Origin: Terriglobia bacterium
GTDB lineage: Bacteria > Acidobacteriota > Terriglobia > Terriglobales > Acidobacteriaceae
Assembly (NCBI GenBank): GCA_020072645.1
Contig: JAIQGK010000022.1
Span: 1 to 64,000, forward strand
Direction of reading: 5' to 3'
DNA length: 64,000 nt
How positions within the stretch are numbered: the first letter of the stretch is position 1; each line of letters opens with the position of its first letter. This document shows, piece after piece, positions 1 through 64,000 of the stretch. The notes below the pieces were generated by a model. The model was not told the DNA's origin and searched no databases. It was given only the letters and a program-made list of their open reading frames with translations. The translations under genes and the position numbers were made by a program.

Positions 1-24
1 CAGGGGTTGACTACAAAGACTAAT

Positions 25-56
25 GCAGGGAAAGGGGAAGCGTCCCCTTCCCCTGC
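25..56. repeat. GC-rich inverted repeat at left edge
   Basis: GCAGGG at 25-30 is complementary to CCCTGC at 51-56, and the A/G-rich and C/T-rich inner parts also pair, giving a near-perfect hairpin. It may be a terminator or a dispersed palindrome belonging to a gene left of the window. No T-run follows it, so the terminator reading is weak. Confidence 0.45.
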
Positions 57-85
57 ACCCCATCCCCTCAACCTAGTGGAAGAGA

Positions 86-131
86 AAGTGTCAGGTATGT
101 GCCCGGTCTAAAGTGTCAGGGATCTGCCCGG
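86..131. repeat. Two direct copies of a 21-nt unit, period 25
   Basis: A unit beginning AAGTGTCAGG and ending TGCCCGG occurs at 86-106 and again at 111-131 with two substitutions. The rest of 132-366 shows no gene that I can support; 161-190 contains a short ACCACGAAGGAACACAAGG stretch of the kind dispersed between genes in such genomes. Confidence 0.5.
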
Positions 132-366
132 CTGTTCAGCTGAAGGACGCTGGCAGAGGGCTGTAAACCCTTTAACCACGAAGGAACACAAGGGGGACCT
201 TGAGATCCTACGCCAATTTGGGCTGATCTGGGATGATCTGGGCTAAGTCCTTTGGAATCCTAATTGGGGCGCAGGGGGAGGTAAGATCGGATAAATCGGG
301 GCATCGGGACATTAGGTGATGGGGTGATCTTGGACATCGGAAGCCGAACCTATCCGCTCCGGCTCC

Positions 367-1323
367 CTACGAACTCCCAATCAGCACGCCGGCCACAAAA
401 ACCAGTGTTCCGCCTAGCACCACCTGCAACGTCGCGGAAACCCACGGTGTTTCCATATAACGGTGGCGCACCCAGGCAATTGCGCCCAGCTCCGCCATTA
501 CCACGGCCACCGCGACGATAGTCGCAATTCGAAATGACGGTATTAGGAAGGGAAGCGTGTGGCCAATCCCGCCCAGCGTCGTCATCAAGCCGCAAACCAG
601 CCCGCGCACCCACGGATGCCCGCGGCCGGTAAGGCTGCCGTCATCTGAAAGCGCTTCAGCAAATCCCATGCTGATGCCCGCGCCCAGTGAAGCTGCCAGT
701 CCCACCAGAAAGGCAAAGTGCGATTCATGCCGGGCAAACGCGGCGGCAAAAACCGGCGCCAGCGTCGATACCGATCCATCCATCAGTCCGGCCAGCCCCG
801 GCTGGACTATCTGGAGAACAAAAAGCCTGCGGCTGGCTTCATCTTCTTCGCGGCGCGTTCCGGCATCCAGCTTTTCCCGGCCCAGCTCTTCAGCCCGCAG
901 CTCGTGCTCGCGCTCTTCCTGCGCCAGATCATTCAGCAACTGGCGGATGCTGGCGTCCTGCGTGCGCGATGCGGCCTTCTCATAAAACAGGCGCGTCTCC
1001 ACTTCCAGCGTGGAAGCCTGCCGTCGCGCGGCTTCTGGACGCAGTTGCTGCGTCAGCCAGATTGCGCGGCGGGTCACCAATCCTCTCACGTCGCCTCGGC
1101 GGATCAGCGGTATGTGCTCCCCAAACTTTGCCCGGTAAAGATCAATCAGCCTGCGCCGATGCGTGGATTCCTCGTCGCGCATGCCTTCAAACATTGAGGC
1201 CGTTGCGGGAAAGTCTTTGCGGAAATTCTCGGCAAAATCGCTATAGACGCGTTCGTCCTCTTCCTCTAAACCGATCGCCAGGGCAAGTACTTCTTGTTCT
1301 GAAAGGCTTTCAAAGCTGCGCAT
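367..1323 (-). CDS. mbfA: MbfA-like ferritin/VIT1 iron exporter
   Basis: The N-terminal ~150 residues are a ferritin/rubrerythrin-like four-helix domain with Glu/His pairs typical of a di-iron site (DEESTHRR near residue 50, QEEREHE near residue 135). The C-terminal half has about five hydrophobic segments, including a Gly-rich GLMDGSVSTLAPVFA stretch of the VIT1/CCC1 transporter family. This order of domains is that of MbfA, the membrane-bound ferritin-like protein that exports iron in rhizobia. Length 318 aa is normal for the family. It is expected in the inner membrane, limiting cytosolic iron or oxidative stress. The gene stands alone; iron regulation is inference, as no operator was identified. 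Confidence 0.85.
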   Translation of the reverse strand: MRSFESLSEQEVLALAIGLEEEDERVYSDFAENFRKDFPATASMFEGMRDEESTHRRRLIDLYRAKFGEHIPLIRRGDVRGLVTRRAIWLTQQLRPEAARRQASTLEVETRLFYEKAASRTQDASIRQLLNDLAQEEREHELRAEELGREKLDAGTRREEDEASRRLFVLQIVQPGLAGLMDGSVSTLAPVFAAAFARHESHFAFLVGLAASLGAGISMGFAEALSDDGSLTGRGHPWVRGLVCGLMTTLGGIGHTLPFLIPSFRIATIVAVAVVMAELGAIAWVRHRYMETPWVSATLQVVLGGTLVFVAGVLIGSS

Positions 1324-1427
1324 AGGTCTTTAAGGGCCGGCGCGGCGCGCCGACTCAACTGGGCATTCTACTGCATTGAGTGAACAGCGGGGGCCTTTAG
1401 GCAGACGTTCATCGCGAAGCGATGAAT

Positions 1428-1553
1428 TTAGAACCCAAACTGCACCACTACCGACATTTTTAGACCGGGTCCAATCCGCTCGCCCCTGATCTGCACCCCT
1501 TTAGGTGAGTTCCCATCTACAATCTGCCACGTACCTCCGTCGTGAAAATTCGC
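1428..1553 (-). pseudogene. Possible C-terminal coding remnant
   Basis: Directly after the stop codon of the upstream lactonase-like gene, the same frame stays open for 41 codons. It reads protein-like (FHDGGTWQIVDGNSPKG, then GPGLKMSVVVQFGF) and ends in TAA at 1430-1428. It has no start codon of its own. It could be the tail of a lost gene or chance. The rest of 1324-1553 is non-coding as far as I can see. Confidence 0.25.
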
Positions 1554-2558
1554 TTACTCAATCCGCACAACCCTCTCACTAACCTTGGGGAATTTTTCAA
1601 ACACGGCGGGGTCATGGCCGGGTACGATTAGCCGGGGCGAAGCGGCGAGTTGTTTCATGCGGTCCTGGGCGCGGAGATTGGACGCCGCATCAAGCGTCTG
1701 GGCGATAGGCACGTGCTTTTCCAGGTTTTCATAAAGATACATGTTGTCGCTGGCCAGGATCACCGTGCCGCTTTTGGTGTTCACGCCCAGGTATTGCGAC
1801 TGGAACGTATGCTTGCCGCCGGTATAGCAGGTAATGCCGGGAAGAATCTGCTGGGCGTCGCCATTAATCAGCGTAACGCGGCCCGCCAGGTTGAGCTTGA
1901 CTGCGGCCAGCACGTCGTCTGGCTCAATGCCGCCATGAGTGCGCGGGCTCTGCCATGCTTCTCCTGTGTAATAGGTGTATTCATCTTTTTGCAGCCAGAT
2001 GCGCGCCTTGGGAAAAAGGTCCATGCCGTCCGCGTGGTCCCAGTGCATGTGCGTGATCACCACGTCAGTAATGTCTTCTGGCGTGAGCGCGGGCTGGCCT
2101 GTGGGCATGATGCCGGGCTCGCCAATAGCTTCAGAAGCTTTGATGAAACTCTCCACCTTGAATTGCTTGAAGAATTGCGGACGATAGAAACCGGAATCGA
2201 CCAGGATGTTATGGCCGTTGCCGCGGATGAGCCAGACCGTCATGGCGATGGAGAATTTTCGCTGCGGATCGGCGTCGGCAATGAGCGCGTTGACGGGAAA
2301 GTCTGGAATGGAAGCGTAGCGGATGGCAAAAACTTCATACACCGGCGCTGCGGAGGTCGCGGAAGAAGATGTTGGCGCGGATTTAGTCTGTGCTGCCTTC
2401 CCGGAGTTATCGGCACCGCGCGTGGACGAGGCCGGTGACTCCCAAAAGGCTGTGGCATAATCTACGGAACGATTTGCGAGGTTTCCTGGAGAAGTCTGTG
2501 CAATAGTGAAGAGACTTGAGACAAGAAACAGCGCTGCGGCAATCGATTTTGCTATCAT
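1554..2558 (-). CDS. Secreted metallo-beta-lactamase-fold hydrolase (lactonase-like)
   Basis: An N-terminal hydrophobic segment (residues ~4-20, ending AQTS) is a likely signal peptide, followed by a Ser/Thr/Ala-rich linker of about 50 residues. The zinc motif THMHWDHADG lies near residue 170, with further metal ligands likely at GKHTF and at the C-terminal PGHDP. This matches the N-acyl-homoserine-lactonase-like (AiiA/AttM) branch of the MBL superfamily. The substrate cannot be told from sequence; quorum quenching is only one possibility. At 334 aa it is longer than AiiA because of the signal and linker. It diverges from the membrane protein that begins at 2613. Confidence 0.75.
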   Translation of the reverse strand: MIAKSIAAALFLVSSLFTIAQTSPGNLANRSVDYATAFWESPASSTRGADNSGKAAQTKSAPTSSSATSAAPVYEVFAIRYASIPDFPVNALIADADPQRKFSIAMTVWLIRGNGHNILVDSGFYRPQFFKQFKVESFIKASEAIGEPGIMPTGQPALTPEDITDVVITHMHWDHADGMDLFPKARIWLQKDEYTYYTGEAWQSPRTHGGIEPDDVLAAVKLNLAGRVTLINGDAQQILPGITCYTGGKHTFQSQYLGVNTKSGTVILASDNMYLYENLEKHVPIAQTLDAASNLRAQDRMKQLAASPRLIVPGHDPAVFEKFPKVSERVVRIE

Positions 2559-2612
2559 CGGGCTCCATTTTGAGGCATGATCCGGAAATAAAGAAAGCTA
2601 AAACAACACTGC

Positions 2613-3095
2613 ATGAATAGTTCTAAAATGTCGAGACTTCCCAAAGTCCCTTCATTATTGCGTCGCATCAGTTTCAGCTTTTTGCTGGGCTTTGCGCTGT
2701 TTGTACTGGGCGCGGGATTACAAGGCGTGTTGCAGCAGCGTGGCGTTACTCGCACCAATGCTTATGTGGATGACCTGGTGCTGGGAGTGCTGGCGGGTTT
2801 GCTGGCGTTTGCCTATGAGCATCGGCGATCGCGGGAACTGCGCCAGAAGCTGGCGGTGATTTCCGCCATGAACCATCACGTCCGCAATGCACTGCAAACC
2901 ATTGCTTATGTGCCCTACACTGAGCAGGCCAAACAGATGTTGCTGATCCAGCAGTCAGTCAACAGGATCCAGTGGGCGCTCAATGAAATTTTGCCCGGAG
3001 AAGGGCTCGAAACCCAGAATTTCCCACCGGCAATCCCGTTAACCAGGAAAACGATGGAGACGGAGCCGCAGACAGGAACGTCGGGCAAAGGGTGA
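2613..3095 (+). CDS. Two-TM protein with kinase-DHp-like helix
   Basis: Two hydrophobic segments (residues ~18-40 and ~52-66) precede a cytoplasmic helix with AMNHHVRNALQTI, which resembles the phospho-acceptor His helix of HisKA-type kinases. No ATPase domain follows, because the protein ends at 160 aa with a Pro/Thr-rich tail. It may be a stand-alone dimerisation/phosphotransfer protein or a small membrane protein of unknown role. An alternative start lies at 2628. I do not recognise a named family. Confidence 0.6.
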   Translation: MNSSKMSRLPKVPSLLRRISFSFLLGFALFVLGAGLQGVLQQRGVTRTNAYVDDLVLGVLAGLLAFAYEHRRSRELRQKLAVISAMNHHVRNALQTIAYVPYTEQAKQMLLIQQSVNRIQWALNEILPGEGLETQNFPPAIPLTRKTMETEPQTGTSGKG

Positions 3096-3156
3096 GTCGG
3101 GGGTTCTGCCAGTTGGAAAAATCTCTTTGCGCGGACGAAAGACATCTGGCCCTCGA

Positions 3157-3948
3157 TCACGCGCCATTTTCACTCGCCAGTCTCTTTGCCGGCGCGCCCA
3201 GCAGCCTGTCAAACTCTCGCTTGCTCACGGCGTAACATTCGCAGGAGCGTTTCATCAGCCCGGCATGATCAAGGATTGTTACGTTGCCGCGTGTATAACG
3301 GATCAGCCCGGAGCGCTGCAGCTCGCCGGCGACAAGCGTTACGCCTGGCCTTTGTACACCAAGCATCATGGCCAGAAATTCCTGCGTGAGCGGAAAATCA
3401 TTCGACTGCATTCGGTCATGCGTCATCAACAGCCAGCGGCAACAACGCCGCTCCAAAAGATGAAACGTATTGCAGGCGGCCGATTGCGCCACCTGGTTGA
3501 AGAATGCGTGGGCATAATGCAGCATGGCCGTTCGCAGGGAAGCGCTGCGTTTCATTTCCTGCAGGAAAATTTTTGCCTTCATCTGTAGTCCGTGGCCGGC
3601 CACCTGCATGTAAACACTCATGGGCGCTTGGCTGTCGCCGAATATCACGGGCAAGCCCACAATGCCTTCATTGCCAATGGTGCCAACCTCCGCCGCATCG
3701 CCGTTTCTCATGGTGTTGACCAGTGAAGCCACACCGGTCTCAATGAATTGGACAAATTCGATTGGCTGGTCCGCTTGATACAGCGACAGTTTGTATTTTA
3801 ACTCTACTGGCTGGAGATGCCGGCGCAGGCGCGCATAGTCTTCCGCGGGCAAGAGATTCAGCAGGCGATTCTGTGGTCCGGATTGCGCGGTCTCAGATGC
3901 TGCGACCCTATGCTGGTTTTTCACCCGTTGTGTGGAAGCGCTTGGCAT
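3157..3948 (-). CDS. Crp/Fnr-family transcriptional regulator
   Basis: Residues ~30-150 form a cyclic-nucleotide-binding-like beta roll (LKYKLSLYQADQPIEFVQFIETG, then VNTMRNGDAAEVGTIGNEG). Residues ~180-245 form a winged helix with the recognition part TQEFLAMMLGVQRPGVTL. No Cys cluster for a Fe-S cluster is present, so oxygen sensing like FNR is unlikely. This short subgroup is common in Acidobacteriota and often lacks a known ligand. It is monocistronic, between the DHp-like protein and corA. Confidence 0.85.
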   Translation of the reverse strand: MPSASTQRVKNQHRVAASETAQSGPQNRLLNLLPAEDYARLRRHLQPVELKYKLSLYQADQPIEFVQFIETGVASLVNTMRNGDAAEVGTIGNEGIVGLPVIFGDSQAPMSVYMQVAGHGLQMKAKIFLQEMKRSASLRTAMLHYAHAFFNQVAQSAACNTFHLLERRCCRWLLMTHDRMQSNDFPLTQEFLAMMLGVQRPGVTLVAGELQRSGLIRYTRGNVTILDHAGLMKRSCECYAVSKREFDRLLGAPAKRLASENGA

Positions 3949-4095
3949 AATGATTCCCCCGATAGCGGCCTCCCGCGCTCGATTTCAAGGCTGACTAAAG
4001 TCTACCGAAAATCCATCTTCCCCGTCGCGGGAGCGGACTACCTGGTTGCCGGTCGCACTGGCCGCCTTGCCGTCTGCTCAGCTGCTTCGCCTTGT

Positions 4096-4980
4096 TCAGA
4101 ACCACTTCTTTTTCTTGAAGTACAGCAGAGTGGCCACCGTGGTCAGAGACATCAAACCAACGGCGTACCAGGTTCCATATGGACTGTGTTGCCAGGGCAG
4201 CGGCAGGTTCATGCCAAAAAAGCCGGTGATAATCACCATGGGCAATGCAATGGTGCCCCAGATTGTCAAAACCTTCATGACCTCATTGGTGCGGTTGGCG
4301 ACGGCGGAAAGATAAATATCCAGCGCGCCGCTGAGCAGGTCGCGGTAGGTCTCAATAAATTCCGTGGTGCGGACCACGTGGTCATAAACGTCGCGCAGGT
4401 AAGGATCGAACTTGTCAGAAAGCAGCCCGCCTTCTCGCCGGACCAGCGAGTTCACCACCTCACGCATTCCGCCGGCCGCGCGTCGAAACTCAATCAGGTT
4501 GCGCTTGAGCTTGAAAATCCGCGCCAGCACTCTTGGCTCAGGGCACTCCAACACAATCGATTCAATCTCTGAGGTTTCATCGGCAATGCGGTCCAGGACG
4601 GGAGAATATTCGTCCACAATCGTGTCCAGCAGGATGTAAAAAATCTTATCGACGTCAGTGACCTTGCTCTGCTCGGCCCGCACGCGGGCTTTCTCCAGAA
4701 TGTCGGAATTCGGTTCATGCACGCTTACGATTTCGTTCTTCGTCAGGAAAAGGTCAAAGTCCTCAAAGGTAAATTCAGCGTCGTTACGCAGGTGCTTGAG
4801 CACGCAGAAGATGTAGGTCTCATATTCCTCCATCTTGGCTCGCTGCGGCCGGTGCCGGCAGTCTTCCACCTGCAACTCATGGAAACCAAAGCGCTCAGCC
4901 AGTTTGTCCAGCTCCAGGGAGTTGGGGTCAGAGACATCAAACCATGAAACTCCGGGCAGCTGTTGCTGTAGTGCGCTCAT
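4096..4980 (-). CDS. corA: CorA-family Mg2+/divalent cation transporter
   Basis: A long N-terminal cytoplasmic region rich in charged helices is followed by two C-terminal membrane helices joined by a loop that carries the diagnostic GMN motif (ITGFFGMNLPLP, residues ~252-263). The protein ends in KKKKWF after the second helix. The length, 294 aa, and layout match CorA channels that assemble as pentamers and import Mg2+ or related cations. Its start ATG is at 4980. The region 4981-5187 up to the next gene is non-coding and includes a T-rich stretch that may carry its promoter. Confidence 0.9.
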   Translation of the reverse strand: MSALQQQLPGVSWFDVSDPNSLELDKLAERFGFHELQVEDCRHRPQRAKMEEYETYIFCVLKHLRNDAEFTFEDFDLFLTKNEIVSVHEPNSDILEKARVRAEQSKVTDVDKIFYILLDTIVDEYSPVLDRIADETSEIESIVLECPEPRVLARIFKLKRNLIEFRRAAGGMREVVNSLVRREGGLLSDKFDPYLRDVYDHVVRTTEFIETYRDLLSGALDIYLSAVANRTNEVMKVLTIWGTIALPMVIITGFFGMNLPLPWQHSPYGTWYAVGLMSLTTVATLLYFKKKKWF

Positions 4981-5187
4981 CTCAAGGAAGTATAGCTGGG
5001 GGGACGGGGCGCTCAGGCCAAAGCTGCTGCTCGTCGCGATTCAAAACAGCACCAGAGCTGCATTTTTGCTTAGTTCTACAACCTCTGGGCCGGGCCTTAG
5101 TTCTAACTGTTTAAGACAGTTTCCGCCGTATGGGGCTAACGGCCACTTTTTTAACCGACTCAAATTTTGGCGATCCTGAATAGATAA

Positions 5188-5970
5188 ATGAGGCGATTCT
5201 TCCATCTCTGTTTGGTCTTGATCTTCACTTGTGGCCTTGCGTTCGCGCAGGCGCCGCCGCCCGGTGCGACAGAATCGTCCAGCGTAATAACCACGAATCT
5301 TACCGCTGATTCTTCATCCAGCGTTATGGCCATGGCTGAAGCGCCCTTGCTGCCTCAGCCCACCCGGCTTCAGCAGATGAAAAACATGATCAAGCTGCAG
5401 GTGAACCGCGCCATCGACGGGAACCCGTATCCTTCTCTCACTGAATGGCAGCCGCTCACCGCAAGGCAGAAATTCGACGTGTTTCTCCATAGCACGTATT
5501 CGCCGCGCACCTTTGCCAACGCTGCTATCGATCAAGCCGCCGACCGCGTTAAAGGCAAGCACCTGAACCGCGAATATGAAACCGGCTTCCGCGGCGTTGG
5601 CCAGCGTTATGGCATCAATCTGGCCACCAATGAAACGTACGTTTTCTTCCAGCGCTTTCTTTTTCCGACTTTGCTGAAGCAGGACCCCAGATATTTCCGT
5701 AATCCTGATCTGCCGTTCTTCCAGCGCGCCCTGTATGCCATGAGCCGCGTTCTGATTACCCGCACGGACAGCGGCGGCCAGACTTTCAATTCTTCGCGGA
5801 TCCTCAGCATCGCCGCTTCACGCGCGGTCTCTGACCTTTACGTGCCTGGCGAGCGCCAGGGCATGCATCCTATTGCGGGCTGCGTTAGCTTCACTCTCTT
5901 GCGCGATGCCGGCGAGAACCTTCTGCATGAGTTCTGGCCTGACGTTCGCCGCAAATTCCTGCATCGCTAA
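5188..5970 (+). CDS. Secreted protein of unknown function
   Basis: A clear signal peptide (FHLCLVLIFTCGLAFAQA) starts this 260-aa protein. A Ser/Thr-rich linker follows, then a compact domain with WQPLTARQKFDVFLHSTYSPRTF near residues 85-110 and ETYVFFQRFLFPTLLKQDPRYF near 150-170. I have no named family for it; proteins of this look are recurrent in acidobacterial genomes. It probably acts in the periplasm or at the outer membrane. It is flanked by genes on the opposite strand, so it forms its own unit. Confidence 0.65.
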   Translation: MRRFFHLCLVLIFTCGLAFAQAPPPGATESSSVITTNLTADSSSSVMAMAEAPLLPQPTRLQQMKNMIKLQVNRAIDGNPYPSLTEWQPLTARQKFDVFLHSTYSPRTFANAAIDQAADRVKGKHLNREYETGFRGVGQRYGINLATNETYVFFQRFLFPTLLKQDPRYFRNPDLPFFQRALYAMSRVLITRTDSGGQTFNSSRILSIAASRAVSDLYVPGERQGMHPIAGCVSFTLLRDAGENLLHEFWPDVRRKFLHR

Positions 5971-6013
5971 AAGCCACGTCGAAGCCGAAGCCTCAAAAAC
6001 GCATCGCTAATTA

Positions 6014-6388
6014 TCAAGCCTTACCTTCTGGCCCGAACAATGACAGCAGATGGCCATCCACGTCTCTGAAGTGGACTGCCCAGTCGGTCGGCGTTACTTG
6101 CCGCGGCTCGCTCAGAAATGCCACGCCTTTGTCGGCCAGCGCTTTGTGTGTGGCCCGCAGATTGTCCACCCCGAATGAGACTTCAACCGCTTCCGCCAGC
6201 GGCGTCGCATTCATGTGCCGTGGACTCAGACCCAGCATCACGCTTCCGCATTGCAGCAGAGCAAGGGCGGGCTCCTGCATGATTACTTTGAGTCCCAGCT
6301 TGTCTTTATAAAAACCAATCGCTGCTGGAAGGTCGCGCACACCCAGCATAATGGCCGCGATCCGCGAAATCTGGACTGGTTCCCCCAT
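6014..6388 (-). CDS. VOC-family (glyoxalase/bleomycin-resistance-like) protein
   Basis: A 124-aa single-module VOC fold: IAAIMLGVRDLPAAIGFYKDKLGLKV at the N-terminus and WAVHFRDVDGHLLSLFGPEG at the C-terminus. The start at 6388 is chosen because AGGAGG lies five bases upstream; a longer ORF begins at 6406. The activity is unknown: dioxygenase, glyoxalase, or antibiotic-binding are all possible in this family. It diverges from the MarR gene at 6492, and two operator-like palindromes lie in the shared intergenic region, so it is probably the MarR target. Confidence 0.85.
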   Translation of the reverse strand: MGEPVQISRIAAIMLGVRDLPAAIGFYKDKLGLKVIMQEPALALLQCGSVMLGLSPRHMNATPLAEAVEVSFGVDNLRATHKALADKGVAFLSEPRQVTPTDWAVHFRDVDGHLLSLFGPEGKA

Positions 6389-6413
6389 GAAAGCCTCCTG
6401 TCTCATCTGATAT

Positions 6414-6478
6414 AGTTAGCAAGGCTAATTAAACTGCCCTGGTGGCATTGGTCAAGCAAATAGTTAGCCTGGCTAAAT
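6414..6478. promoter_or_regulatory. Two MarR operator-like palindromes
   Basis: TTAGC-AAG-GCTAA lies at 6416-6428 and TTAGCC-T-GGCTAA at 6464-6476. Both begin within the shared context TAGTTAGC and their centres are 48 bp apart. They sit between the divergent VOC (start 6388) and MarR (start 6492) genes, which is where a MarR dimer would be expected to repress both. The dyads are seen directly; their use by this MarR protein is inference. Confidence 0.65.
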
Positions 6479-6491
6479 AAATAACAATTCA

Positions 6492-6929
6492 ATGGCAAAG
6501 CTGAATAAAGTTGAAGAATTGGCGGATCGCCTGCACAGCACTGCCATCCATTTGCTGCGCCAGGCCCGCGTACAGGACACGGCCACTGGACTTGCCCCGG
6601 CCCGCCTGTCGGCGCTTTCCGTCCTGGTCTTTGGCGGCCCCATGTCCCTGAATAAACTCGCCACAGCCGAGCAGGTGCGTCCCCCTACCATGAGCCGCAT
6701 TATTGACGCCCTGGAATCGGCAGAACTGGTTCGCCGTACCGTGGACCAGCAGGACCGCCGCGCCGTGGTGCTTGAGGCCACGGAGAAAGGGGCGGCCATC
6801 CTGTGGCAGGGACGCAAGCGGCGCGTAAAATTTCTGGCCAAACACCTCTCCCGGCTGAGTGAAGAGGAACGCAAGAAAATTGGCGACGCCATCACCGCAA
6901 TCCAGAAAGCCATGCCCCGTCAACCTTGA
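6492..6929 (+). CDS. MarR-family transcriptional regulator
   Basis: A 145-aa winged-helix protein. The HTH region is MSLNKLATAEQVRPPTMSRIIDALE (residues ~55-80), followed by the wing VRRTVDQQDRRAVVLEATEKG and a C-terminal dimerisation helix. DQQDRR is the usual D-x-R-D-x-R-like wing motif of MarR proteins. It probably represses itself and the divergent VOC gene through the paired dyads upstream. The ligand is unknown. Confidence 0.88.
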   Translation: MAKLNKVEELADRLHSTAIHLLRQARVQDTATGLAPARLSALSVLVFGGPMSLNKLATAEQVRPPTMSRIIDALESAELVRRTVDQQDRRAVVLEATEKGAAILWQGRKRRVKFLAKHLSRLSEEERKKIGDAITAIQKAMPRQP

Positions 6930-6963
6930 TAAGATAGCCATTCCCTTGAGGTCTTAATCCTTC

Positions 6964-9594
6964 ATGCTGACTCTTTCATCTTCCCGCGCGCGGCTTACGC
7001 TCTCCATACTTATCTTTCTCACAATTTCAGCCATCAACCTTCAGGCACAGAGGCTGCCCCAAACGGTTGTTCCCACTCATTACAAGCTATTGCTCGATCC
7101 CAACATCGGCCAGCAGAAGTTCACCGGTGAAGAGCACATCAACGTGCATGTGCAGCAGCCCACCACTGAGATCGTGCTGAATTCGATGGGACTGGAAATC
7201 TCCATGGCGGAAGCGCTACCGGGATTCGATATGTCCGCCCTGCCCGCGCAGGTCACGTATGACCAGCTCAATGAAATGGTGCGGCTCGTTTTTGCCAAGC
7301 CTGTGCCTAAAGGCGCAATCGTCCTGCATCTAAAATTTTCCGGCAAGCTTACCGCTGGTTTGCGCGGGCTGTATCTCAGCAAGTCAGCCAAGCGGCAATA
7401 TGCCGTCACGCAGTTTGAAGGCACTTACGCGCGCATGATGTTTCCCGGTTTTGATGAGCCCGGCTTCAAAGCCACGTTCGATCTTTCTGTCATCGCGGAC
7501 AAGGGCGACACGGCCATTTCCAACGGCCGCATCGTAAAAGACGAGCCTCTGGCCGGCTCTACGCGGCACAAGATCACGTTTTCAACCTCTCCCCGTATGT
7601 CCACGTATCTTGTTGCGCTCGCAATCGGCGACTGGCAATGCCTGGAGCGCACCGTCGACGGAGTCCTGATTCGTGTCTGCGCCGAGCCCGATAAAAAGCA
7701 GTATGGCCAGTTTGCGCTGGAAGCAGCCGCGCGGTCCGTCCATTTCTATAACCAGTGGTATGGCATCAAGTATCCGTTTGAAAAGCTCGATATGCTGGCC
7801 ATCCCTGATTACGAGTGGGGTGGCATGGAAAATACAGCTTCCATTTTCTATCGCGATACCGCGCTGCTTATGGATGAAAAGACTGCTTCGGTTTTCAGCA
7901 AGCGCGGACACGCAACCGTCGTTGCCCATGAAATCGCTCACCAGTGGTTTGGTGATCTGGTGACCGCCGCGTGGTGGGATGACATCTGGCTCAATGAAGG
8001 CTTTGCCACATGGATGGAGCGCAAGCCGATTCGGGCGTGGCATCCGGAGTGGCATCTTGAGGACGATGAAGCAGGCACGGCGCAACGCATCATCGGGCTC
8101 GATTCGTTAAGCGCCGCGCGGGCCATCCATGGCGATCCGCGCACTTCGGCTGAGATCAAGGAAATGTTTGACGGCATCACCTATCAAAAGGGCGGGGCCG
8201 TACTCGGCATGTTGGAGTCTTACGTCGGGCCGGACGTCTTCCGCAATGGCGTGAACGCTTACCTGAAAGCGCACGCCAACGGCAATGCCACGTCGGCGGA
8301 TTTCTGGCAGGCCGTGGCAAAAGTTTCCGGCAAACCCGTTGACAAAATTATGCCGACCTTTGTGATGCAGCCCGGCGTGCCGCTGGTGACGGTGAGTGGG
8401 AGCTGTTCAAACGGCAAGCAGACGCTGGAACTTTCGCAGCAGCGATTTCTTTTATCGTCATCCGGAGCCGGCGCAAAGCAGGGCCAGGTCTGGTCGATTC
8501 CCATCTGCACCAAAGCTGCAACCAGCACGGGATCGTCCTGCTATCTTCTCGACAAACAAAGCGCGCGTTTTGCCACAAACACTTGCCCCGGATGGCTTTT
8601 TACCAATCGCGATGCCAAAGGCTATTACCGCGTGTTCTATCAGGATCAAAAAAATCTGATGGACGTGGCCGCGGCGGCGGAAAAAGACCTGAGCGTTCCG
8701 GATCGTATCGCATTTGTTGAAGATCTCTGGGCGATGGTGCGTGCCGGCAAAGAGCCGGTAGGGATTTTCATGAACGTCGCTCGCGACTTGCGGCCCGAGC
8801 GCAATCGGCCGGTCGTTGAGATCATCGCTGATCATATGAACACCATCGGTCGCTCGCTGGTGCCGGAGCAAGATCAAAAGGAGTTTCGCGAACGGGTGCG
8901 GCAGCAGTTTGGGCCGCTGGCGAAAGAAGTTGGATGGAACGCCGGCACAAATGATAGCGACGAGCAAAGAGCTCTTCGTGCCAGCCTGTTGGGAATCCTG
9001 GGTGACGCGGGCGATCCTGATGCCGTCGCCGCGGCACAGAAAATTACGCAGGCTTATATAAAGGACCCAGGCGCAGTGGAAGGCACCATTATTGGCCCGG
9101 CGCTTGCCATTGCCGCAGAAAATGGCGATGCCGCGCTCTATGAACAGTTCACGCAAGCCATGGCCAGCGCGCGCAGCACTGAAGATTATTACCACTTTCT
9201 TTTCGCGCTTACCTCTTTCCGCCAGCCTGAGTTAGCGCAGCGGACACTGGCTCTCATCGACCAGGGCAAGATCCGCCAGCAGGATTATGTACGGCTGTTC
9301 CCGGCATTGCTGGCTAAATCTCCAGGGCGTGAGATCGCCTGGGACTACCTGAAAGCTCACTGGGATTCGCTGGCTGAGAAGGTCACGTCTTTCGGCGGCA
9401 GCGGCGCTGTTTCCGCGCTGGGCGGATTTTGCTCGATCGAGAAGCGGGACGAGATCAAGCAGTTTTTTGCCACGCATCATGCACCCGGTGCAGAACGCGC
9501 GCTGCAGCAGAGCCTGCAACGGATCACAAGCTGCGTCGAGTTCAAGCAGCAGCAATCTGAAAATATGCAAAAGTTTTTACACCAGGCGCCGTAA
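6964..9594 (+). CDS. Secreted M1-family zinc aminopeptidase
   Basis: Signal peptide residues ~10-28 (LTLSILIFLTISAINLQA). The exopeptidase motif GGMEN is near residue 285, and the zinc site VVAHEIAHQWFGD with the distal Glu in LNEGFAT is near residues 319-342, giving HEXXHX18E. A C-terminal ERAP1-like helical domain fills the last ~320 residues. At 876 aa it is a full-length M1 peptidase of the aminopeptidase N/puromycin-sensitive type, likely trimming peptides in the periplasm. It starts 34 nt after marR but on functional grounds is probably separate. Confidence 0.95.
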   Translation: MLTLSSSRARLTLSILIFLTISAINLQAQRLPQTVVPTHYKLLLDPNIGQQKFTGEEHINVHVQQPTTEIVLNSMGLEISMAEALPGFDMSALPAQVTYDQLNEMVRLVFAKPVPKGAIVLHLKFSGKLTAGLRGLYLSKSAKRQYAVTQFEGTYARMMFPGFDEPGFKATFDLSVIADKGDTAISNGRIVKDEPLAGSTRHKITFSTSPRMSTYLVALAIGDWQCLERTVDGVLIRVCAEPDKKQYGQFALEAAARSVHFYNQWYGIKYPFEKLDMLAIPDYEWGGMENTASIFYRDTALLMDEKTASVFSKRGHATVVAHEIAHQWFGDLVTAAWWDDIWLNEGFATWMERKPIRAWHPEWHLEDDEAGTAQRIIGLDSLSAARAIHGDPRTSAEIKEMFDGITYQKGGAVLGMLESYVGPDVFRNGVNAYLKAHANGNATSADFWQAVAKVSGKPVDKIMPTFVMQPGVPLVTVSGSCSNGKQTLELSQQRFLLSSSGAGAKQGQVWSIPICTKAATSTGSSCYLLDKQSARFATNTCPGWLFTNRDAKGYYRVFYQDQKNLMDVAAAAEKDLSVPDRIAFVEDLWAMVRAGKEPVGIFMNVARDLRPERNRPVVEIIADHMNTIGRSLVPEQDQKEFRERVRQQFGPLAKEVGWNAGTNDSDEQRALRASLLGILGDAGDPDAVAAAQKITQAYIKDPGAVEGTIIGPALAIAAENGDAALYEQFTQAMASARSTEDYYHFLFALTSFRQPELAQRTLALIDQGKIRQQDYVRLFPALLAKSPGREIAWDYLKAHWDSLAEKVTSFGGSGAVSALGGFCSIEKRDEIKQFFATHHAPGAERALQQSLQRITSCVEFKQQQSENMQKFLHQAP

Positions 9595-9683
9595 GAGAAC
9601 TGGATTGATCAACAGATGGGTACCTCCGTGCTTGGCGCAACGCCCGCATTGTCTGATAAATTCGCAGCACAGAGCCACAAAAA

Positions 9684-10928
9684 ATGACGGCAGAACGCGG
9701 GCAGCAAATTCCGGAAAAGCAGCTCTCAGTGCGCATCCAGCACGGCGGTCCTGAGCTGGTTGATCAGATCGCGGGCGAGTGGCGCCGCCTCTGTGACGAA
9801 TCCGGCGACGAAGAGGTTTTCTACCGTCCGGAATGGGCGCAAGCCTACTTGCAGGCCTTTGATCCCGAGGCTCATGTCATCCTTATCTCCGCGTGGGCGG
9901 GTGAGCGGTTACGAGGTATCCTGCCTCTGGTTCGCCGACGGATCATTGTTAGTGGCCTTCCCATCGTCAAGCTCACGCTTCCTGCCAACGTACATTCTTT
10001 GCGCGCCAGCCTCACGGTTTGTCCCGGAGAAGAAGGCGCAGCTGTGCTCCAGGCGCTATGGCAAGCCGCAAAAAGCCTGCCGCAATGGGATACTTTGGAC
10101 GTCGCCAATGTGGTGGAAGGCAGCGGCTTGGATCGCCTGGTCGCGCTGGCGCAGGCGGATGGATATCGCGCCGCGCGCAAACGCACTTCGCAAACTTTGT
10201 ACCTGCCGATCATCAATACAGTAGGCGCTTCGACGCCAGAGAAATCCGGGGCGCAGCCACCATGGCTCGCTGGAACTCGGCCCAAGTTTCGTTCGCACCT
10301 GAGGCGGGCAAAGCGTCAATTGGAAGAGCAGGGAACGCTGGAGCTGAAGCACTATAACGCGGCTGATCCTGCAGCGCTGGAAAAGTTTTACGCCCTGGAA
10401 GCTTCCGGCTGGAAGGGAGCGGAAGGCACGGCGATAAATTGTCTTCCACACACGCGCCAGTTTTATGACGGTGTGGCACAAGCCGCGGCGCGCGATGGCT
10501 ATCTCTCGCTGGATTTTCTTGAGCTGAATGGCAAGCCCATTGCCGGGCATTTTGGCTTCAATCTGCGCGGACGGTATTTTCTGGCCAAGGCCGGTTATGA
10601 CGAAACTTTTCGCCGCCACGGTCCCGGCCAGTTGCTGGTAAATGAAATTCTTAGCCAGACGCGTGAGCGTGGCCTGCACGAGTTTGATTTCGTCGGCCCA
10701 GCCACTTGGGACGAGAGCCGGTGGGCTTCCGCGCGACGCACCAGCTATCGTGTATTCATCTTCCGCAAAGGATGTTATGGTGCGTTGCTGTATGTGGCCC
10801 GCATCACTGCGCGCGACACTGTGCGCAAGCTGCTGGGCAAGCATGATGATGAAAGCGCGCCGCTGGAACTGAAATCCAAACCGCAGGGCAGCGAGAAAGA
10901 GTCCGCGGCGGACGCCGAAAGCAAATAA
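9684..10928 (+). CDS. CelD/BcsL-type GNAT (FemAB-like) acyltransferase
   Basis: The 414-aa protein has an N-terminal GNAT half with YRPEWAQAYLQAF near residue 47, and a C-terminal acetyltransferase_6-type half with HYNAADPAALEKFYALEASGWKG and the acyl-CoA/donor region FRRHGPGQLLVNEIL. This is the CelD/BcsL arrangement found in polysaccharide and peptidoglycan-modifying loci. The gene ends 3 nt before the ATP-grasp gene, so the two are one operon and probably act on the same cell-surface or secreted substrate. The substrate is unknown. The last ~35 residues are Lys/Glu-rich and probably disordered. Confidence 0.8.
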   Translation: MTAERGQQIPEKQLSVRIQHGGPELVDQIAGEWRRLCDESGDEEVFYRPEWAQAYLQAFDPEAHVILISAWAGERLRGILPLVRRRIIVSGLPIVKLTLPANVHSLRASLTVCPGEEGAAVLQALWQAAKSLPQWDTLDVANVVEGSGLDRLVALAQADGYRAARKRTSQTLYLPIINTVGASTPEKSGAQPPWLAGTRPKFRSHLRRAKRQLEEQGTLELKHYNAADPAALEKFYALEASGWKGAEGTAINCLPHTRQFYDGVAQAAARDGYLSLDFLELNGKPIAGHFGFNLRGRYFLAKAGYDETFRRHGPGQLLVNEILSQTRERGLHEFDFVGPATWDESRWASARRTSYRVFIFRKGCYGALLYVARITARDTVRKLLGKHDDESAPLELKSKPQGSEKESAADAESK

Positions 10929-10931
10929 CAA

Positions 10932-12188
10932 ATGGCTGCACAGCCCGACATCTCGCCGGTGTTTGTTGAAGGGCTGGATATTTCCGCTTACGGCATCACG
11001 CGCAGCGTAGGACGCCACGGTGTGCCGGTGTATGCGCTCAATGACAAGCTGCGCGATCCCTTGCGCTACTCGAAGTATGTCCGCGAATGCTTTGTCTATC
11101 CCGACGATCCCACACAGCCGCGAGCTTACTCCGGTGACAGCGTGGCCAATGAGGATGTGCTGTGCCGGCTGATGCTGCAATGGGCTGAGCCCTTTGGGCG
11201 CAAGCCGGTCTTGTTTGCGACCTCTGACTGGTTCGCCCGTTTCTTGTCGCATCGCCAGGCAGAGCTGAAAGACCGGTTTCTGTTTCACTGGGTGCCGACC
11301 GATCTGTTCTCCACCATAGTGGATAAAGGATCCATGGTTCAATTCTGCGAGCGCACCGGAATAAAAGTTCCGCGAACACATATCACCCGCGCTGAAGATG
11401 ACATGACGCAGATAGCGCGGGATTTCGTGTATCCATCTTTGATTAAGCCAATTCATCGCTACACCGCGGGCTTTCCTGTGGAGTCGGCCAAGGTACTGGT
11501 GGCGCAGAATGCGCAGGAAGCGCAGGATTTTTTTGCTCGCTATCCGCAGATGAAAGGCGCCACGCTGATGCAGGAACTCATTGAAGGCGATGACGACCAG
11601 GTCTTCCAGTACACGGCGCTGGTCAACACTCAGGGTGAGATCGCGGCGTATTCCACAGTGCGCAAGCTGCGGCAATATCCTGCTGGTTACGGCAGCATGT
11701 GCTACGGGCAAACGGAATACAATGAAGCCTTGGAGCTCGTCGGGCGCAAGTTGATTCTGGCTCTGGGATATTGCGGCCTGGGATCGCTGGAGTTCAAGTA
11801 TCGCCACAAAGATAGCGGTTACTACTTCATTGAAATGAACACGCGCCTCCCCTGGTACAACGGCCTTTTTGCCGATGCAGGCGTGAACCTGCCGTATCTC
11901 GCGTATCTCGACCTGGCAAGCGGACTCTCCGCGCATAACGCTACTGGTTACGCTCCTCCGCAACAGCGCGACGGAACAACCTGGGTCGGTTATCACAACT
12001 ACGCCTCCTGTTTCCGCGCAATAAAACACCAGCGTTCCATCAGCCGCATGACTTTTCTCGGTCACGTTGCTCGATCGAAATCTTACGGCTGGTGGAACTG
12101 GGCCGATCCCAAGCCGTTTCTTGCCTCAAGTGTTCTGGCCGCAAGGCGCGCAGCAGGGTGCGTCTTGCGAAAGGTCAGATTGCGATGA
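10932..12188 (+). CDS. ATP-grasp ligase (carboxylate-amine ligase type)
   Basis: The 418-aa protein has the ATP-grasp core: an N-terminal preATP-grasp part (DISAYGITRSVGRHGVPVYALND), a lysine-bearing strand (YPSLIKPIH), the hinge MQELIEGDDDQVFQYTALV and the metal-binding strand YFIEMNTRLPWYNGL (E-x-N). Such stand-alone ligases join a carboxylate to an amine with ATP, often in peptide or polysaccharide decoration. Tight coupling with the upstream acyltransferase suggests a two-step modification. I cannot name the product. Confidence 0.85.
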   Translation: MAAQPDISPVFVEGLDISAYGITRSVGRHGVPVYALNDKLRDPLRYSKYVRECFVYPDDPTQPRAYSGDSVANEDVLCRLMLQWAEPFGRKPVLFATSDWFARFLSHRQAELKDRFLFHWVPTDLFSTIVDKGSMVQFCERTGIKVPRTHITRAEDDMTQIARDFVYPSLIKPIHRYTAGFPVESAKVLVAQNAQEAQDFFARYPQMKGATLMQELIEGDDDQVFQYTALVNTQGEIAAYSTVRKLRQYPAGYGSMCYGQTEYNEALELVGRKLILALGYCGLGSLEFKYRHKDSGYYFIEMNTRLPWYNGLFADAGVNLPYLAYLDLASGLSAHNATGYAPPQQRDGTTWVGYHNYASCFRAIKHQRSISRMTFLGHVARSKSYGWWNWADPKPFLASSVLAARRAAGCVLRKVRLR

Positions 12189-12376
12189 CTATAAGTGATC
12201 ACTGGATAAAGAGATGAGAAGGTCTAAAGGTCCTTTCATCGAAAAGTAACATTCTCTTCACCGTACTTCCACACAGCCCTGCTATCCCTTGAACCGTGGC
12301 GCGATGGTCCCCCCGATCACGCTCAACTGATCGCCAGCCAGCGCACGCCGCCAATCCTAAATATCTGGAGCTATCA

Positions 12377-13654
12377 ATGTCGCACGTCAAACGTTTCGGC
12401 ATGCTGGGCGCATTTGCCCTGTTGTTCACCGTCGGCCACTTGGCTGCCGGCGCGGAAGATGGCAAAGACGGAATCAAGACCGTTTTCGTGATCGCCATGG
12501 AAAATCACAATTGGACCCAGCCCGCCAACCAGTTCAGCGGCAATATCCAGCAGATCTTTCAGAACCCGGCTGCGCCGTTCATCAACAGCCTGGTGAACGG
12601 AAATGCGACTGCCGTCATTAATGGCCGCCAGGTCAATATCAGTGAGCAGACGTCTTTTGCCACGAACTATCGCAACGTTCTGGCTATCGCGGCCGGGGCC
12701 AATCCCCACATTCACCCATCTGAGCCCAACTATCTCTGGGCGGAAGCCGGCACGAACTTTGGCGTCTTCAATGACAATGATCCCTTTTCTCCCGCGAGTG
12801 GCACGGGACAGATCAGCAATCAGGACAATCAACTGCACCTTACGCGTCTGTTTGACCAATGCGGGGTGAGCTGGAAGTCGTATCAGGAAGACATTGACCT
12901 GGTCCCGGACGGAAGCTCCTTCGACAACATCGTTCTGCCCCAGAGTCAATGGACTTCGCCGGTCAAAAGCCTCTCCGGAAACTTTGTCAACGGCGTCAAT
13001 GAATTCAACGGCTCGACGCAGTTCAATTACGCAGTCAAGCACAATCCCATGGCCTTTTTTACTGATAGCAGCGGCGGCAACGATACCACCACCGCCAATC
13101 CAAAGCGCCTGAACTTTGCTCCCCTGCAGCAGTTGTTCGTCGATCTGGCCAGCAACAACGTAGCCCAATACAACTTCATCAGCCCGGACCAGTTCAATGA
13201 TCAACACACCACCTTGGCCTCTGGCTTCAAAGGGCTGACCGGCGATCCGGCAAAGATCCTGCAGGGCGACTTTTTCCTGCAGCAGGTCATTCCCGTGATC
13301 ATGGCTTCAAAGGTCTACCAGGACCACGGCGCGATCATCCTGTGGTGGGACGAGTCCGAGCAGGACGGCGTCCCCGGCGACAACCCGGACGACCTGACGC
13401 ACACAGTGCCCGAGATCGTCATTTCTCCCCTGGCTCACCCCAATGTGGGCGGCTCTCCCTTTGCCAGTGACGTGTTCCTCACTCACTCGTCCGATCTGCG
13501 CAGCATGCAGGAAATCTTTCACGTGACCAACCCGTTCTTCCTGGGTGATGCCGTACACGCTAACGATCTTTCCAGCCTGTTTGCAGAAGGCGCAATCCCC
13601 CAACGCGGCGGCAATGATGGCGACAGGGGTAACGGTACTTGCGGAAGAGACTAG
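12377..13654 (+). CDS. Secreted phosphoesterase (phospholipase C/acid phosphatase family)
   Basis: A signal peptide (FGMLGAFALLFTVGHLAAGA) leads into KTVFVIAMENHNW, the metal/nucleophile start of the PF04185 phosphoesterase family; ILWWDESEQDG near residue 325 and HTVPEIVISPLAHPN near 345 are the other family blocks. The start at 12377 is preferred over GTG 12296 because it gives the signal peptide and has GGAG six bases upstream. 425 aa. It likely hydrolyses phosphate esters outside the cytoplasm. A degraded C-terminal copy of the same family lies at 14157-14319. Confidence 0.85.
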   Translation: MSHVKRFGMLGAFALLFTVGHLAAGAEDGKDGIKTVFVIAMENHNWTQPANQFSGNIQQIFQNPAAPFINSLVNGNATAVINGRQVNISEQTSFATNYRNVLAIAAGANPHIHPSEPNYLWAEAGTNFGVFNDNDPFSPASGTGQISNQDNQLHLTRLFDQCGVSWKSYQEDIDLVPDGSSFDNIVLPQSQWTSPVKSLSGNFVNGVNEFNGSTQFNYAVKHNPMAFFTDSSGGNDTTTANPKRLNFAPLQQLFVDLASNNVAQYNFISPDQFNDQHTTLASGFKGLTGDPAKILQGDFFLQQVIPVIMASKVYQDHGAIILWWDESEQDGVPGDNPDDLTHTVPEIVISPLAHPNVGGSPFASDVFLTHSSDLRSMQEIFHVTNPFFLGDAVHANDLSSLFAEGAIPQRGGNDGDRGNGTCGRD

Positions 13655-13680
13655 CAGTTTGATCTCGAAGCGAAGCGAGA

Positions 13681-13717
13681 GATCCCTATCGGTTCTACAG
13701 CCGGTAGGGATTTTTGC
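13681..13717 (+). terminator. Intrinsic terminator after phosphoesterase
   Basis: ATCCCTATCGG pairs with CCGGTAGGGAT around an 8-nt loop, followed by TTTT. It lies 27 nt past the phosphoesterase stop. Confidence 0.7.
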
Positions 13718-13879
13718 TTTACCGACGTTGGCTCTTCTCCGTGTCTCGCTGACCCGTGGTGAGATTTTTGGGTTTTCCGATCACGGCGATTCCGTGCGAT
13801 GTCGGCGATCCCGGCGATTTTCGCCCCTCCCCCCTCCTTTTTCGAGTTTTTGTTGCAAACAAAAGGCTTCCGCCATTCG

Positions 13880-13995
13880 ACGCTTGGGCCACGCTTGGGC
13901 GATCCTTGGGCCACGCTTGGGCCACCCAAGGGCCACCCAAACCCAAACCCAAACCCAAACCCAAACCCAAACCCAAACCCAAACCCAAACCCCAA
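13880..13995. repeat. (CCCAAA)9 microsatellite with degenerate CTTGGG units
   Basis: Nine exact CCCAAA hexamers run from 13936 to 13989 with a slipped extra C at the end. Just before, CGCTTGGGCCA-type units repeat four times (13884-13925). The minus strand is therefore GGGTTT repeated, able to fold as a G-quadruplex. Open frames across it encode only Pro-Lys, Pro-Asn or Gly-Phe runs and are not genes. It sits in the decayed region between two phosphoesterase-like sequences. Confidence 0.9.
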
Positions 13996-14156
13996 CCGGC
14001 AGAGGGTCGCAAGAACTTCCCCAGGTTTGGCTGACGGCTGAGTGCTGACTGCTAGATTTTCAAAGACCATGCGCACTTCGGCGCTGCCGCAAGATAGCTG
14101 ATTCTTTGTAGCGAATCAATAGCGAATAAGGACATTGGCCTAATTCGTATGACTGA

Positions 14157-14319
14157 GAATCCGGCGCCACCCATTCTTCTGACCTGCGTACCATGCAGGA
14201 AATCTTCCGCACCGGCGGCCCGTTCCTGGGTGATGCAGCCAGCGTCATCGACCTGTCTGACTTGTTCGATTACGGCGCATTCTCCAGAGGGCTGCATGAA
14301 GAGGGTAAGGATCAGTAAC
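14157..14319 (+). pseudogene. C-terminal remnant of a second phosphoesterase
   Basis: The plus-strand frame reads THSSDLRTMQEIFRTGGPFLGD and continues with VIDLSDLFDYGAF before TAA at 14317. The intact protein upstream has THSSDLRSMQEIFHVTNPFFLGD with NDLSSLFAEGAI at its own C-terminus, so this is clearly a homologous tail. A stop codon lies just upstream at 14154-14156 and no start or catalytic part remains. It looks like the end of a tandem paralogue mostly lost by deletion, with the hexamer repeat at the breakpoint. Confidence 0.8.
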
Positions 14320-14406
14320 TCAAAGTGAAAACTCTTATCTGCGCAGAGATCCTAAAGAATTGACGATCTCTGCGTTCTTCATTTCCGCCGCGGCTGAGCA
14401 CTTGCG

Positions 14407-15430
14407 TTAGAGTAATTGCGCCTCCCAATAGCCGCGACGTCGGATATCGGCGGTATCTCCTATCTTTGATTGCACCATTTTGTGCAATTCAGGCGAACTT
14501 TCACTTAGAAAGTCCCTTAAGCCGTTAATCGCGTCCATCGCGTTTCTTATAGCTGGCCGCTCTTCATTTGGATCGAAATTACCTGAATGTGCTTCAACTA
14601 GTTCCTCATTCTCCCTTGCTTTCTCTACAGCATCGAACCAATCTGCATTCGGGACAAAGTACTCCCCCCGTGTCCAATAAAACAACGCTTCTCTGATCAC
14701 AGCGCGCACCCGGCCCAGTGCTTGAGAACATGCGTCCACCAAATCCTGATACTGCTCCCATTCAGACGAAAATTCCTTGCGAATGTCAGATACTTCTTTA
14801 GCATCTTTAGCAGCGTAAAGGCGCTTCAACTCAAGATCTTTCTTGCTGCTCTCTTCTTCAAGCTCGATATTAAGGGCTTTCGCTGCATCGCGCTCTTTCT
14901 CTACCCTGTGCATCTCTTCTATCTTGACCACTTTGGGCTTCGGAAGGCCGTCGAGCACAGAAGCCAAATTCTTGTAGAAGACCTCCTTCTTCAGGTCCCA
15001 ACGCTCGATCGGAACCGGATGATCGACCAATGGGGATAGTCTTGTATATAAAGCGCTCGCGGTTGCAGGATCAGTGAGCTTGCGGCATTGCATGCCCGTT
15101 AGCGCGCCCCGCAAATCCTTAAAATCAACAGGAGGAATCAAGATGGGGAAGAAATTCTTCGCAAGAACCCAGACGGCACCCAACTCACACATGCAAAAGG
15201 CGCTGGAGTAATAGTTTTCTGAGATTAAAGCAATAACGGTGTTACAGGTAAGCATTTTGGCTCTGATAAACTCCCTTGAAATCGGGCGTGCCCTCAGGGA
15301 TGCCGAGTCCTTCGAGCGAAGTGCAAAAGACTTCATGATGTCCTAAACCAATTCCTGTTTCGATCAGTGTTTGAATTGTGTCCGCTAATGTCTTGTCCGC
15401 AACTGCATGGCTAATAAAGACCTTGCTCAT
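14407..15430 (-). pseudogene. TIR-domain protein, broken by one frameshift
   Basis: ATG at 15430 opens MSKVFISHAVADKTLADTI, a classic TIR beta-A/alpha-A start. The frame is lost at a GGG run (plus strand 15273-15275); removing one G restores GTPDFKEFIRAKMLTC and the rest of the TIR domain, including SSAFCMCELGAVW, where the Glu aligns with the catalytic Glu of NAD-consuming TIR proteins. A coiled coil (residues ~165-205, EKERDAAKALNIELEEESS) and an unassigned C-terminal helical region follow; total about 340 aa. Bacterial TIR proteins often act in phage defence by NAD+ depletion. Base composition is AT-richer than its neighbours, which suggests transfer. Real decay and a sequencing error in a homopolymer are both possible. 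Confidence 0.75.
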
Positions 15431-15667
15431 AGGGCACTCCGTAGCGAAGGCCTGGCCCCGAGCAATACATGCACCAGTCAAGCATCAGCTTCGCCGCTCA
15501 TCGATTATAGCTACGAATTTTTCATTGCAGTGTCATGCGCCGGGCCCGCCCCGCTGTCCCAACAGCCCGCTCTCATTTATACTTGCTGGTTTCGCAAACC
15601 GACGGCGGCGCTGCTGACAAACCGCCTTCAACTCGCATCTAAGCTGTTGAACAGGAACACACTGAAT

Positions 15668-16438
15668 ATGAAGATTCTGGTCTGCATGAAGCAGGTCCCG
15701 CAAAAAGACGCGCCACTCAAACTGAATGAAAGCGGCACATGGATCCGCGACGACGTTTCTTATGAAGTCAACGAGCCGGACGCTTTCGCCCTGGAAGAAG
15801 CGTTGCGGCAAAAGGAAAAGCACACCGGCGAAGTTGTGGTTATCACCGCCGGGCCTGCGCGTTCGCAACAGGTGCTCAGGGAAGGCCTTGCCAAGGGCGC
15901 GGACCGCGCCATTCATCTTGAAGACAACGGCTTTGTCGGCCTGGACGCATTCAACATGGCCAAGGCCTTCGTCGCCGCCATTAAAGATGAAAAATTCGAT
16001 CTCATCTTTACCGGCCTGCAATCGGACGACTACGGCTATGCCCAGACCGGCGTGATCATGGCGGAGCTTCTGGGCTGGCCGCACGCCACCATCATCATGG
16101 AAATCCAGAAATCGGATAGCGGCATCAAGGTCAAGCGCGAGCTTGAATCCGGCTTCTTCCAGCATGTAAGCATGCCGCTCCCGGCGGTGCTGACCATTCA
16201 ATCCGGCATCAACAAGCTGCGTTATGCCACGCTGCTGGGCATCAAGCAGGCCAAGAACAAGCCGCTGCGCAAAGTCACCATGGACGAAGTAAAGTCCGCG
16301 CTGGGTGACAATCTGCAGAAGATTGAAAAGCTTTACGTGCCGCAGAAAACCAAGAAGACTGAGATGCTTGAAGGTTCGCCGGGCGAGATCGCCAAAAAGC
16401 TGGTGGACAAGCTGCGGAACGACGTGCGCGTAATCTGA
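15668..16438 (+). CDS. etfB: Electron transfer flavoprotein beta subunit
   Basis: MKILVCMKQVPQKDAPLKL at the start, then EVNEPDAFALEEALR and the AMP/FAD-contact region DLIFTGLQSDDYGYAQTGV are typical ETF-beta. The start at 15668 gives 256 aa, the usual size; an upstream open frame to 15407 is not supported. ETF-beta pairs with ETF-alpha to pass electrons from acyl-CoA and other dehydrogenases to ETF-QO, both encoded just downstream. The order is etfB - small membrane protein - etfA - etfQO. Confidence 0.95.
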   Translation: MKILVCMKQVPQKDAPLKLNESGTWIRDDVSYEVNEPDAFALEEALRQKEKHTGEVVVITAGPARSQQVLREGLAKGADRAIHLEDNGFVGLDAFNMAKAFVAAIKDEKFDLIFTGLQSDDYGYAQTGVIMAELLGWPHATIIMEIQKSDSGIKVKRELESGFFQHVSMPLPAVLTIQSGINKLRYATLLGIKQAKNKPLRKVTMDEVKSALGDNLQKIEKLYVPQKTKKTEMLEGSPGEIAKKLVDKLRNDVRVI

Positions 16439-16468
16439 TCCGGCAAATTTCGTTTTAAGGAGCGCCCC

Positions 16469-16714
16469 ATGGAACGCATGGAATATGACCCTGAAGGCGG
16501 AGATTATAAGCCAATAACCGAACATGAAACGGGTTCAACGTTTTTGGTATTGGGCCTCATCATGCTCATTGCAGGTGTCGGCTGGATGCTATACGTCAGC
16601 TGGGACATCCGCGCCGGCGGCGGCCTCATGGAGGGCCTCTTCGCCGCCGATGTAGTCATTGCTCTGGGTTTACTCATCCTTGGATTTATCAAAAAGAAAC
16701 GGCAAATAAACTAG
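16469..16714 (+). CDS. Small two-TM membrane protein in etf operon
   Basis: An 81-aa protein with AAGGAG eight bases before its ATG. After an acidic N-terminus come two hydrophobic segments (FLVLGLIMLIAGVGWMLYV and AADVVIALGLLILGFI) and a basic tail KKKRQIN, so both ends are probably cytoplasmic. It lies between etfB and etfA and its stop touches the etfA start, which indicates co-expression. I know no function; a role in holding ETF or ETF-QO at the membrane is only a guess. Confidence 0.75.
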   Translation: MERMEYDPEGGDYKPITEHETGSTFLVLGLIMLIAGVGWMLYVSWDIRAGGGLMEGLFAADVVIALGLLILGFIKKKRQIN

Positions 16715-17710
16715 ATGGCAGACACAATTCTTGTAATTGCTGAACAACGTGAAGGCAAGCTGAACCGCGTTTCCATGGAGACGATTGCGGCTGCGCAGGC
16801 CATCGCCGCTGAAATCGGAGCGACGGTTGAAGCCGCGCTCTTTGGCAGCGGCATCGCCGGCATTGCCACCGAAATTGCTGCGAAAAAACTGGCCAAAGTA
16901 ACCGTCATCGATTCGCCCAAACTGGCCAAGTATGAACCCGATGGCGTCGTTGCGGCGCTCAAAGACTTCATCAATCAGAAGAAACCCACGCTGGTGCTGA
17001 TGCCGCACACCTATCAGGTGCGCGACTTTGCTCCGCAACTGGCTACCGCATTGCAGCGCACACTCATCAGTGACGCCATCGGCTTCCGTAAAGATGGTGA
17101 CAAGCTGGTCTTTACCCGCCAGATGTTCCAGGGCAAATTTGCCGCCGACGTTTCTTTTGCGTGCCCCGCGCCGCATTTTGTTACCTTCCAGGCCGGCGCG
17201 TTCCGTGGCGACAAAGCTGAAGCCGGCGCATCCGCCGCTCCGGTTGAAACCGTAAACGCCAATATTGCCGATGGTGTCCAGCGCAACCAGCCTGAAGATC
17301 CTTTCAAAGAAGCCAAGCAGGCCGTCGATCTCACGCAGGCAGAGATCATTGTTTCTGTCGGTCGCGGAATCAAAGAGCAGAAAAACATCGAACTGGCCAA
17401 AGCTCTGGCAGATGCTCTCGGCGGCGAGATTGCCGCGTCGCGTCCCATCTGCGACTCCGGCTGGCTCCCCATGGACCGCCAGATTGGCAGCTCCGGCCAG
17501 ACCGTTTCTCCCAAACTCTATCTTGCTGTCGGCATCAGTGGCGCCATTCAGCACATTGTCGGGATGAAAGGATCGCGCAGCATCATCGCTATTAATAAAG
17601 ATGCTGAAGCGCCCATCTTTGAAATCGCCGACTTCGGCGTTGTGGGAAACCTGTTTGACATTCTGCCCGCGCTGACTGAAGAAGTGAAGAAAGCCAAAGC
17701 TGGTGGATAG
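16715..17710 (+). CDS. etfA: Electron transfer flavoprotein alpha subunit
   Basis: 331 aa with the ETF-alpha FAD domain at the C-terminus: GRGIKEQKNIELAKALADAL, then SRPICDSGWLPMDRQIGSSG and the signature YLAVGISGAIQHIVGMKGS followed by INKDAEAPIFEIADFGVVGN. The N-terminal half is the ETF beta-like alpha/beta domain. It starts directly after the small membrane gene (stop TAG then ATG). Together with EtfB it carries FAD and reduces ETF-QO. Confidence 0.96.
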   Translation: MADTILVIAEQREGKLNRVSMETIAAAQAIAAEIGATVEAALFGSGIAGIATEIAAKKLAKVTVIDSPKLAKYEPDGVVAALKDFINQKKPTLVLMPHTYQVRDFAPQLATALQRTLISDAIGFRKDGDKLVFTRQMFQGKFAADVSFACPAPHFVTFQAGAFRGDKAEAGASAAPVETVNANIADGVQRNQPEDPFKEAKQAVDLTQAEIIVSVGRGIKEQKNIELAKALADALGGEIAASRPICDSGWLPMDRQIGSSGQTVSPKLYLAVGISGAIQHIVGMKGSRSIIAINKDAEAPIFEIADFGVVGNLFDILPALTEEVKKAKAGG

Positions 17711-17850
17711 GATTCACCGCAAAGTGCGCCAAGGACGCGAAGGAAATCTGGTTTTCAGTTCTCAGCGAATTGCGCGTCGAGTTGTCAACATCCAAGGTCT
17801 ACCTGCGACTTTCTTCCTTTGCGCTCTTCGCGTCCTTTGCGGTGAAGATT
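17711..17850. repeat. Inverted pair of dispersed CACCGCAAAG elements
   Basis: TTCACCGCAAAG with AAGGACGCGAAGGAA (17713-17745) recurs in inverted orientation at about 17815-17850 (TTTGCGCTCTTCGCGTCC and TTTGCGGTGAA). The arms flank ~70 nt between etfA and etfQO. Elements of this look are scattered between genes in many soil bacteria. They may form a long hairpin and lower read-through into etfQO. Confidence 0.6.
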
Positions 17851-17872
17851 TTGATCGCAATTAAGGGTAACG

Positions 17873-19588
17873 ATGATTTACTTCCGTAAACCTCTAGAGA
17901 ACGTCGAGCGTCCGCAGATGGAATCGGACGTAACCATTGTTGGCGGCGGCCCCGCTGGCCTCGCCTGCGCGCTGCGTCTTTCGCAGTTGATCGATCGCCA
18001 TAACCGCCGCAATCCTGAAGCGCCGCTGAGCAAGGAAAACATTAATGTGGTGGAGAAGGCCCGTGAGCTCGGCCAGCACTCGCTTTCCGGCGCGCTGCTT
18101 GATCCCCGCTCCATGAACGAGCTTCTTCCCGGCTGGCGCAGTGAAGCGCCGCTCGATGCTGAAGTCACGCATGAAGACGTTTACTTCCTTACGGAAAAAG
18201 GCGAGCACCGCCTGCCCCTAACGCCGCCGCCCTTGCAGGACCATGGCAACTACGTGATCTCCATCAACCGCTTTGTGAAATGGCTGGGAGAAAAAGTTGA
18301 GCAGGCCGGCATCACCGTCTTCACCGGCTTTGCTGGATCAGAACTTCTTACTGAGGGCGATCACGTCATCGGCATTCGCACGGATGATAAAGGCGTGGAC
18401 AAGCACAACCAGAAGAAATCCAACTTCGAGCCCGGCTATGACGTGAAGTCCAAGATTACGGTGCTGGCGGAAGGCCCGCGCGGATCGCTGACCAAGCAAC
18501 TCGTCGCCAAATACGATTTGCAGAAAGGTCTGAACCCGCAGGTTTACGGCATTGGCGTGAAAGAGCTGTGGGAAGTGCCTTCCGGCGCAATCAAAAAAGG
18601 CCAGGTCATTTACGCCACGGGCTGGCCGCTCACCACCAAAGAATACGGCGGCGGCTGGCTGTACGGATCGAAAGACAACATCGTCTCGCTCGGCTACGTT
18701 ACCAGCCTCGACTATCAGGACCCGCGTCTAGATCCCCAGCGCGTTCTGCAGGATTTCAAACAGCATCCTCTCATCGCGAGCCTGCTGCGTGGCGGCAAGA
18801 TGATCCGCTATGGCGCAAAGACTTTCCCCTATGGCGGATGGCTCTCCATGCCGCCTCTGGCCGGTAATGGCTGGATGATCGTCGGCGACTCCGCCAGCTT
18901 CCTGAACTCGCAGCGTCTCAAAGGCATTCACCTGGCCATCAAGAGCGGCATGCTCGCCGCGGAAACCGCATTCGACGCGCTGCTCCGCAACAATTTCAGC
19001 GCGGCCCAGCTCAGCCACTACAAAGAGAGCGTTGACTCAAGCTGGATCAAAGACGAGCTATGGGAAGTGCGTAACTTCCATCAGGGCTTTGAGAATGGTC
19101 TGGTCTCCGGCATGATGCACACGGCCTTGCAGCAGCTCACCGGCGGACGCGGCCTGCATGAGGTTTATCCCGCGCACGCCGGCCACACGCGCATGAAGCA
19201 TCTTGACCAGCTTCCGGCCGACGGCGGCAATCGCGCTCATCTGCTCGGCAAAGCCAAGGGTGACGGCAAGCTTACTTTCGACAAACTTACCGATCTCTAC
19301 CACTCCGGCACTAAGCATGAAGAAGATCAGCCGTCGCATCTGATCATCCATGACACCAATATTTGCAACACGCGTTGTGTCACGGAGTTCGGCAACCCTT
19401 GCCAGAATTTCTGCCCCGCCAATGTTTATGAAATGGAAGAAGACGCTTCAGCCCCTAAGGGCAAAGTGATCCATCTGAATCCTTCGAACTGCGTGCACTG
19501 CAAGACCTGCGACATCATGGACCCTTACGAAATCATCACCTGGGTTCCGCCGGAGGGTGGCGGCGGCCCGAATTATGATGGGATGTGA
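17873..19588 (+). CDS. ETF-ubiquinone/quinone oxidoreductase
   Basis: A 571-aa fusion of the FixC-like flavoprotein and FixX-like ferredoxin parts. VTIVGGGPAGLACALRLSQL near residue 20 binds FAD, and the C-terminus carries the 4Fe-4S site: CNTRCVTEFGNPCQNFCPA and the final NCVHCKTCDIMDPYEIITW. It passes ETF electrons to the membrane quinone pool. The C-terminus ends PPEGGGGPNYDGM, the normal family end. A diverged second copy of this 3' end occurs at 20597-20656. Confidence 0.96.
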   Translation: MIYFRKPLENVERPQMESDVTIVGGGPAGLACALRLSQLIDRHNRRNPEAPLSKENINVVEKARELGQHSLSGALLDPRSMNELLPGWRSEAPLDAEVTHEDVYFLTEKGEHRLPLTPPPLQDHGNYVISINRFVKWLGEKVEQAGITVFTGFAGSELLTEGDHVIGIRTDDKGVDKHNQKKSNFEPGYDVKSKITVLAEGPRGSLTKQLVAKYDLQKGLNPQVYGIGVKELWEVPSGAIKKGQVIYATGWPLTTKEYGGGWLYGSKDNIVSLGYVTSLDYQDPRLDPQRVLQDFKQHPLIASLLRGGKMIRYGAKTFPYGGWLSMPPLAGNGWMIVGDSASFLNSQRLKGIHLAIKSGMLAAETAFDALLRNNFSAAQLSHYKESVDSSWIKDELWEVRNFHQGFENGLVSGMMHTALQQLTGGRGLHEVYPAHAGHTRMKHLDQLPADGGNRAHLLGKAKGDGKLTFDKLTDLYHSGTKHEEDQPSHLIIHDTNICNTRCVTEFGNPCQNFCPANVYEMEEDASAPKGKVIHLNPSNCVHCKTCDIMDPYEIITWVPPEGGGGPNYDGM

Positions 19589-20346
19589 TCGTGGGCAAGA
19601 AAGTTCGTTACGACCTTGCTGTTATTAGCTATATCGATATCCTGGGCTTTCGAAATTTGATTGAGACGAAAAGCGCTGGGGAGATTTCAAGAGTAGTCCG
19701 AAAGCTCAAGGAGAGAACAAAGCCAGACAAAGAAGAGTCTCGATATCATGGAATGAAATTCTTCAACTTTTCCGATACAGCGATCCGAATAACTCCAGTT
19801 ATTAACCCTAAAAGTGAGCATAGCAGGGGCAATCTTTTTTGGGAGCTACTCGCGCTGGTACACGTCCAATACTTACTAATCCTCGAAAAAATAATTGTGC
19901 GTGGTGCGGTGTCTATAGGGGAAATAGTGAAAAGTTGGGGAGTTGTATATGGTCCAGGTCTGGTTAGCGCCTACGAAACGGAACAGAGAGCGTCCAGTCC
20001 AAGAATAATCGTCGATCCAGCGGTGTTTAAGCACCTGCGGATGAATCCCGCTCTTTGGGTTCACGATTATACAGAGGAGCACAAAGGTGTAATGAATCTT
20101 TTATGCAAAGACGAGGACGGTAAGCTTTTTATAGACTATCTTCGCTCGATCGAGAGCGAGATGGACACTCCGGAGGTTCACTATCCCCGATTTATTCGGA
20201 CGCATGCTGATCTAATAGCGGAAGGGCTTATTCGATACCGATTGAACCGCGATGTTGTACGCAAATTTAAATGGTTGCAAAAGTACCATAATTCCACAGT
20301 ACGGAACCGTTTCGGAAAAGGTGTCAACCGAACTCTATTGGTTTGA
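19585..20346 (+). CDS. Nucleotide-cyclase-fold-like protein of unknown function
   Basis: The 253-aa product shows a sequence of motifs like class III cyclases: an N-terminal ISYIDILGFRNLIE (Asp as possible metal ligand), FFNFSDTAIRI (second Asp), IIVRGAVSIGEI and GPGLVSAYETEQRASSPRIIVDPAVF, which aligns with the GDxVNxAAR region and beyond. The base composition is clearly AT-richer than the etf genes. GTG starts at 19585 or 19591 overlap the etfQO stop. Catalysis is unproven; it could be a degenerate cyclase domain or a nucleotide sensor. Position and composition suggest a horizontally acquired gene. Confidence 0.6.
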   Translation: MIVGKKVRYDLAVISYIDILGFRNLIETKSAGEISRVVRKLKERTKPDKEESRYHGMKFFNFSDTAIRITPVINPKSEHSRGNLFWELLALVHVQYLLILEKIIVRGAVSIGEIVKSWGVVYGPGLVSAYETEQRASSPRIIVDPAVFKHLRMNPALWVHDYTEEHKGVMNLLCKDEDGKLFIDYLRSIESEMDTPEVHYPRFIRTHADLIAEGLIRYRLNRDVVRKFKWLQKYHNSTVRNRFGKGVNRTLLV

Positions 20347-20358
20347 AATCCGGAGTTG

Positions 20359-20596
20359 AATTTCTGGTTTGGACCAGGAGAGCACGCGAAGACCACAGTC
20401 GAGACTGAGAGCATGTGCTTTGCCGCTGGCGATCTCGCGGGAAACTTCGCGGCAGGCGCATTTGAAGACGGCAATTTCATTGGCACAGCCGGTTTCTCTC
20501 GACGCCCAAATAACAAAGAACATTACAAAGAACACGTGAAAGGTGCTTACGTCAGCCCGGGCCAGCGCGGAAGGTATACGAAAGGCGCTGATGCAC
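20359..20596 (+). pseudogene. Decayed GNAT acetyltransferase remnant
   Basis: GEHAKTTVET, AFEDGNFIGTAGF and HVKGAYVSPGQRG match EEHENTSVET, SFEDGTITGTAGF and HIWGVYVRPESRG of the GNAT gene at 21927. About 35 N-terminal residues are missing, a 2-nt loss near 20570 shifts the frame, and KALMHEII then runs straight into the ETF-QO tail copy. It is a dead partial paralogue. Confidence 0.75.
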
Positions 20597-20656
20597 GAGA
20601 TCATCACCTGTGTTCCACCCGAAGGCGGTGGCGGCCCGAATTACGATGGCATGTAA
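20597..20656 (+). pseudogene. Second, diverged copy of the ETF-QO 3' end
   Basis: The frame reads EIITCVPPEGGGGPNYDGM and TAA. Against 19529-19588 it matches at 50 of 60 bases and 18 of 19 residues; nearly all changes are silent. Such silent divergence means that it came from a homologous gene under selection, not from a recent copy. The junction to the GNAT remnant falls at GAGATCATC, a sequence common to both families. Confidence 0.85.
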
Positions 20657-20748
20657 GAAAAGAAGCCTTTAGCTCTTAGCCATTAGCTTTTGATCTTAGA
20701 TAACACTGCTTTAGCTAAAGTTAAGAGCTAAGTCGATGGCTGCGGCTC

Positions 20749-21810
20749 TCAATGTTTTTTCAAATTCTCGAACCGCTCCGCATCTCTCATTCTGAGCCAT
20801 GCGGTAGCCTGTTGTTGCTGCTTTGTGATTTCTTTTTCCGTGAGATGGGTGGCAACCTCGCGCAACTTTTCTTCCGCGCCCGGTACCTTGCGCTTGATCG
20901 CGATGAGATACCAGAAATAAGCGTTTTTCTGCGCATCGTGGGCCCCGGACGCCAATTCCAGCCGTGCCGTATCCATGTAGCCGTCGGGAACTGCCCGGAA
21001 AGCGGCTTCCTTGTAATACCCCAGGGCTTCGCGCAGGTTTTTTGACTGTCCCAGCCCTTGCTCGGCCATACGTCCCAGTACCATATAGGAAAAATCCGTC
21101 CGGGATTTCTTGCACCACGATTTTGCCTTGGCATAGTCCTGCGGCACGCCTTTTCCCGTGGCATAGAGCTGGCACAACTGGTAACGCGAACGTTCGTTGT
21201 ACCACATCTCATCCTCCTGCTCGGCAAGCTCCCGGTATAAGCTCACCGCCCCCGGCAGGTCCTGCGGGATCTCGTCGCCTTTGTTATACAACTGCGCCAG
21301 TTGGAATTTGCTGATGTTCATACGCTGATGCAATTCCTGAATGATTTGCTTCAGCGCCTCTGTGGCTTGGGCGTCGCCTTTGCGTGACGCCACCATCATC
21401 CATGTGGCGGCATCGTTGAGGTTTGCTTCAACACCTTCTCCGTTGTAATAAGAGATGGCAATGTTATAAATGGCTTCAGGCGAGTTCTGTTTCGCGGCCT
21501 TCCGATACCAGCGTATTGCTTCTTCCCTGTCTCCTTGCACGCCCCGGCCCTGCGCGTACATCACGCCCAGGCTGTTTTGCGCCTGCGCATTGCCCTGTTC
21601 CGCGGACTTGCGGAACCACTCGACCGCCTTGGCATAATCCTGCGGCACGTCCTTTCCATCTTCGTAGGCGCGCCCGAGTTCGACCTGCGCCTGGGCCTCG
21701 CCAGCTTCTGCCCGCTGGGTTAGCGCAGCCACGGAAGCGATCGTGCCCTGTCCGTAGGCGGTCAGAACAGCAACGATGAGCATCAAGAATAGGGAGACGA
21801 TAGCTTTCAT
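20749..21810 (-). CDS. Secreted Sel1-repeat protein
   Basis: After a signal peptide (AIVSLFLMLIVAVLTAYGQG) the protein carries a series of ~36-residue Sel1-like repeats with the A-x-x-x-LG-x-x-Y-x-x-G pattern, for example ELGRAYEDGKDVPQDYAKAVEWFRKSAEQG and SLGVMYAQGRGV. The start at 21810 is chosen for the signal peptide; the open frame extends to 21837. Sel1 solenoids mediate protein-protein contacts, often in envelope assembly or signalling. The partner is unknown. Inverted TTAGCTCTTA/TAAGAGCTAA arms at ~20668-20732 may form its terminator. Confidence 0.85.
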   Translation of the reverse strand: MKAIVSLFLMLIVAVLTAYGQGTIASVAALTQRAEAGEAQAQVELGRAYEDGKDVPQDYAKAVEWFRKSAEQGNAQAQNSLGVMYAQGRGVQGDREEAIRWYRKAAKQNSPEAIYNIAISYYNGEGVEANLNDAATWMMVASRKGDAQATEALKQIIQELHQRMNISKFQLAQLYNKGDEIPQDLPGAVSLYRELAEQEDEMWYNERSRYQLCQLYATGKGVPQDYAKAKSWCKKSRTDFSYMVLGRMAEQGLGQSKNLREALGYYKEAAFRAVPDGYMDTARLELASGAHDAQKNAYFWYLIAIKRKVPGAEEKLREVATHLTEKEITKQQQQATAWLRMRDAERFENLKKH

Positions 21811-21926
21811 CGCGGTTAGTTTTACTATATTGGGCACAACGGAACAAGATAAACAAGCAGGGCGGGCGGCCTGACATAATTAGGTGTGCCCAAGCCATCT
21901 GCCGTTTTTGCGAAAATGAATCCATA

Positions 21927-22431
21927 ATGGAAATCCGCCTGATTACCTCCGCCGATGCTGAAATCTGGTGGCAGCTGCGCATCGAAGGGCTGCGCAACGA
22001 TCCATCTGCGTTTGCCGATTCGGCGGAAGAGCATGAGAACACCTCTGTGGAAACCGCGCGTAGGCGACTGAGCGCGGGCAATCCAGCGCACAATTTCGTG
22101 GTCGGCAGCTTTGAGGATGGCACGATTACCGGAACCGCGGGATTCTATCGTTTCCATCATCTGAAAGAGCGCCACAAAGGCCACATCTGGGGCGTTTATG
22201 TGCGGCCCGAATCGCGTGGCAAAGGCGTCGGGACCGCCTTGATGAAAGAAATTGTTCGCCGCGCACGGCGAAATTGACGGCATCGAGCAGATCACGCTTG
22301 TTGCTTCCGCCAGGCTGCCGGCGCAGCGTCTTTATGAGTCTGTGGGATTCAAGAGCTATGGGGTTGAGCCGCACTCACTGAAAATCGGCGACGAGTATGT
22401 GGATGACGTCCTGATGGTGCTCTGGCTTTAA
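21927..22431 (+). pseudogene. GNAT N-acetyltransferase with a frameshift
   Basis: The N-terminal 116 aa hold MEIRLITSADAEIWWQLR and the acetyl-CoA loop RPESRGKGVGTALM. The frame ends early at 22277, but dropping one A from AAA at 22271-22273 continues it as ARRIDGIEQITLV and then RLYESVGFKSYGVEPHSLKIGD to TAA at 22429, a complete ~168-aa GNAT. So it is either a fresh pseudogene or carries a base-calling indel. Its closest visible relative is the remnant at 20359. Confidence 0.8.
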
Positions 22432-22504
22432 AGGTGTTTCTGTCCTCAATTAGGGCCAAAACAATTAAGGTGCACGCACTCCGCTTCCTCTCTATAATAA
22501 ATAG

Positions 22505-22622
22505 ATAGGTTCCGACCACATCCGGCCTAAGGAATACCCGGCGGGACGTGGCGGCTCCTTGCTGAGAATGCAAGGACGAGGGTCTGTCGTGGAAACGCAC
22601 GGGCCTCCCGTTTGGAAAGGAA
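22505..22622 (+). ncRNA. Structured moaA leader, candidate Moco riboswitch
   Basis: Upstream of moaA the leader can fold as CCG-A-CCAC / GTGG-CGG with an inner CCGG/CCGG helix (22513-22555), then CCTTGC/GCAAGG (22557-22575), then ACGGG-CCT-CCCGT (22599-22611) followed by GGAAAGG. The GGCCTCCCG and GGAAAGG combination recalls the Moco RNA motif known upstream of molybdopterin genes. I cannot score it against the Rfam model, so the assignment is tentative, but the folding potential is directly visible. Confidence 0.45.
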
Positions 22623-22706
22623 CCGAAACACGCTTCGGCGTATTTCCCTCCTTTTTCATTTCCCGCAATCAGCGCTGCTCCTGCAATCGACTGGCGACAA
22701 ACGTAT

Positions 22707-23696
22707 ATGCGGCTTCAGGACAAACACGGGCGCTTTATCACTGACCTCCGCGTCAGCATCACTGATCGCTGCAATTACAAATGCGTCTACTGCCGTACCG
22801 GCAATGAAGGCGCGCAGTATTCTGAGCTCCCTTTTGTTGACTACTTGCGTTTGGTGCGGATCTTCGTTGAGTCCGGCATAGAAAAAGTAAGGCTTACCGG
22901 TGGCGAACCTCTGCTGCGCAACGGCCTGGTGGATTTTGTCCGTGATCTCGCCCAGTTGCGCACGCTCAATGGTGAGAGGCCCGATCTGGCAATCACGACC
23001 AACGGTCACCTGCTGGCCGAACTCGCTCAACCGCTCAAAGACGCAGGGCTGCGTCGCGCCACCATCAGCATGGACGCCGTCGATGCTGAAAAATTTGCCC
23101 GCATTACCCGCGTTCCCAATGGTTATACCAGTGTACTGGCCGGCATCCGCGCTGCCAAACGCGCTGGGCTGGAACCGGTCAAGGTCAACTGCGTCCTTCT
23201 GCGCGGATTCAATGAAGATCAGATCGTAGAATTCGCTCGCTTCTCGAGGGAAGAAGGCGTAGTCGTTCGTTTTATCGAATTCATGCCGCTGGAAGAAGAT
23301 CGCGTCTGGTCCCCTGACGTGGTGGTTCCCATGGATGAAATTCTGGAAAAACTCAACGAATTTCGTCCTGTACGCCAGCTACCTAACGAGCTCAGCGAGA
23401 CCGCTCGTCGTTATACCTTTGACGATGGCAAAGGTGAAATCGGGATTATTGCGCCCGTGTCTCATCCCTTCTGCGGACACTGCTCGCGTGTACGGCTCAC
23501 GTCAGACGGCAAGATTCGCACTTGCCTTTTTTCCCTGCTTGACCATGACATGGCAGGGAGAATGTATCGCGGCGCAACTGACAGTGAATTAACTGATTAC
23601 GTTCGGTCAGTGGTCGACCAGAAGGAAGCCCGCCATCACATTGGAGAAGCTGGATTTATCAAGCCTTCGCGTAGCATGGTCCACATTGGCGGCTAA
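22707..23696 (+). CDS. moaA: GTP 3',8-cyclase (molybdopterin biosynthesis)
   Basis: Radical-SAM cluster motif DRCNYKCVYC near residues 22-31, VRLTGGEPLLRNGL near 68-81, and the second Fe-S cluster CGHCSRVRLTSDGKIRTCLF near 265-285. The protein ends in GG, as MoaA needs for activity. It converts GTP to the cyclic intermediate of the first step of molybdenum cofactor synthesis. 329 aa is the family size. No other moa gene is in the window. Confidence 0.97.
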   Translation: MRLQDKHGRFITDLRVSITDRCNYKCVYCRTGNEGAQYSELPFVDYLRLVRIFVESGIEKVRLTGGEPLLRNGLVDFVRDLAQLRTLNGERPDLAITTNGHLLAELAQPLKDAGLRRATISMDAVDAEKFARITRVPNGYTSVLAGIRAAKRAGLEPVKVNCVLLRGFNEDQIVEFARFSREEGVVVRFIEFMPLEEDRVWSPDVVVPMDEILEKLNEFRPVRQLPNELSETARRYTFDDGKGEIGIIAPVSHPFCGHCSRVRLTSDGKIRTCLFSLLDHDMAGRMYRGATDSELTDYVRSVVDQKEARHHIGEAGFIKPSRSMVHIGG

Positions 23697-23833
23697 GCGT
23701 GCCTACCTCTCGGTAACTTGCAACCCACACATAACATTAGTAAGATTCGCTCCAACTTCCCCCGGAAAGTTGAATACACGAATCTCCTCCAGCAATATTG
23801 AATTCCCCCACAGATCGTTTTGAAAACAGGATA

Positions 23834-24718
23834 ATGGTTTCGAACGGGACAATTATAGGAAGTTCAGCGGTTCAGACACGGGACCCACATATGGCGCTTG
23901 CGGTGGAAGTTGCCGGCAAAACCGACGTCGGGTGCGTGCGCACGAACAACGAAGACAATTTTGGCTTCGATTCGCGCTATGGCATTTTTGTGGTCTGTGA
24001 CGGCATGGGCGGACAGGCTGCCGGCGAAGTCGCCAGCAAGATGGGCGTGGATATTCTTCTGGACTATTTCCGAAACCAGACTCAAGGCGCAGCCAAGCAA
24101 TCACCGAATGGACAAAACGGTTCTTCCGGAGCGCAGAGCCTGGCGAATGCAATCCAACTGGCAAACAAGACAATTTTTCAAGCAGGGCAGCAACACAATG
24201 GACGCAATGGCATGGGTTCAACCATGGTTGCGGCTCTGGTGCGGGGAAACTCGCTGGCCATCGCCAACGTTGGCGACAGCAGAATTTACCTTGTTCGTCA
24301 GGGCACAATTCAACAGCTCACGCAGGACCATTCGCTGGTCATGGAACAGGTACGCCGCGGTTACATCACTTTGGAACAGGCACAGCAGTCAGAAATGCAG
24401 AACATCATCCTGCGCGCGCTGGGCTCAGAAGAAGTGGTTGAGGCCGATATAGAAGACCTTGTCGCGCTCCCCGGAGACGTTCTGGTAATGGCGTCAGACG
24501 GCCTCACGCGTTATGTGCCCGATGACGACATTTTAAAGATCGTCCAAGGTCCACGCAGCCTGCAACAGGCCTGCGGTGAATTGGTAAGGAAGGCCAGGGA
24601 ATGCGGTGGCGATGACAACATTACTTGCTTGCTGGTGCGGATTGTCGATCGGCCCTGGTATCAAAAACTTTTGGGAAAGCTATTCTTCGGAGGCCAGCAA
24701 TGGCAAAACTCTATTTGA
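23834..24718 (+). CDS. PP2C-type protein phosphatase
   Basis: The PP2C metal-site motifs are present: GCVRTNNEDNFG, VVCDGMGGQAAGEVAS, SLAIANVGDSRIYLV, LALPGDVLVMASDGLT-like VALPGDVLVMASDGL and GGDDNITCLLV. It belongs to the bacterial Stp/PrpC branch that reverses Ser/Thr kinase phosphorylation. The ATG at 23834 with ACAGG upstream is preferred; a TTG at 23798 would add 12 residues. The end overlaps the FHA gene by 19 nt, so the two are translationally linked and probably share a kinase partner outside the window. Confidence 0.93.
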   Translation: MVSNGTIIGSSAVQTRDPHMALAVEVAGKTDVGCVRTNNEDNFGFDSRYGIFVVCDGMGGQAAGEVASKMGVDILLDYFRNQTQGAAKQSPNGQNGSSGAQSLANAIQLANKTIFQAGQQHNGRNGMGSTMVAALVRGNSLAIANVGDSRIYLVRQGTIQQLTQDHSLVMEQVRRGYITLEQAQQSEMQNIILRALGSEEVVEADIEDLVALPGDVLVMASDGLTRYVPDDDILKIVQGPRSLQQACGELVRKARECGGDDNITCLLVRIVDRPWYQKLLGKLFFGGQQWQNSI

Positions 24719-25485
24719 AATTTGAGCAGAACGGTCAGGTACTAAAAGAGGTCTTTCTGTCGCAGGCGGCAACTACCATTGGTCGCCTGCCAGACAACAG
24801 CGTGCAGATAGACAATCTTGCCGTTTCCGGCCACCATGCCCGCATCACGTGGGAAAAAGACCACTACATTGTGGAGGACCTTGGATCGCTCAATGGAACG
24901 TTCGTCAACAATGAACGCGTGGGTAAAGCTACGCTGAAAAATGGCGACCAGGTCAAGATCGGCAAACATTTGGTGGAGTTCAAGCATGAAAGCGCAGTGC
25001 CAAATTTCGCCGTTGCCGCTGCCGCCAAGGCTGGTCCATCCGCGCCAAAGCTTGAGGCCACTATGATGCTGGATACCAAGCAGGCCCGTGAAAAGCTTGC
25101 CGATAAGAACGCTCCCTCGGCAGGCTCAGGTCCGTTGGGAATTTCGCGTCCCGCGTGGATGGCGGATCCATTTGTTGCCGCCAAAGATCGCCTCGGCATG
25201 CTCAGCATTCTGGAAGGGAAGACTGACCAGGAGAAGTACGTTCTTACCGGCAAGATGACCATGATCGGCAAGTCAAGCATGGCATCCATCAAGCTGAAAG
25301 GCTTTTTTGCGCCCACCACGGCCGCTCTGATCAGCAAGCGCGATAACAAATATTTCATATCGCCATCAGAGAGCAAGGCCAAGGTCAAGATCAACGGCGA
25401 AGAAGTTGTCACCCAGCGCGAGTTGAATGCCGGGGACGTGATTGAAGTAGGAAAAGTGAAAGCCGCCTTCAGCTTTCAGGATTGA
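24700..25485 (+). CDS. Double FHA-domain protein
   Basis: The first FHA domain (residues ~1-95) has TTIGRLPDNSVQIDNLAVSGHHARI and GSLNGTFVNNERV, the phosphothreonine-binding signature. A linker leads to a second FHA-like domain (residues ~170-260: VLTGKMTMIGKSSMASIKL to VKINGEEV), which lacks the GR..N and SxxH residues and may be structural only. The start at 24700 has CGGAGG upstream and lies inside the phosphatase 3' end. It probably recruits phosphorylated partners controlled by the adjacent PP2C. Confidence 0.9.
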   Translation: MAKLYLKFEQNGQVLKEVFLSQAATTIGRLPDNSVQIDNLAVSGHHARITWEKDHYIVEDLGSLNGTFVNNERVGKATLKNGDQVKIGKHLVEFKHESAVPNFAVAAAAKAGPSAPKLEATMMLDTKQAREKLADKNAPSAGSGPLGISRPAWMADPFVAAKDRLGMLSILEGKTDQEKYVLTGKMTMIGKSSMASIKLKGFFAPTTAALISKRDNKYFISPSESKAKVKINGEEVVTQRELNAGDVIEVGKVKAAFSFQD

Positions 25486-25753
25486 GCCTTTCTGAAGCAG
25501 CTATCTGATTCTTTCCAGCGCCACCAGTGTGCGGTCATCCCGTGCTTCTGTGTTCCCGCCAAACGACTGGACGGAAAGTCTAGGGCCTTGCCGATGACGA
25601 TTTTCACCATCCCAAAAGGGGGCTGGGCCGCTGTTATCCTTTACAGAGCGGCATTCATTTTCCTACGGGTCTTGCCACATCGCAATCCTCAGCCAATCCG
25701 ATTCCGTCACCGCTCTGCTTGGTCACGCTCCTGAAGAAACCGATCGCCGGGCC

Positions 25754-26980
25754 ATGGCAATGGTCTCAACGCTGTTTTTTGCCTGGGGTTTCCTTACCTG
25801 CCTGAATGACATCCTGATCCCGCACCTAAAAAACATCTTTGACCTCAATTACACAGAAGTCATGCTGGTGCAGTTTGCTTTCTTTTCTTCTTATTTCCTG
25901 TTCTCCATGCCGTCGGGCAAAATCGTTGAGTGGATCGGCTACAAGCGGTCCATGGTGACAGGCCTTCTCACCATGGCCACAGGCGCTCTCATGTTTGTTC
26001 CAGCAGCGTCAATCCCATCATTCCCGCTGTTTCTTACGGCTTTAATTGTGCTGGCGGCGGGAATGACCATCTTGCAAACTTCCGCCAATCCATACGTGGC
26101 AATTCTTGGTCCGCCGCGCACTGCCTCCAGCCGCTTGAATTTGACGCAGGCTTTTAATTCGCTGGGAACCACGATTGCCCCAAGATTTGGAAGCTGGCTG
26201 ATCGTTGGCGCAGCGCTGGCGCCGGCAAGCATTGAAGCGGTGCGGGCCATGAGCGCCGACCAACTGCATAGCTACCGGGTACAGCAAGCCGCCTCTGTCA
26301 AAGGACCATATATCGGACTTGCCATAGCGCTCATTCTGCTTGCGGGGACGGTCGCATGGTTCAAGCTGCCTGTCATTGAATATGCGGAAGCGCATGGCCA
26401 TGCGACAGGCAGTATCTGGAGCCATCGTCGGCTCGTGCTGGGTGCAGTTGGAATCTTCGTTTACGTGGGCGCGGAAGTCTCGATCGGCAGTCTGATGACC
26501 AACTACTTTAACCAGAAGGAAATTGGCGGCCTTTCATTGAAAGACGCCGCCGGTTACCTGCAATATTACTGGGGTGGCGCAATGATCGGGCGATTTGTTG
26601 GCTCAGCATTGCTGCAAAGATTTAGAACTCAGGGATTGCTGGCGTTCAATGCCATCGTTGCCGCGCTGATGGTTACCGTTTCCATGCTCACTTTCGGCCA
26701 CTTCGCCATGTGGACGCTCATTCTTGTCGGTCTGTTCAATTCCATTATGTTCCCCAGTATTTTTACTCTGGCCATTGCCGGACTTGGTCCGCTCACGGGA
26801 AAAGGATCGGGGCTGCTGGTCGCGGCGATAGTCGGTGGCGCCGTGATTCCTGAACTCCAGGGTTTTCTGGCCGATCACATCGGAATTCACCATGCATTTA
26901 TCCTGCCGGTGCTTTGCTACGCTTACATTATTTTCTATGCGATCAAGGGAGCTTCTGCACCGCGCCAGCAACCGGCATGA
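25754..26980 (+). CDS. FucP/GluP-type MFS sugar transporter
   Basis: About 12 hydrophobic segments; STLFFAWGFLTCLNDILIPHLK at the start and NYFNQKEIGG with GRFVGSALLQRF in the middle are typical of the fucose/glucose-galactose:H+ symporter branch. 408 aa. No clear ribosome site precedes ATG 25754, and the frame stays open upstream with protein-like residues (ALLGHAPEETDRRA), so the native start may be upstream at a non-standard codon or be lost. The region 25486-25753 otherwise shows nothing. Confidence 0.88.
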   Translation: MAMVSTLFFAWGFLTCLNDILIPHLKNIFDLNYTEVMLVQFAFFSSYFLFSMPSGKIVEWIGYKRSMVTGLLTMATGALMFVPAASIPSFPLFLTALIVLAAGMTILQTSANPYVAILGPPRTASSRLNLTQAFNSLGTTIAPRFGSWLIVGAALAPASIEAVRAMSADQLHSYRVQQAASVKGPYIGLAIALILLAGTVAWFKLPVIEYAEAHGHATGSIWSHRRLVLGAVGIFVYVGAEVSIGSLMTNYFNQKEIGGLSLKDAAGYLQYYWGGAMIGRFVGSALLQRFRTQGLLAFNAIVAALMVTVSMLTFGHFAMWTLILVGLFNSIMFPSIFTLAIAGLGPLTGKGSGLLVAAIVGGAVIPELQGFLADHIGIHHAFILPVLCYAYIIFYAIKGASAPRQQPA

Positions 26981-27039
26981 TTTCAGATTATGATGAGAGC
27001 AGCACGTACCGGCGGGCAGATCGCCTGCAAGGAGTGTAG

Positions 27040-28428
27040 ATGTATTTTGAGCAATTTTATCTTGGATGCCTGGCGCATGCCTCTTACATGCTGGGATCTC
27101 AAGGCGAAGCGGCGGTCGTGGATCCGCAGCGCGACGTGGAGATTTACCTGAAGGCAGCGGAGCAGCAGCGCCTTAAAATCCGCCACGTTTTTGAAACTCA
27201 TCTCCATGCCGACTTCGTCTCCGGCCATCTCGAACTGGCCAAGCGTACAGGCGCGAAAATTTATATTGGCGCACAGGCCGGCGCAACATTCCCGCATGTA
27301 GCGTTGCATGACGGATCAGAAGTCCAAGTCGGCAAGCTGCGTATTGCCGCCCTGGAAACCCCGGGACACACTCCTGAAGGCATTAGTCTGATTGTTACCG
27401 ATGAAGAGAAGTCTCGGGATCCGTGGGCAGTTCTCACGGGCGATACCTTGTTTATTGGCGATGTAGGCCGTCCTGATCTTTCCAAAACACACACGCCGCA
27501 GCAGCTAGCCGGAAACCTTTATGACAGCCTGCATGGCAAATTGATGACGTTGAGCGACAAGGTGCTGGTCTATCCGGCACACGGAGCCGGTTCGCTGTGT
27601 GGACGCAACATGCGTGCCGAGCGGTCATCGACCATCGGAACAGAAAGGCTGACCAATTACGCGCTTCAAATCAAGTCACGGGATGAGTTCATCCGCCAGC
27701 TTACAGAGAATCTCCCTTCGCGTCCGGAATACTTTCTTGAGGACGCACAGATCAACCGCGCGGGAGCCACTCCGCTTTCAGAATTGCGCGATCTTCCGCC
27801 GATTTCCGCAGCGGAGCTTCACGAGCTTTTGCAACAAGGCGTGTTCGTACTCGATGTCCGTCCCAACGCGGATTTTGCCGCCGCGCACGTACCCGGCTCG
27901 GTCAACATTGCATTGTCAGGTCAGTTTGCTTCATGGGCTGGAGCCATCATTGGTCTCAGCGCCCGGCCAGTGCTGGTTGCGGATACGCCGGAGCAATATG
28001 AGGAAGCTCGGCTTCGTCTTGCGCGCGTAGGTATTGAAGATCCGCGCGGCTTTCTGCAAGGCGGCATCTCCGCGTGGAAGCAGGCTGGGTTCCCAGTGGC
28101 CGCAGTGCCGCAGATCACCGTGCATGACTTATCACAGCGCCGGAACTCACGTTTGCAGTTGCTGGATGTCCGGCGCGAACCGGAGTGGCATGCCGGCCAC
28201 ATTGAAGGTGCGGAATGGTTCCCGCTCGATAACTTCAAGATCTCCGCGCCGGAGCTAGACCCCTCGGCGCCGGTCGCTGTCCATTGCCAGAGCGGATATC
28301 GCAGCATGGTTGCCTGCAGCCTGCTGCTACGCGCAGGAATTGAAAATGTGATGAATGTCTCCGGCGGCTTTGACGCATGGAAGCAAGCCGGGCTGCCGCT
28401 AGAGGTTCCCGTGACTGAAAGCGTTTAA
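27040..28428 (+). CDS. Persulfide dioxygenase-like MBL protein fused to two rhodanese domains
   Basis: Residues 1-~240 are an ETHE1/PDO-like metallo-beta-lactamase domain: ETHLHADFVSGH, LETPGHTPEGISL and DTLFIGDVGRPDL. Residues ~265-355 form a rhodanese domain without active Cys (VLVADTPEQYEEA). Residues ~365-455 form a second one with the active loop VHCQSGYRS. ETHE1 enzymes oxidise glutathione persulfide to sulfite; the fused rhodanese may deliver or accept sulfane sulfur. This fits the sulfur theme of the window. AAGGAG precedes the start. Confidence 0.9.
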   Translation: MYFEQFYLGCLAHASYMLGSQGEAAVVDPQRDVEIYLKAAEQQRLKIRHVFETHLHADFVSGHLELAKRTGAKIYIGAQAGATFPHVALHDGSEVQVGKLRIAALETPGHTPEGISLIVTDEEKSRDPWAVLTGDTLFIGDVGRPDLSKTHTPQQLAGNLYDSLHGKLMTLSDKVLVYPAHGAGSLCGRNMRAERSSTIGTERLTNYALQIKSRDEFIRQLTENLPSRPEYFLEDAQINRAGATPLSELRDLPPISAAELHELLQQGVFVLDVRPNADFAAAHVPGSVNIALSGQFASWAGAIIGLSARPVLVADTPEQYEEARLRLARVGIEDPRGFLQGGISAWKQAGFPVAAVPQITVHDLSQRRNSRLQLLDVRREPEWHAGHIEGAEWFPLDNFKISAPELDPSAPVAVHCQSGYRSMVACSLLLRAGIENVMNVSGGFDAWKQAGLPLEVPVTESV

Positions 28429-28491
28429 TCACGGCGACGTTATGAATCTACTTCCTGTACACTAACCCCGATTCTTTTGAGGGACTGCCGA

Positions 28492-30603
28492 ATGCGTCTA
28501 AACAAACTTCTATCCGCTACACTTCTGCTCTCATCCGCAGTATTCATCCAAAGTTCCGCGCAGGACCAGCCTGGGCAAAAGCCAGAGAAGCCCGGTGTCG
28601 CTAACCCAGTGGCGGTGATCGACGATAAGCCGGTCACCGCACTGCCTTACATACCCAGCCTCGATATTCCATCAATGGATAAGTCAGCCGATCCGTGTGT
28701 GGATTTTTACCAATACACCTGCGGCGGCTGGATGAAGGACAATCCCATCCCGGCAGATCAGGCGGCCTGGAGCGTTTATGGCAAGCTCACGGTCAATAAT
28801 CAGCGGTTTCTCTGGGGCATCCTTGACGATCTGGCGAAGAAGACCAGCGGCCGCAATGCGACGCAACAAAAAATCGGTGATTACTTTTCCGCCTGTATGA
28901 ATGAGGCAGAAGTGGAGAAGCTGGGCGCAACGCCGCTGAAACCGGCTCTCGCTGAAATCGCCGCCCTCAAGACTAAGAAAGATCTGGCCGCGCTGCTGGG
29001 GCGTGAGCATCTGGCCAATGCCACTCAGGGTTTGTTCTTCGGCTTTGGATCTGACCAGGATTTTTCCGATTCCAATCAGATCATCGCGTTTGCCGTCGCC
29101 GGCGGCCTGGGCCTGCCTGATCGCGACTATTACACCAAGCCTGAAGCAAAGTCAGAAGAAATCCGGCAAAAATATCTTGTCCATGTGCAGAAGATGCTGG
29201 AGTTGCTGGGCGATTCTCCCGACGCAGCAAAACGCGAAGCTGCCACCATCATGAAGATTGAAACCGCTCTGGCCAAGGCTTCACTCACCCGCGTGGAGCA
29301 GCGCGACCCGCACAACTTGTTCCACAAAATGGATCGCAAGCAGCTCCAGTCCCTCACTCCAGATTTCGACTGGAACACCTATCTCAAAACGGCTGGCATT
29401 GATCAAGTAAGCACGTTCAACGTGACTGAGCCAAAGTTCTATCAGGAGTTGGACCGCCAGATTCAAAGCAACAGCCTAGACGATTTAAAAACATATCTTC
29501 GCTGGCACGTGGCTAGCGCCAACGCGCCGTATCTTTCTTCAAAATTCGTGCAGCAGAATTTCGACTTCTACTCCCATACACTGCGAGGCGTGGAGCAGAT
29601 TGCCCCCCGCTGGAAGCGCTGTGTCCGCCTAACGGATGAGCAATTAGGAGAAGCGCTGGGCCAAGAATTCGTCAATCGAGCGTTCAGCCAGGAAACGAAA
29701 CAGAGCACCCTGAAGATGACGAAGCTGATTGAGCAGGCAATGGAAGATGACATCAAGCAGCTCACATGGATGGGCCCGGAAACGAAGAAGCAGGCCCTGG
29801 AAAAGCTGCATTCTGTGGTGAACAAAATCGGCTACCCGGACAAGTGGCGCGACTACAGCTCAGTTGAGGTTAAGCCTGATGATTTTGTGGGCAACGTGCA
29901 TCGCGCCACAATATTCGAGTCGAATCGCCAGCTGGCAAAGATCGGTAAACCACTGGATCGCGGCGAGTGGGGCATGACGCCGCCCACGGTAAATGCCTAC
30001 TACAATCCGCAGATGAATGACATCAACTTTCCCGCGGGCGTCCTGCAGCCGCCGCTGTATGACCCTAAGATGGATGACGCGCCTAACTACGGCAACACTG
30101 GCGGCACAATTGGCCATGAGTTGACGCACGGTTTTGACGATCAGGGTCGGCAATTTGACGCCAAAGGCAACCTGCGCGACTGGTGGACCAAGGAAGATGG
30201 TGCGCAATTTGAAAAGCGCGCGCAATGCATCGTGGACCAGTACGCCGGTTACACGATCGTGGACGATATCAAGATCAACAGCAAGCTCACGGAAGGTGAA
30301 GACGTTGCCGACCTGGGTGGGCTGATCCTGGCGTATATGGCGTGGAAGGCTGACACTAAGGGAAAACAACTGGAAAACCGTGATGGCTTTACGCCGGACC
30401 AGCGTTTCTTTATCGGCTACGCACAATGGGCTTGTGAAAACCAGCGTCCGGAAAACCTGCGCGCCAGCGCCATCACCAATGAGCACTCTCCGGGCAAATA
30501 CCGCGTGAATGGCCTCATGGTGAACATCCCGGAATTTCAGCAGGCGTTCAGCTGCAAATCCGGGCAGCCCATGGTCCGCGAGAATCGTTGCCGCGTGTGG
30601 TAG
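28492..30603 (+). CDS. Secreted M13-family zinc endopeptidase
   Basis: The signal peptide MRLNKLLSATLLLSSAVFIQSSA defines the start at 28492; GAGGG lies upstream. DPCVDFYQYTCGGW at ~65 is the M13 N-terminal block; GGTIGHELTHGFDDQGRQFD gives HEXXH, and GEDVADLGGL supplies the third zinc ligand Glu. The C-terminus is CRVW, as in neprilysin/PepO. 703 aa is full length. It likely degrades peptides in the periplasm or outside. Confidence 0.95.
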   Translation: MRLNKLLSATLLLSSAVFIQSSAQDQPGQKPEKPGVANPVAVIDDKPVTALPYIPSLDIPSMDKSADPCVDFYQYTCGGWMKDNPIPADQAAWSVYGKLTVNNQRFLWGILDDLAKKTSGRNATQQKIGDYFSACMNEAEVEKLGATPLKPALAEIAALKTKKDLAALLGREHLANATQGLFFGFGSDQDFSDSNQIIAFAVAGGLGLPDRDYYTKPEAKSEEIRQKYLVHVQKMLELLGDSPDAAKREAATIMKIETALAKASLTRVEQRDPHNLFHKMDRKQLQSLTPDFDWNTYLKTAGIDQVSTFNVTEPKFYQELDRQIQSNSLDDLKTYLRWHVASANAPYLSSKFVQQNFDFYSHTLRGVEQIAPRWKRCVRLTDEQLGEALGQEFVNRAFSQETKQSTLKMTKLIEQAMEDDIKQLTWMGPETKKQALEKLHSVVNKIGYPDKWRDYSSVEVKPDDFVGNVHRATIFESNRQLAKIGKPLDRGEWGMTPPTVNAYYNPQMNDINFPAGVLQPPLYDPKMDDAPNYGNTGGTIGHELTHGFDDQGRQFDAKGNLRDWWTKEDGAQFEKRAQCIVDQYAGYTIVDDIKINSKLTEGEDVADLGGLILAYMAWKADTKGKQLENRDGFTPDQRFFIGYAQWACENQRPENLRASAITNEHSPGKYRVNGLMVNIPEFQQAFSCKSGQPMVRENRCRVW

Positions 30604-31367
30604 CCCACCCACAAATTCGTCCCGGCAAGATATTGCTGGAAGTCTGCATCGACTCCGTGGAGTCTGCTGTTAATTCAGAGCGTGGCGGCGCTGATCGGGT
30701 TGAACTGTGTGCTGGCCTTTATGAAGGAGGTATCACGCCCAGCGCAGGCATGATTGCCGCCGTGCGCAAGACGATTGCTATCGGTCTTCATGTAATGATT
30801 CGGCCGCGCGGTGGTGATTTCTGCTATGGCCCTGATGAGTTCGGCATCATGCAGCGTGACATTCTGATTGCAAAGCAGCTTGGCGCGAACGGCGTTGTGT
30901 TTGGCTTACTGAATACCCATGGCATGATGGATAAAGACCGGATGCGGCAGTTGATTGATATGGCCCATCCTCTTAAGGTCACATGTCATCGCGCCTTCGA
31001 TATGTCATGCGATTTGGAGCAGGCCTTGGAAGACCTGGTGGACGTTGGAGCGGACCGCGTTTTGACCTCCGGCAGCAAGAGGAGCGCCGTGGACGCAATG
31101 CCCACCCTGAAGAATTTGGTTCAACAATCAGAAGGCCGAATTTCTGTAATGGTTTGTGGCGAACTCTCCATAGCAAATGTGAAAGCAGTGCTTGGGTATT
31201 CCAACGCCACTGAGGTCCATGCCGGCCTGGGTACCACCGTTACCAGCACCATGAAGTATCGTAACCAGAAGATTGAGATGGGTACGCTCCCCAACCGCGA
31301 ATATCAGCATGAAGTGGTTAAAGAAAGCAGCGTGCGTGAACTTAGGGCGGCTATTGATAGCCTCTAG
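30588..31367 (+). CDS. cutC: CutC-family copper homeostasis protein
   Basis: The product has the CutC TIM barrel: LLEVCIDSVESAVNSERGGADRVELC, EGGITPSAGMI, HVMIRPRGGDFCY, KVTCHRAFDMSCD and VLTSGSKRSAVD. CutC was linked to copper tolerance, although its enzymatic role remains unclear. TTG at 30588 overlaps the last codons of the M13 gene by 16 nt, so it is coupled to it. 259 aa is slightly longer than E. coli CutC. Confidence 0.9.
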   Translation: MPRVVAHPQIRPGKILLEVCIDSVESAVNSERGGADRVELCAGLYEGGITPSAGMIAAVRKTIAIGLHVMIRPRGGDFCYGPDEFGIMQRDILIAKQLGANGVVFGLLNTHGMMDKDRMRQLIDMAHPLKVTCHRAFDMSCDLEQALEDLVDVGADRVLTSGSKRSAVDAMPTLKNLVQQSEGRISVMVCGELSIANVKAVLGYSNATEVHAGLGTTVTSTMKYRNQKIEMGTLPNREYQHEVVKESSVRELRAAIDSL

Positions 31368-31501
31368 AGTTTACAAGCTTCCAAATAGAGCTTTTATACT
31401 CCAATTCTTCGCCTGTGCCACCACAATGGCTGTACTTTTGTGGTTTTAAATGTCCGCTTGATAACACTAAAATAGGCTTACCGTCTAACCAGACGGGGGC
31501 G

Positions 31502-32185
31502 ATGGATCTTTCTTTCGAGCAGGACCGGCAGGAATGGAATACCCTGACGCGGAGCGAGCGGGCTCGGCGTCGCCGTTGGAGTTTCTCTGTCTGGGTTTCA
31601 TCCGCAATCCACTTACTGGTGGTGATAGTGTTGTGCTGGCCTACGCTTCCTGTTTTTGTGAGGCCTGCTCTCATTGCGCGCGGCGAAGGCGGCAGTGCGA
31701 CTCCATCATCGATCATATTATATGTTCCGAATGATCTTCAGCTGGCCGCTTCAAGCAGTCCGCCTCTTCTCTCGCTGCCGGTTCCCGTGCACAAGAAGCC
31801 ACAAAAAACCAGGCTTCGCAAACGCATCAATGTAGTCGAAGAGGCAGATAAGACTCCGAATCAGGCTGAAGTCGGTTCCCAAAATGGCTCGGCCTATGAT
31901 GGGCTCGCAAGTGGTGATGAGGTTAAGCCCGCTCTGCCTGTGGCCTTCCAGGATCTCAAGATTTACCGATCAGAGCTACCGACTGGTATCCAGGGCGACG
32001 TAATCGTGGAAATCACGATTGATGCCCAGGGCGCTGTAGTAGAGGAACGGCTTCTTCAAGGTCTTGGTCATGGCGTTGACGATCGCGTGATCGCGGTTTT
32101 GCGGGACTGGCGCTTTCATCCGGCAACAAGGAACGGCGTGGCGATTCCATCCAAACATGACGTGCACTTCCACTTCCCCAGCTAG
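31502..32185 (+). CDS. TonB-like energy transducer
   Basis: A short basic cytoplasmic head (RSERARRRRW), one membrane helix (WVSSAIHLLVVIVLCWPTL), a Pro/Lys-rich periplasmic spacer (residues ~95-150) and a C-terminal TonB-like domain (GDVIVEITIDAQGAVVEERLLQGLG, then AVLRDWRFHPATRNGVA) give the TonB layout in 227 aa. TonB carries energy from the inner membrane to outer-membrane receptors. No exbBD is nearby. An upstream frame to 31415 is not supported. Confidence 0.8.
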   Translation: MDLSFEQDRQEWNTLTRSERARRRRWSFSVWVSSAIHLLVVIVLCWPTLPVFVRPALIARGEGGSATPSSIILYVPNDLQLAASSSPPLLSLPVPVHKKPQKTRLRKRINVVEEADKTPNQAEVGSQNGSAYDGLASGDEVKPALPVAFQDLKIYRSELPTGIQGDVIVEITIDAQGAVVEERLLQGLGHGVDDRVIAVLRDWRFHPATRNGVAIPSKHDVHFHFPS

Positions 32186-32880
32186 GCAGTTGGCTGTTCT
32201 TCTTACTCGGGATAGTTGCCAGTCCGCTTAAGGATCGTATACCGATGCTTACCTAGATCGAAACATTGTCTTTTTGTATTGCGATGCAAACAAGCCAATC
32301 TGTTCAATATTGCCCGGTTATCTCTTTGTTCTGAGCTCAATAGGCTATTGACGCTGGCATGCATAGGAGATAAGTCTAAGCGGAATAACCCTAAACTGGG
32401 ACAGATTAACCAGCGGGCTGTTGATTGGGCATTGCCGTTGCTGCTTGAGAAGCCTCGGTTGGGTTCTAAACCGGAGTTTACTCTCTGAAAGATGGAGTCA
32501 TGGTTTTCTCGCATCGCGCCAGTTCGCTGAGAAACGAATAAGCCGCCTCAGATCTGTGACGAACAGCAACTTCGACCCGTTTTTTAATGTAGCGAGCAAG
32601 CCTATGAAAATTTATTTTAGGATGAAGAATCCAGTCCTACGTAAGCGACGAGCAGCAGAATGGGATAAGAGTAACAACTATACATTTTCTATAAACCATG
32701 AATCGCGAAATTAAATTAGGAAATATGCCATAGAAACTTAATGCTTGCCCGCTTCCGTCATAATCGACTGAAAGCTATCTCACAAATAGGCCCAGGAAAG
32801 GGTGGGTCTATCATTCACTTTAGGGGAGTTCTAGCCTAATTCGCCTTGCAGGATAGATTCCACGCTGGTAGCATGCTCTC
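32186..32880. other. Long non-coding stretch, nothing recognised
   Basis: About 700 bp between the TonB-like gene and the small basic protein. It is AT-richer than the flanks and holds only short open frames without recognisable motifs or ribosome sites. It may contain the remains of a lost gene or regulatory sequence, but I see nothing that I can name. Confidence 0.5.
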
Positions 32881-32892
32881 GGAAGGAGCTAT

Positions 32893-33114
32893 ATGGATAC
32901 GCAACAGATCATCTCGGAGCTAGAATCAGAAAGAGACCGCCTGGAGCAGGCTATTTCCGCTCTTCGCGGTTCAATGAATGGCCGTCGTGGCATTGCGGCT
33001 GTGGGTGGTGGCAGGCGCGGACGCAGGCGTTTAAGCGCGGCTGCCAAAAGGCGCATTTCAGAAATGATGAAAAAGCGCTGGGCTGAAAGAAAAAGAGCTG
33101 CCAAAGCAGCCTGA
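32893..33114 (+). CDS. Small basic coiled-coil protein
   Basis: 73 aa with a perfect GGAAGGAG ribosome site. Residues 1-25 form a heptad-rich acidic helix (IISELESERDRLEQAISAL); a Gly/Arg-rich linker (GGGRRGRRR) leads to a basic helix KRRISEMMKKRWAERKRAAK. The layout recalls H-NS-like small nucleoid proteins of Acidobacteriota and Proteobacteria: oligomerising helix plus basic DNA-binding end. DNA binding is inference. An intrinsic terminator follows at 33148. Confidence 0.75.
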   Translation: MDTQQIISELESERDRLEQAISALRGSMNGRRGIAAVGGGRRGRRRLSAAAKRRISEMMKKRWAERKRAAKAA

Positions 33115-33147
33115 ACATAAGAGGCAGGTAGAGAAAAGGTATAAAGG

Positions 33148-33176
33148 GGGCCGCTATGAAGCGGCCCTCTTTATTT
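33148..33176 (+). terminator. Intrinsic terminator
   Basis: GGGCCGC (33148-33154) and GCGGCCC (33161-33167) form a 7-bp stem with loop TATGAA, followed by TCTTTATTT. It lies 34 nt past the small basic protein. Confidence 0.85.
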
Positions 33177-33288
33177 GCGCCCGGAATCTCAGGCCTCTAT
33201 GCCGATGATGCACGGCTGTGCGCCGGGTTTGAGTTTGTCGCGGCAAACGTCTATAACCAATCTTCTGTGTATTTCTTCGGGTGAGGCA

Positions 33289-34074
33289 ATGATCGCAAAG
33301 GCGATTCTGTTCATTATTTCATTGGCATGGATGTGTCCGGTCCATTTGATGGCGCAGGATAACTATGAGATCCAAGTCTATGGCGCCGATACGGTCGAGC
33401 CGCACAGCACCATGGTGGAATTCCATACCAACTGGACTGCTCAGGGCGAAAAAAGTGTGGTGGATGGCGTCCGGCCCACGAATCACGCCGTGCATGAAAC
33501 CATTGAAATAACTCAGGGATGGAATGACTGGTTTGAGACCGGCTTTTATATCTTTACCAGTGCCCGCTCGGGTGATGGCTGGGACTGGGTGGGCGACCAT
33601 ATACGTCCCCGCTTCCGCATTCCGGAGAAATGGCATTGGCCCGTGGGTTTGAGTCTTTCGAATGAGGTTGGCTATCAGCGCCATAGCTTTTCCGCCGACA
33701 CATGGACCTGGGAGATGCGTCCAATCATTGATAAAAAGATCGGCCCCTGGTATCTCTCTTTCAATCCCACTATCGATAAATCCCTGCACGGTGACAATGC
33801 CAGCCTGGGTTTTGAATTTTCTCCCAACGCAAAGATGTCCTATGACTTTTCCAAAGTTGTGGCCGGCGGCTTGGAGTATTACGGATCTCTGGGGCCGATC
33901 GGCAGCTTTGATCCTGTGGCGGAACAACAACAGCAGTTTGTTCCTGCAATTGACTTGAATGTCTCACCCAATTGGGAAATTAACTTCGGTGCTGGATGGG
34001 GTGTGACGCGCTCTACGGACCACTTGATCATCAAAGCCATCATTGGAAGGAGATTTAGCTGGAAGAAAAGTTGA
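33289..34074 (+). CDS. Secreted, likely outer-membrane protein of unknown function
   Basis: The signal peptide (AILFIISLAWMCPVHLMAQ) sets the start at 33289 with GTGAGG upstream. The mature part alternates aromatic and polar residues in strand-like pattern (WEMRPIIDKKIGPWYLSFNP, SYDFSKVVAGGLEYYGSLGP) and ends in FSWKKS with an aromatic near the end, as in small beta-barrels. 261 aa. I know no function. The following ggt gene starts 39 nt downstream and may be co-transcribed. Confidence 0.65.
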   Translation: MIAKAILFIISLAWMCPVHLMAQDNYEIQVYGADTVEPHSTMVEFHTNWTAQGEKSVVDGVRPTNHAVHETIEITQGWNDWFETGFYIFTSARSGDGWDWVGDHIRPRFRIPEKWHWPVGLSLSNEVGYQRHSFSADTWTWEMRPIIDKKIGPWYLSFNPTIDKSLHGDNASLGFEFSPNAKMSYDFSKVVAGGLEYYGSLGPIGSFDPVAEQQQQFVPAIDLNVSPNWEINFGAGWGVTRSTDHLIIKAIIGRRFSWKKS

Positions 34075-34113
34075 TGACGGCTATAATGCTTCGCTGCAAT
34101 CCAGAGGTGCCAG

Positions 34114-35787
34114 TTGCGCGCAATTATTCCTATCGTTTTGGTTTTTCTGATGACCTATAACGCTTCCACTCAAGACCGTTCCTATGGCCGTTCTATCGTG
34201 ATGACGGATCGGGGCATTGTGGCTACGAGCCACTACCTGGCTTCGCAGGCCGGCGCGCAGACCCTGGCCCATGGTGGCTCGGCAATAGATGCGGCCATCG
34301 CCGCGAATGCCGTTCTGGGAGTGACGGAGCCCATGATGAACGGGATCGGCGGAGATCTCTTCCTGATTTATTGGGACGCAAAAGCCGGGAAACTCTATGG
34401 ACTGAACGCCAGTGGCTGGGCACCGCAAAAGCTGACCATCGAATTCCTGGCCAAGCATGGAATTACAGCCATGCCGCACGACGGCATTCACAGCGTCACG
34501 GTTCCCGGGGCTGTCGATGGCTGGAGCCAGGCGCATAAGCGTTTTGGAAAGCTGCCTTGGAAAGATTTGTTCACGCCGGCCATTTATTACGCTGAACACG
34601 GCTATGCGGTGCCGGAAATAATCCAGGATTACTGGGCCGCCGAAGAAGGCAAGCTTGGTAAAACGGCAGAAGCGAGAAGAGTGTTTCTCCCTGGTGGTAA
34701 AGTGCCGGAGCTGGGTGCAACATTCAACAATCCTGACATTGCGAAAGCGTTGCGGCTGATCGCGGAAAAAGGTCGCGATGCTTTTTACAAAGGCGAGATT
34801 GCGCAGGCCATCGTGCAAACGTCTTCTGCCATGGGCGGCACAATGGAGCTGCAGGACCTGGCGGATTTTTCCGCCGAATGGGTTGAGCCGATCTCAACCA
34901 CCTATCGCGGCTGGAAAATTTACGAACTTCCGCCGAACGTCCAGGGCATGGCCGCTCTGGAAATGCTCAATATCATGGAAACCTTTCAGCCTGACAAAGG
35001 CGGCCCAAAGGGCACAATAGAACTGCACAAAAAAATTGAGGCCATGAAGCTCGCTTATGCAGACCTCTATCGCTATAACGCCGATCAGCGCTTCGCCGCG
35101 GTTCCGGTGACCGGTTTACTGGATAAGAACTACGCAAAAGAGCGCGCCGCAAAAATCAATCCGGAAAAAGCCAATTGCAATCCAGGCGCCGGTCATCCCG
35201 CCACCAGCGACACAACGTATCTGGCCGCCGTGGATAAAGACGGGAACATCGCATCTCTGATTCAAAGCAATTATTCGGCTTTTGGTTCTGGCGTGGTAGT
35301 GAATGGCATGGGCTTCGCCCTGCAGAACCGTGGGGCGTTGTTTTCGCTCAATCCATCCCACCCCAACGCGTTGCAGCCGCGCAAACGTCCATTCCACACA
35401 ATTATTCCGGCGTTTATGGAGCGCGATGATGTGCACATAGGATTCGGAATCATGGGCGGAGCCAATCAACCATTGGCGCATGCACAATTCGTTTCCAACC
35501 TGGTTGATTACGGAATGAATATTCAGGGAGCGCTGGAGGCGCCGCGCTTTACTGTAACCAGCGGCGAGGTCGTTTGCGATATTTTGATCGAATCGCGCGT
35601 TGCGCCGGACGTAATCCAGGCTTTGCGACAGAAAGGCCACAACCTGATTGTCCGCGCCGAATACACCGCGCTCATGGGGCGCGGCCAGGCGGTAATGCAC
35701 AACTCGAAAACAGGGATGAATTGGGCGGCATCTGATCCGCGCGCGGACGGCTCTGCTGAGCCCGAACCGAGCGGATTTGGTAAATGA
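34114..35787 (+). CDS. ggt: Gamma-glutamyltransferase family protein
   Basis: 557 aa: a hydrophobic N-terminal segment, GGSAIDAAIAANAVLGVTEPMMNGIGGDLF near residue 50, and the processing/nucleophile site TSDTTYLAAVDKDGNIASLI near 365, where the Thr becomes the new N-terminus after self-cleavage. GFGIMGGANQPLAHAQ near 450 is another family block. It cleaves gamma-glutamyl bonds, for example of glutathione, in the periplasm and so recovers Cys-Gly, which fits the sulfur genes nearby. The start is TTG 34114. Confidence 0.9.
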   Translation: MRAIIPIVLVFLMTYNASTQDRSYGRSIVMTDRGIVATSHYLASQAGAQTLAHGGSAIDAAIAANAVLGVTEPMMNGIGGDLFLIYWDAKAGKLYGLNASGWAPQKLTIEFLAKHGITAMPHDGIHSVTVPGAVDGWSQAHKRFGKLPWKDLFTPAIYYAEHGYAVPEIIQDYWAAEEGKLGKTAEARRVFLPGGKVPELGATFNNPDIAKALRLIAEKGRDAFYKGEIAQAIVQTSSAMGGTMELQDLADFSAEWVEPISTTYRGWKIYELPPNVQGMAALEMLNIMETFQPDKGGPKGTIELHKKIEAMKLAYADLYRYNADQRFAAVPVTGLLDKNYAKERAAKINPEKANCNPGAGHPATSDTTYLAAVDKDGNIASLIQSNYSAFGSGVVVNGMGFALQNRGALFSLNPSHPNALQPRKRPFHTIIPAFMERDDVHIGFGIMGGANQPLAHAQFVSNLVDYGMNIQGALEAPRFTVTSGEVVCDILIESRVAPDVIQALRQKGHNLIVRAEYTALMGRGQAVMHNSKTGMNWAASDPRADGSAEPEPSGFGK

Positions 35788-35893
35788 GTAAATTGGGAAT
35801 TTGGTAAATGAAGATTGAGCCCGAGGACGCTTCACCCGTCAACCTGCAGGTTTCATTTGCTCATTTACCAAATCACTCAATCACCAAATTTCC
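35775..35893. repeat. Inverted ATTTGGTAAATGAG repeats between convergent genes
   Basis: GGATTTGGTAAATGAGTAA and AATTTGGTAAATGAAG (35772-35812) face GCTCATTTACCAAATCACTC and CACCAAATTTCC (35859-35892) in inverted orientation. They flank the gap between convergent ggt and hom. A related copy, AATTTGGTAATTGAGTAATTTG, lies at 59426-59450. The arms could form a bidirectional terminator. Confidence 0.7.
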
Positions 35894-37254
35894 TACACGT
35901 GTTCTTCGGATGAAGAAATCATCGGCAGCAGGAGCACCGGCGCTCGCATGAATTCAAATCGATCAATCGCCTCCACGGCGCGTTGAACGGTTGTTTCCAG
36001 CGTCGGCTCCAGCGTAATTACAAATGAGAGGCGGTCTTTGGCCATGTTGGGTTCCTGGATTACGGAGTCAATATTGATTCCTTCGCGAGCAATCGCTTCT
36101 GCCGTGCGCGCAAGGATTCCCGGCTGATCGTTCACAGTAAGGCGCAGGAACCAGCTCACCGGATTGGGGCGGGGCAGTGGATGCAATGGCTCAGCGCGAT
36201 GAAAGCCTTTCAGCAGACTGCTCTCTGTCTGCCCCCGCGCAATCTGGCGAGCAATCTGTAAGACATCTGAAAGCACAGCGGTGCCGGTGGCGCTGCCTCC
36301 CGCGCCGCGTCCGTAAAGCATCTGCGTGCCAACGCTTTCACCGGCAATAAAAATTGCATTGTTTGCGCCTGCGGCCTTGGCCAGCATTGAGTCGCGTGGC
36401 TCCAGCCAAGGTTGTACCGCAATGTGTACGCCCCCTGCCGCCCGCTCTGCCGATGCGACCAAGCGGATGGTCGAATTCAGCCGATGCGCATAATGGAAAT
36501 CAGTGGACGTGATGTTGCGGATGCCGGTAACGGGAATCTCCGAGGTCACCACGGAGTGGCCGAAAGCAATGCGCGCCAGGATAGCAATCTTGTCGCGAGC
36601 GTCCAGCCCGTCGATGTCCAGGCTGGAGTCAGCTTCAGCGTAGCCGGCGGCCTGTGCCTGCTCCAGGGCGTGCGCGAACTCAATGCCGTGTTCTTCCATC
36701 TGCGTAAGAATGTAGTTGCACGTCCCATTCACAATTCCGTAAACGGCCTGGATCCGGTCCGCAGCCAGCGCTTCAGAAATTGCGCGGATCACGGGCACGC
36801 CCCCGGCGACTGTGGCTTCAATTCCTATAGGAAGATTTTTCTCCTGCGCCAGAGCAAACAGTTCATCGCCATGCAACGCAATGAGAGCCTTGTTCGCGGT
36901 CACTACAGCCTTACCGTTTTCCAGGCTTGTGCGAACGACGTCACGGGCGACGGTAGTTCCGCCGATTGCTTCCACCACGATATCCACGTCATTAGCGGTG
37001 GCCACCTGCCGCCAGTCAGAAACTACAGTGATTCCATTAACACCCAGTTCAGTGGCGCGCGGCTTCTTACGGCAGATTCGGGTAACGACGATACAAATGC
37101 CCCCCGTTTTCTGACTGATCTCTTCAGCGTGGCTGGAGAGAATCTCAGCCGTGGCGCGACCCACGGTGCCGTAGCCAATGATGCCGACCCGCACCTGCTC
37201 TGGGTTGTGTCTGGACGGTTTCCGCTTTTCTATGGCGTCTTCAATGCCGTGCAT
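35893..37254 (-). CDS. hom: Homoserine dehydrogenase
   Basis: NAD(P)-binding VGIIGYGTVGRATAEIL near residue 22; substrate part VVTANKALIALHGDELFALA; YGIVNGTCNYILTQM and GYAEADSSLDIDGLDARDKIAILA are highly conserved; a C-terminal ACT domain (VNDQPGILARTAEAIAREGINID) gives threonine feedback control. 453 aa. Last gene of thrB-lysC-thrC-hom; its start overlaps thrC by 14 nt. It reduces aspartate semialdehyde to homoserine. Confidence 0.96.
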   Translation of the reverse strand: MHGIEDAIEKRKPSRHNPEQVRVGIIGYGTVGRATAEILSSHAEEISQKTGGICIVVTRICRKKPRATELGVNGITVVSDWRQVATANDVDIVVEAIGGTTVARDVVRTSLENGKAVVTANKALIALHGDELFALAQEKNLPIGIEATVAGGVPVIRAISEALAADRIQAVYGIVNGTCNYILTQMEEHGIEFAHALEQAQAAGYAEADSSLDIDGLDARDKIAILARIAFGHSVVTSEIPVTGIRNITSTDFHYAHRLNSTIRLVASAERAAGGVHIAVQPWLEPRDSMLAKAAGANNAIFIAGESVGTQMLYGRGAGGSATGTAVLSDVLQIARQIARGQTESSLLKGFHRAEPLHPLPRPNPVSWFLRLTVNDQPGILARTAEAIAREGINIDSVIQEPNMAKDRLSFVITLEPTLETTVQRAVEAIDRFEFMRAPVLLLPMISSSEEHV

Positions 37255-38548
37255 AGATTTGCTCCAGGGTCCGGATTACCGCATCACCGTCTGCGTCCAT
37301 GGGACCAAGCAGGTTTTGTCCCGGTAACTGCTTCATGTAGTCGATGTCCTTCAACATGTGCCCGGTAAGCACCAGGACGACCCTATCCGCGGACTTCACA
37401 AATCCTGCGGCTACCAGTTTTTTTAGCCCAGCCAGAGTTGCTGCCGATGCCGGTTCGCAGCCGATGCCTTCCGCGCCAAGCTCTGCCTTGGCCAAGGCAA
37501 TCTCTTTTTCGGTGACTTCTTCGCATGCGCCGCCTGTATTTTTCAGAACGCTTACTGCCTTTCGCCAGGAAGCGGGATTGCCGATCCTAATGGCCGTTGC
37601 CCTGGTCTCGGGAGTCACGCGAATTAATTCTGTACCCCCGTTTTCTCGCATGGTGCGGACGAGCGGATTGGCTCCGGCGGCCTGAATGATGGAAATCTTG
37701 GGCAGCGACTGGATCAGGCCAAGCTCGCGCAGTTCCATAAATCCCTTACCCAACGCCGAACTATTGCCCAGGTTTCCGCCGGGCACAATTACATGTTGAG
37801 GGACTTGCCAGTCCAACTGCTCCATTAATTCAAACGCCACCGTTTTCTGCCCTTCCAGCCGGTAAGGGTTGAGCGAATTCAAAAGATACGCAGAGAATTT
37901 GCGGACGACTTCATGCAAAACTCTCAGGCAGCCATCAAAGTCTGTGCGCAGTTGCAAGACATTTGCGCCGTATTCCAGGGCCTGCGCCAGTTTTCCGGCG
38001 GCAACCTGCCCGGCAGGCAAAAGGACGATGCTCTTCATTTCCGCCCGCGCCGCGTAAGCAGCGACCGAAGCTGACGTATTTCCTGTGGAAGCACAGCATA
38101 CCCAGGAAAATCCTTCAGCCTTTGCCATGGTGATTGCGGCGGAGATCCCAGTATCTTTAAATGATCCTGTGGGGTTCATGCCTTGATGTTTCACCAGGAG
38201 GTTTGGCAGATGTAGTTCGCGTGCAACTTTTCTGAGTGGGACTAGAGGCGTGTTGCCTTCGCACATAGTGACCATGTTTTGGCGATCGACCTGCGGCAAC
38301 AACTCGCGGAAGCGCCAAACGCCGCTCGAATTTTCCGGCAGTGAGGATCCTCGCCGTTCGCGCCAGATTTCTTTCAAGCGCAGCGCGAACTCCGGCGGCG
38401 CCGATGCCCATTCCGGATAAACGACCTCCAGCAGCTCCGAGCATTGCGTACAGCGGAACATTCGATCGGCAGTCTCCTGTACTTTGGCACAGTGGACACA
38501 GCGCAAAAAGTGCGCCGCGACCGGCGGCTTCATCGGTACTGTACTCAT
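37241..38548 (-). CDS. thrC: Threonine synthase
   Basis: An N-terminal zinc-ribbon-like part (FLRCVHCAKVQ, MFRCTQCSELLEV) precedes the PLP fold-type II domain with the Lys motif NPTGSFKDTG, the STGNTSAS phosphate loop and VPGGNLGN. This is the canonical threonine synthase motif set. The start at 38548 is chosen because it overlaps the lysC stop as ATGA and has a GGGGGC site; the open frame runs to 38614. It turns O-phosphohomoserine into threonine. A paralogue lies at 45242. Confidence 0.93.
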   Translation of the reverse strand: MSTVPMKPPVAAHFLRCVHCAKVQETADRMFRCTQCSELLEVVYPEWASAPPEFALRLKEIWRERRGSSLPENSSGVWRFRELLPQVDRQNMVTMCEGNTPLVPLRKVARELHLPNLLVKHQGMNPTGSFKDTGISAAITMAKAEGFSWVCCASTGNTSASVAAYAARAEMKSIVLLPAGQVAAGKLAQALEYGANVLQLRTDFDGCLRVLHEVVRKFSAYLLNSLNPYRLEGQKTVAFELMEQLDWQVPQHVIVPGGNLGNSSALGKGFMELRELGLIQSLPKISIIQAAGANPLVRTMRENGGTELIRVTPETRATAIRIGNPASWRKAVSVLKNTGGACEEVTEKEIALAKAELGAEGIGCEPASAATLAGLKKLVAAGFVKSADRVVLVLTGHMLKDIDYMKQLPGQNLLGPMDADGDAVIRTLEQIYARH

Positions 38549-40014
38549 TGCGCCCCCGCAATAGAAACGCTGGGGCGAAGGCATACAGGAATATTCGCTC
38601 CTGCGGGCTGGCAAAACTCGTCGTGCACGGCACGCACAACTTGCGCGCTACGCGCCGCCGATACGGCAAAACAGATGCTGAGTTCACTGGCTCCCTGCGC
38701 CACGGCGATCACGCTCTCATCGCATCGCGCCACCGCGGAAAAGACCCGGCCCAGGATTCCGCAGGTGCCTTTCATTGACTCGCCCAGAACTGCCACGACA
38801 GCAATCTCATTGTTGACCTCCGCCGGCAGCAGCACGCCTTGTGCCAGCTCAATACGGAAGATTGAGTGAATCAACTGCAGTACGCGCCCTGCATCGGCTT
38901 TGCGCAGCACCAAGCCGAGCGCATGCTCAGGTGATGACTGCGTCGCAAACAGGACTTCAATCTGTTCCTGCCCCAGACGAAGGAACAGCCTTCCCCACAG
39001 TTCCACGGGATGAATATCACGTCGCGTGAATAAGGAAATGAGCGTGGCGTCTTTTACTGAAGTCACGGACTTGACAGGCGAGTTGGCTGGCCGGGCGTCA
39101 TTCGTGATCTTGGTTCCGGCAACTTCAGGGCGGAATGAGTTTTTGATCCAGACAGGGAAGCCCGCCTCCGCGGCCGGATATGCGGCTTTGGGATGAATCA
39201 CCTTTGCGCCGTAATATGCCAGCTCGATCGCCTCTGCAAAGCTGATTTCCGGCAGAGTAGCAGCGTCAGGACAAATGCGCGGATCAGCCGTGAGCACCCC
39301 ATCCACGTCGGTCCAGATCCACACTTCATCCGCGCCAGACGCTGCTCCAATGATGGTGGCGGAATAATCAGAGCCTCCACGCCCCAGCGTCGTGGACTTG
39401 CCTTGCGAGTCGGCGCCACTATAGCCGGCGACCACGGGCACAATGCCGCGTTCAAGTAGAGGAAGCAGCGATTGCTTGCACTGAATGCGCGTGGCTTCAA
39501 TGTCCGGCGCAGCGTTGCCAAAATTGCTGTCGGTTACAATTACTTGTTCCGCGCGGACAAACTCGGCATTGGTTCCCAGTCGCTGAAGATAACCCGCCAG
39601 AACACAGGCGGATACGCGTTCTCCCAATGCGACAAGGGAGTCAGCAGTCTGCGCAGAAATATCCGACCTCAATGCTGAGAGCGCGTGGCAGGCATTTTGC
39701 AGTTGTGCCATGACTTCTGCAATATAGTCATTCGCGGCGATCAGGCGCTGATGTTCAAACAAACTTGATGCGAGCTCACGATGCAAGCCCTCAAATCTTT
39801 GCAAATGAGTTTCTGTAACAGAAGCGTCGCCGTGCCGTGCCGCCTCAATGGTTTTGAAAATCAAGTCAGTCACACCCGCCATGGCGGAAACCACCACCAC
39901 GATCCGGTCATGCTTTGCCGCCTCACTGACGATTGCGGCGCACTGGCGGAACCTCTCGGCATTTCCTACAGAGGTACCGCCAAACTTCATTACGATCAAA
40001 CGCTTTCCGTACAT
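38545..40014 (-). CDS. lysC: Aspartate kinase
   Basis: VMKFGGTSVGNAERFRQCAA at the start, the LGRGGSDYSATIIGAA loop near residue 210 and WTDVDGVLTADPRI near 235 are aspartokinase hallmarks; two ACT domains occupy the last ~160 residues (VTSVKDATLISLFT, VAVLGESMKGTCG). 489 aa from ATG 40014, which overlaps the thrB stop as TGATG. It makes aspartyl phosphate for the Thr/Met/Lys pathways; its place in the operon suggests Thr-linked control. Confidence 0.95.
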   Translation of the reverse strand: MYGKRLIVMKFGGTSVGNAERFRQCAAIVSEAAKHDRIVVVVSAMAGVTDLIFKTIEAARHGDASVTETHLQRFEGLHRELASSLFEHQRLIAANDYIAEVMAQLQNACHALSALRSDISAQTADSLVALGERVSACVLAGYLQRLGTNAEFVRAEQVIVTDSNFGNAAPDIEATRIQCKQSLLPLLERGIVPVVAGYSGADSQGKSTTLGRGGSDYSATIIGAASGADEVWIWTDVDGVLTADPRICPDAATLPEISFAEAIELAYYGAKVIHPKAAYPAAEAGFPVWIKNSFRPEVAGTKITNDARPANSPVKSVTSVKDATLISLFTRRDIHPVELWGRLFLRLGQEQIEVLFATQSSPEHALGLVLRKADAGRVLQLIHSIFRIELAQGVLLPAEVNNEIAVVAVLGESMKGTCGILGRVFSAVARCDESVIAVAQGASELSICFAVSAARSAQVVRAVHDEFCQPAGANIPVCLRPSVSIAGAQ

Positions 40015-41003
40015 CACGATTTCTCCAACTTCTGTAGCACTGCTCCAATTCTTTCCATCAGAGGTATAAGTTCGCGAGTCACGCCTGCGCCATTGTTATC
40101 GGCCAGGGTGAACGTTGCCTCTGTCTGCATACCTTCCTGGGCAAAGATTCTCTGTAGCTCTTCGGCCACTCGCATCTCGTCGCTTGTGGTAAAGGCAATC
40201 ACTGATGAACCTGAGCCGCTGATTGCTACTCCAAGCAAGCCGGGAAGACGCAGGGCCAGGCAGCGTTCCATTCCCGGCACCAGTTGCTGCCGGTATGGTT
40301 GATGCAATTTGTCCTGGAACAACTCCGGAAAGAGATCAAAGTTTCCTGAGAAGCAGGTAGCGGCGAGGATAGAAGTCCGTTGCAGTGTATGCAGCACGTC
40401 AGCCCGGTCATACTTCCTGGGCAGGACCTCTCGTGCCTGGTGCGTAGGCACAGTAATTGACGGCGTGACGATCACCAGGCGGATGCTTTCGGGAAAGTTA
40501 GTCCTGGCCACGACCACGCGCTCCACGTTGTTGGAAAGCGCCAGTACCAGGCCGCCATAGTAAGCGGCGGCCGAATTATCAATGTGACCTTCAATCTCTT
40601 CCGCCCACCGCAAAAGCAACTCCGGAGCAACTTGCTTTCCGCTATGTTGGATTCCAAGCAGCAGGCCCGCAATCACGGCAGCCGCACTGCTGCCCAGCCC
40701 GACGCTGATTGGGATATCATTCTGCACCAGCACGTGACCGGCCGGTGGAGGTGCGTCAAGCCGTTGTGCCGCAAGTCGTAGCGCGTGCAGGACGAGATTT
40801 GAACTTGCCATGGGAAAGCGCTCAGGCGTCTTTCCCTGATACTCCAGGCTCAACTCTGCGCCGGCGGAAGGAATGAATAGCGCTCTAAGGTAGAGTCTCA
40901 GGGCGAGGCCGCCGCAATCAAAGGCGCAGCCCAGATTAGCGGAGGTGGCCGGAACCACTGCCCGCCAGCCATACACCGAATTATCCAAGTTTGATCGACT
41001 CAT
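40014..41003 (-). CDS. thrB: Homoserine kinase
   Basis: GHMP-kinase motifs: VVPATSANLGCAFDCGGLAL near residue 15, ISVGLGSSAAAVIAGLLLG near 92 and the C-terminal GVAISGSGSSVIAFT. 329 aa from ATG 41003. First gene of the operon. Its start is only 15 nt after the T-run of the attenuator hairpin. It phosphorylates homoserine for thrC. Confidence 0.95.
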   Translation of the reverse strand: MSRSNLDNSVYGWRAVVPATSANLGCAFDCGGLALRLYLRALFIPSAGAELSLEYQGKTPERFPMASSNLVLHALRLAAQRLDAPPPAGHVLVQNDIPISVGLGSSAAAVIAGLLLGIQHSGKQVAPELLLRWAEEIEGHIDNSAAAYYGGLVLALSNNVERVVVARTNFPESIRLVIVTPSITVPTHQAREVLPRKYDRADVLHTLQRTSILAATCFSGNFDLFPELFQDKLHQPYRQQLVPGMERCLALRLPGLLGVAISGSGSSVIAFTTSDEMRVAEELQRIFAQEGMQTEATFTLADNNGAGVTRELIPLMERIGAVLQKLEKS

Positions 41004-41017
41004 AATTTGAATGGCCC

Positions 41018-41052
41018 AAAAGCACAAAACCCACTCGCTCTCGGCGAGTGGG
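41018..41052 (-). terminator. Attenuator terminator of thr operon
   Basis: On the minus strand CCCACTCGC and GCGAGTGGG form a perfect 9-bp stem (41052-41044 with 41038-41030), loop CGAGA, followed by TTTTGTGCTTTT. A competing pairing exists: CGGCGAG in the leader (plus 41090-41096) is complementary to CTCGCCG in the 5' arm and loop (plus 41042-41048), and TCGCCG further upstream (plus 41146-41151) can in turn pair with CGGCGA. This is the 1:2, 2:3, 3:4 logic of classical attenuation. Confidence 0.88.
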
Positions 41053-41077
41053 TCAGGAACTTATGATTGCTGCTTCG

Positions 41078-41173
41078 TTACGCTGACGGCTCGCCGGATT
41101 TTCGCATAGGTGTGCGTGTGCTTGTTGTTGTCAAGCACATGCTTACGGCGAAGATGCTCTGGCGATCCCGCAT
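41078..41173 (-). CDS. thrL: Threonine-rich leader peptide of thr operon
   Basis: ATG 41173 to TAA 41078 encodes 31 aa containing MCLTTTSTRTP: five Thr codons, all ACA, within seven codons (residues 15-21). The antiterminator arm CGGCGAG lies at codons 26-29, just downstream of the Thr cluster, so a ribosome stalled on Thr codons would leave it free and one at the stop would cover it. The -10 box ends 8 nt before the ATG, so the message is leaderless or nearly so. This is analogous to E. coli thrL but unrelated in sequence. Confidence 0.85.
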   Translation of the reverse strand: MRDRQSIFAVSMCLTTTSTRTPMRKSGEPSA

Positions 41174-41181
41174 TAAAAGGC

Positions 41182-41211
41182 ACTATAGCCCGAATTTATG
41201 GCGAGAGTCAA
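41182..41211 (-). promoter_or_regulatory. Promoter of thr operon
   Basis: TTGACT (41211-41206) and TATAGT (41187-41182) with an 18-nt spacer on the minus strand. Confidence 0.8.
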
Positions 41212-41364
41212 GAAATCTTAAGTAATAACCAAAGCTATAGTTAAGTCATTTCTGCCGGGCGATGCGCCCGTTCTTTCCCGGAACCAGAGCTGCACAGTCT
41301 TCCAAAAGAAATGAATCAGTCCCATTCTGGCACTCATCTGAAGGGTTGAAGCGACGGGTTAATC

Positions 41365-41392
41365 TTGACACCTGAATTTAGTCGCGTATACT
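41365..41392 (+). promoter_or_regulatory. Promoter of sulfite reductase operon
   Basis: Consensus TTGACA (41365-41370) and TATACT (41387-41392) separated by 16 nt. The leader ATG follows the -10 box by 8 nt. Confidence 0.85.
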
Positions 41393-41400
41393 TTCTTTCC

Positions 41401-41481
41401 ATGACAGTCATTCGCCAGGACATGTGTACTTGTTGTTGCAAGGTGACCACCGTGTCTCTGGCTGGAGAAACTGCTACCTAA
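41401..41481 (+). CDS. Cysteine-rich leader peptide of sulfite reductase operon
   Basis: A 26-aa ORF with RQDMCTCCCKVTT: four Cys codons in five positions (residues 9, 11-13). The ATG is 8 nt past the -10 box, so it is translated from a leaderless or near-leaderless RNA. TCTGGC at 41457-41462 can pair with GCCAGA at 41514-41519 in the downstream terminator, giving an antiterminator. Cys-rich leaderless peptides control sulfur genes by attenuation in mycobacteria; this looks like an independent example. Confidence 0.83.
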   Translation: MTVIRQDMCTCCCKVTTVSLAGETAT

Positions 41482-41506
41482 TTCGCATTTAAACTTAGGA
41501 AACAGG

Positions 41507-41541
41507 GCCCATCGCCAGACGCGATGGGCTTTTTACTTTTT
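41507..41541 (+). terminator. Attenuator terminator before sulfite reductase
   Basis: GCCCATCGC (41507-41515) and GCGATGGGC (41521-41529) form a perfect 9-bp stem, loop CAGAC, followed by TTTTTACTTTTT. It lies between the Cys leader and the reductase start. Confidence 0.9.
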
Positions 41542-41583
41542 GGGACATTCTTAAACTCTTTGCTAGGAAAGACTGCGGAAACT

Positions 41584-43299
41584 ATGAGCACTGGAACCAG
41601 CATGGCCGCCAAAGAAACCAAGGCCCAGCGGGCAGAACGCCTGAAAGCGGAGAAGAATCCCTGGGAGTGCTTTGAAGAAATACGGCAGTTTGCCAGCCAG
41701 GGCTTGTCGGCTGTGCCGGACTCCTGGATAAAAACCTATTTCCGCTGGTGGGGTATTTACACGCAGGGAGATGGCGCGGGCGCAGTCGGTGGAGTTGGCG
41801 GCGAAGGCCGCACTATGCCGTATTTCATGCTGCGAATTCGTTTGTCCAATGGTTTTGTGAATGCAAAGCAGTTACGTGCTATCGCCGGTCTCACGGAAAA
41901 GTATGCGGGCGGCATTGCAGATATTACGGTGCGGCAGAACATACAACTTCACTGGATCACGATCAAAGATCTTCCAGATGTATTGCAGACGCTTTTTGAT
42001 TGCGGCCTGACTTCAATGGCGACGTGCGGTGACGTGACGCGCAACGTCACGGGCTGCCCACTCGCCGGTTTGGACGCGCATGAGTTTTGCGACGCTTCAC
42101 CGCTGGTCGATGAAGTAACGCAGTTGCTTGTCGACAATCCCGATTTTTATAACCTGCCGCGCAAGTTCAAGATCAGCATCAGTGGCTGCCAGGATTGGTG
42201 CTCTTATCCTGAGATCAATGATCTGGCTTTCACGCCCGCAGTCCGCGAGGTGGCAGGCAATACAGAAGCCGGATTTTCCATTCGCGTGGGTGGAGGACTT
42301 TCCACCGAGCCTCACTTGGCCGTGCGACTCAATGCTTTTGTGCGCTGGGAGCAGGTCATCCCGGTAAGCAAGGCTGTGGCCGAAATCTTCCGAGATGCCG
42401 ACGAACTGCGGGAAAATCGCGAGCGCGCCCGGTTGAAATATCTCTTCCTGCAGCACGGCTGGACCGCCGAATCATTTTTGCATGAACTGGAGCGCAAACT
42501 AGGGTACAAGTTGGAGCCAGGAGTTCTGGAGCAGCAGCCTGACGATGTGTTTCGCGACCATGTTGGCGTGCATCGGCAAAAACAGCCGGGACTTTTCTAC
42601 GTGGGCGCGGCCGTGCTGCGCGGACGCATCAATCCACACCAGCTACGGGCGGCGGCTGATCTGGCGGAGCGCTATGGCAATGGCGAGCTTCGCACCACGA
42701 ACACTCAGAACCTGGTGATTGTGAACGTGCCGCGCGAAAACACCGCGGCTGTAACTCTTGGACTGGAAACAGCGGGGCTTCATGTTGCGGCTTCCCCTTT
42801 CTGGCGCGGCGCGGTGGCTTGCACCGGCAGCGAGTTCTGCAAGCTGGCGATCACGGAAACCAAAGCCTTCACCCGCTGGCTGGTGGAAGAGTTGGAAGAC
42901 CGTATCCCTGAGTTTGATCAGCAATTGAAACTCAACGTAACAGGCTGCCCAAACAGCTGTGGCCAGCATCGCATTGCGGATATCGGCCTGGAAGGCAAGA
43001 AGCTCAAGATTGCGGGCCGCATTCAAGATGCTTACTACTTCTGTCTTGGCGGCGCTGTCGGCGAGCACGCAGGGTTTGGCCGTCCGGTGGGTTACCGGTG
43101 CCCGGCCAGTGAAGTGCCGGATGCCATTGAGCGTCTGCTGCGCAGCTATCTCGATGAGCGCCATGGCAGGGAAAATTTACGGCAGTTTTTCGCGCGCCAT
43201 TCAGAATCGGCCCTGCGGACTTTTCTTGCGGGGCAAGACCTGCCGCCCGTATTGCGTGATCCCTCACCCGGCAGAGTGCCGCACGGAGTGGAAGGATAG
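41584..43299 (+). CDS. sir: Assimilatory sulfite (nitrite/sulfite) reductase, ferredoxin type
   Basis: Two tandem half-repeats, each with a ferrodoxin-like and a siroheme-binding part. The C-terminal half holds the coupled cluster ligands ACTGSEFC (C-x5-C) and TGCPNSC (C-x3-C), near residues 417 and 459; the N-terminal half has NVTGCPLAGLD and the degenerate SGCQDWC. 571 aa from ATG 41584; ATG 41524 lies inside the terminator and is unlikely. The NirA-like family reduces sulfite or nitrite by six electrons; the Cys leader and the siroheme genes behind it favour sulfite. Confidence 0.9.
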   Translation: MSTGTSMAAKETKAQRAERLKAEKNPWECFEEIRQFASQGLSAVPDSWIKTYFRWWGIYTQGDGAGAVGGVGGEGRTMPYFMLRIRLSNGFVNAKQLRAIAGLTEKYAGGIADITVRQNIQLHWITIKDLPDVLQTLFDCGLTSMATCGDVTRNVTGCPLAGLDAHEFCDASPLVDEVTQLLVDNPDFYNLPRKFKISISGCQDWCSYPEINDLAFTPAVREVAGNTEAGFSIRVGGGLSTEPHLAVRLNAFVRWEQVIPVSKAVAEIFRDADELRENRERARLKYLFLQHGWTAESFLHELERKLGYKLEPGVLEQQPDDVFRDHVGVHRQKQPGLFYVGAAVLRGRINPHQLRAAADLAERYGNGELRTTNTQNLVIVNVPRENTAAVTLGLETAGLHVAASPFWRGAVACTGSEFCKLAITETKAFTRWLVEELEDRIPEFDQQLKLNVTGCPNSCGQHRIADIGLEGKKLKIAGRIQDAYYFCLGGAVGEHAGFGRPVGYRCPASEVPDAIERLLRSYLDERHGRENLRQFFARHSESALRTFLAGQDLPPVLRDPSPGRVPHGVEG

Positions 43300-43301
43300 C
43301 C

Positions 43302-43967
43302 ATGTCTCTTTATCCAATTTTTCTCAAGCTTGAGGGACACAAGGTGCTGATTGTTGGCGGCGGCCCAATTGCCGAGCAAAAGATAGAAGCAGTGCTGCGC
43401 TCGGCCACGGACGTCACAGTGATTTCGCCGCAGATCACACCGCGCATACGCCTTTGGGCGCACCAGGGACGCATTAAACACCAAGGAATTGAATTTCGCC
43501 CAGGGATGACGCGCGGTTATTTCCTGGTGATCTCCTGCACGGACTGTGAAGATACGAACCGTGTGGTGTACCAGGAAGCCCGTAAGTTCGGCGCACTGGC
43601 GAATGCGGTGGATGATCCGAGATACTGCGATTTTTATGCTCCGGCGGTGGTCAGCCGCGGAGAGTTCCAGATCGCAATTTCCACTAGCGGGAATAGCCCG
43701 GCCCTTAGCCAGCATGTGCGTAAAAAGCTTGAAAATGAATTCGGTCCGGAGTATGAATCATGGACTGCATGGCTGGGTCGGATGCGTGACATGATGCGCA
43801 AGGTCTTGCCGCGCACGGAGCGCCGTAAGGAATTATTAATGTTGCTGGCCCAGTGTAAGCCGGTAAAATTATCAAATAAATCTATTCACGGAGGGAACCA
43901 TGGACCACTTGAGAAAGTCAGAGCTGGAAGCCAAACTGAGGCACGCGTTGAAAGAGCATCAGCATGA
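43302..43967 (+). CDS. Precorrin-2 dehydrogenase / sirohydrochlorin ferrochelatase (CysG N-terminal type)
   Basis: YPIFLKLEGHKVLIVGGGPIAEQKIEAVL is the NAD-binding start of CysG-N/Met8p/SirC; ANAVDDPRYCDFYAPAVVSRGEFQIAISTSGNSPALSQHVRKKLE is nearly invariant in the family. It begins 2 nt after the reductase stop. The last ~23 residues read through into the start of the next small ORF and look unlike the family end. It makes sirohydrochlorin and, if the chelatase is active, siroheme for the reductase. Confidence 0.92.
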   Translation: MSLYPIFLKLEGHKVLIVGGGPIAEQKIEAVLRSATDVTVISPQITPRIRLWAHQGRIKHQGIEFRPGMTRGYFLVISCTDCEDTNRVVYQEARKFGALANAVDDPRYCDFYAPAVVSRGEFQIAISTSGNSPALSQHVRKKLENEFGPEYESWTAWLGRMRDMMRKVLPRTERRKELLMLLAQCKPVKLSNKSIHGGNHGPLEKVRAGSQTEARVERASA

Positions 43968-44073
43968 GGGGCTCAATATGATTGGCAATGCCGATCAATT
44001 GCTGCACCGCCTGGTTGACGCTGTGGAAGAGTGGACCGAAGGCGGTTTCATCAGCCAAAAGAAAAGCGCCTGA
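43900..44073 (+). CDS. 57-aa protein inside siroheme cluster
   Basis: ATG 43900 has a perfect CGGAGGG site; the product begins MDHLRKSELEAKLRHALKE and continues with HEGLNMIGNADQLLHRLVDAVEEWTEGG, an all-helical amphipathic pattern. It overlaps the 3' end of the precorrin-2 dehydrogenase gene by 68 nt in another frame and ends 2 nt before the GTG of the methyltransferase. I know no family. The ribosome site and coupling argue that it is real. Confidence 0.65.
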   Translation: MDHLRKSELEAKLRHALKEHQHEGLNMIGNADQLLHRLVDAVEEWTEGGFISQKKSA

Positions 44074-44075
44074 TC

Positions 44076-44879
44076 GTGCCTGGAAAGGTTTACATTGTGG
44101 GCGCCGGCCCCGGTGCGGCCGACCTATTGACCCTGCGCGCCGCCACAGTGCTGCGCGCAGCGCAGATAGTGCTGCACGACGATCTGGTGCCGCAGGAGAT
44201 ACTTGATCTCTGTCCGGCCTCAACGCAAGTGATCAACGTGGGCAAGCGCTGCGGTCGCCACGGCCGCAGCCAGGAACAGATCAACGCGCTGATGGTGTGG
44301 CATGCCCGAGAGACGCAAAGCCAGACAATCGTGCGGCTCAAGTCCGGCGACCCAGCCGTATTTGGCCGACTGGGTGAAGAACTGGAAGCGCTCCGTCGAG
44401 CGGGAGTTGCGTTTGAAATTATCCCTGGCGTTACGGCTGCCAGCGCTGCCGCAGCTTCCGCCAAAATCACGCTGACCGATCGCCGTGAAGCTTCAGCTTT
44501 GGTAGTGGTTACGGCCCATAATTGCCGGAATGCATCGTTGAGCGAGACCGTGGGCCCTGCGCGTTGCACGTATGCGCTTTACATGCCTGGTCCTGACTAC
44601 TCCAAGACTGTGCAGGGTCTGTTCGAATCAGGACACGAGCCGACAACGCCGTGTGCTGTGGTTTCGAATGCGGGACGTGCAAACGAAGAAGTGCGCTATC
44701 TGACGCTTCAAGAACTCGCGTCGGCCAAGGGAATTTACGCGCCTGCTATTTTGATTGTGGGCGAAGTGGCTCGGGGAAGGTTATCGATTCTAGCGGAGCA
44801 TCTACCTGCAATCTCGAGCGAAATGATAGATCCATATAGGTACGATGAATTTCAGGTTGGTCAATGCGGCGCTGATTGA
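44076..44879 (+). CDS. cobA: Uroporphyrinogen-III C-methyltransferase
   Basis: GKVYIVGAGPGAADLLTLRA is the SAM-binding start of SUMT enzymes; VIRLKSGDPAVFGRLGEE-like IVRLKSGDPAVFGRLGEELEAL and EIIPGVTAASAAAA follow. The GTG at 44076, just after the small ORF, is preferred because it gives the usual N-terminus. 267 aa. It makes precorrin-2, the substrate of the dehydrogenase upstream; the operon thus builds siroheme for the sulfite reductase. Confidence 0.94.
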   Translation: MPGKVYIVGAGPGAADLLTLRAATVLRAAQIVLHDDLVPQEILDLCPASTQVINVGKRCGRHGRSQEQINALMVWHARETQSQTIVRLKSGDPAVFGRLGEELEALRRAGVAFEIIPGVTAASAAAASAKITLTDRREASALVVVTAHNCRNASLSETVGPARCTYALYMPGPDYSKTVQGLFESGHEPTTPCAVVSNAGRANEEVRYLTLQELASAKGIYAPAILIVGEVARGRLSILAEHLPAISSEMIDPYRYDEFQVGQCGAD

Positions 44880-44930
44880 CCACGCACCTATGCGAAAGAA
44901 TTAGCTCACCTGTAGACAGGTTCATCGCAA

Positions 44931-44972
44931 CTATAGGGCCCTCTCGCTTCGCTCGGGGTTACAGAAAAACTA
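44931..44972. repeat. Dispersed CCCTCGCTTCGCTCGGGG element
   Basis: TATAGGGCCCTCTCGCTTCGCTCGGGGTTACAG ends at the stop of the cysO-like gene. A near copy, AAGGGGCCCCTCGCTGCGCTCGGGAT, lies at 59471-59496 just past the M28 peptidase. Both hairpins sit 3' of a minus-strand gene, each after an oligo-T stretch. A third partial match is at 13664-13682. Confidence 0.65.
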
Positions 44973-45242
44973 GCCGCCCGCAATCGACGGCACCAGCGTC
45001 ACCTCATCTCCTTCTTTGAACTTGTAGTCTTTGCCGAGGAAGCGAATGTCTTCATCGTTGACGTAAATATTCAGGAAGCGGCGAACGTTGCCCTGTTCAT
45101 CGCGCAAGTGCGGCTTGAGGTCAGGGAAGCGACCGCCGAGGGAATCCAGCAATCCAGCCAGATCAGAGCCGTCACACTCGCAATGTTCGGCGCCTTCAGT
45201 GTGCCTCCGAAATGCACTTGGAATGGAAACTTTAACGCCCAT
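44970..45242 (-). CDS. cysO: CysO/MoaD-like sulfur carrier protein
   Basis: 90-aa beta-grasp protein: FLNIYVNDEDIRFLGKDYKFKEGDEVTLVPSIAGG ends in the diglycine that is adenylated and thiocarboxylated in sulfur carriers. Its start overlaps the upstream threonine-synthase-like gene (TAATG). The pairing with a PLP enzyme and not with moaE, plus the Cys-rich leader upstream, favours a CysO-like role in amino-acid sulfur transfer over molybdopterin synthesis. Matching JAMM protease and MoeZ-type activator genes are at 51487 and 52100. Confidence 0.85.
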   Translation of the reverse strand: MGVKVSIPSAFRRHTEGAEHCECDGSDLAGLLDSLGGRFPDLKPHLRDEQGNVRRFLNIYVNDEDIRFLGKDYKFKEGDEVTLVPSIAGG

Positions 45243-46513
45243 TAGGCAGCTCCTTTGCTCGCCGCACGCGCGCCGGCGAACTGGGTCTCAAGAAATTGTT
45301 CGAATGCAGCCAGCTTCGGTGGAATCGGCTCAACGGTATCGAATTTGCCCGCAAGAGCGTCCGTGGTCTTAAGGCCGTTGCCGGTGATGCAGAGGACGGT
45401 CGTCTCATCCGGACGGATGCGCCCTTGCGCGTAAAGTTTGCGTGCCGCAGCAACGGTGACGCCGCCCGCCGTTTCAGTGAAGACGCCTTCGGATTCGGCC
45501 AGCAAGGCCATGGCTTCAACGATCTCTGGATCGCTGGAATCTTCCGCCCATCCGCCACTGCCAAGGATTGTCTTGGCGGCGTAAAAACCATCCGCCGGGT
45601 TGCCGATGGCAAGCGACCGTGCGATTGTTTTTGGCTTCTGCGGCTCAATCTCATTGCGTCCAGCTTTTACGGCCACGCTGATAGGACTGCAACCGGTGGC
45701 CTGCGCGCCAAAGAACTTGACCTGTTTCTCTTCGACAAATCCAAGGTTGATCAGCTCTTTGAAGGCTTTGTAGATCTTAGTAATCAGCGATCCACCCGCC
45801 ATCGGTACAACGATATTGTCAGGCAGGCGCCAGCCAAGCTGCTCGGCGATTTCATAGCCCACAGTCTTCGAGCCTTCGGCGTAGTAAGGCCGCAGATTCA
45901 CGTTGACGAAACCCCAGCGGTGCTTGTCCGCGATCTGCGAGCACAGGCGATTCACGTGATCGTAATTGCCGTCAATGCGAACGATCTGCGCACCATAAAC
46001 CTGCGTGCCTAAAACCTTCGCGGGCTCAAGATCGGAAGGGATAAAGATGCAAGCTTTGAATCCTGCGCGCGCGGCCTGTGCTGCAACGGCATTGGCTAGG
46101 TTGCCGGTGGAAGAGCAACTGACGACATCGAAGCCGAAGTTGCGTGCTTGGGTGAGCGCAACAGCAACCACGCGATCTTTGAAGCTGAGCGTAGGGAAGC
46201 AGACGGCATCATTCTTCAGGTATAGCGACCTGCTGCGGACAGTCTCACCCAGCTTGGCTGCTTTGAGCAGAGGTGTGAAGCCGGCGGGGGTAGAGCCGTC
46301 ATAGTTGTCAGGCAGAGGCAGCAGCTCTTTGTAACGCCACAGGTTGGTGGCGCGGCCTGCGATTTTGTCTTTGCTGATCTCTTTGCCGATGCGGTCCCAG
46401 TCATAGGCCACTTCCAGCGGGGCGAAGCAGTTCTGGCAGAAAGAAATCGGCTGGTTGCCCCAGAGGGTCTGGCATTCGCGACATCGCAATTCGTAGCGCA
46501 GGTTCGTGCTCAT
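45242..46513 (-). CDS. Threonine-synthase-like PLP enzyme, probable sulfur-amino-acid synthase
   Basis: N-terminal zinc ribbon (YELRCRECQTLW, ISFCQNCFAPLEV) and a fold-type II PLP domain with the Lys motif FPTLSFKDR, the SSTGNLANAVAA loop and VPMAGGSLITKI. It differs from the thrC in this window at the substrate-side motif (FPTLSFKD against NPTGSFKD) and at GGSL against GGNL. The start at 46513 has GAGGAG. 423 aa. By homology it would be called threonine synthase, but a true thrC lies in the thr operon. Co-expression with cysO and the Cys-rich leader suggest that it uses protein thiocarboxylate sulfur and a phospho-amino acid to make Cys or homocysteine. That role is inference. Confidence 0.8.
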   Translation of the reverse strand: MSTNLRYELRCRECQTLWGNQPISFCQNCFAPLEVAYDWDRIGKEISKDKIAGRATNLWRYKELLPLPDNYDGSTPAGFTPLLKAAKLGETVRSRSLYLKNDAVCFPTLSFKDRVVAVALTQARNFGFDVVSCSSTGNLANAVAAQAARAGFKACIFIPSDLEPAKVLGTQVYGAQIVRIDGNYDHVNRLCSQIADKHRWGFVNVNLRPYYAEGSKTVGYEIAEQLGWRLPDNIVVPMAGGSLITKIYKAFKELINLGFVEEKQVKFFGAQATGCSPISVAVKAGRNEIEPQKPKTIARSLAIGNPADGFYAAKTILGSGGWAEDSSDPEIVEAMALLAESEGVFTETAGGVTVAAARKLYAQGRIRPDETTVLCITGNGLKTTDALAGKFDTVEPIPPKLAAFEQFLETQFAGARAASKGAA

Positions 46514-46570
46514 ACTCTTTTCTCCTCTAGCTTCGATCCGCCGATAGCTGCGGCGCAATTCTCAGCTAAA

Positions 46571-46601
46571 CTAAAAAACCCGCTGCCTGAGGCAGCGGGT
46601 T
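46571..46601 (-). terminator. Attenuator terminator before thrC-like/cysO
   Basis: AACCCGCTGCC and GGCAGCGGGTT form a perfect 11-bp stem with loop TCA on the minus strand, followed by TTTTAG. The loop-side CTGCCTC can instead pair with GAGGCAG in the leader (plus 46637-46643), a 7-bp antiterminator. Confidence 0.9.
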
Positions 46602-46624
46602 CATGATTGCTGAATAAAAACTTG

Positions 46625-46708
46625 CTATGAACCTTTCTGCCTCGGCGTGAACACACGCATAGCCATCGCGCAACAGCACATGGCCATGTTGGAGACAGAA
46701 AGTGACAT
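46625..46708 (-). CDS. Cys/Met-rich leader peptide of thrC-like/cysO operon
   Basis: ATG 46708 to TAG 46625 encodes 27 aa with NMAMCCCAMAMRV: three consecutive Cys codons framed by Met codons. The ATG is exactly 8 nt past the -10 box. The antiterminator arm GAGGCAG covers codons 22-24, downstream of the Cys run, as expected if ribosome stalling on Cys codons permits read-through. A longer frame to 46837 extends upstream of the promoter and is not used. Confidence 0.82.
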   Translation of the reverse strand: MSLSVSNMAMCCCAMAMRVFTPRQKGS

Positions 46709-46716
46709 CAGCAAAA

Positions 46717-46745
46717 AGTGTACATTATCGGCCTGAACGAAGCAA
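46717..46745 (-). promoter_or_regulatory. Promoter of thrC-like/cysO operon
   Basis: TTGCTT (46745-46740) and TACACT (46722-46717) with a 17-nt spacer on the minus strand. Confidence 0.7.
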
Positions 46746-46868
46746 TCCCTGTAGGCTGCTGGTTGATGGCAAAAGCAGGTACTTAGTAGTTGGTAATTAG
46801 TATTCGGCAAACTCGATTCAATGCGTCTCAGCACCAAATACCAAGCACGAAGTACAAAGTACCGGTTT

Positions 46869-47735
46869 CTAGCTCGTCATCAACTCCCTGGCCCTGATCG
46901 TTGTCTTGATCACTGCATTCATCAGGGTCACGCGAAGGCCGCCTTTTTCCAGTTCCATCAGGCCTTCGATGGTGCAGCCCGCGGGCGTAGTGACGGCGTC
47001 CTTCAGCAACGCCGGATGATGTCCGGTTTCAAGCGCTAGCTGGGCCGAACCATAAAGAGTCTGAGCCGCAAGCGTTGTCGCCATCTCGCGTGGCAATCCT
47101 ACTTTTACACCGGCTTCTGCCAGCGACTCCAGAATCACAAACACGAATGCCGGCCCGCTGGCGGAGAGCGCAGTAATCGCGTCCATATGTTTTTCATCGA
47201 CCACCAGGGCGCGACCGACGCTTTCAAAGAGCTGCTTCGCCGTTTCCAGATGCTGGGCTGTTGCAGCCGGACCGGCGCAAACGGCGGTCATCGCCGCGCC
47301 CACCATGGCGGGCGTATTGGGCATGGCCCTGACCACCGGGATGTTCTTGCCGAGTTTTTGCTGGATGAAACTTGTGGTGGTGGAGGCAGCAATCGAGATC
47401 ACCAGAGTGGTGGGATCGAGCGCCGGAGCAATTTCTTCCAGCAAAGGCCCCAGCACCTGGGGCTTCACGCACAGCAGAACAATCTCTGCTCCGGCGACGG
47501 CGACGCGGTTGTCCGTGCCCACGGGAACGCCGCTGAGTACACGCGACAGGTCCTGACTGCGTTCACCATGCTGCACCGTGGCAATGGCCTCTTCCGGCGC
47601 GATCAGTTTACGATCAAGAAAAGATTCCAACAGGATGGTTCCCATCTTGCCGCAACCCAGCACGGCGATCTTCTTATGCGCTCTTGCAGTTGTCTTATTT
47701 GCGATCTCTGTCTGTGTAATGGACGAAGTTGTCAT
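46869..47735 (-). CDS. proC: Pyrroline-5-carboxylate reductase
   Basis: KKIAVLGCGKMGTILLESFL binds NAD(P)H; VRAMPNTPAMVGAAMTAVC and ALSASGPAFVFVILESLAEAGVKVGLPREMA are the family signatures. The start at 47735 with AAAGGA is preferred; 288 aa. Last step of proline synthesis. The Pro-rich leader and terminator just upstream make it one of four attenuated units in this block. Confidence 0.96.
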   Translation of the reverse strand: MTTSSITQTEIANKTTARAHKKIAVLGCGKMGTILLESFLDRKLIAPEEAIATVQHGERSQDLSRVLSGVPVGTDNRVAVAGAEIVLLCVKPQVLGPLLEEIAPALDPTTLVISIAASTTTSFIQQKLGKNIPVVRAMPNTPAMVGAAMTAVCAGPAATAQHLETAKQLFESVGRALVVDEKHMDAITALSASGPAFVFVILESLAEAGVKVGLPREMATTLAAQTLYGSAQLALETGHHPALLKDAVTTPAGCTIEGLMELEKGGLRVTLMNAVIKTTIRARELMTS

Positions 47736-47766
47736 CACAATTCCTTTCGCTATCCAGATCAAGCCC

Positions 47767-47803
47767 TAAAAATAAAACCCGCTGCCTTTGTGTGGGCAAC
47801 GGG
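47767..47803 (-). terminator. Attenuator terminator before proC
   Basis: CCCGTTGCC and GGCAGCGGG form a 9-bp stem (one GT pair) on the minus strand, loop of 8, followed by TTTTATTTTTA. GGGGCAGAGGGG at the end of the leader ORF can pair with CCCGTTGCC over seven of nine positions as a competing structure. Confidence 0.85.
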
Positions 47804-47842
47804 ACTGAATATGAGTGCCAGTTTAATCTTTAAGCAATCATA

Positions 47843-47914
47843 TTACCCCTCTGCCCCAGGGACACACGGGAGCGGGTATGCAGCCTGCGCCGGGTTGGGT
47901 CGAGAGGTGAACAT
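47843..47914 (-). CDS. Proline-rich leader peptide of proC
   Basis: ATG 47914 to TAA 47843 encodes 23 aa: SRPNPAQAAYPLPCVPGAEG holds five Pro codons. The ATG is 10 nt past the -10 box. Pro richness directly before a proline-synthesis gene with an intrinsic terminator between is the pattern of amino-acid attenuation. The Pro codons are dispersed, so stalling is less focused than in the Thr and Cys leaders. Confidence 0.72.
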   Translation of the reverse strand: MFTSRPNPAQAAYPLPCVPGAEG

Positions 47915-47924
47915 GAATAAGCGC

Positions 47925-47953
47925 ACTATAGCCCATGTTGGCGGGGCATACAA
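47925..47953 (-). promoter_or_regulatory. Promoter of proC
   Basis: TTGTAT (47953-47948) and TATAGT (47930-47925) with a 17-nt spacer on the minus strand. Confidence 0.7.
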
Positions 47954-47989
47954 GCGCAGAATCGCGGCTGACATGCGATTCCAAAAACC

Positions 47990-50803
47990 TTATTCATAAC
48001 GTAGCGCCACTAGGGGATCAACTTTGGTGGCTCGACGCGCGGGGATATAGCATGCCGCCAGAGCAACTAGCGCCAGCAGGGCTGCTACAGCCAACAGCGT
48101 GATGGGATCGCCGGCTTTGACGCCGTAAAGGAAGCTGGTCAGAAAGCGCGTTACGCCCACAGCCACGATGATGCCCGCGACGGCGCCGGCGACAATCAGT
48201 CCCATGGCTTTCGTGAGCACCAGGCCAACCACGTTGTGCGACTGCGCTCCTATGGCCATACGGATGCCAATCTCACGCGTTCGCCGTGTTACCTCATAAG
48301 ACAAGAGGCCATACAGGCCCAGGCACGCCAGCAGCAAGGCCAGGAGTCCAAACAAACTAGAGATCCGGGCAGTCATTTTTTCCGTGAATACCTGCCGGTC
48401 GATTGTTTCTGTTTCGGTGGAGATGCGGAAAACCGCCAGATCATGGCTCTGCTTATCCACAATGTTTTTAACCGTGGGGACAAGTGAGAGCGGGTCAGTG
48501 CCTGTCCGGAGATCAAAGAACGCCTCTCCGCCGACATTTGGTTGATAAAAACAAGGCGTGATTTCGCGGCGCAGGCTGTTGTATTTGGAATTCGCCACCA
48601 TGCCCACGATCAAATAACCTGGGGCCTTCGCGTCCCCGATCCCGGTGGGCTCCTGCTCCCCAAAGATCTGCCCGAGCGGATTTTTCCCTGGGAAGTACTG
48701 GCGCGCGAACTCCTGGTTCACGATAACCGGCGTCGGATTTGAGCTGGGTTTGTCCCCGTCATTGCTCGCGGCCACAGCGTAATCCGACGGAGTGAAATCA
48801 CGTCCTGATTGAAACGGGATGCCCCAGGTGGAAAAGAACCTGGGGCCGATGGGATAGACGTCGGAATCGACTTGGTTCTTCTCGGCTGCTCCTGATTCCA
48901 TCTCCTGCCTGGTAGGCGGAGGAGTTCCCGGCCGGTGGAAGGCCGTGTTCCAAAGACCGCCAGAGAGAAATGGATACCAGGCATAAGTGGCAGACGTCAC
49001 GCCCGGAATCGCCGAGAATTTTTCCTGCAATTCGAAAAACAGATTGTCGATCTGCTGGCCCTTGTACCCCGCCAGGCGCGGATCGATGCCGAAGAGGAGG
49101 ACATTCTGAGTATCAAAGCCGGGATTCAGGCTTTTCAAGTTGTTGAGCGTACGTACCAGCAGCCCCGCGATCACCAGCACCACGATGGCCAGTGCCATCT
49201 GCACCGCGACAAGCATTCCACCTGCGGAGAACCGGCGTTGCTTGCCCTCGGAAACTGTAGTGCCACTGCCCGCCGCGGCCTTTAGTGAAGAGGTGAGACT
49301 GACGTCTGAGCCGCGTAGCGCGGGTGCAAGTCCAAAGAATATCCCCGTGAGCAGCGAGACCCCGGCAGTGAACCCCAGCACGCGCCAGTCAAGTTGGGGC
49401 GAGAAGATCGGCGGGTTCACAGCTCCTGCGGAAACCGTGGCCATCAGCGCCCGTGAACCCCAGACTGCGACGAGCATGCCGAGAGCCCCTCCCGCAAAAG
49501 CAAGCATTACGCTTTCCGTAAGGAATTGCAGGACGATCCTGCTCCGCCTGGCGCCCAGCGCAAGGCGTACAGCAATTTCGCGTTGCCGGACGACCGAGCG
49601 AGCCAGCAGTAGTCCCGCGACGTTGGCGCAGGCGATCAGAAGCACCGCTCCCACGCACAGCATCAACACGTAAAGTGGCTGCAACGTCCTTTTCTGGCTG
49701 CCTCCCAGCACCTGGCTGGCCTGGGCAAGCCTGATTCGAGGATCACTGTCCGGCTTGAAAAGAGGCTTACCCACAGATCCTATGGAGTTGCGAAACAGCA
49801 AACTGACGCCGGCCTCAGCCTGGCTCAAAGGAACGCCAGATTTCAGGCGTCCAATCATGACCAGCCACCAGTGGTCCGCCTGATCTTCTCTGGGCTTCCA
49901 GTTAGGAACCACCACAGGGCGTTGTGCCATGGGGATGATCACGTCATATTTATTGGACAAGGTCAGAGCGTCAAAGCGTGGCTCAGTGACGCCGATAATC
50001 TGGAACGGTATTCCATTCAAACGGATCGTTTTTCCAATCGCTGACTCCGAACCGCCAAACTCAACCTGCCAGAAGCTGTGATCCAGCACCACGGTCGCCT
50101 GGGCACTCGCGTCGTCGTCGCCCGCGTTGATGAGCCGGCCAAGATGAGCGCGCACGCCAAGCGTCTGGAAGTAGTCGCCCGTCACAAATTCGCCTTTCAC
50201 CATTCGCGCCGGACCATTGCCGCTCATATCAAGCTGTCCTGTCCCGGTGTATGCCGCCACGTGGGAGAAGACATCGGCCTGTGCCTGTACCTGTTTGAAG
50301 AACGGCAAAGACAACGAGCAGCCGCGAGCATTTTTACCGTCATGGGTCTCGTCGCATTCGCCAAAATTGCGGTAGCTCATATTCCCTGGGCCTTTGTGCG
50401 ACTCCCATTGAAAGACGATCAGGCTCTGGGGGTCTGGGATCGGCAGGGACCGGAAAATCACCGCGTCAATCAAGCTGAAAATTGCCGTGTTCGCCCCGAT
50501 CCCCAGCGCCAGGGTAATGACCGCGATGATGGTAAACGCGGGGGATTTGCGCAGCATGCGCCAGGCATAACGCGAGTCCTGCGCCAGAGATTCAAAGAAT
50601 CGCCCGCGATGGACTTCCCTCAGGGATTCACGAGTCTGCTGGATGCCGCCAAATGCGATCAGCGCCTGGCGGCGAGCTTCATCGGGAGACATGCCTGCCG
50701 CGATGTTCTTCTCAATTTCTTTTTCCAGGTGAAATCGGAGTTCTTCGTTGGTATCGCTTTCGTGGCGGCTGGGCCGGGTAAAGATGTCGCGTAATTTCCT
50801 CAT
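47990..50803 (-). CDS. ADOP-type ABC transporter permease (MacB/FtsX)
   Basis: 937 aa. The N-terminal ~85 residues (ELRFHLEKEIEKNIAAGMSPDEARRQALIAFGG) are the hallmark of the acidobacterial duplicated permeases. Two MacB-like periplasmic domains alternate with FtsX permease units; DSRYAWRMLRKSPAFTIIAVITLALGIGANTAIF opens the first, and the C-terminus ends PARRATKVDPLVALRYE. No ATPase gene is adjacent. It may export or mechanically signal; the substrate is unknown. The PadR gene 12 nt upstream is the usual partner. Confidence 0.95.
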   Translation of the reverse strand: MRKLRDIFTRPSRHESDTNEELRFHLEKEIEKNIAAGMSPDEARRQALIAFGGIQQTRESLREVHRGRFFESLAQDSRYAWRMLRKSPAFTIIAVITLALGIGANTAIFSLIDAVIFRSLPIPDPQSLIVFQWESHKGPGNMSYRNFGECDETHDGKNARGCSLSLPFFKQVQAQADVFSHVAAYTGTGQLDMSGNGPARMVKGEFVTGDYFQTLGVRAHLGRLINAGDDDASAQATVVLDHSFWQVEFGGSESAIGKTIRLNGIPFQIIGVTEPRFDALTLSNKYDVIIPMAQRPVVVPNWKPREDQADHWWLVMIGRLKSGVPLSQAEAGVSLLFRNSIGSVGKPLFKPDSDPRIRLAQASQVLGGSQKRTLQPLYVLMLCVGAVLLIACANVAGLLLARSVVRQREIAVRLALGARRSRIVLQFLTESVMLAFAGGALGMLVAVWGSRALMATVSAGAVNPPIFSPQLDWRVLGFTAGVSLLTGIFFGLAPALRGSDVSLTSSLKAAAGSGTTVSEGKQRRFSAGGMLVAVQMALAIVVLVIAGLLVRTLNNLKSLNPGFDTQNVLLFGIDPRLAGYKGQQIDNLFFELQEKFSAIPGVTSATYAWYPFLSGGLWNTAFHRPGTPPPTRQEMESGAAEKNQVDSDVYPIGPRFFSTWGIPFQSGRDFTPSDYAVAASNDGDKPSSNPTPVIVNQEFARQYFPGKNPLGQIFGEQEPTGIGDAKAPGYLIVGMVANSKYNSLRREITPCFYQPNVGGEAFFDLRTGTDPLSLVPTVKNIVDKQSHDLAVFRISTETETIDRQVFTEKMTARISSLFGLLALLLACLGLYGLLSYEVTRRTREIGIRMAIGAQSHNVVGLVLTKAMGLIVAGAVAGIIVAVGVTRFLTSFLYGVKAGDPITLLAVAALLALVALAACYIPARRATKVDPLVALRYE

Positions 50804-50815
50804 CGCGCCCTTCCT

Positions 50816-51145
50816 TTAACTTTGCTGCAGTACCAGTGCAATGGCAGCGGAGAGCCGCTCCCATTCACCCAGTTCCTTTTCCAGTTGGTTCTTGCCGGCG
50901 CGGGTCAGGGAATAGAACTTGGCCCGGCGATTATTGTCAGAGGTACTCCACTCCGAGCCGATCCAGCCACGCTGCTCCAGCCGGTGCAGCGCAGGATAAA
51001 GCGATCCCTGGCCGACCTGTAGAACGTCTTGTGAAATCTGCTGGATGCGCTGGGCGATTCCCCAGCCATGCATCGGTTCGAGCGCCAGCGTTTTCAGGAT
51101 CAGCAGGTCCAACGTTCCTTGCAACAGCTCAATCTGGTTCCCCAT
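50816..51145 (-). CDS. PadR-family regulator
   Basis: 109 aa: [29 protein letters not shown], then [18 protein letters not shown] and [19 protein letters not shown] give the PadR winged helix and C-terminal helix. It is co-directional with the ADOP permease and very probably controls both genes. An inverted repeat in its promoter region may be the operator. Confidence 0.94.
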
Positions 51146-51164
51146 TCATCTCACCCCTCGAATA

Positions 51165-51196
51165 TCGACAACAGTGTAGACGAGGGTACTTGTCGA
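51165..51196. promoter_or_regulatory. Inverted repeat upstream of padR
   Basis: TCGACAA (51165-51171) and TTGTCGA (51190-51196) are perfect inverted arms 18 bp apart. On the minus strand a TTGACA-like -35 overlaps the distal arm (TTGTTGACATTCG). Position fits an autoregulatory PadR site. Confidence 0.55.
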
Positions 51197-51486
51197 ATGT
51201 CAACAAGAGAAGACAGTACCGTCGGGAAAAAATCGGCAGGAACTTCAGGCGAGGGCGGAAATGTTTAGAAAATTCTAAGAGATTATCTGGACTTGCACAC
51301 GGTACAGTGCAAAATTAGGCGATTCCGGCCAGAAAAATGACAAAAAATGGTGCAAAGGGGCTGCAATTCCATTCTGGATCATCTAACATAGTGCCCCTTC
51401 GTCTTGCTTTTTGATCGGAAAGCTTTCGTAAGACCGTCCCTGGCCGGATGACTGGAGAAGCCGCCACTTCCCAGGAGAAGTCCGAC

Positions 51487-51945
51487 ATGTTAAAGATCAG
51501 CAAGGCTGACTACGATCTGATCCGCTGGGAAGCCAAGCGCAGCTATCCCCATGAATGCTGTGGCATTCTGCTGGGCAATGTGGTGGAAGGGCACCGGCAG
51601 GTCACTTTGACCCTTACCTGTGAAAACATGCGGGTGGATTCACCCGCAGACCGCTACAGCATCAATCCGGAGCAGGTGATTGCCGCCCTGAAGCTGGCGC
51701 GCAGCCGCGGGGAAAGCATTATCGGGTTCTATCACTCACACCCGGACCATTCACCCAATTATTCGTCTACTGACCTTGCGGAAGCCCACTGGTTTGATTG
51801 TTCTTACGTGATAACCAGCGTCGAGAAGGGAACGCCTACCTCCACGGCCTCATTTGTCCTTGTGGGGTCGGAGGACAAGAAGACGTTCCAAGGGGAGAGC
51901 ATTGAGATTGTGGCCAACCAGCGCTCGCCGGTCTATGCCACATGA
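51487..51945 (+). CDS. JAMM/M67 metalloprotease (Mec-like)
   Basis: 152 aa with the JAMM zinc motif: Glu in HECCGILLG, then IIGFYHSHPDHSPNYSSTDLAEA (H-x-H-x7-S-x2-D). ATG 51487 has GGAGAAG. In actinobacteria Mec cleaves cysteine from the CysO-Cys adduct; this gene is followed by a MoeZ-type activator, and a CysO-like protein is encoded 6 kb away, so the same role is likely here. Confidence 0.9.
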   Translation: MLKISKADYDLIRWEAKRSYPHECCGILLGNVVEGHRQVTLTLTCENMRVDSPADRYSINPEQVIAALKLARSRGESIIGFYHSHPDHSPNYSSTDLAEAHWFDCSYVITSVEKGTPTSTASFVLVGSEDKKTFQGESIEIVANQRSPVYAT

Positions 51946-51947
51946 CA

Positions 51948-52040
51948 TATAATAAGTCGATGGTTTCCCACGCATCATTGCCGCAGCGTCGAATGCCTGC
52001 CATGGCCCGATGTCTTATGCGGGCCTCCCGCCGCTAATTT
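51948..52040 (+). promoter_or_regulatory. Possible leader unit before the MoeZ-like gene
   Basis: A consensus TATAAT (51948-51953) is followed 6 nt later by an ATG (51960) opening a 25-aa ORF ending at 52037 with RRMPAMARCLM (three internal Met, one Cys). No good -35 is visible, and the hairpin downstream (CGATCAT/ATGATTCG at ~52055, then T-rich) is poor. It resembles the other leaders but is much weaker. Confidence 0.3.
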
Positions 52041-52099
52041 ACTGAAATCCTGCTCGATCATTCATGATTCGTTTTTCTTTTTTCTGAAAGGAAGTTTCC

Positions 52100-53266
52100 A
52101 TGGCCATAACAATTGCCCCGCATGAGCCACCCGTATTGAGCAACGAGGAAGTTCTCCGCTATTCACGGCACCTGATCATGCCGGAAGTGGGTATGGAAGG
52201 CCAGCAGAAGCTCAAGGCCGCGCGCGTGCTTTGTATCGGGACAGGCGGCCTGGGATCGCCGCTGGCGCTGTACCTTTCCGCCGCCGGCGTGGGCACGCTG
52301 GGGCTGGTGGACTTTGACGTTGTCGATTTCACTAACCTGCAACGCCAGGTGATCCATTTCACCAGTGATGTTGGGCGACCCAAGTTGGAGTCGGCCAAGG
52401 AAAAGATCGCGTCCATCAATCCTTACGTCGATGTGAAGACCTTTGAAACGCGCCTCACCAGCCAGAACGCGCTGGAGATCTTTTCCGATTTTGACATCAT
52501 CGTGGACGGAACGGACAATTTTCCGACGCGCTTTCTGGTGAATGATGCCTGCGTGTTTACCGGCAAGCCGAATGTGTATGGATCGATTTTCCGCTTTGAA
52601 GGCCAAGCCAGCGTTTTTGCCACCAAAGACGGGCCGTGCTATCGCTGCTTATATCCTGAGCCGCCGCCGCCGGGGCTGGTTCCTTCCTGCGCGGAAGGCG
52701 GAGTGTTGGGCATTCTTCCCGGATTAGTTGGCCTGATTCAGGCGACGGAAGCCATCAAGCTGATCCTGGGCGCGGGCCAGCCGCTGATCGGGCGTCTGCT
52801 GCTGGTAGACGCCATGGGCATGAAGTTTCGCGAGCTCAAGCTGCGCAAGAATCCTGACTGCGTGGTTTGCGGAACTAATCCCACTGTGACTAAACTCATT
52901 GATTACGAAGAGTTCTGCGGACTGCGAGGTCAAGAGAAACCAGTGAGCAACGGCGTACCTGAAATCAGCGTGGAAGAATTAAAACAGCGTCTTGACGCGA
53001 AGGAAGACTTTGTCCTGCTGGACGTGCGCGAACCGCACGAATACCAGATCTGCAACCTGAACGGTGTGCTGATTCCTCTGAACGACCTTCCGCGGCGCGT
53101 GCATGAATTGGATCCCAGCAAGGAGATGGTAGTGCATTGCCGGTCCGGAGCGCGCAGCGCTCGGGCCGTTGGCTTTCTGCAACATGCGGGATTCAAAGCA
53201 AAGAACTTGGCCGGCGGCATTCTTGCGTGGTCAGACCGCATTGATCCGAAGATGCCGAAATACTAG
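52100..53266 (+). CDS. moeZ: MoeZ-like adenylyltransferase with rhodanese domain
   Basis: 388 aa: an E1-like domain with CIGTGGLGSPLALYLSAAGVG, DFDVVDFTNLQRQ and DGTDNFPTRF, Cys pairs for zinc (CYRCLYPEPP and DCVVCGTN), then a rhodanese domain with active loop VVHCRSGARSARA. MoeZ adenylates the C-terminal Gly-Gly of CysO/MoaD and then forms the thiocarboxylate using rhodanese persulfide. Directly behind the JAMM gene. AAAGGAAG precedes the start. Confidence 0.95.
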   Translation: MAITIAPHEPPVLSNEEVLRYSRHLIMPEVGMEGQQKLKAARVLCIGTGGLGSPLALYLSAAGVGTLGLVDFDVVDFTNLQRQVIHFTSDVGRPKLESAKEKIASINPYVDVKTFETRLTSQNALEIFSDFDIIVDGTDNFPTRFLVNDACVFTGKPNVYGSIFRFEGQASVFATKDGPCYRCLYPEPPPPGLVPSCAEGGVLGILPGLVGLIQATEAIKLILGAGQPLIGRLLLVDAMGMKFRELKLRKNPDCVVCGTNPTVTKLIDYEEFCGLRGQEKPVSNGVPEISVEELKQRLDAKEDFVLLDVREPHEYQICNLNGVLIPLNDLPRRVHELDPSKEMVVHCRSGARSARAVGFLQHAGFKAKNLAGGILAWSDRIDPKMPKY

Positions 53267-53340
53267 GCAGAACTTTGACTGGCGTAGCTCAAATGGCTGC
53301 GCCAGAGGTCCATTAGGCAGGAACAAGATAACGCCGCAAG

Positions 53341-53523
53341 TTAAATCGCAGGTTCGTCGTCTTCCTTTGCGTCCGCAATCTCTTCATCGCGGGGCGGAAG
53401 CTCAATATCTTCCATCTGCTTCTTCTTGGCCTTGTTGTTCAACTCGGCACGGCGTTCTTGTGACTGCCGGATCACCTCAGCAAAGCGGTTCTTCGATTCG
53501 TCGTGGGGAGGCTTCTTTTCCAT
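53341..53523 (-). CDS. Small charged protein, unknown
   Basis: 60 aa from ATG 53523, beginning MEKKPPHDESKNRFAEVIRQ and followed by a mixed-charge helix (RRAELNNKAKKKQMED) with an acidic tail. No family recognised. It is divergent from, and close to, the thioredoxin-domain gene. Real but uncertain, because the opposite frame is also open. Confidence 0.5.
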   Translation of the reverse strand: MEKKPPHDESKNRFAEVIRQSQERRAELNNKAKKKQMEDIELPPRDEEIADAKEDDEPAI

Positions 53524-53602
53524 GACAGATAGGATACACAAAGATGGCCGTTTATGGAGACGTTCACTTGCTCTATCCCGGCGCTCCTTCTATCGTTGTC
53601 TC

Positions 53603-55150
53603 ATGCCGCAAGTGCAGAATGCGCCGCCCATTCCGGGACTACAGTCCGGCAGGAAGGCCGTGGTGGTTATCTTTGAAACCGACTGTCCCACCTGCCAGTT
53701 GGCGCTGCCCTATTTGAACTCGCTGCAGCGGGACTCAGTTCAGGTGATTGGGCTCTCGCAGGATGACGAGCGCTCGACGAACGAATTTATCCGCGAGCTG
53801 AAGATCTCCTATCCTGTGGAGTTAGACTCGGGGCTGAAGATTTCGCGGGCCTACGACCCGCAGAATGTTCCGACGTTTTATCTGCTCGACGAAAGTGGGC
53901 AGGTGCAACAGACGCTGGTGGGCTTTGATAAACAGGGCTTGAATGATCTGGCAGCGGCGTTGGGGCATTCACCGATCGCGCCAGCGGACGATGGCGCGCC
54001 TGCCTGGAAGCCGGGATGCAGTTCGCGGCACCTGGAGCCGGAGGTCGACGGCGGAGCTGCGGAAGGCAGCGCGAAACTGCTGCGCCGCACAGGCGATCCG
54101 GCTTCGCGCATCACGCTGCGCGATGAAGAAGATCCGTTTGAATATTGCCGCCAGAAATTTGGCGACGCGCTGCCGGTGATTCCGCCGACGGTGGAAAAAG
54201 TCGAGGCGATGGTAAGAGCCAGCGGACTTTCGCCAGAAACAATTGTTGCGCGCGTGCCGCCGTTTTACGGCGAAGCGACAGTAGAGAAGATCGCAGCCAA
54301 TGCGGTGATGGCTGGATGTGTGCCGGAAATGATGCGCGTGCTGTTGCCCCTGCTTCGCGCGGCGTGCGACGAGCGCTTTAACCTCCACGGAGTGCAGGCA
54401 ACGACGCATTTTGCCGCGCCGCTGGTGATGATCAATGGGCCGGTGCGGCAGGAGCTGGGATTCTGGTCAAAGCAAAATGTTTTCTCCAACGTTGCGCGGG
54501 CCAACAGCACTCTGGGCCGGGCGTTTCAGCTGATTCTGCTGAATATCGGTGGCGGGCGGCCGGATGGAATCGACATGTCTGCTCTGGGAAATGCGGGCAA
54601 GTTTTCTTTTTGCATCGCCGAAAACGAAGAAGAGAATCCGTGGGAGCCTTTCCATGTGACTCGCGGCCTTAAGCGCGAACAGAGCGCGGTGTCGCTCTTT
54701 GCCGCAGAGCCGCCACGTGGCGTGAGCGAACACACCGCCCCGGCGGGCAAGACCGTGCTGGAAACAATTTCATTCGCGCTGGCCACCGTGTGGAGCTATC
54801 GCATGTGCCTGATGCCGGAGGCTATTGTGATTCTTTGCCCCGAGCATGTGAAGACCATCCATCGCGATGGGATCACCAAAGAGCAGGCGCGGCAATTCCT
54901 GTTCGAGAACACCGGGATACCGGTGCGGCATTATTCGAAGGAAGAGCGCGCGGAAGGAACGCAACTGGCCGCGAACTACAAAGAGATCATGGTGCGCGGC
55001 GAGAAGTGTTATCAGAAGTTTCGATCCCCTGAGGCGATTAGCATTTTTGTCGCCGGGGGAACGGCGGGAAAGTTTTCCGCTGTGATCGGCAGCTGGTCCA
55101 CCGGACCGGCAGGCAGCCAGATGGTGACGTATCCGATTCCGAACAAATAG
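53603..55150 (+). CDS. Thioredoxin-domain protein, partner of UGSC selenoprotein
   Basis: 515 aa from ATG 53603. Residues ~10-130 are thioredoxin/TlpA-like with the redox motif CPTC (28-31) and PQNVPTFYLLDESG holding a cis-Pro. Residues ~180-515 are a second domain I cannot name (YCRQKFGDALPVIPPTVEKVEA, MINGPVRQELGFWSKQNVFSN, FVAGGTAGKFSAVIG). It ends 9 nt before the selenoprotein gene, so the two likely form one enzyme or redox relay. The larger domain may be the substrate-binding part. Confidence 0.75.
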   Translation: MPQVQNAPPIPGLQSGRKAVVVIFETDCPTCQLALPYLNSLQRDSVQVIGLSQDDERSTNEFIRELKISYPVELDSGLKISRAYDPQNVPTFYLLDESGQVQQTLVGFDKQGLNDLAAALGHSPIAPADDGAPAWKPGCSSRHLEPEVDGGAAEGSAKLLRRTGDPASRITLRDEEDPFEYCRQKFGDALPVIPPTVEKVEAMVRASGLSPETIVARVPPFYGEATVEKIAANAVMAGCVPEMMRVLLPLLRAACDERFNLHGVQATTHFAAPLVMINGPVRQELGFWSKQNVFSNVARANSTLGRAFQLILLNIGGGRPDGIDMSALGNAGKFSFCIAENEEENPWEPFHVTRGLKREQSAVSLFAAEPPRGVSEHTAPAGKTVLETISFALATVWSYRMCLMPEAIVILCPEHVKTIHRDGITKEQARQFLFENTGIPVRHYSKEERAEGTQLAANYKEIMVRGEKCYQKFRSPEAISIFVAGGTAGKFSAVIGSWSTGPAGSQMVTYPIPNK

Positions 55151-55159
55151 GAGGAGTGG

Positions 55160-55687
55160 ATGCCAGTAACGATTGTTCATCCGGGTAATGAGAGTGTGCC
55201 GAAGGCGGGGACGCCGCCGGCGCGATTAAAAAGCCTGGCGGAAAAAAAGATTGGGCTATTGGATATCAGCAAGCCCGGCGGCAGCTTTTTCTTGGATCGG
55301 CTGGAAGAGATCCTGCGGACGAAGCATGGCGTCGCGGAGATTTTGCGCACGCGCAAGCCGACGTTCTCAAAGAACGCGCCGCCGCAGATCATCGAGCAAC
55401 TGCGCGGGATGGACGCGGTGGTGGAAGGGCTGGCGGATTGAGGGTCGTGCACAACGTGCAGTTTGCACGACACAATCGGGCTGGAGAATCTTGGCATTCC
55501 GGCGGTGCCCGTCGCCACCACTGAATTCACCGCTCCCGCGCGGGTGCAGGCCAGCGCGCTGGGACGTGCTGGCTTTGACGCCGTTTACGTGCAGCATCCC
55601 ATTCAGGACCAGACGCCGCAGCAGATCGCGGCACGGGCAGACTCGGTGGCAGAAGAGATTGTAAGAAGGTTGACGGTGACGGGCTGA
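55160..55687 (+). CDS. UGSC-family selenoprotein (TGA at 55439 read as Sec)
   Basis: ATG 55160 has GGAGGAG. The frame reaches TGA at 55439-55441 and continues without interruption to 55687: EGLAD-U-GSCTTCSLHDTIGLENLGIPAVPVATTEF. The U-G-S-C motif is the defining feature of the UGSC (seleno)protein family, with Sec replaced by Cys in some members. Right after the TGA, CGTGCA-GTT-TGCACG (55455-55469) forms a small hairpin with GT in the apical loop, as required of a bacterial SECIS. 175 aa with Sec at 94. The reaction is unknown; redox use with the thioredoxin-domain partner is inferred. Confidence 0.85.
55444..55471 (+). promoter_or_regulatory. Bacterial SECIS-like hairpin
   Basis: Starting 3 nt after the TGA, GTCGTGC (55444-55450) can pair with GCACGAC (55465-55471); alternatively CGTGCA/TGCACG closes a GTT loop 13 nt after the TGA. 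Either form resembles the SelB-binding hairpin of fdhF in distance and apical GU. Confidence 0.65.
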
Positions 55688-55737
55688 TTCTTCACACTCG
55701 CCAGCCTCTCTAATCTACTCCCAACCTCCGCACTTGC

Positions 55738-57504
55738 TCATTTTGATTTCTGTTCCGCGATCCATTTGTTCGTGCGCGCGTCGAGCAGATCAAGCGGCAG
55801 AGCTCCGCCGTTCAGCATTTCGTCATGGAAGCTGCGGATGTCAAATTTGGGTCCCAGGGCTTTCTGTGCGCGGTCGCGTAATTCGCGGAATTTGAGTTGT
55901 CCCAGTTTGTAGCTAAGCGCCTGCGCCGGCCAGGCGATGTAGCGGTCTGTCTCTGACTGGATTGTCGGTTCATCCACTGCGCCGGACTTGCGCATGAAAT
56001 CCACGACCTGGTCGCGCGTCCATCCTTTCGAATGGATCCCGGTATCGACCACCAGACGCACCGCGCGGAAAAGTTCAGAGGAGAGACGTCCGTAGTCAGA
56101 AGCAGGGTCCTGATAGAAGCCGATCTCTTTGCCGAGTTGCTCCGCGTAGAGGGCCCAGCCTTCCGAGTAAGCGTTAAAGAAAAGACCATGGAGGCGGAAC
56201 TTGGGCAGCCCAGTGAGCTGTTGCTGGACGGACAGCTGCATGTGATGTCCTGGGACGCCTTCATGGTAGGCAATGGCTTCGTCATTGATGAGCGAGCGGC
56301 TCGCAAAATTGGATGTGGCCACAACAACGCGGCCGGGACGCTTGCCGTCCGGGGTGCCGGTTACGTAATGAGTTGCGGCGGCAGCCTGGAATGCAGGTAT
56401 GGCTTCTACCGTGACCGGCGATTTGGGCAGCAGGTTGAAAAGCCCCGGCAGTTTAGGCTCCATCTGAGCAATGTAACGGCGGAAATCGTCAAGGATTTGC
56501 TCCGCGGAAGTGGGAATGTATTTGGGATTGGTCTTGAGCGAAGCCCGATAAGCAGCGAGGTCAGCGAAGCCCGCCTTTTTGGCGATTACCAGCATCTCGG
56601 CCTGGATGCGTTCGATTTCGCGCAGGCCGAGCTGGTGTATTTCATCCGCAGTCATGTGCGTGGTGGTGCGAGCGTAAATATCGTTTTGATAGCGTTTCTG
56701 GCCATCTGGCAGAGAGGTGATGGCAAGCGCAGTACGTCCCTGGGGCGCGTATTCCTTGCTGATGAATGCCGCAAAACTCTTGTACGCCGGAATCACGTCA
56801 GTATTGATGGCGTCAGTGATTTGCTGCGTTAGGCGCTTCTGGTCTTCCGCGGAGATGCTCGGGGGATATTTCTTTGTCGGAAGCAGAAACGGATTAGCGT
56901 CGATGATGCCCTGGCACTGCGCTGGGACTTTCTCAAGAAGGAAGCGCACGGGCATTAGCTTGTCCTTCATTCCGGCGCGAAGGACTTCAGTGGTCTGGCT
57001 GAAGACGCGAGGAATCTGGTGAAGGCGGGCGATGTAGTCTTCGTAATGCTTGACCGAGTAATGCTTGACCGAGTCGAACGGGACAGAAAGCGGAAGGTCC
57101 GCAAGGCCGGTATGGATGCCGCCCACCTGGTTGACTGGCATCTCGTACTCTTTGAGCTCGAAATCGGCAATGCGCTGCTGGAGCGAGCGAACAAGAAGAT
57201 CGTGTGAGAGCAGGTCCTGGTCAGAAAAGCCGGCTGTGGGAATCGCCTGAAGGCGTTTTAGAAAATCTTCGTCAGTCTTGTGTCGTTGGGAAATGGCCGC
57301 AAGCGAGTGGTCGGAGAGCTTGTCATTGTAGCGATAGTCGCCAAAGGCTGTGGCGCGCTCCGGAGTATTACGCAGATCGGATTCATATTGCTCTTCAAAG
57401 AGAGCATTCTGCGCGGTCAGGCGGTCAGCAACCGGTTTGGGGTTTTGGGCGAAGGCAGAAACTGCTATTACGACGAATAGAAACAGGCTTTTTTGAAGGC
57501 GCAT
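55738..57504 (-). CDS. Secreted DUF885-family protein
   Basis: A signal peptide (MRLQKSLFLFVVIAVSAFAQ) fixes the start at 57504; the open frame runs to 57777 but without support. The HEXXH-like IAYHEGVPGHHMQLSVQQQL near residue 400 and FFNAYSEGWALYAEQLGKEIG near 430 are the DUF885 signatures and resemble a zinc-peptidase site (HEGxPGHH plus downstream Glu). 588 aa. Probably a periplasmic peptidase-like enzyme. Confidence 0.92.
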   Translation of the reverse strand: MRLQKSLFLFVVIAVSAFAQNPKPVADRLTAQNALFEEQYESDLRNTPERATAFGDYRYNDKLSDHSLAAISQRHKTDEDFLKRLQAIPTAGFSDQDLLSHDLLVRSLQQRIADFELKEYEMPVNQVGGIHTGLADLPLSVPFDSVKHYSVKHYEDYIARLHQIPRVFSQTTEVLRAGMKDKLMPVRFLLEKVPAQCQGIIDANPFLLPTKKYPPSISAEDQKRLTQQITDAINTDVIPAYKSFAAFISKEYAPQGRTALAITSLPDGQKRYQNDIYARTTTHMTADEIHQLGLREIERIQAEMLVIAKKAGFADLAAYRASLKTNPKYIPTSAEQILDDFRRYIAQMEPKLPGLFNLLPKSPVTVEAIPAFQAAAATHYVTGTPDGKRPGRVVVATSNFASRSLINDEAIAYHEGVPGHHMQLSVQQQLTGLPKFRLHGLFFNAYSEGWALYAEQLGKEIGFYQDPASDYGRLSSELFRAVRLVVDTGIHSKGWTRDQVVDFMRKSGAVDEPTIQSETDRYIAWPAQALSYKLGQLKFRELRDRAQKALGPKFDIRSFHDEMLNGGALPLDLLDARTNKWIAEQKSK

Positions 57505-57819
57505 AGGCGCATTCAGGGTAACAGAGCGAAAGGGTTTTATGGAGACTGGATGGCGATTCGCGCGTTGAACGTCCGGAGCCGCGTATTTGCGTGGTATCGG
57601 CTTCAATGGCACAATTAAGTAGTGGCTTTTCAGCCGGTTGGCCCAAGCAAGATTCCGAGTCGAAGCGGGTCTGAAGGTCATCAAAAGAAGTAGTAAGACT
57701 GCGGGCTTCAACAACCCCGCGGATCGGGCGTGGAACTGCGCAGTGGATCCGCTGGAGCCTGTGGATGCTTTCAACATCTCCGTTCCGTTGCACTAAGCCG
57801 CGGGACTGAAGGCGGATAA

Positions 57820-58953
57820 ATGTCGACTACGATTGCTCCTTTGGAAGAGCGAGGCGTCAGTTGCTCGCTCGATAATTATCTTGTACTCCCCGACAACACC
57901 ATGGATGCGCGGATTGCCGCGGCCAGAAGCGAACTTGGCTCGCGCGCGGTGATCCTGGGCCACCACTACCAGCGGGATGAAGTGATCCGCTTTGCCGATT
58001 TTCGCGGTGACTCCTACAAACTTGCGCAGGAAGCAGCGCGCACCAGAGCGGAATACATTGTCTTTTGCGGCGTGCATTTTATGGCGGAAAGCGCAGACGT
58101 GCTGGCGCAACCGGGGCAGCAGGTGATCCTGCCTGATCTGAACGCCGGCTGTTCCATGGCGGATATGGCGGAGATTGGCCAGGTGGAAAGCTGCTGGGAA
58201 CAGCTTGTTGCGTTGGGCCTGACCGATGAGTTGGGGCGCGGCATTACGCCGCTGACTTATATGAACTCGACGGCTGCGATCAAGGCTTTTTGTGGCGAGC
58301 GCGGCGGGCTGGTTTGCACGTCGTCCAATGCGCCGGCGGCATTTAAGTGGGCGTTTGAGCGCAACGAGAAAATCCTTTTTCTTCCTGACCAGCACCTGGG
58401 CCGCAACACGGCGTTTGCGATGGGCATTCCACTGGACCAATGCGTGGTCTGGGATCCGTTTATGATTGGCGGGGGGGGTGACCCGGCGCGGTTACGCAAA
58501 GCGAAGGTGATTTTGTGGAAGGGACATTGCTCGGTGCATCAGCGCTTTCTTCCTGAACACGTGGATCGAGTGCGCGCGTTGCATCCAGGGATAAAAGTGA
58601 TCGTGCATCCTGAATGCCGCTGGGAAGTCTGCCAGAAGGCTGACGGCATCGGTTCTACTGAGGGCTTGATCAAAATGATCGCCGATGCGCCAGAGGGCAC
58701 CAAGTTTGCTGTGGGCACAGAAATACATTTGGTCAATCGTATGGGCAAGGAATTTGCCCGCGAGGGTAAAATGGTGATTACCCTGGATGAGTCCGGCTGC
58801 CTCTGCACCACCATGTTTCGCATATCGCCGCAGCATCTGTGCTGGGCGCTGGAGAACCTGACCGAGGGCAACGTGGTAAACCGCATACAGGTGCCGGACG
58901 ACGTGAAATACTGGTCACGCGTGGCGCTGGACAGGATGCTGGAGATACGGTGA
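57820..58953 (+). CDS. nadA: Quinolinate synthase
   Basis: 377 aa. The three conserved cluster Cys are present: FCGVHFMAE, CTSSNA and ESGCLCTTMF, together with VILGHHYQRDEVIRFADFRGDSY at the start and WKGHCSVHQRF. NadA condenses iminoaspartate with dihydroxyacetone phosphate to quinolinate for NAD synthesis using a 4Fe-4S cluster. No nadB or nadC is in the window. Confidence 0.97.
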   Translation: MSTTIAPLEERGVSCSLDNYLVLPDNTMDARIAAARSELGSRAVILGHHYQRDEVIRFADFRGDSYKLAQEAARTRAEYIVFCGVHFMAESADVLAQPGQQVILPDLNAGCSMADMAEIGQVESCWEQLVALGLTDELGRGITPLTYMNSTAAIKAFCGERGGLVCTSSNAPAAFKWAFERNEKILFLPDQHLGRNTAFAMGIPLDQCVVWDPFMIGGGGDPARLRKAKVILWKGHCSVHQRFLPEHVDRVRALHPGIKVIVHPECRWEVCQKADGIGSTEGLIKMIADAPEGTKFAVGTEIHLVNRMGKEFAREGKMVITLDESGCLCTTMFRISPQHLCWALENLTEGNVVNRIQVPDDVKYWSRVALDRMLEIR

Positions 58954-58976
58954 GCCGGAGTCAAGCAAGATAATTT

Positions 58977-59423
58977 ATGGCAAAGCAAAAAACCTTCACA
59001 CTGGAAGAGGCGCAGACTCTGGTGCCGGTATTGCGGTCGCTGATTAAGCGCGCCATGGACGACAAGGGCGTGATTGAGGCCGTGGAAAAAGAGCTACTGG
59101 ACCTAAAGCATCGCATCCTTCTGAGTGGCGGGCTTTTTGTGGACATCCCGGCCGTGGCGCGGCGGCGCGCCGAGCGCGACAAGGCCTTCCAGGACATCAA
59201 GGACACGCTGGCGGAAATTGACTCCATTGGCGTGCAGGTAAAAGACCTCGACATTGGCCTGCTGGATTTTCCCTGCGCGGTGGACGATGAAATTGTCCTG
59301 CTGTGCTGGAAGTATGGGGAAGAGAAGATCGAATATTGGCACGGCATGGAAGAGGGATTCAAAGGCCGCAAGCCCATCGACGAGCGCATCCTGCGTGGGA
59401 AAAAGAGAGAGAAGCCGAACTGA
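58977..59423 (+). CDS. DUF2203-family protein
   Basis: 148 aa: KTFTLEEAQTLVPVLRSLI at the start, LLSGGLFVDIPAVARRRAERDK in the middle and VQVKDLDIGLLDFPCAVDDEIVLLCWKYGEEKIEYWHG at the end are the DUF2203 pattern. The function is unknown. It starts 24 nt after nadA and is likely co-transcribed. Confidence 0.9.
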   Translation: MAKQKTFTLEEAQTLVPVLRSLIKRAMDDKGVIEAVEKELLDLKHRILLSGGLFVDIPAVARRRAERDKAFQDIKDTLAEIDSIGVQVKDLDIGLLDFPCAVDDEIVLLCWKYGEEKIEYWHGMEEGFKGRKPIDERILRGKKREKPN

Positions 59424-59425
59424 AC

Positions 59426-59502
59426 AAATTTGGTAATTGAGTAATTTGAAACCTAGTGCGTTTCCAGCTAAAGGGGCCCCTCGCTGCGCTCGGGATAAAA
59501 AA
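59426..59502. repeat. Two dispersed repeat elements between genes
   Basis: AATTTGGTAATTGAGTAATTTG (59429-59450) belongs to the family seen at 35775-35893. GGGGCCCCTCGCTGCGCTCGGGAT (59473-59496) belongs to the family seen at 44931. Both lie between the convergent DUF2203 and M28 genes. Confidence 0.65.
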
Positions 59503-59503
59503 A

Positions 59504-60472
59504 CTAAGGCTTCTTCCCCTCCACCCACTCCGGCTTGAAGTCGGAATTGGCCAGCCACTTGACTGGTTCCAGCATGGAATGGATTGCCTGCTCCATATGG
59601 TCGAAGTCGATATGTGCGACGTCGTCGCTGGGCTGGTGATAGTCCTTATGCAGGCCGAAGCTGGAAACGGTGTGCGCGATGATGCCTTGCTTGGCCAGCG
59701 CGTAATTGTCTGATCGCTGAAAAAAATTCCGTTTAGGATGCGGATCGGCCACCAGATGGGCACCATGTTTTGCCAACTCAGGGCCGAGATTGCTGCGGTC
59801 GAAGCCGGTGAGCCAGAGTTCGTCAGGCCTTACCGCGCTATCAGCGCGGCCGATCATCTCAAATTCCAGATTGGCGACGATGTTCTTGAGCGGCACCGGC
59901 GAATGCTGAAGAAAATACTGATCGCCCTGGCCGCCAGTTTCCTCGCTTCCGAAGAAGACGAACAGCACGGTGCGTTTTGGCGCCTTTTCATGGGTCAGAG
60001 CGCGCGCTAACTGGAGAACAGCGATACAACCGGAAGCGTCATCGTCCGCGCCGTTGTAAATGTTGTCGCCATTGACCGGCTTCCCAATGCCCAAGTGGTC
60101 CATGTGCGCGGTCAGCAGCACCACCTGGTCTTTCAACTTTTCATCGCGTCCCTCAAGTTTGCCGATGACGTTGCGGGTGTTCCACTGCTTCTTGCCTTCG
60201 CGAAAAAAGTTGAATTCGCCAGAGACGTTTTGAATAAAGCCGCCGTCATCGCCCGCAGGTTCAATGCCGATTTCGCGCAGTTGCGAAGCGAGATACGTGG
60301 CGGCAACCAGTTCATCATGGGACCCGCTGGCGCGTCCTTGCAGCGCGTCACTGGCAAGAAACTCCATGGCGCCGCGGATCTGGGCCTGATCGATATTGGA
60401 GTGCTGGTCTGACGCTACACCCAGGAAATAGAAAAGATTGATGAATAAAAGCAGCTTTATGCGAGTTGCCAT
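59504..60472 (-). CDS. Secreted M28-family zinc peptidase
   Basis: Start 60472 gives a signal peptide (IKLLLFINLFYFLGVAS). The metal ligands are visible: LLTAHMDHLGIG, IYNGADDDASGCIAVLQLA and VFFGSEETGGQGDQYFL, plus a late HKDYHQPSDD. 322 aa. It is an aminopeptidase/glutaminyl-cyclase-like enzyme of the periplasm. It is transcribed away from a region shared with the PadR gene end. Confidence 0.92.
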   Translation of the reverse strand: MATRIKLLLFINLFYFLGVASDQHSNIDQAQIRGAMEFLASDALQGRASGSHDELVAATYLASQLREIGIEPAGDDGGFIQNVSGEFNFFREGKKQWNTRNVIGKLEGRDEKLKDQVVLLTAHMDHLGIGKPVNGDNIYNGADDDASGCIAVLQLARALTHEKAPKRTVLFVFFGSEETGGQGDQYFLQHSPVPLKNIVANLEFEMIGRADSAVRPDELWLTGFDRSNLGPELAKHGAHLVADPHPKRNFFQRSDNYALAKQGIIAHTVSSFGLHKDYHQPSDDVAHIDFDHMEQAIHSMLEPVKWLANSDFKPEWVEGKKP

Positions 60473-60533
60473 TCGTCTCTCCTCGATTGAGCAGTATAGC
60501 GTGGAAGCATGCGGGAGCTTGCACTTGGCGAAG

Positions 60534-61166
60534 CTACACGTGTTTGCCGACATGCGCCGGATTTGCGGCGGGAGCCCGATGCGGGAGATTGGCCATTACT
60601 TCGCGGAGCCAGAGCAGCTCAACCCGAAATTGCTCGATGATGAGTTTGATCATCCAAATGGCTTCATGAAAATTATGGCCTACTTCCTTTTCCACGGCGC
60701 GCAATGTGGCCAGTTCACGCTCAAGATCGGCTTTAAGGAATTTCTCTCGACGCCGAAGCTGATTGCGGACCGTCGCTGGGGAAGCTTGCCAGGACAGCGC
60801 CATCCACGTGAGAAACGGCGGACGATCGCGCTGGTTAGTCCAGTCTTCGCGTTCCAGGGCGGCCGCCAGGGCCGCGCGGCCTTTGGGTGTGGTGGAAAAG
60901 ATGCGGCGCTCCGGCCCCAAAGCGGGCTCTGGATCGCCGGTTTCTTTAATCAGCTCAAGGCGCGTCAGCTTTTCCAGCGAGTAATAAACCTGTGGCCGCG
61001 AAACGCCGGCCCAATCCTGTACCTGACGGCGCTCCAGTTCCATGTTGGCCTGATAGCCGTGCATGGGTTGCTCTGCGAGCAGGCTCAGCAAAACAAGGTC
61101 AGGGACGGTGAGGCCACGTTTTCGGGTGTCGCGCTTTTTAGCAGTTGGCTTCTTACCTGGGGACAT
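60534..61166 (-). CDS. PadR-like regulator with long C-terminal helix
   Basis: The winged helix LTVPDLVLLSLLAEQPMHGYQANMELERRQV, WAGVSRPQVYYSLEKLTRLELI and RRIFSTTPKGRAALAAAL fits PadR; a ~100-residue Vir-type C-terminal helical domain follows. ATG 61166 is preferred; it overlaps the HHH gene by 14 nt. 210 aa. It may regulate the divergent VOC gene through dyads at 61450-61497. Confidence 0.88.
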   Translation of the reverse strand: MSPGKKPTAKKRDTRKRGLTVPDLVLLSLLAEQPMHGYQANMELERRQVQDWAGVSRPQVYYSLEKLTRLELIKETGDPEPALGPERRIFSTTPKGRAALAAALEREDWTNQRDRPPFLTWMALSWQASPATVRNQLRRREKFLKADLERELATLRAVEKEVGHNFHEAIWMIKLIIEQFRVELLWLREVMANLPHRAPAANPAHVGKHV

Positions 61167-61437
61167 GGCTCGACTTTCGCTGGCGACTCCAATACCACCA
61201 CTGGCATTGTTCGGCGGGGAGAAGTGGATTGCGCGCCTGGGCCACAGCGGCGGAGAAAACGTCCTGGCAGCAGATATCGACGCGCTGGCCGGTAGCGCGG
61301 CAGAGCTTCTGGTAGAGCCTGGCTGGATTTTGGCGCGCAAGCTGCTTTACGCTGCGGATGCCGAGAAGCTCAAAGTCGTGGAGCATGGCCGGCCCTACAG
61401 AGACTAAATCCTGTAAACGACGTGGTTGAACTGTCAT
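61153..61437 (-). CDS. Helix-hairpin-helix (Cdd1-like) protein
   Basis: 94 aa with the HhH pattern LVSVGPAMLHDFELLGIRSVKQLARQNPARLYQKLCRATG and two Cys near ICCQDV; this matches the pathogenicity-locus/Cdd1 family of unknown function. A start at 61455 would add six residues. First gene of the HHH-padR pair. Confidence 0.85.
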   Translation of the reverse strand: MTVQPRRLQDLVSVGPAMLHDFELLGIRSVKQLARQNPARLYQKLCRATGQRVDICCQDVFSAAVAQARNPLLPAEQCQWWYWSRQRKSSHVPR

Positions 61438-61448
61438 AAAAACTCCGG

Positions 61449-61497
61449 TTGACATCTCGAATGCGATGTCATACTGTTAGTAGTCTAAATTAGACTA
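61449..61497 (+). promoter_or_regulatory. Promoter with two operator-like dyads
   Basis: TTGACA (61449-61454) and TACTGT (61472-61477) have a 17-nt spacer. GACATC and GATGTC (61451-61456 and 61465-61470) form a dyad within the promoter, of the ACAT-N-ATGT type typical of PadR sites. TAGTCTAA-A-TTAGACTA (61481-61497) is a perfect 8-bp palindrome covering the probable start site. Confidence 0.7.
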
Positions 61498-61523
61498 GAT
61501 AGAAAATGCAAGGGAGAAATTGA

Positions 61524-61607
61524 ATGCGATTCCACGTTTTGGGTCTGGCGCTACTGACCATTGCGTTGGTTCCGGTCTTTGCAACTTCAACTTTGGAGAA
61601 AACATGA
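61524..61607 (+). CDS. 27-aa signal-peptide-like micro-ORF
   Basis: AAGGGAG precedes ATG 61524; the product is MRFHVLGLALLTIALVPVFA plus TSTLEKT. Its TGA overlaps the start of the VOC gene as ATGA. It may be the remnant of a secreted protein truncated just after its signal, or a coupling leader. Confidence 0.5.
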   Translation: MRFHVLGLALLTIALVPVFATSTLEKT

Positions 61608-62011
61608 AGCCCGCAGAAGTAAAGAAAATCACTCCCATCCTGTTTGCCCAGGAACTTGAACCCAGTATTAAATTCTGGACTGAAAAAATCGGCTTCCAAA
61701 AGACGATAGAAGTGCCGGAAGGAAACAAAATTGGATTTGTCATCCTGGGAAAAAACGGGCTGGAGCTGATGTACCAGAGCTTTGCCAGCGTGGAGAAAGG
61801 CAATGCCGCCACCGGGGCTGCCGCGCGCAGGGGACCGACATTTTTGTACATTGAAGTAGCGGACATTGACGCGGCGCTGGCGGCAATCAAAGGAGCGGAA
61901 ATCGTAATGCCGATGCGCACCACGTTCTACCATTCAAAGGAATTCGGAATTAAAGATCCCGTTGGACATTACCTGATTTTTGCCCAGCAGGGAGCAGCGC
62001 CGGAGAAATAA
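61604..62011 (+). CDS. VOC-family (glyoxalase-like) protein
   Basis: 135 aa: ITPILFAQELEPSIKFWTEKIGFQKTI, GKNGLELMYQSFASVEKG and FHSKEFGIKDPVGHYLIFAQ-like YHSKEFGIKDPVGHYLIFA are VOC blocks. The start with GGAG is at 61604. It is probably controlled by the divergent PadR protein. The substrate is unknown. Confidence 0.85.
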   Translation: MKPAEVKKITPILFAQELEPSIKFWTEKIGFQKTIEVPEGNKIGFVILGKNGLELMYQSFASVEKGNAATGAAARRGPTFLYIEVADIDAALAAIKGAEIVMPMRTTFYHSKEFGIKDPVGHYLIFAQQGAAPEK

Positions 62012-62099
62012 GTGCCGAGGGAGTAATCGTCAGCCGGGTCGAGCCTGTCTTGCATTGCGGAGGACTGCTATATTTGTCGGTAAAGGCGATGGGACGATT

Positions 62100-63203
62100 T
62101 TGATCACAGGTCTGGGCCAAATTCATAAGCGAATCAATCTTGCGGCAGCGCTGCTCGTCGCGGCTCTTTGCCTGCTGGCGGGATGCAGCGGCAAAGGCGG
62201 CGTGTCTGACCGAGGCGAATACGCCTATGTGGCCGTGACTGAAGCCGGACTTCGCGACCATGTTGCGACTTTTTACAACAAGACCGGCGTGGTGCACAAC
62301 GGAGAGCGGTTGCAGATCCTGGAGCGGATGCAGAGCAAGCGCTTTGTGCGCGTGCGTTCGCCGCGCGGCGAAGAAGGCTGGGTGCAGGAGCGCTATCTGG
62401 CTGACCAGCAGACATTCGACGAGTTTCAGCGCCTGGCAGAGCACTTCAAGTCCGCACCGGCGCAGGCAACCGCGACAACGGAAGAGCAAGTGAAGGTGCA
62501 TGTGCTGCCAGGAAGGAAGACCGCATATCTTTACCTGCTGAACGAAAAACAGAAGGTGGACATGCTGCAGCGCCAGGCGGTGGACCGCAACGCTCCACCG
62601 CTGCAACTGAAGGACGAAAAAGATAAAGATGCCGACGAAGCCCCGGATGAAGATAAGGTAAAAAGCGATAATGCCGGACCGCCGGCCGTCCGCGAGGATT
62701 GGTGGCTGGTGCGCGACGCGCAAATGCGCGTGGGTTGGGTGCTGGGCAGAACGCTTTACCTGCAAGTGCCGGAGGAGATTGCCCAGTACTCTGAAGGCCA
62801 GCGCATCGTAGCTGCTTATCAGTTGGATGAAGTTCAGGATGAAGGCAAGAAGGTTCCAGAGTACCTGGTGCTGTTCACTGAAAAAGAAGGGTTGCCGTAC
62901 GACTACAGCCAGGCGCGGGTCTTTACCTGGAATACGCGCAAGCATCGCTATGAAACCGCATATCGAGAGCGGGAACTGGCAGGCATACTGCCGGTGACAA
63001 TGGGACGGCAAGAGTTTGAAAAAGAAGGCAATTTGCGCACATTTGTGCTGCGCGTAAAGGGCGATGACGGCAGCGTGCACGAACGTACTTACAAATTCAA
63101 TCCGCCACTGGTGCATCGGGTACTTGCGCCCGGAGAAGAGCCACCGGCCCCGCGGCATCGCAAGGGAACCCGGGCCAGCAGCAAAGGAAAATCTAATCGC
63201 TAA
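62100..63203 (+). CDS. SH3-like-domain lipoprotein
   Basis: A signal with lipobox (LLVAALCLLAGC) near residues 16-27 marks an outer- or inner-membrane lipoprotein. SH3-like segments follow (FYNKTGVVHNGERLQILERMQSKRFVRVRSPRGEEGWVQERYL; then WWLVRDAQMRVGWVLGRTLYL), separated by a charged insert (KDEKDKDADEAPDEDK). 367 aa from TTG 62100; upstream starts do not give a better signal. It may bind the cell wall. No named function. Confidence 0.72.
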   Translation: MITGLGQIHKRINLAAALLVAALCLLAGCSGKGGVSDRGEYAYVAVTEAGLRDHVATFYNKTGVVHNGERLQILERMQSKRFVRVRSPRGEEGWVQERYLADQQTFDEFQRLAEHFKSAPAQATATTEEQVKVHVLPGRKTAYLYLLNEKQKVDMLQRQAVDRNAPPLQLKDEKDKDADEAPDEDKVKSDNAGPPAVREDWWLVRDAQMRVGWVLGRTLYLQVPEEIAQYSEGQRIVAAYQLDEVQDEGKKVPEYLVLFTEKEGLPYDYSQARVFTWNTRKHRYETAYRERELAGILPVTMGRQEFEKEGNLRTFVLRVKGDDGSVHERTYKFNPPLVHRVLAPGEEPPAPRHRKGTRASSKGKSNR

Positions 63204-63245
63204 GGTCGTGGCATCCAGAGAGAGTTATTTGTCCTCCAAGAAGGT

Positions 63246-63479
63246 ATGGCAGAAAAAGTCAAAGAACTTCATCTGGAACGGGACTACAAGAAGTACTTGT
63301 ACTTTGTTGATGGCAGCGGGAACGTGAGCCGTAAGTCGAAATCAGGCGAAGGTGAAACCGAGGTGCTGGTTCCGAACGCGATTCAGCGGGACAACCAGTT
63401 TCTTTACTTCGTGGATAAAGAAGGCGATGTGGCGCGGTCGCCACGCGCCGTACGCAGAACGGCCAAGAAAGTAGCCTGA
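63246..63479 (+). CDS. Small hypothetical protein
   Basis: 77 aa with two similar strand-loop units: KYLYFVDGSGNVSRKSK and QFLYFVDKEGDVARSPR, which point to an internal duplication. AAGAAGG precedes ATG 63246. The C-terminus is basic (RRTAKKVA). No family recognised. It ends 9 nt before the next gene and is likely co-transcribed. Confidence 0.6.
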   Translation: MAEKVKELHLERDYKKYLYFVDGSGNVSRKSKSGEGETEVLVPNAIQRDNQFLYFVDKEGDVARSPRAVRRTAKKVA

Positions 63480-63488
63480 CGAGTACGC

Positions 63489-64000
63489 ATGAGCGGTTTG
63501 AATCTGCTGGTCTTCCGTGGAGACCGGCGGCGCGCGAGCGGTAAAGAACTGAAGGCAGCACTTACTGCACAGCTGGAGCAGGTGTGCAACCATTTCACAC
63601 CGCAAGGCTTGTTGGGCATTTTGCTGCGGGCCGGCGAGCTTGAGTGCGGCGTTGCGGACGCTTATCCTGAAGCCGCCAGCTCTTGCGGACGGATTACCAA
63701 TTACATTGCCGACGCGCTTGTGGCAAGCAGCGGTACTACGCCGCCGTTTAACTCCGATTTAAAAAACCATGATCTTCAGTCCTTGCTCAATGCTGCGCGG
63801 GCCCTTCCTGATCTTGAGCAACTCTACATCTCCACTCCTGAAGGTTTCGCGTACTACGCACTTCATCCATTGGCTTACGCGGATGTCATGCGACAGATTC
63901 CTCCGTGCGATAACGTGCTGATTGTTGGAATCAGGAGCATTGGCACAACGCTGAGCGCGGTTGCCGCTGCATCTGCACGGGCTCGCGGAATTTCAGCGGA
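63489..64000 (+). CDS. PRTase-like protein, partial at right edge
   Basis: Open from ATG 63489 to the window end (170 residues). After an N-terminal part (LNLLVFRGDRRRASGKELKAAL, LGILLRAGELECGVADAYPE) it shows FAYYALHPLAYADVMRQI and then NVLIVGIRSIGTTLSAVAAASA, where a hydrophobic strand followed by GIRSIGTTL resembles the pyrophosphate loop of phosphoribosyltransferases. The C-terminal part is missing. Assignment is tentative. Confidence 0.5.
   Translation, partial: MSGLNLLVFRGDRRRASGKELKAALTAQLEQVCNHFTPQGLLGILLRAGELECGVADAYPEAASSCGRITNYIADALVASSGTTPPFNSDLKNHDLQSLLNAARALPDLEQLYISTPEGFAYYALHPLAYADVMRQIPPCDNVLIVGIRSIGTTLSAVAAASARARGISA

Follow-up and report, generated by a model that had tools for sequence, protein, structure and literature searches.

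A candidate Met/Cys attenuator upstream of a threonine-synthase-like gene in Acidobacteriota

Architecture of the leader upstream of TSp

The window analysed here, a 64-kb stretch of DNA from a Terriglobia bacterium (host genome G000), carries a threonine-synthase-like gene, here called TSp, on the minus strand (46513..45242), which matches an NCBIfam threonine synthase model and is changed at its phosphate-site residues. Downstream of TSp, on the same strand, is a CysO/MoaD-like sulfur-carrier gene with a Gly-Gly end (44970..45242). Upstream lies a predicted leader ORF of 27 codons, MSLSVSNMAMCCCAMAMRVFTPRQKGS (46708..46625, minus strand), with orthologous leaders in the genus. Its most distinctive part is a Met/Cys stretch (46658..46687, minus strand), where Met codons 8, 10, 15, and 17 are placed around Cys codons 11-13 (46678..46670, minus strand); codons 7-18 correspond to NMAMCCCAMAMR. 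The leader is followed by an intrinsic terminator with a T-rich tail (46602..46576, minus strand; −21.8 kcal/mol). The initial annotation had described a 27-aa leader and an 11-bp terminator, and both elements are found on the minus strand, with 12 pairs in the terminator rather than 11.

The end of the leader ORF supplies the 5′ arm of a predicted antiterminator, GAGGCAG-AAA-GGTTCAT (46643..46627, minus strand), while ATGAACC-CG-CTGCCTC (46604..46589, minus strand), the 3′ arm, shares sequence with the 5′ side of the terminator. The antiterminator had been noted as a 7-bp GAGGCAG/CTGCCTC helix, which captures its presence but not its extent, as a second 7-bp helix brings the duplex to 14 pairs and −21.3 kcal/mol. 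When the leader end is shuffled at constant composition, 27 of 300 shuffles reach this energy. Close to the start of the ORF, CTTTCTGTCTC (46702..46692, minus strand) is able to pair with GAGGCAGAAAG (46643..46633) and would act as a protector arm; the resulting 11-bp helix competes with the antiterminator and is present in the minimum-energy fold. The 186-nt leader strand as a whole folds with a z-score of −5.2, and none of 200 shuffles folds as well. Protector, antiterminator, and terminator are mutually exclusive in these sequence and energy predictions, and are ordered as in classical attenuators.

Two possible −10 hexamers, TACACT (46722..46717) and GATAAT (46729..46724), lie 8 and 15 nt upstream of the leader ATG (46717..46729, minus strand). 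Among the two best matches for each of the seven TSp leaders of the genus, six leaders have a −10 box 7-9 nt upstream of the ATG; the exception is G000, whose best matches place the box at 15 nt, with TACACT at 8 nt found by eye. A second leader family, upstream of an ATP-grasp gene and discussed below, has a −10 box 11-14 nt before the ATG in four of six leaders, those with a match of at least 9/12. Because such promoter-like hexamers are so close to the ATG, translation of the TSp leader may start on a transcript with almost no 5′ UTR, although a stricter consensus scan upstream of the leader found no promoter.

Conservation of the leader and the four leader groups of the genus

TSp is present in all nine genomes of the genus, and an orthologous leader lies upstream of it in seven. 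Of the other two, G446 is without a leader before TSp, and G445 has its contig cut within the gene. The seven leaders all hold four internal Met and between two and four Cys. In each, NMAMCC is followed by CA (three leaders), RA (one), HT (two), or A (one), and then by MAM, or by MHM after the single A. Thus CC occurs in all seven and the CCC run in three, the third Cys varying between C, R, H, and absence. The MHM form, in G449, results from a change in the middle codon that kept both Met.

Pattern searches place these leaders in context. A search for MAMCC across the nine genomes returned 16 sites, of which seven are the TSp leaders, five belong to the second family, and four (L064, L070, L074, and L077) were taken as chance. 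MCCC has 20 sites in the host genome, two of them in leaders, namely the TSp leader and the ATP-grasp leader L020. The exact NMAMCCC matched only G000 among 396 genomes of the phylum, a pattern that is too strict because orthologues carry CCR, CCH, or CCA. When AACATGGCCATGTGYTGY was searched over named genome contigs, 29 loci were found, eight from Acidobacteriota with leaders identical to those of the genus; five represent the TSp type, with L092 stopping short of the gene, and three the ATP-grasp type. The named contigs bearing these leaders come from metagenome assemblies, for example “Terriglobia bacterium isolate S3” and “Acidobacteriaceae bacterium isolate clean1655”. The other 21 loci were judged incidental from their reading frames alone. 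Four mycobacterial matches to the NMAMCC pattern (L081, L091, L098, and L107) share a similar reading, ..ENMAMCC.., and were taken as another frame of a conserved gene.

The second leader family carries MAMCCC or MAMAMC, also has a terminator and an antiterminator, and occurs in G000, G447, G450, G451, G448, and G257 (L020, at 1456..1560 on the plus strand, L072, L076, L078, L079, and L110). In G000 the ATP-grasp gene is followed by a partial monooxygenase-like gene (SfnG model, 83.7 bits, below the cut-off). MAMC is common to all 13 TSp and ATP-grasp leaders, the ORF is open in all 13, and changes in length keep the Met/Cys run in frame. By reading, an indel in the G257 leader shifts the frame against the antiterminator and retains the Met/Cys run. 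At the six ATP-grasp loci of other genera, no such leader was found in the five with upstream sequence.

Two further groups are represented in the window by leaders with terminators: a Cys-rich leader, MTVIRQDMCTCCCKVTTVSLAGETAT (41401..41481, plus strand), before a sulfite/nitrite reductase gene (41524..43299), and a Thr-rich leader, MRDRQSIFAVSMCLTTTSTRTPMRKSGEPSA (41078..41173, minus strand), before a thr operon of homoserine kinase, aspartokinase, ThrC, and homoserine dehydrogenase that includes the true thrC (37241..38530, minus strand). Across the genus, the sulfite reductase gene has a Cys-rich leader at all seven loci read, and the thr operon has a Thr-rich leader at all six. Mean internal codon counts are Met 4.00, Cys 2.71, and Thr 1.71 in the TSp leaders (n = 7); Met 4.00, Cys 5.00, and Thr 2.33 in the ATP-grasp leaders (n = 6); Met 1.43, Cys 4.71, and Thr 3.43 in the sulfite reductase leaders (n = 7); and Met 2.00, Cys 1.50, and Thr 6.50 in the thr leaders (n = 6), where the sequences inside each group are related and the counts are not independent. 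By sequence, then, the leader codons track the operon in the four groups (Met/Cys, Cys, Thr, and ATP-grasp).

Other short ORFs were also seen. G446, the genome without a TSp leader, has a Met-containing, Cys-free leader, MSYFPQTTRMFMSMRTPGGVLLVTGV, upstream of a PF01053 (transsulfuration-type) gene (L126; 2652..1450, minus strand), with a terminator and a strong antiterminator that 2 of 300 shuffles equal. Before the three strong PF01053 genes of G000 no convincing leader was found, L131 giving one weak frame. Within the window, a Pro-containing short ORF, ..MFTSRPNPAQAAYPLPCVPGAEG (47843..47974, minus strand), with a terminator at 47803..47778, precedes a proC-like gene (span 47778..47974) and is possibly a proline attenuator, judging from its sequence; neither of the two usable loci compared (L149 and L151) has a similar leader before proC.

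Chance is a poor explanation for the TSp leader. Only one ORF of 10-50 codons in the window has at least six Cys plus Met in ten codons, and it is the TSp leader, with a terminator behind it, while 100 first-order Markov windows, which do not imitate coding DNA, averaged 0.04 ORFs of this kind, or 0.00 when a terminator was required; on this comparison a chance origin was rejected. If the criterion is instead four codons for a single amino acid (C, T, H, W, F, or M) within nine, the window has 16 such ORFs against a simulated mean of 6.28. With a terminator there are two, against 0.00, and these are the sulfite reductase and thr operon leaders.

The pairing energies give a more mixed picture. 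The four groups together comprise 26 leaders, each followed by a terminator hairpin. Out of 300 shuffles, those equalling the antiterminator energy number 14-147 in the TSp group, 1-88 in the ATP-grasp group, 34-232 in the sulfite reductase group, and 3-52 in the thr group. Pairing of leader ends with terminator arms favors the own group in each case, with mean energies of −19.4 against −10.6 to −14.7 across groups for TSp, −23.0 against −14.2 to −17.0 for ATP-grasp, −16.2 against −8.9 to −14.5 for sulfite reductase, and −17.0 against −11.8 to −15.3 for thr. The native arm is better than every arm of another group in six of seven TSp leaders, two of six ATP-grasp leaders, three of seven sulfite reductase leaders, and two of six thr leaders. 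Because the energies are weak against shuffles in most of the TSp group, the case for an attenuator leans on position, conservation, and this cross-group preference. Position and conservation weigh more than pairing energy, and conservation is stronger than the chance test.

The same conservation bears on whether the leader is translated at all. An RNA- or DNA-level element acting without translation, either a riboswitch or a protein-binding site at the palindrome ACATGGCCATGT, would account for the fact that this palindrome is perfect and is kept in the seven TSp leaders. We regard such an element as extremely unlikely, given that the ORF stays open with its Met/Cys run in frame across the 13 leaders, and that an added codon pair splits the palindrome in two leaders of the ATP-grasp group. 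A riboswitch at the TSp locus of the window was likewise rejected: an Rfam scan of the leader region gave no family at its gathering score and only sub-threshold matches at E up to 5, including Leu_leader (22.7 bits against 50), and a match to the SAM-I family RF00162 is absent. Elsewhere in the window, tandem nadA riboswitch matches (57704..57759 and 57767..57813, plus strand) lie just upstream of a quinolinate-synthase-like gene, and a molybdenum/tungsten cofactor riboswitch match (22498..22638, plus strand) lies upstream of a MoaA-like gene.

The TSp enzyme and its SAM-I riboswitch in relatives

TSp scores 272.6 bits with the threonine synthase model TIGR00260, compared to 285.8 bits for the ThrC of the window and a cut-off of 167.1. 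The closest solved structures to TSp are threonine synthases, and the window ThrC is 32-35% identical to the TSp of other genomes. In the threonine synthase of T. thermophilus, we take Lys61 to bind PLP, and Asn154, Ser155, Arg160, and Asn188 to bind the substrate phosphate; these residues were confirmed at those numbers, and a literature search for a paper on the roles of threonine-synthase phosphate-site residues found none. All 37 TSp sequences keep Lys61 and Asn154. Three of the phosphate-site residues are changed, Ser155 to Asn in 37 of 37, Arg160 to Tyr in 37 of 37, and Asn188 to Gly in 36 of 37 (one gap), and the ThrC of the genus keeps all five residues in four of four sequences. Because key threonine-synthase residues are missing, the threonine synthase label of TSp is probably wrong. 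The proposal that TSp makes homocysteine from O-phosphohomoserine lost support with these same changes. The initial annotation had also read the leader as a functional label for its operon, and this idea is supported by the Thr-rich leader of the thr operon, the Cys-rich leader of the sulfite reductase gene, and the loss of phosphate-site residues in TSp, with which a sulfur role for TSp is consistent.

The neighbors of TSp point in a similar direction. The CysO-like gene adjoins TSp in 34 of 37 loci, was not found in L038 and L046, and is cut in L063. Outside the genus, homoserine dehydrogenase adjoins TSp in five of 28 loci, downstream in L028, L032, and L036 and upstream in L041 and L046; the identity of the G444 homoserine dehydrogenase was confirmed by NCBIfam. 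The Mycobacterium CysM-CysO-Mec system is a protein-thiocarboxylate system, in which a PLP fold-type II enzyme works with a MoaD-like carrier. TSp resembles it as a PLP fold-type II protein beside a MoaD-like carrier, although TSp is threonine-synthase-like, not CysM-like. A few kilobases away, the window also encodes possible partners of the CysO-like protein, namely a JAMM peptidase-like gene (51448..51945, plus strand; desampylase model below the cut-off) and a MoeB/MoeZ-like activating enzyme with a rhodanese domain (52100..53266, plus strand). Taken together, the phosphate-site changes, the CysO-like neighbor, the homoserine dehydrogenase, and the JAMM- and MoeZ-like genes argue that TSp depends on a sulfur carrier and has its place close to the methionine branch. 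TSp would not have to be the sole route to homocysteine or cysteine, as PF01053 (transsulfuration-type) enzymes occur in the genus as well. A MetX profile gave no match over its cut-off in the nine genomes of the genus, and no control genome passed either; the best MetX match in G000 gets a higher score from a family of unknown function, and it has, by eye, a secretion-like N-terminus.

Relatives outside the genus would mostly control TSp in another way. We sampled 60 genomes of the family; at E up to 1e-100, TSp is present in 30, including two from the genus. Among the 28 loci outside the genus, 23 have an RF00162 match over its gathering threshold upstream of TSp (15 of 18 and 8 of 10), in the same place where the window has a peptide ORF instead. 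Of the remaining five, L039 shows a piece of a SAM-I riboswitch by eye at a contig end, L052 is cut, and in L041 and L046 the gene immediately upstream of TSp is that for homoserine dehydrogenase, with no SAM-I riboswitch detected; the fifth, L042, is described below. Within the genus, RF00162 was found in none of nine genomes, with about 150 of 251-569 candidates scored per genome. The same search, run as a control on 12 relatives that bear TSp (11 of them known riboswitch carriers), detected the riboswitch in 11 of 12. The SAM riboswitch before TSp is often the only one detected in these relatives: it was the single copy in ten of 11, with G441 having a second. SAM riboswitches before homoserine dehydrogenase have been described in Bacillota, in the part of that source available (PMC12452182). 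The riboswitch in relatives and the adjoining homoserine dehydrogenase suggest, at the sequence level, that methionine could be the product of the operon.

L042 (G408) stands apart. Its TSp leader, MISTSQNSFISTIAISTMAMSMRLTTAAMQSSGEVKS, is rich in Thr, Ile, Ser, and Met and without Cys, and its terminator resembles those of thr leaders. The best antiterminator duplex found by the program is equalled by 242 of 300 shuffles, and TGGCGAG/CTCGCCA can be read by eye. The initial annotation had suggested a survey of orthologous leaders, in which Thr richness would count against its interpretation; a Thr-rich leader was seen in none of the seven of the genus, and once outside it, in L042. Regulation of TSp by Thr in the genus was rejected, as none of the seven leaders is Thr-rich (mean 1.71 Thr), a rejection that covers the genus and not L042.

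L042 also bears on the view that TSp does make threonine, as a second threonine synthase or as the sole one in relatives, with a leader that senses general aspartate-family or starvation signals. The Thr/Ile/Met leader of L042 and the five adjoining homoserine dehydrogenases speak for it, as do the TIGR00260 score and the closest structures. The three altered phosphate-site residues weigh on the other side, along with the sulfur-carrier gene at 34 of 37 loci and the separate ThrC of the genus in a thr operon with its own Thr leader. On balance we find a genuine threonine synthase improbable.

A relationship between the leader and the riboswitch can be proposed. A dual Met-plus-Cys attenuator may stand where relatives have the SAM riboswitch, with control of the operon passing, in either direction, between sensing of SAM and sensing of charged tRNA, and with the product of the operon being a homocysteine- or cysteine-forming enzyme that depends on a sulfur carrier, is of an undescribed kind, and is filed as a threonine synthase. 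We put this forward tentatively, as a possibility rather than as the expected outcome. In the TSp protein tree, the genus and the riboswitch-bearing group lie on opposite sides of a branch (100/100) with a root that is not usable, in an alignment of 36 rows from which L036 and L037 were left out and in which L039 was counted as a riboswitch locus by eye.

Proposed sensing of Met and Cys

Our favored reading, which we consider likely, is that the leader works as a ribosome-mediated attenuator of transcription, responding to the sulfur amino acids (Met as much as Cys), and that TSp is a sulfur-carrier-dependent enzyme near the homoserine/methionine branch and not a threonine synthase. A shortage of Met or Cys would stall the ribosome in the MAM-CC-xx-MAM stretch of the leader. 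The 5′ part of the leader, the putative protector, could then not hold the GAGGCAGAAAG arm, which would be free to pair with the 5′ side of the terminator and allow transcription to continue into TSp and the CysO-like gene. When Met and Cys are plentiful, the ribosome would reach the stop codon and cover the GAGGCAGAAAG arm, and the terminator would form. The elements are in place, exclude one another on paper, and are conserved in the genus; from them we infer translation of the leader, stalling as the trigger, and a role for Met alongside Cys. Against this reading stand the Cys-free Thr/Ile/Met leader of L042, the missing TSp leader of G446, the pairing energies that shuffles often reach, and the consensus scan that gave no promoter.

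The role of Met is the part of this proposal that differs most from the earlier account, in which the leader was a Cys-sensing switch with Met sensing as a possible addition. Sulfur sensing agrees with the present results, but the emphasis on Cys is too narrow, the Met/SAM branch being indicated no less than Cys, because the four Met are kept in seven of seven leaders while the third Cys varies, and because a SAM riboswitch precedes TSp in 23 of 28 relatives. The Met-containing, Cys-free leader of G446 also speaks for Met.

It could instead be that only the Cys run senses, as in mycobacterial polycysteine leaders, with the Met codons serving an RNA hairpin. The MAM repeats can form such a hairpin, CAUGGCCAU with AUGGCUAUG, which is in the minimum-energy fold, and AMAM is also present in two thr leaders (T_G447 and T_G257); because of both, the Met codons may be structural rather than sensory. 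The Cys codons found in every TSp leader (CC in seven, CCC in three) and the clearly Cys-rich sulfite reductase leaders of the genus fit a Cys-only attenuator as well. Set against this are the four internal Met of the TSp leaders, compared to a mean of 1.43 in the Cys-rich sulfite reductase leaders, the change to MHM in G449 that kept both Met, and the SAM riboswitches of relatives. We judge sensing by Cys alone rather unlikely.

The nascent peptide could also act as an arrest peptide, in which case the NMAMCC segment, while in the ribosome tunnel, would sense a small molecule such as SAM or Cys, and tRNA charging would not be the signal. The MAMC shared by all 13 TSp and ATP-grasp leaders would suit such a peptide, and relatives sense SAM at the same place. 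Charging alone explains a stretch that lies close to the N-terminus and amid Met and Cys codons, and outside this stretch residues are conserved only as the antiterminator requires, which makes an arrest peptide very unlikely.

The proposed Met/Cys attenuator shares with the classical trp, his, thr, and leu attenuators a short ORF, a run of regulatory codons, and the order of protector, antiterminator, and terminator, and differs from them in mixing Met and Cys codons and in a transcript that may be nearly leaderless. Closer parallels come from Cys leaders. Leaderless polycysteine short ORFs of mycobacteria have been reported to be cysteine-responsive, according to the title of the study (Canestrari 2020, cited in PMC13236596), and predicted Cys leaders in Actinobacteria are described, in the portion of the source consulted, as having no conserved terminator hairpins (PMC1262725). 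These mycobacterial and actinobacterial leaders have in common with the TSp leader a run of Cys codons in a short ORF that precedes sulfur genes and may lie on a leaderless transcript. Relative to the actinobacterial leaders as that portion describes them (PMC1262725), the TSp leader has a terminator and an antiterminator, Met flanks, and a threonine-synthase-like target. In Rhodobacterales, the uORFC-8-2 motif before cysS has two tandem conserved Cys codons and a terminator stem, as far as the accessible text goes (PMC8632094). Judged from that text, it is like the TSp leader in combining tandem Cys codons with a terminator stem, and differs in having two Cys, a cysS target, and an alphaproteobacterial host. 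An excerpt of a further paper (PMC7311316) has no bearing on TSp. Searches of an openly licensed literature collection, which takes in few subscription papers, brought up no paper recognised as dealing with a leader of this Met/Cys kind in Acidobacteriota, with control of TSp by SAM, or with attenuation by Met codons.

The Met/Cys leader and the SAM riboswitch of relatives are two independent regulatory clues, and they agree with the change in the active site that a protein named “threonine synthase” by NCBIfam would act otherwise, with sulfur. The same operon would be under riboswitch control in some species and under a leader peptide in others, within a genus that has four groups of such leaders.
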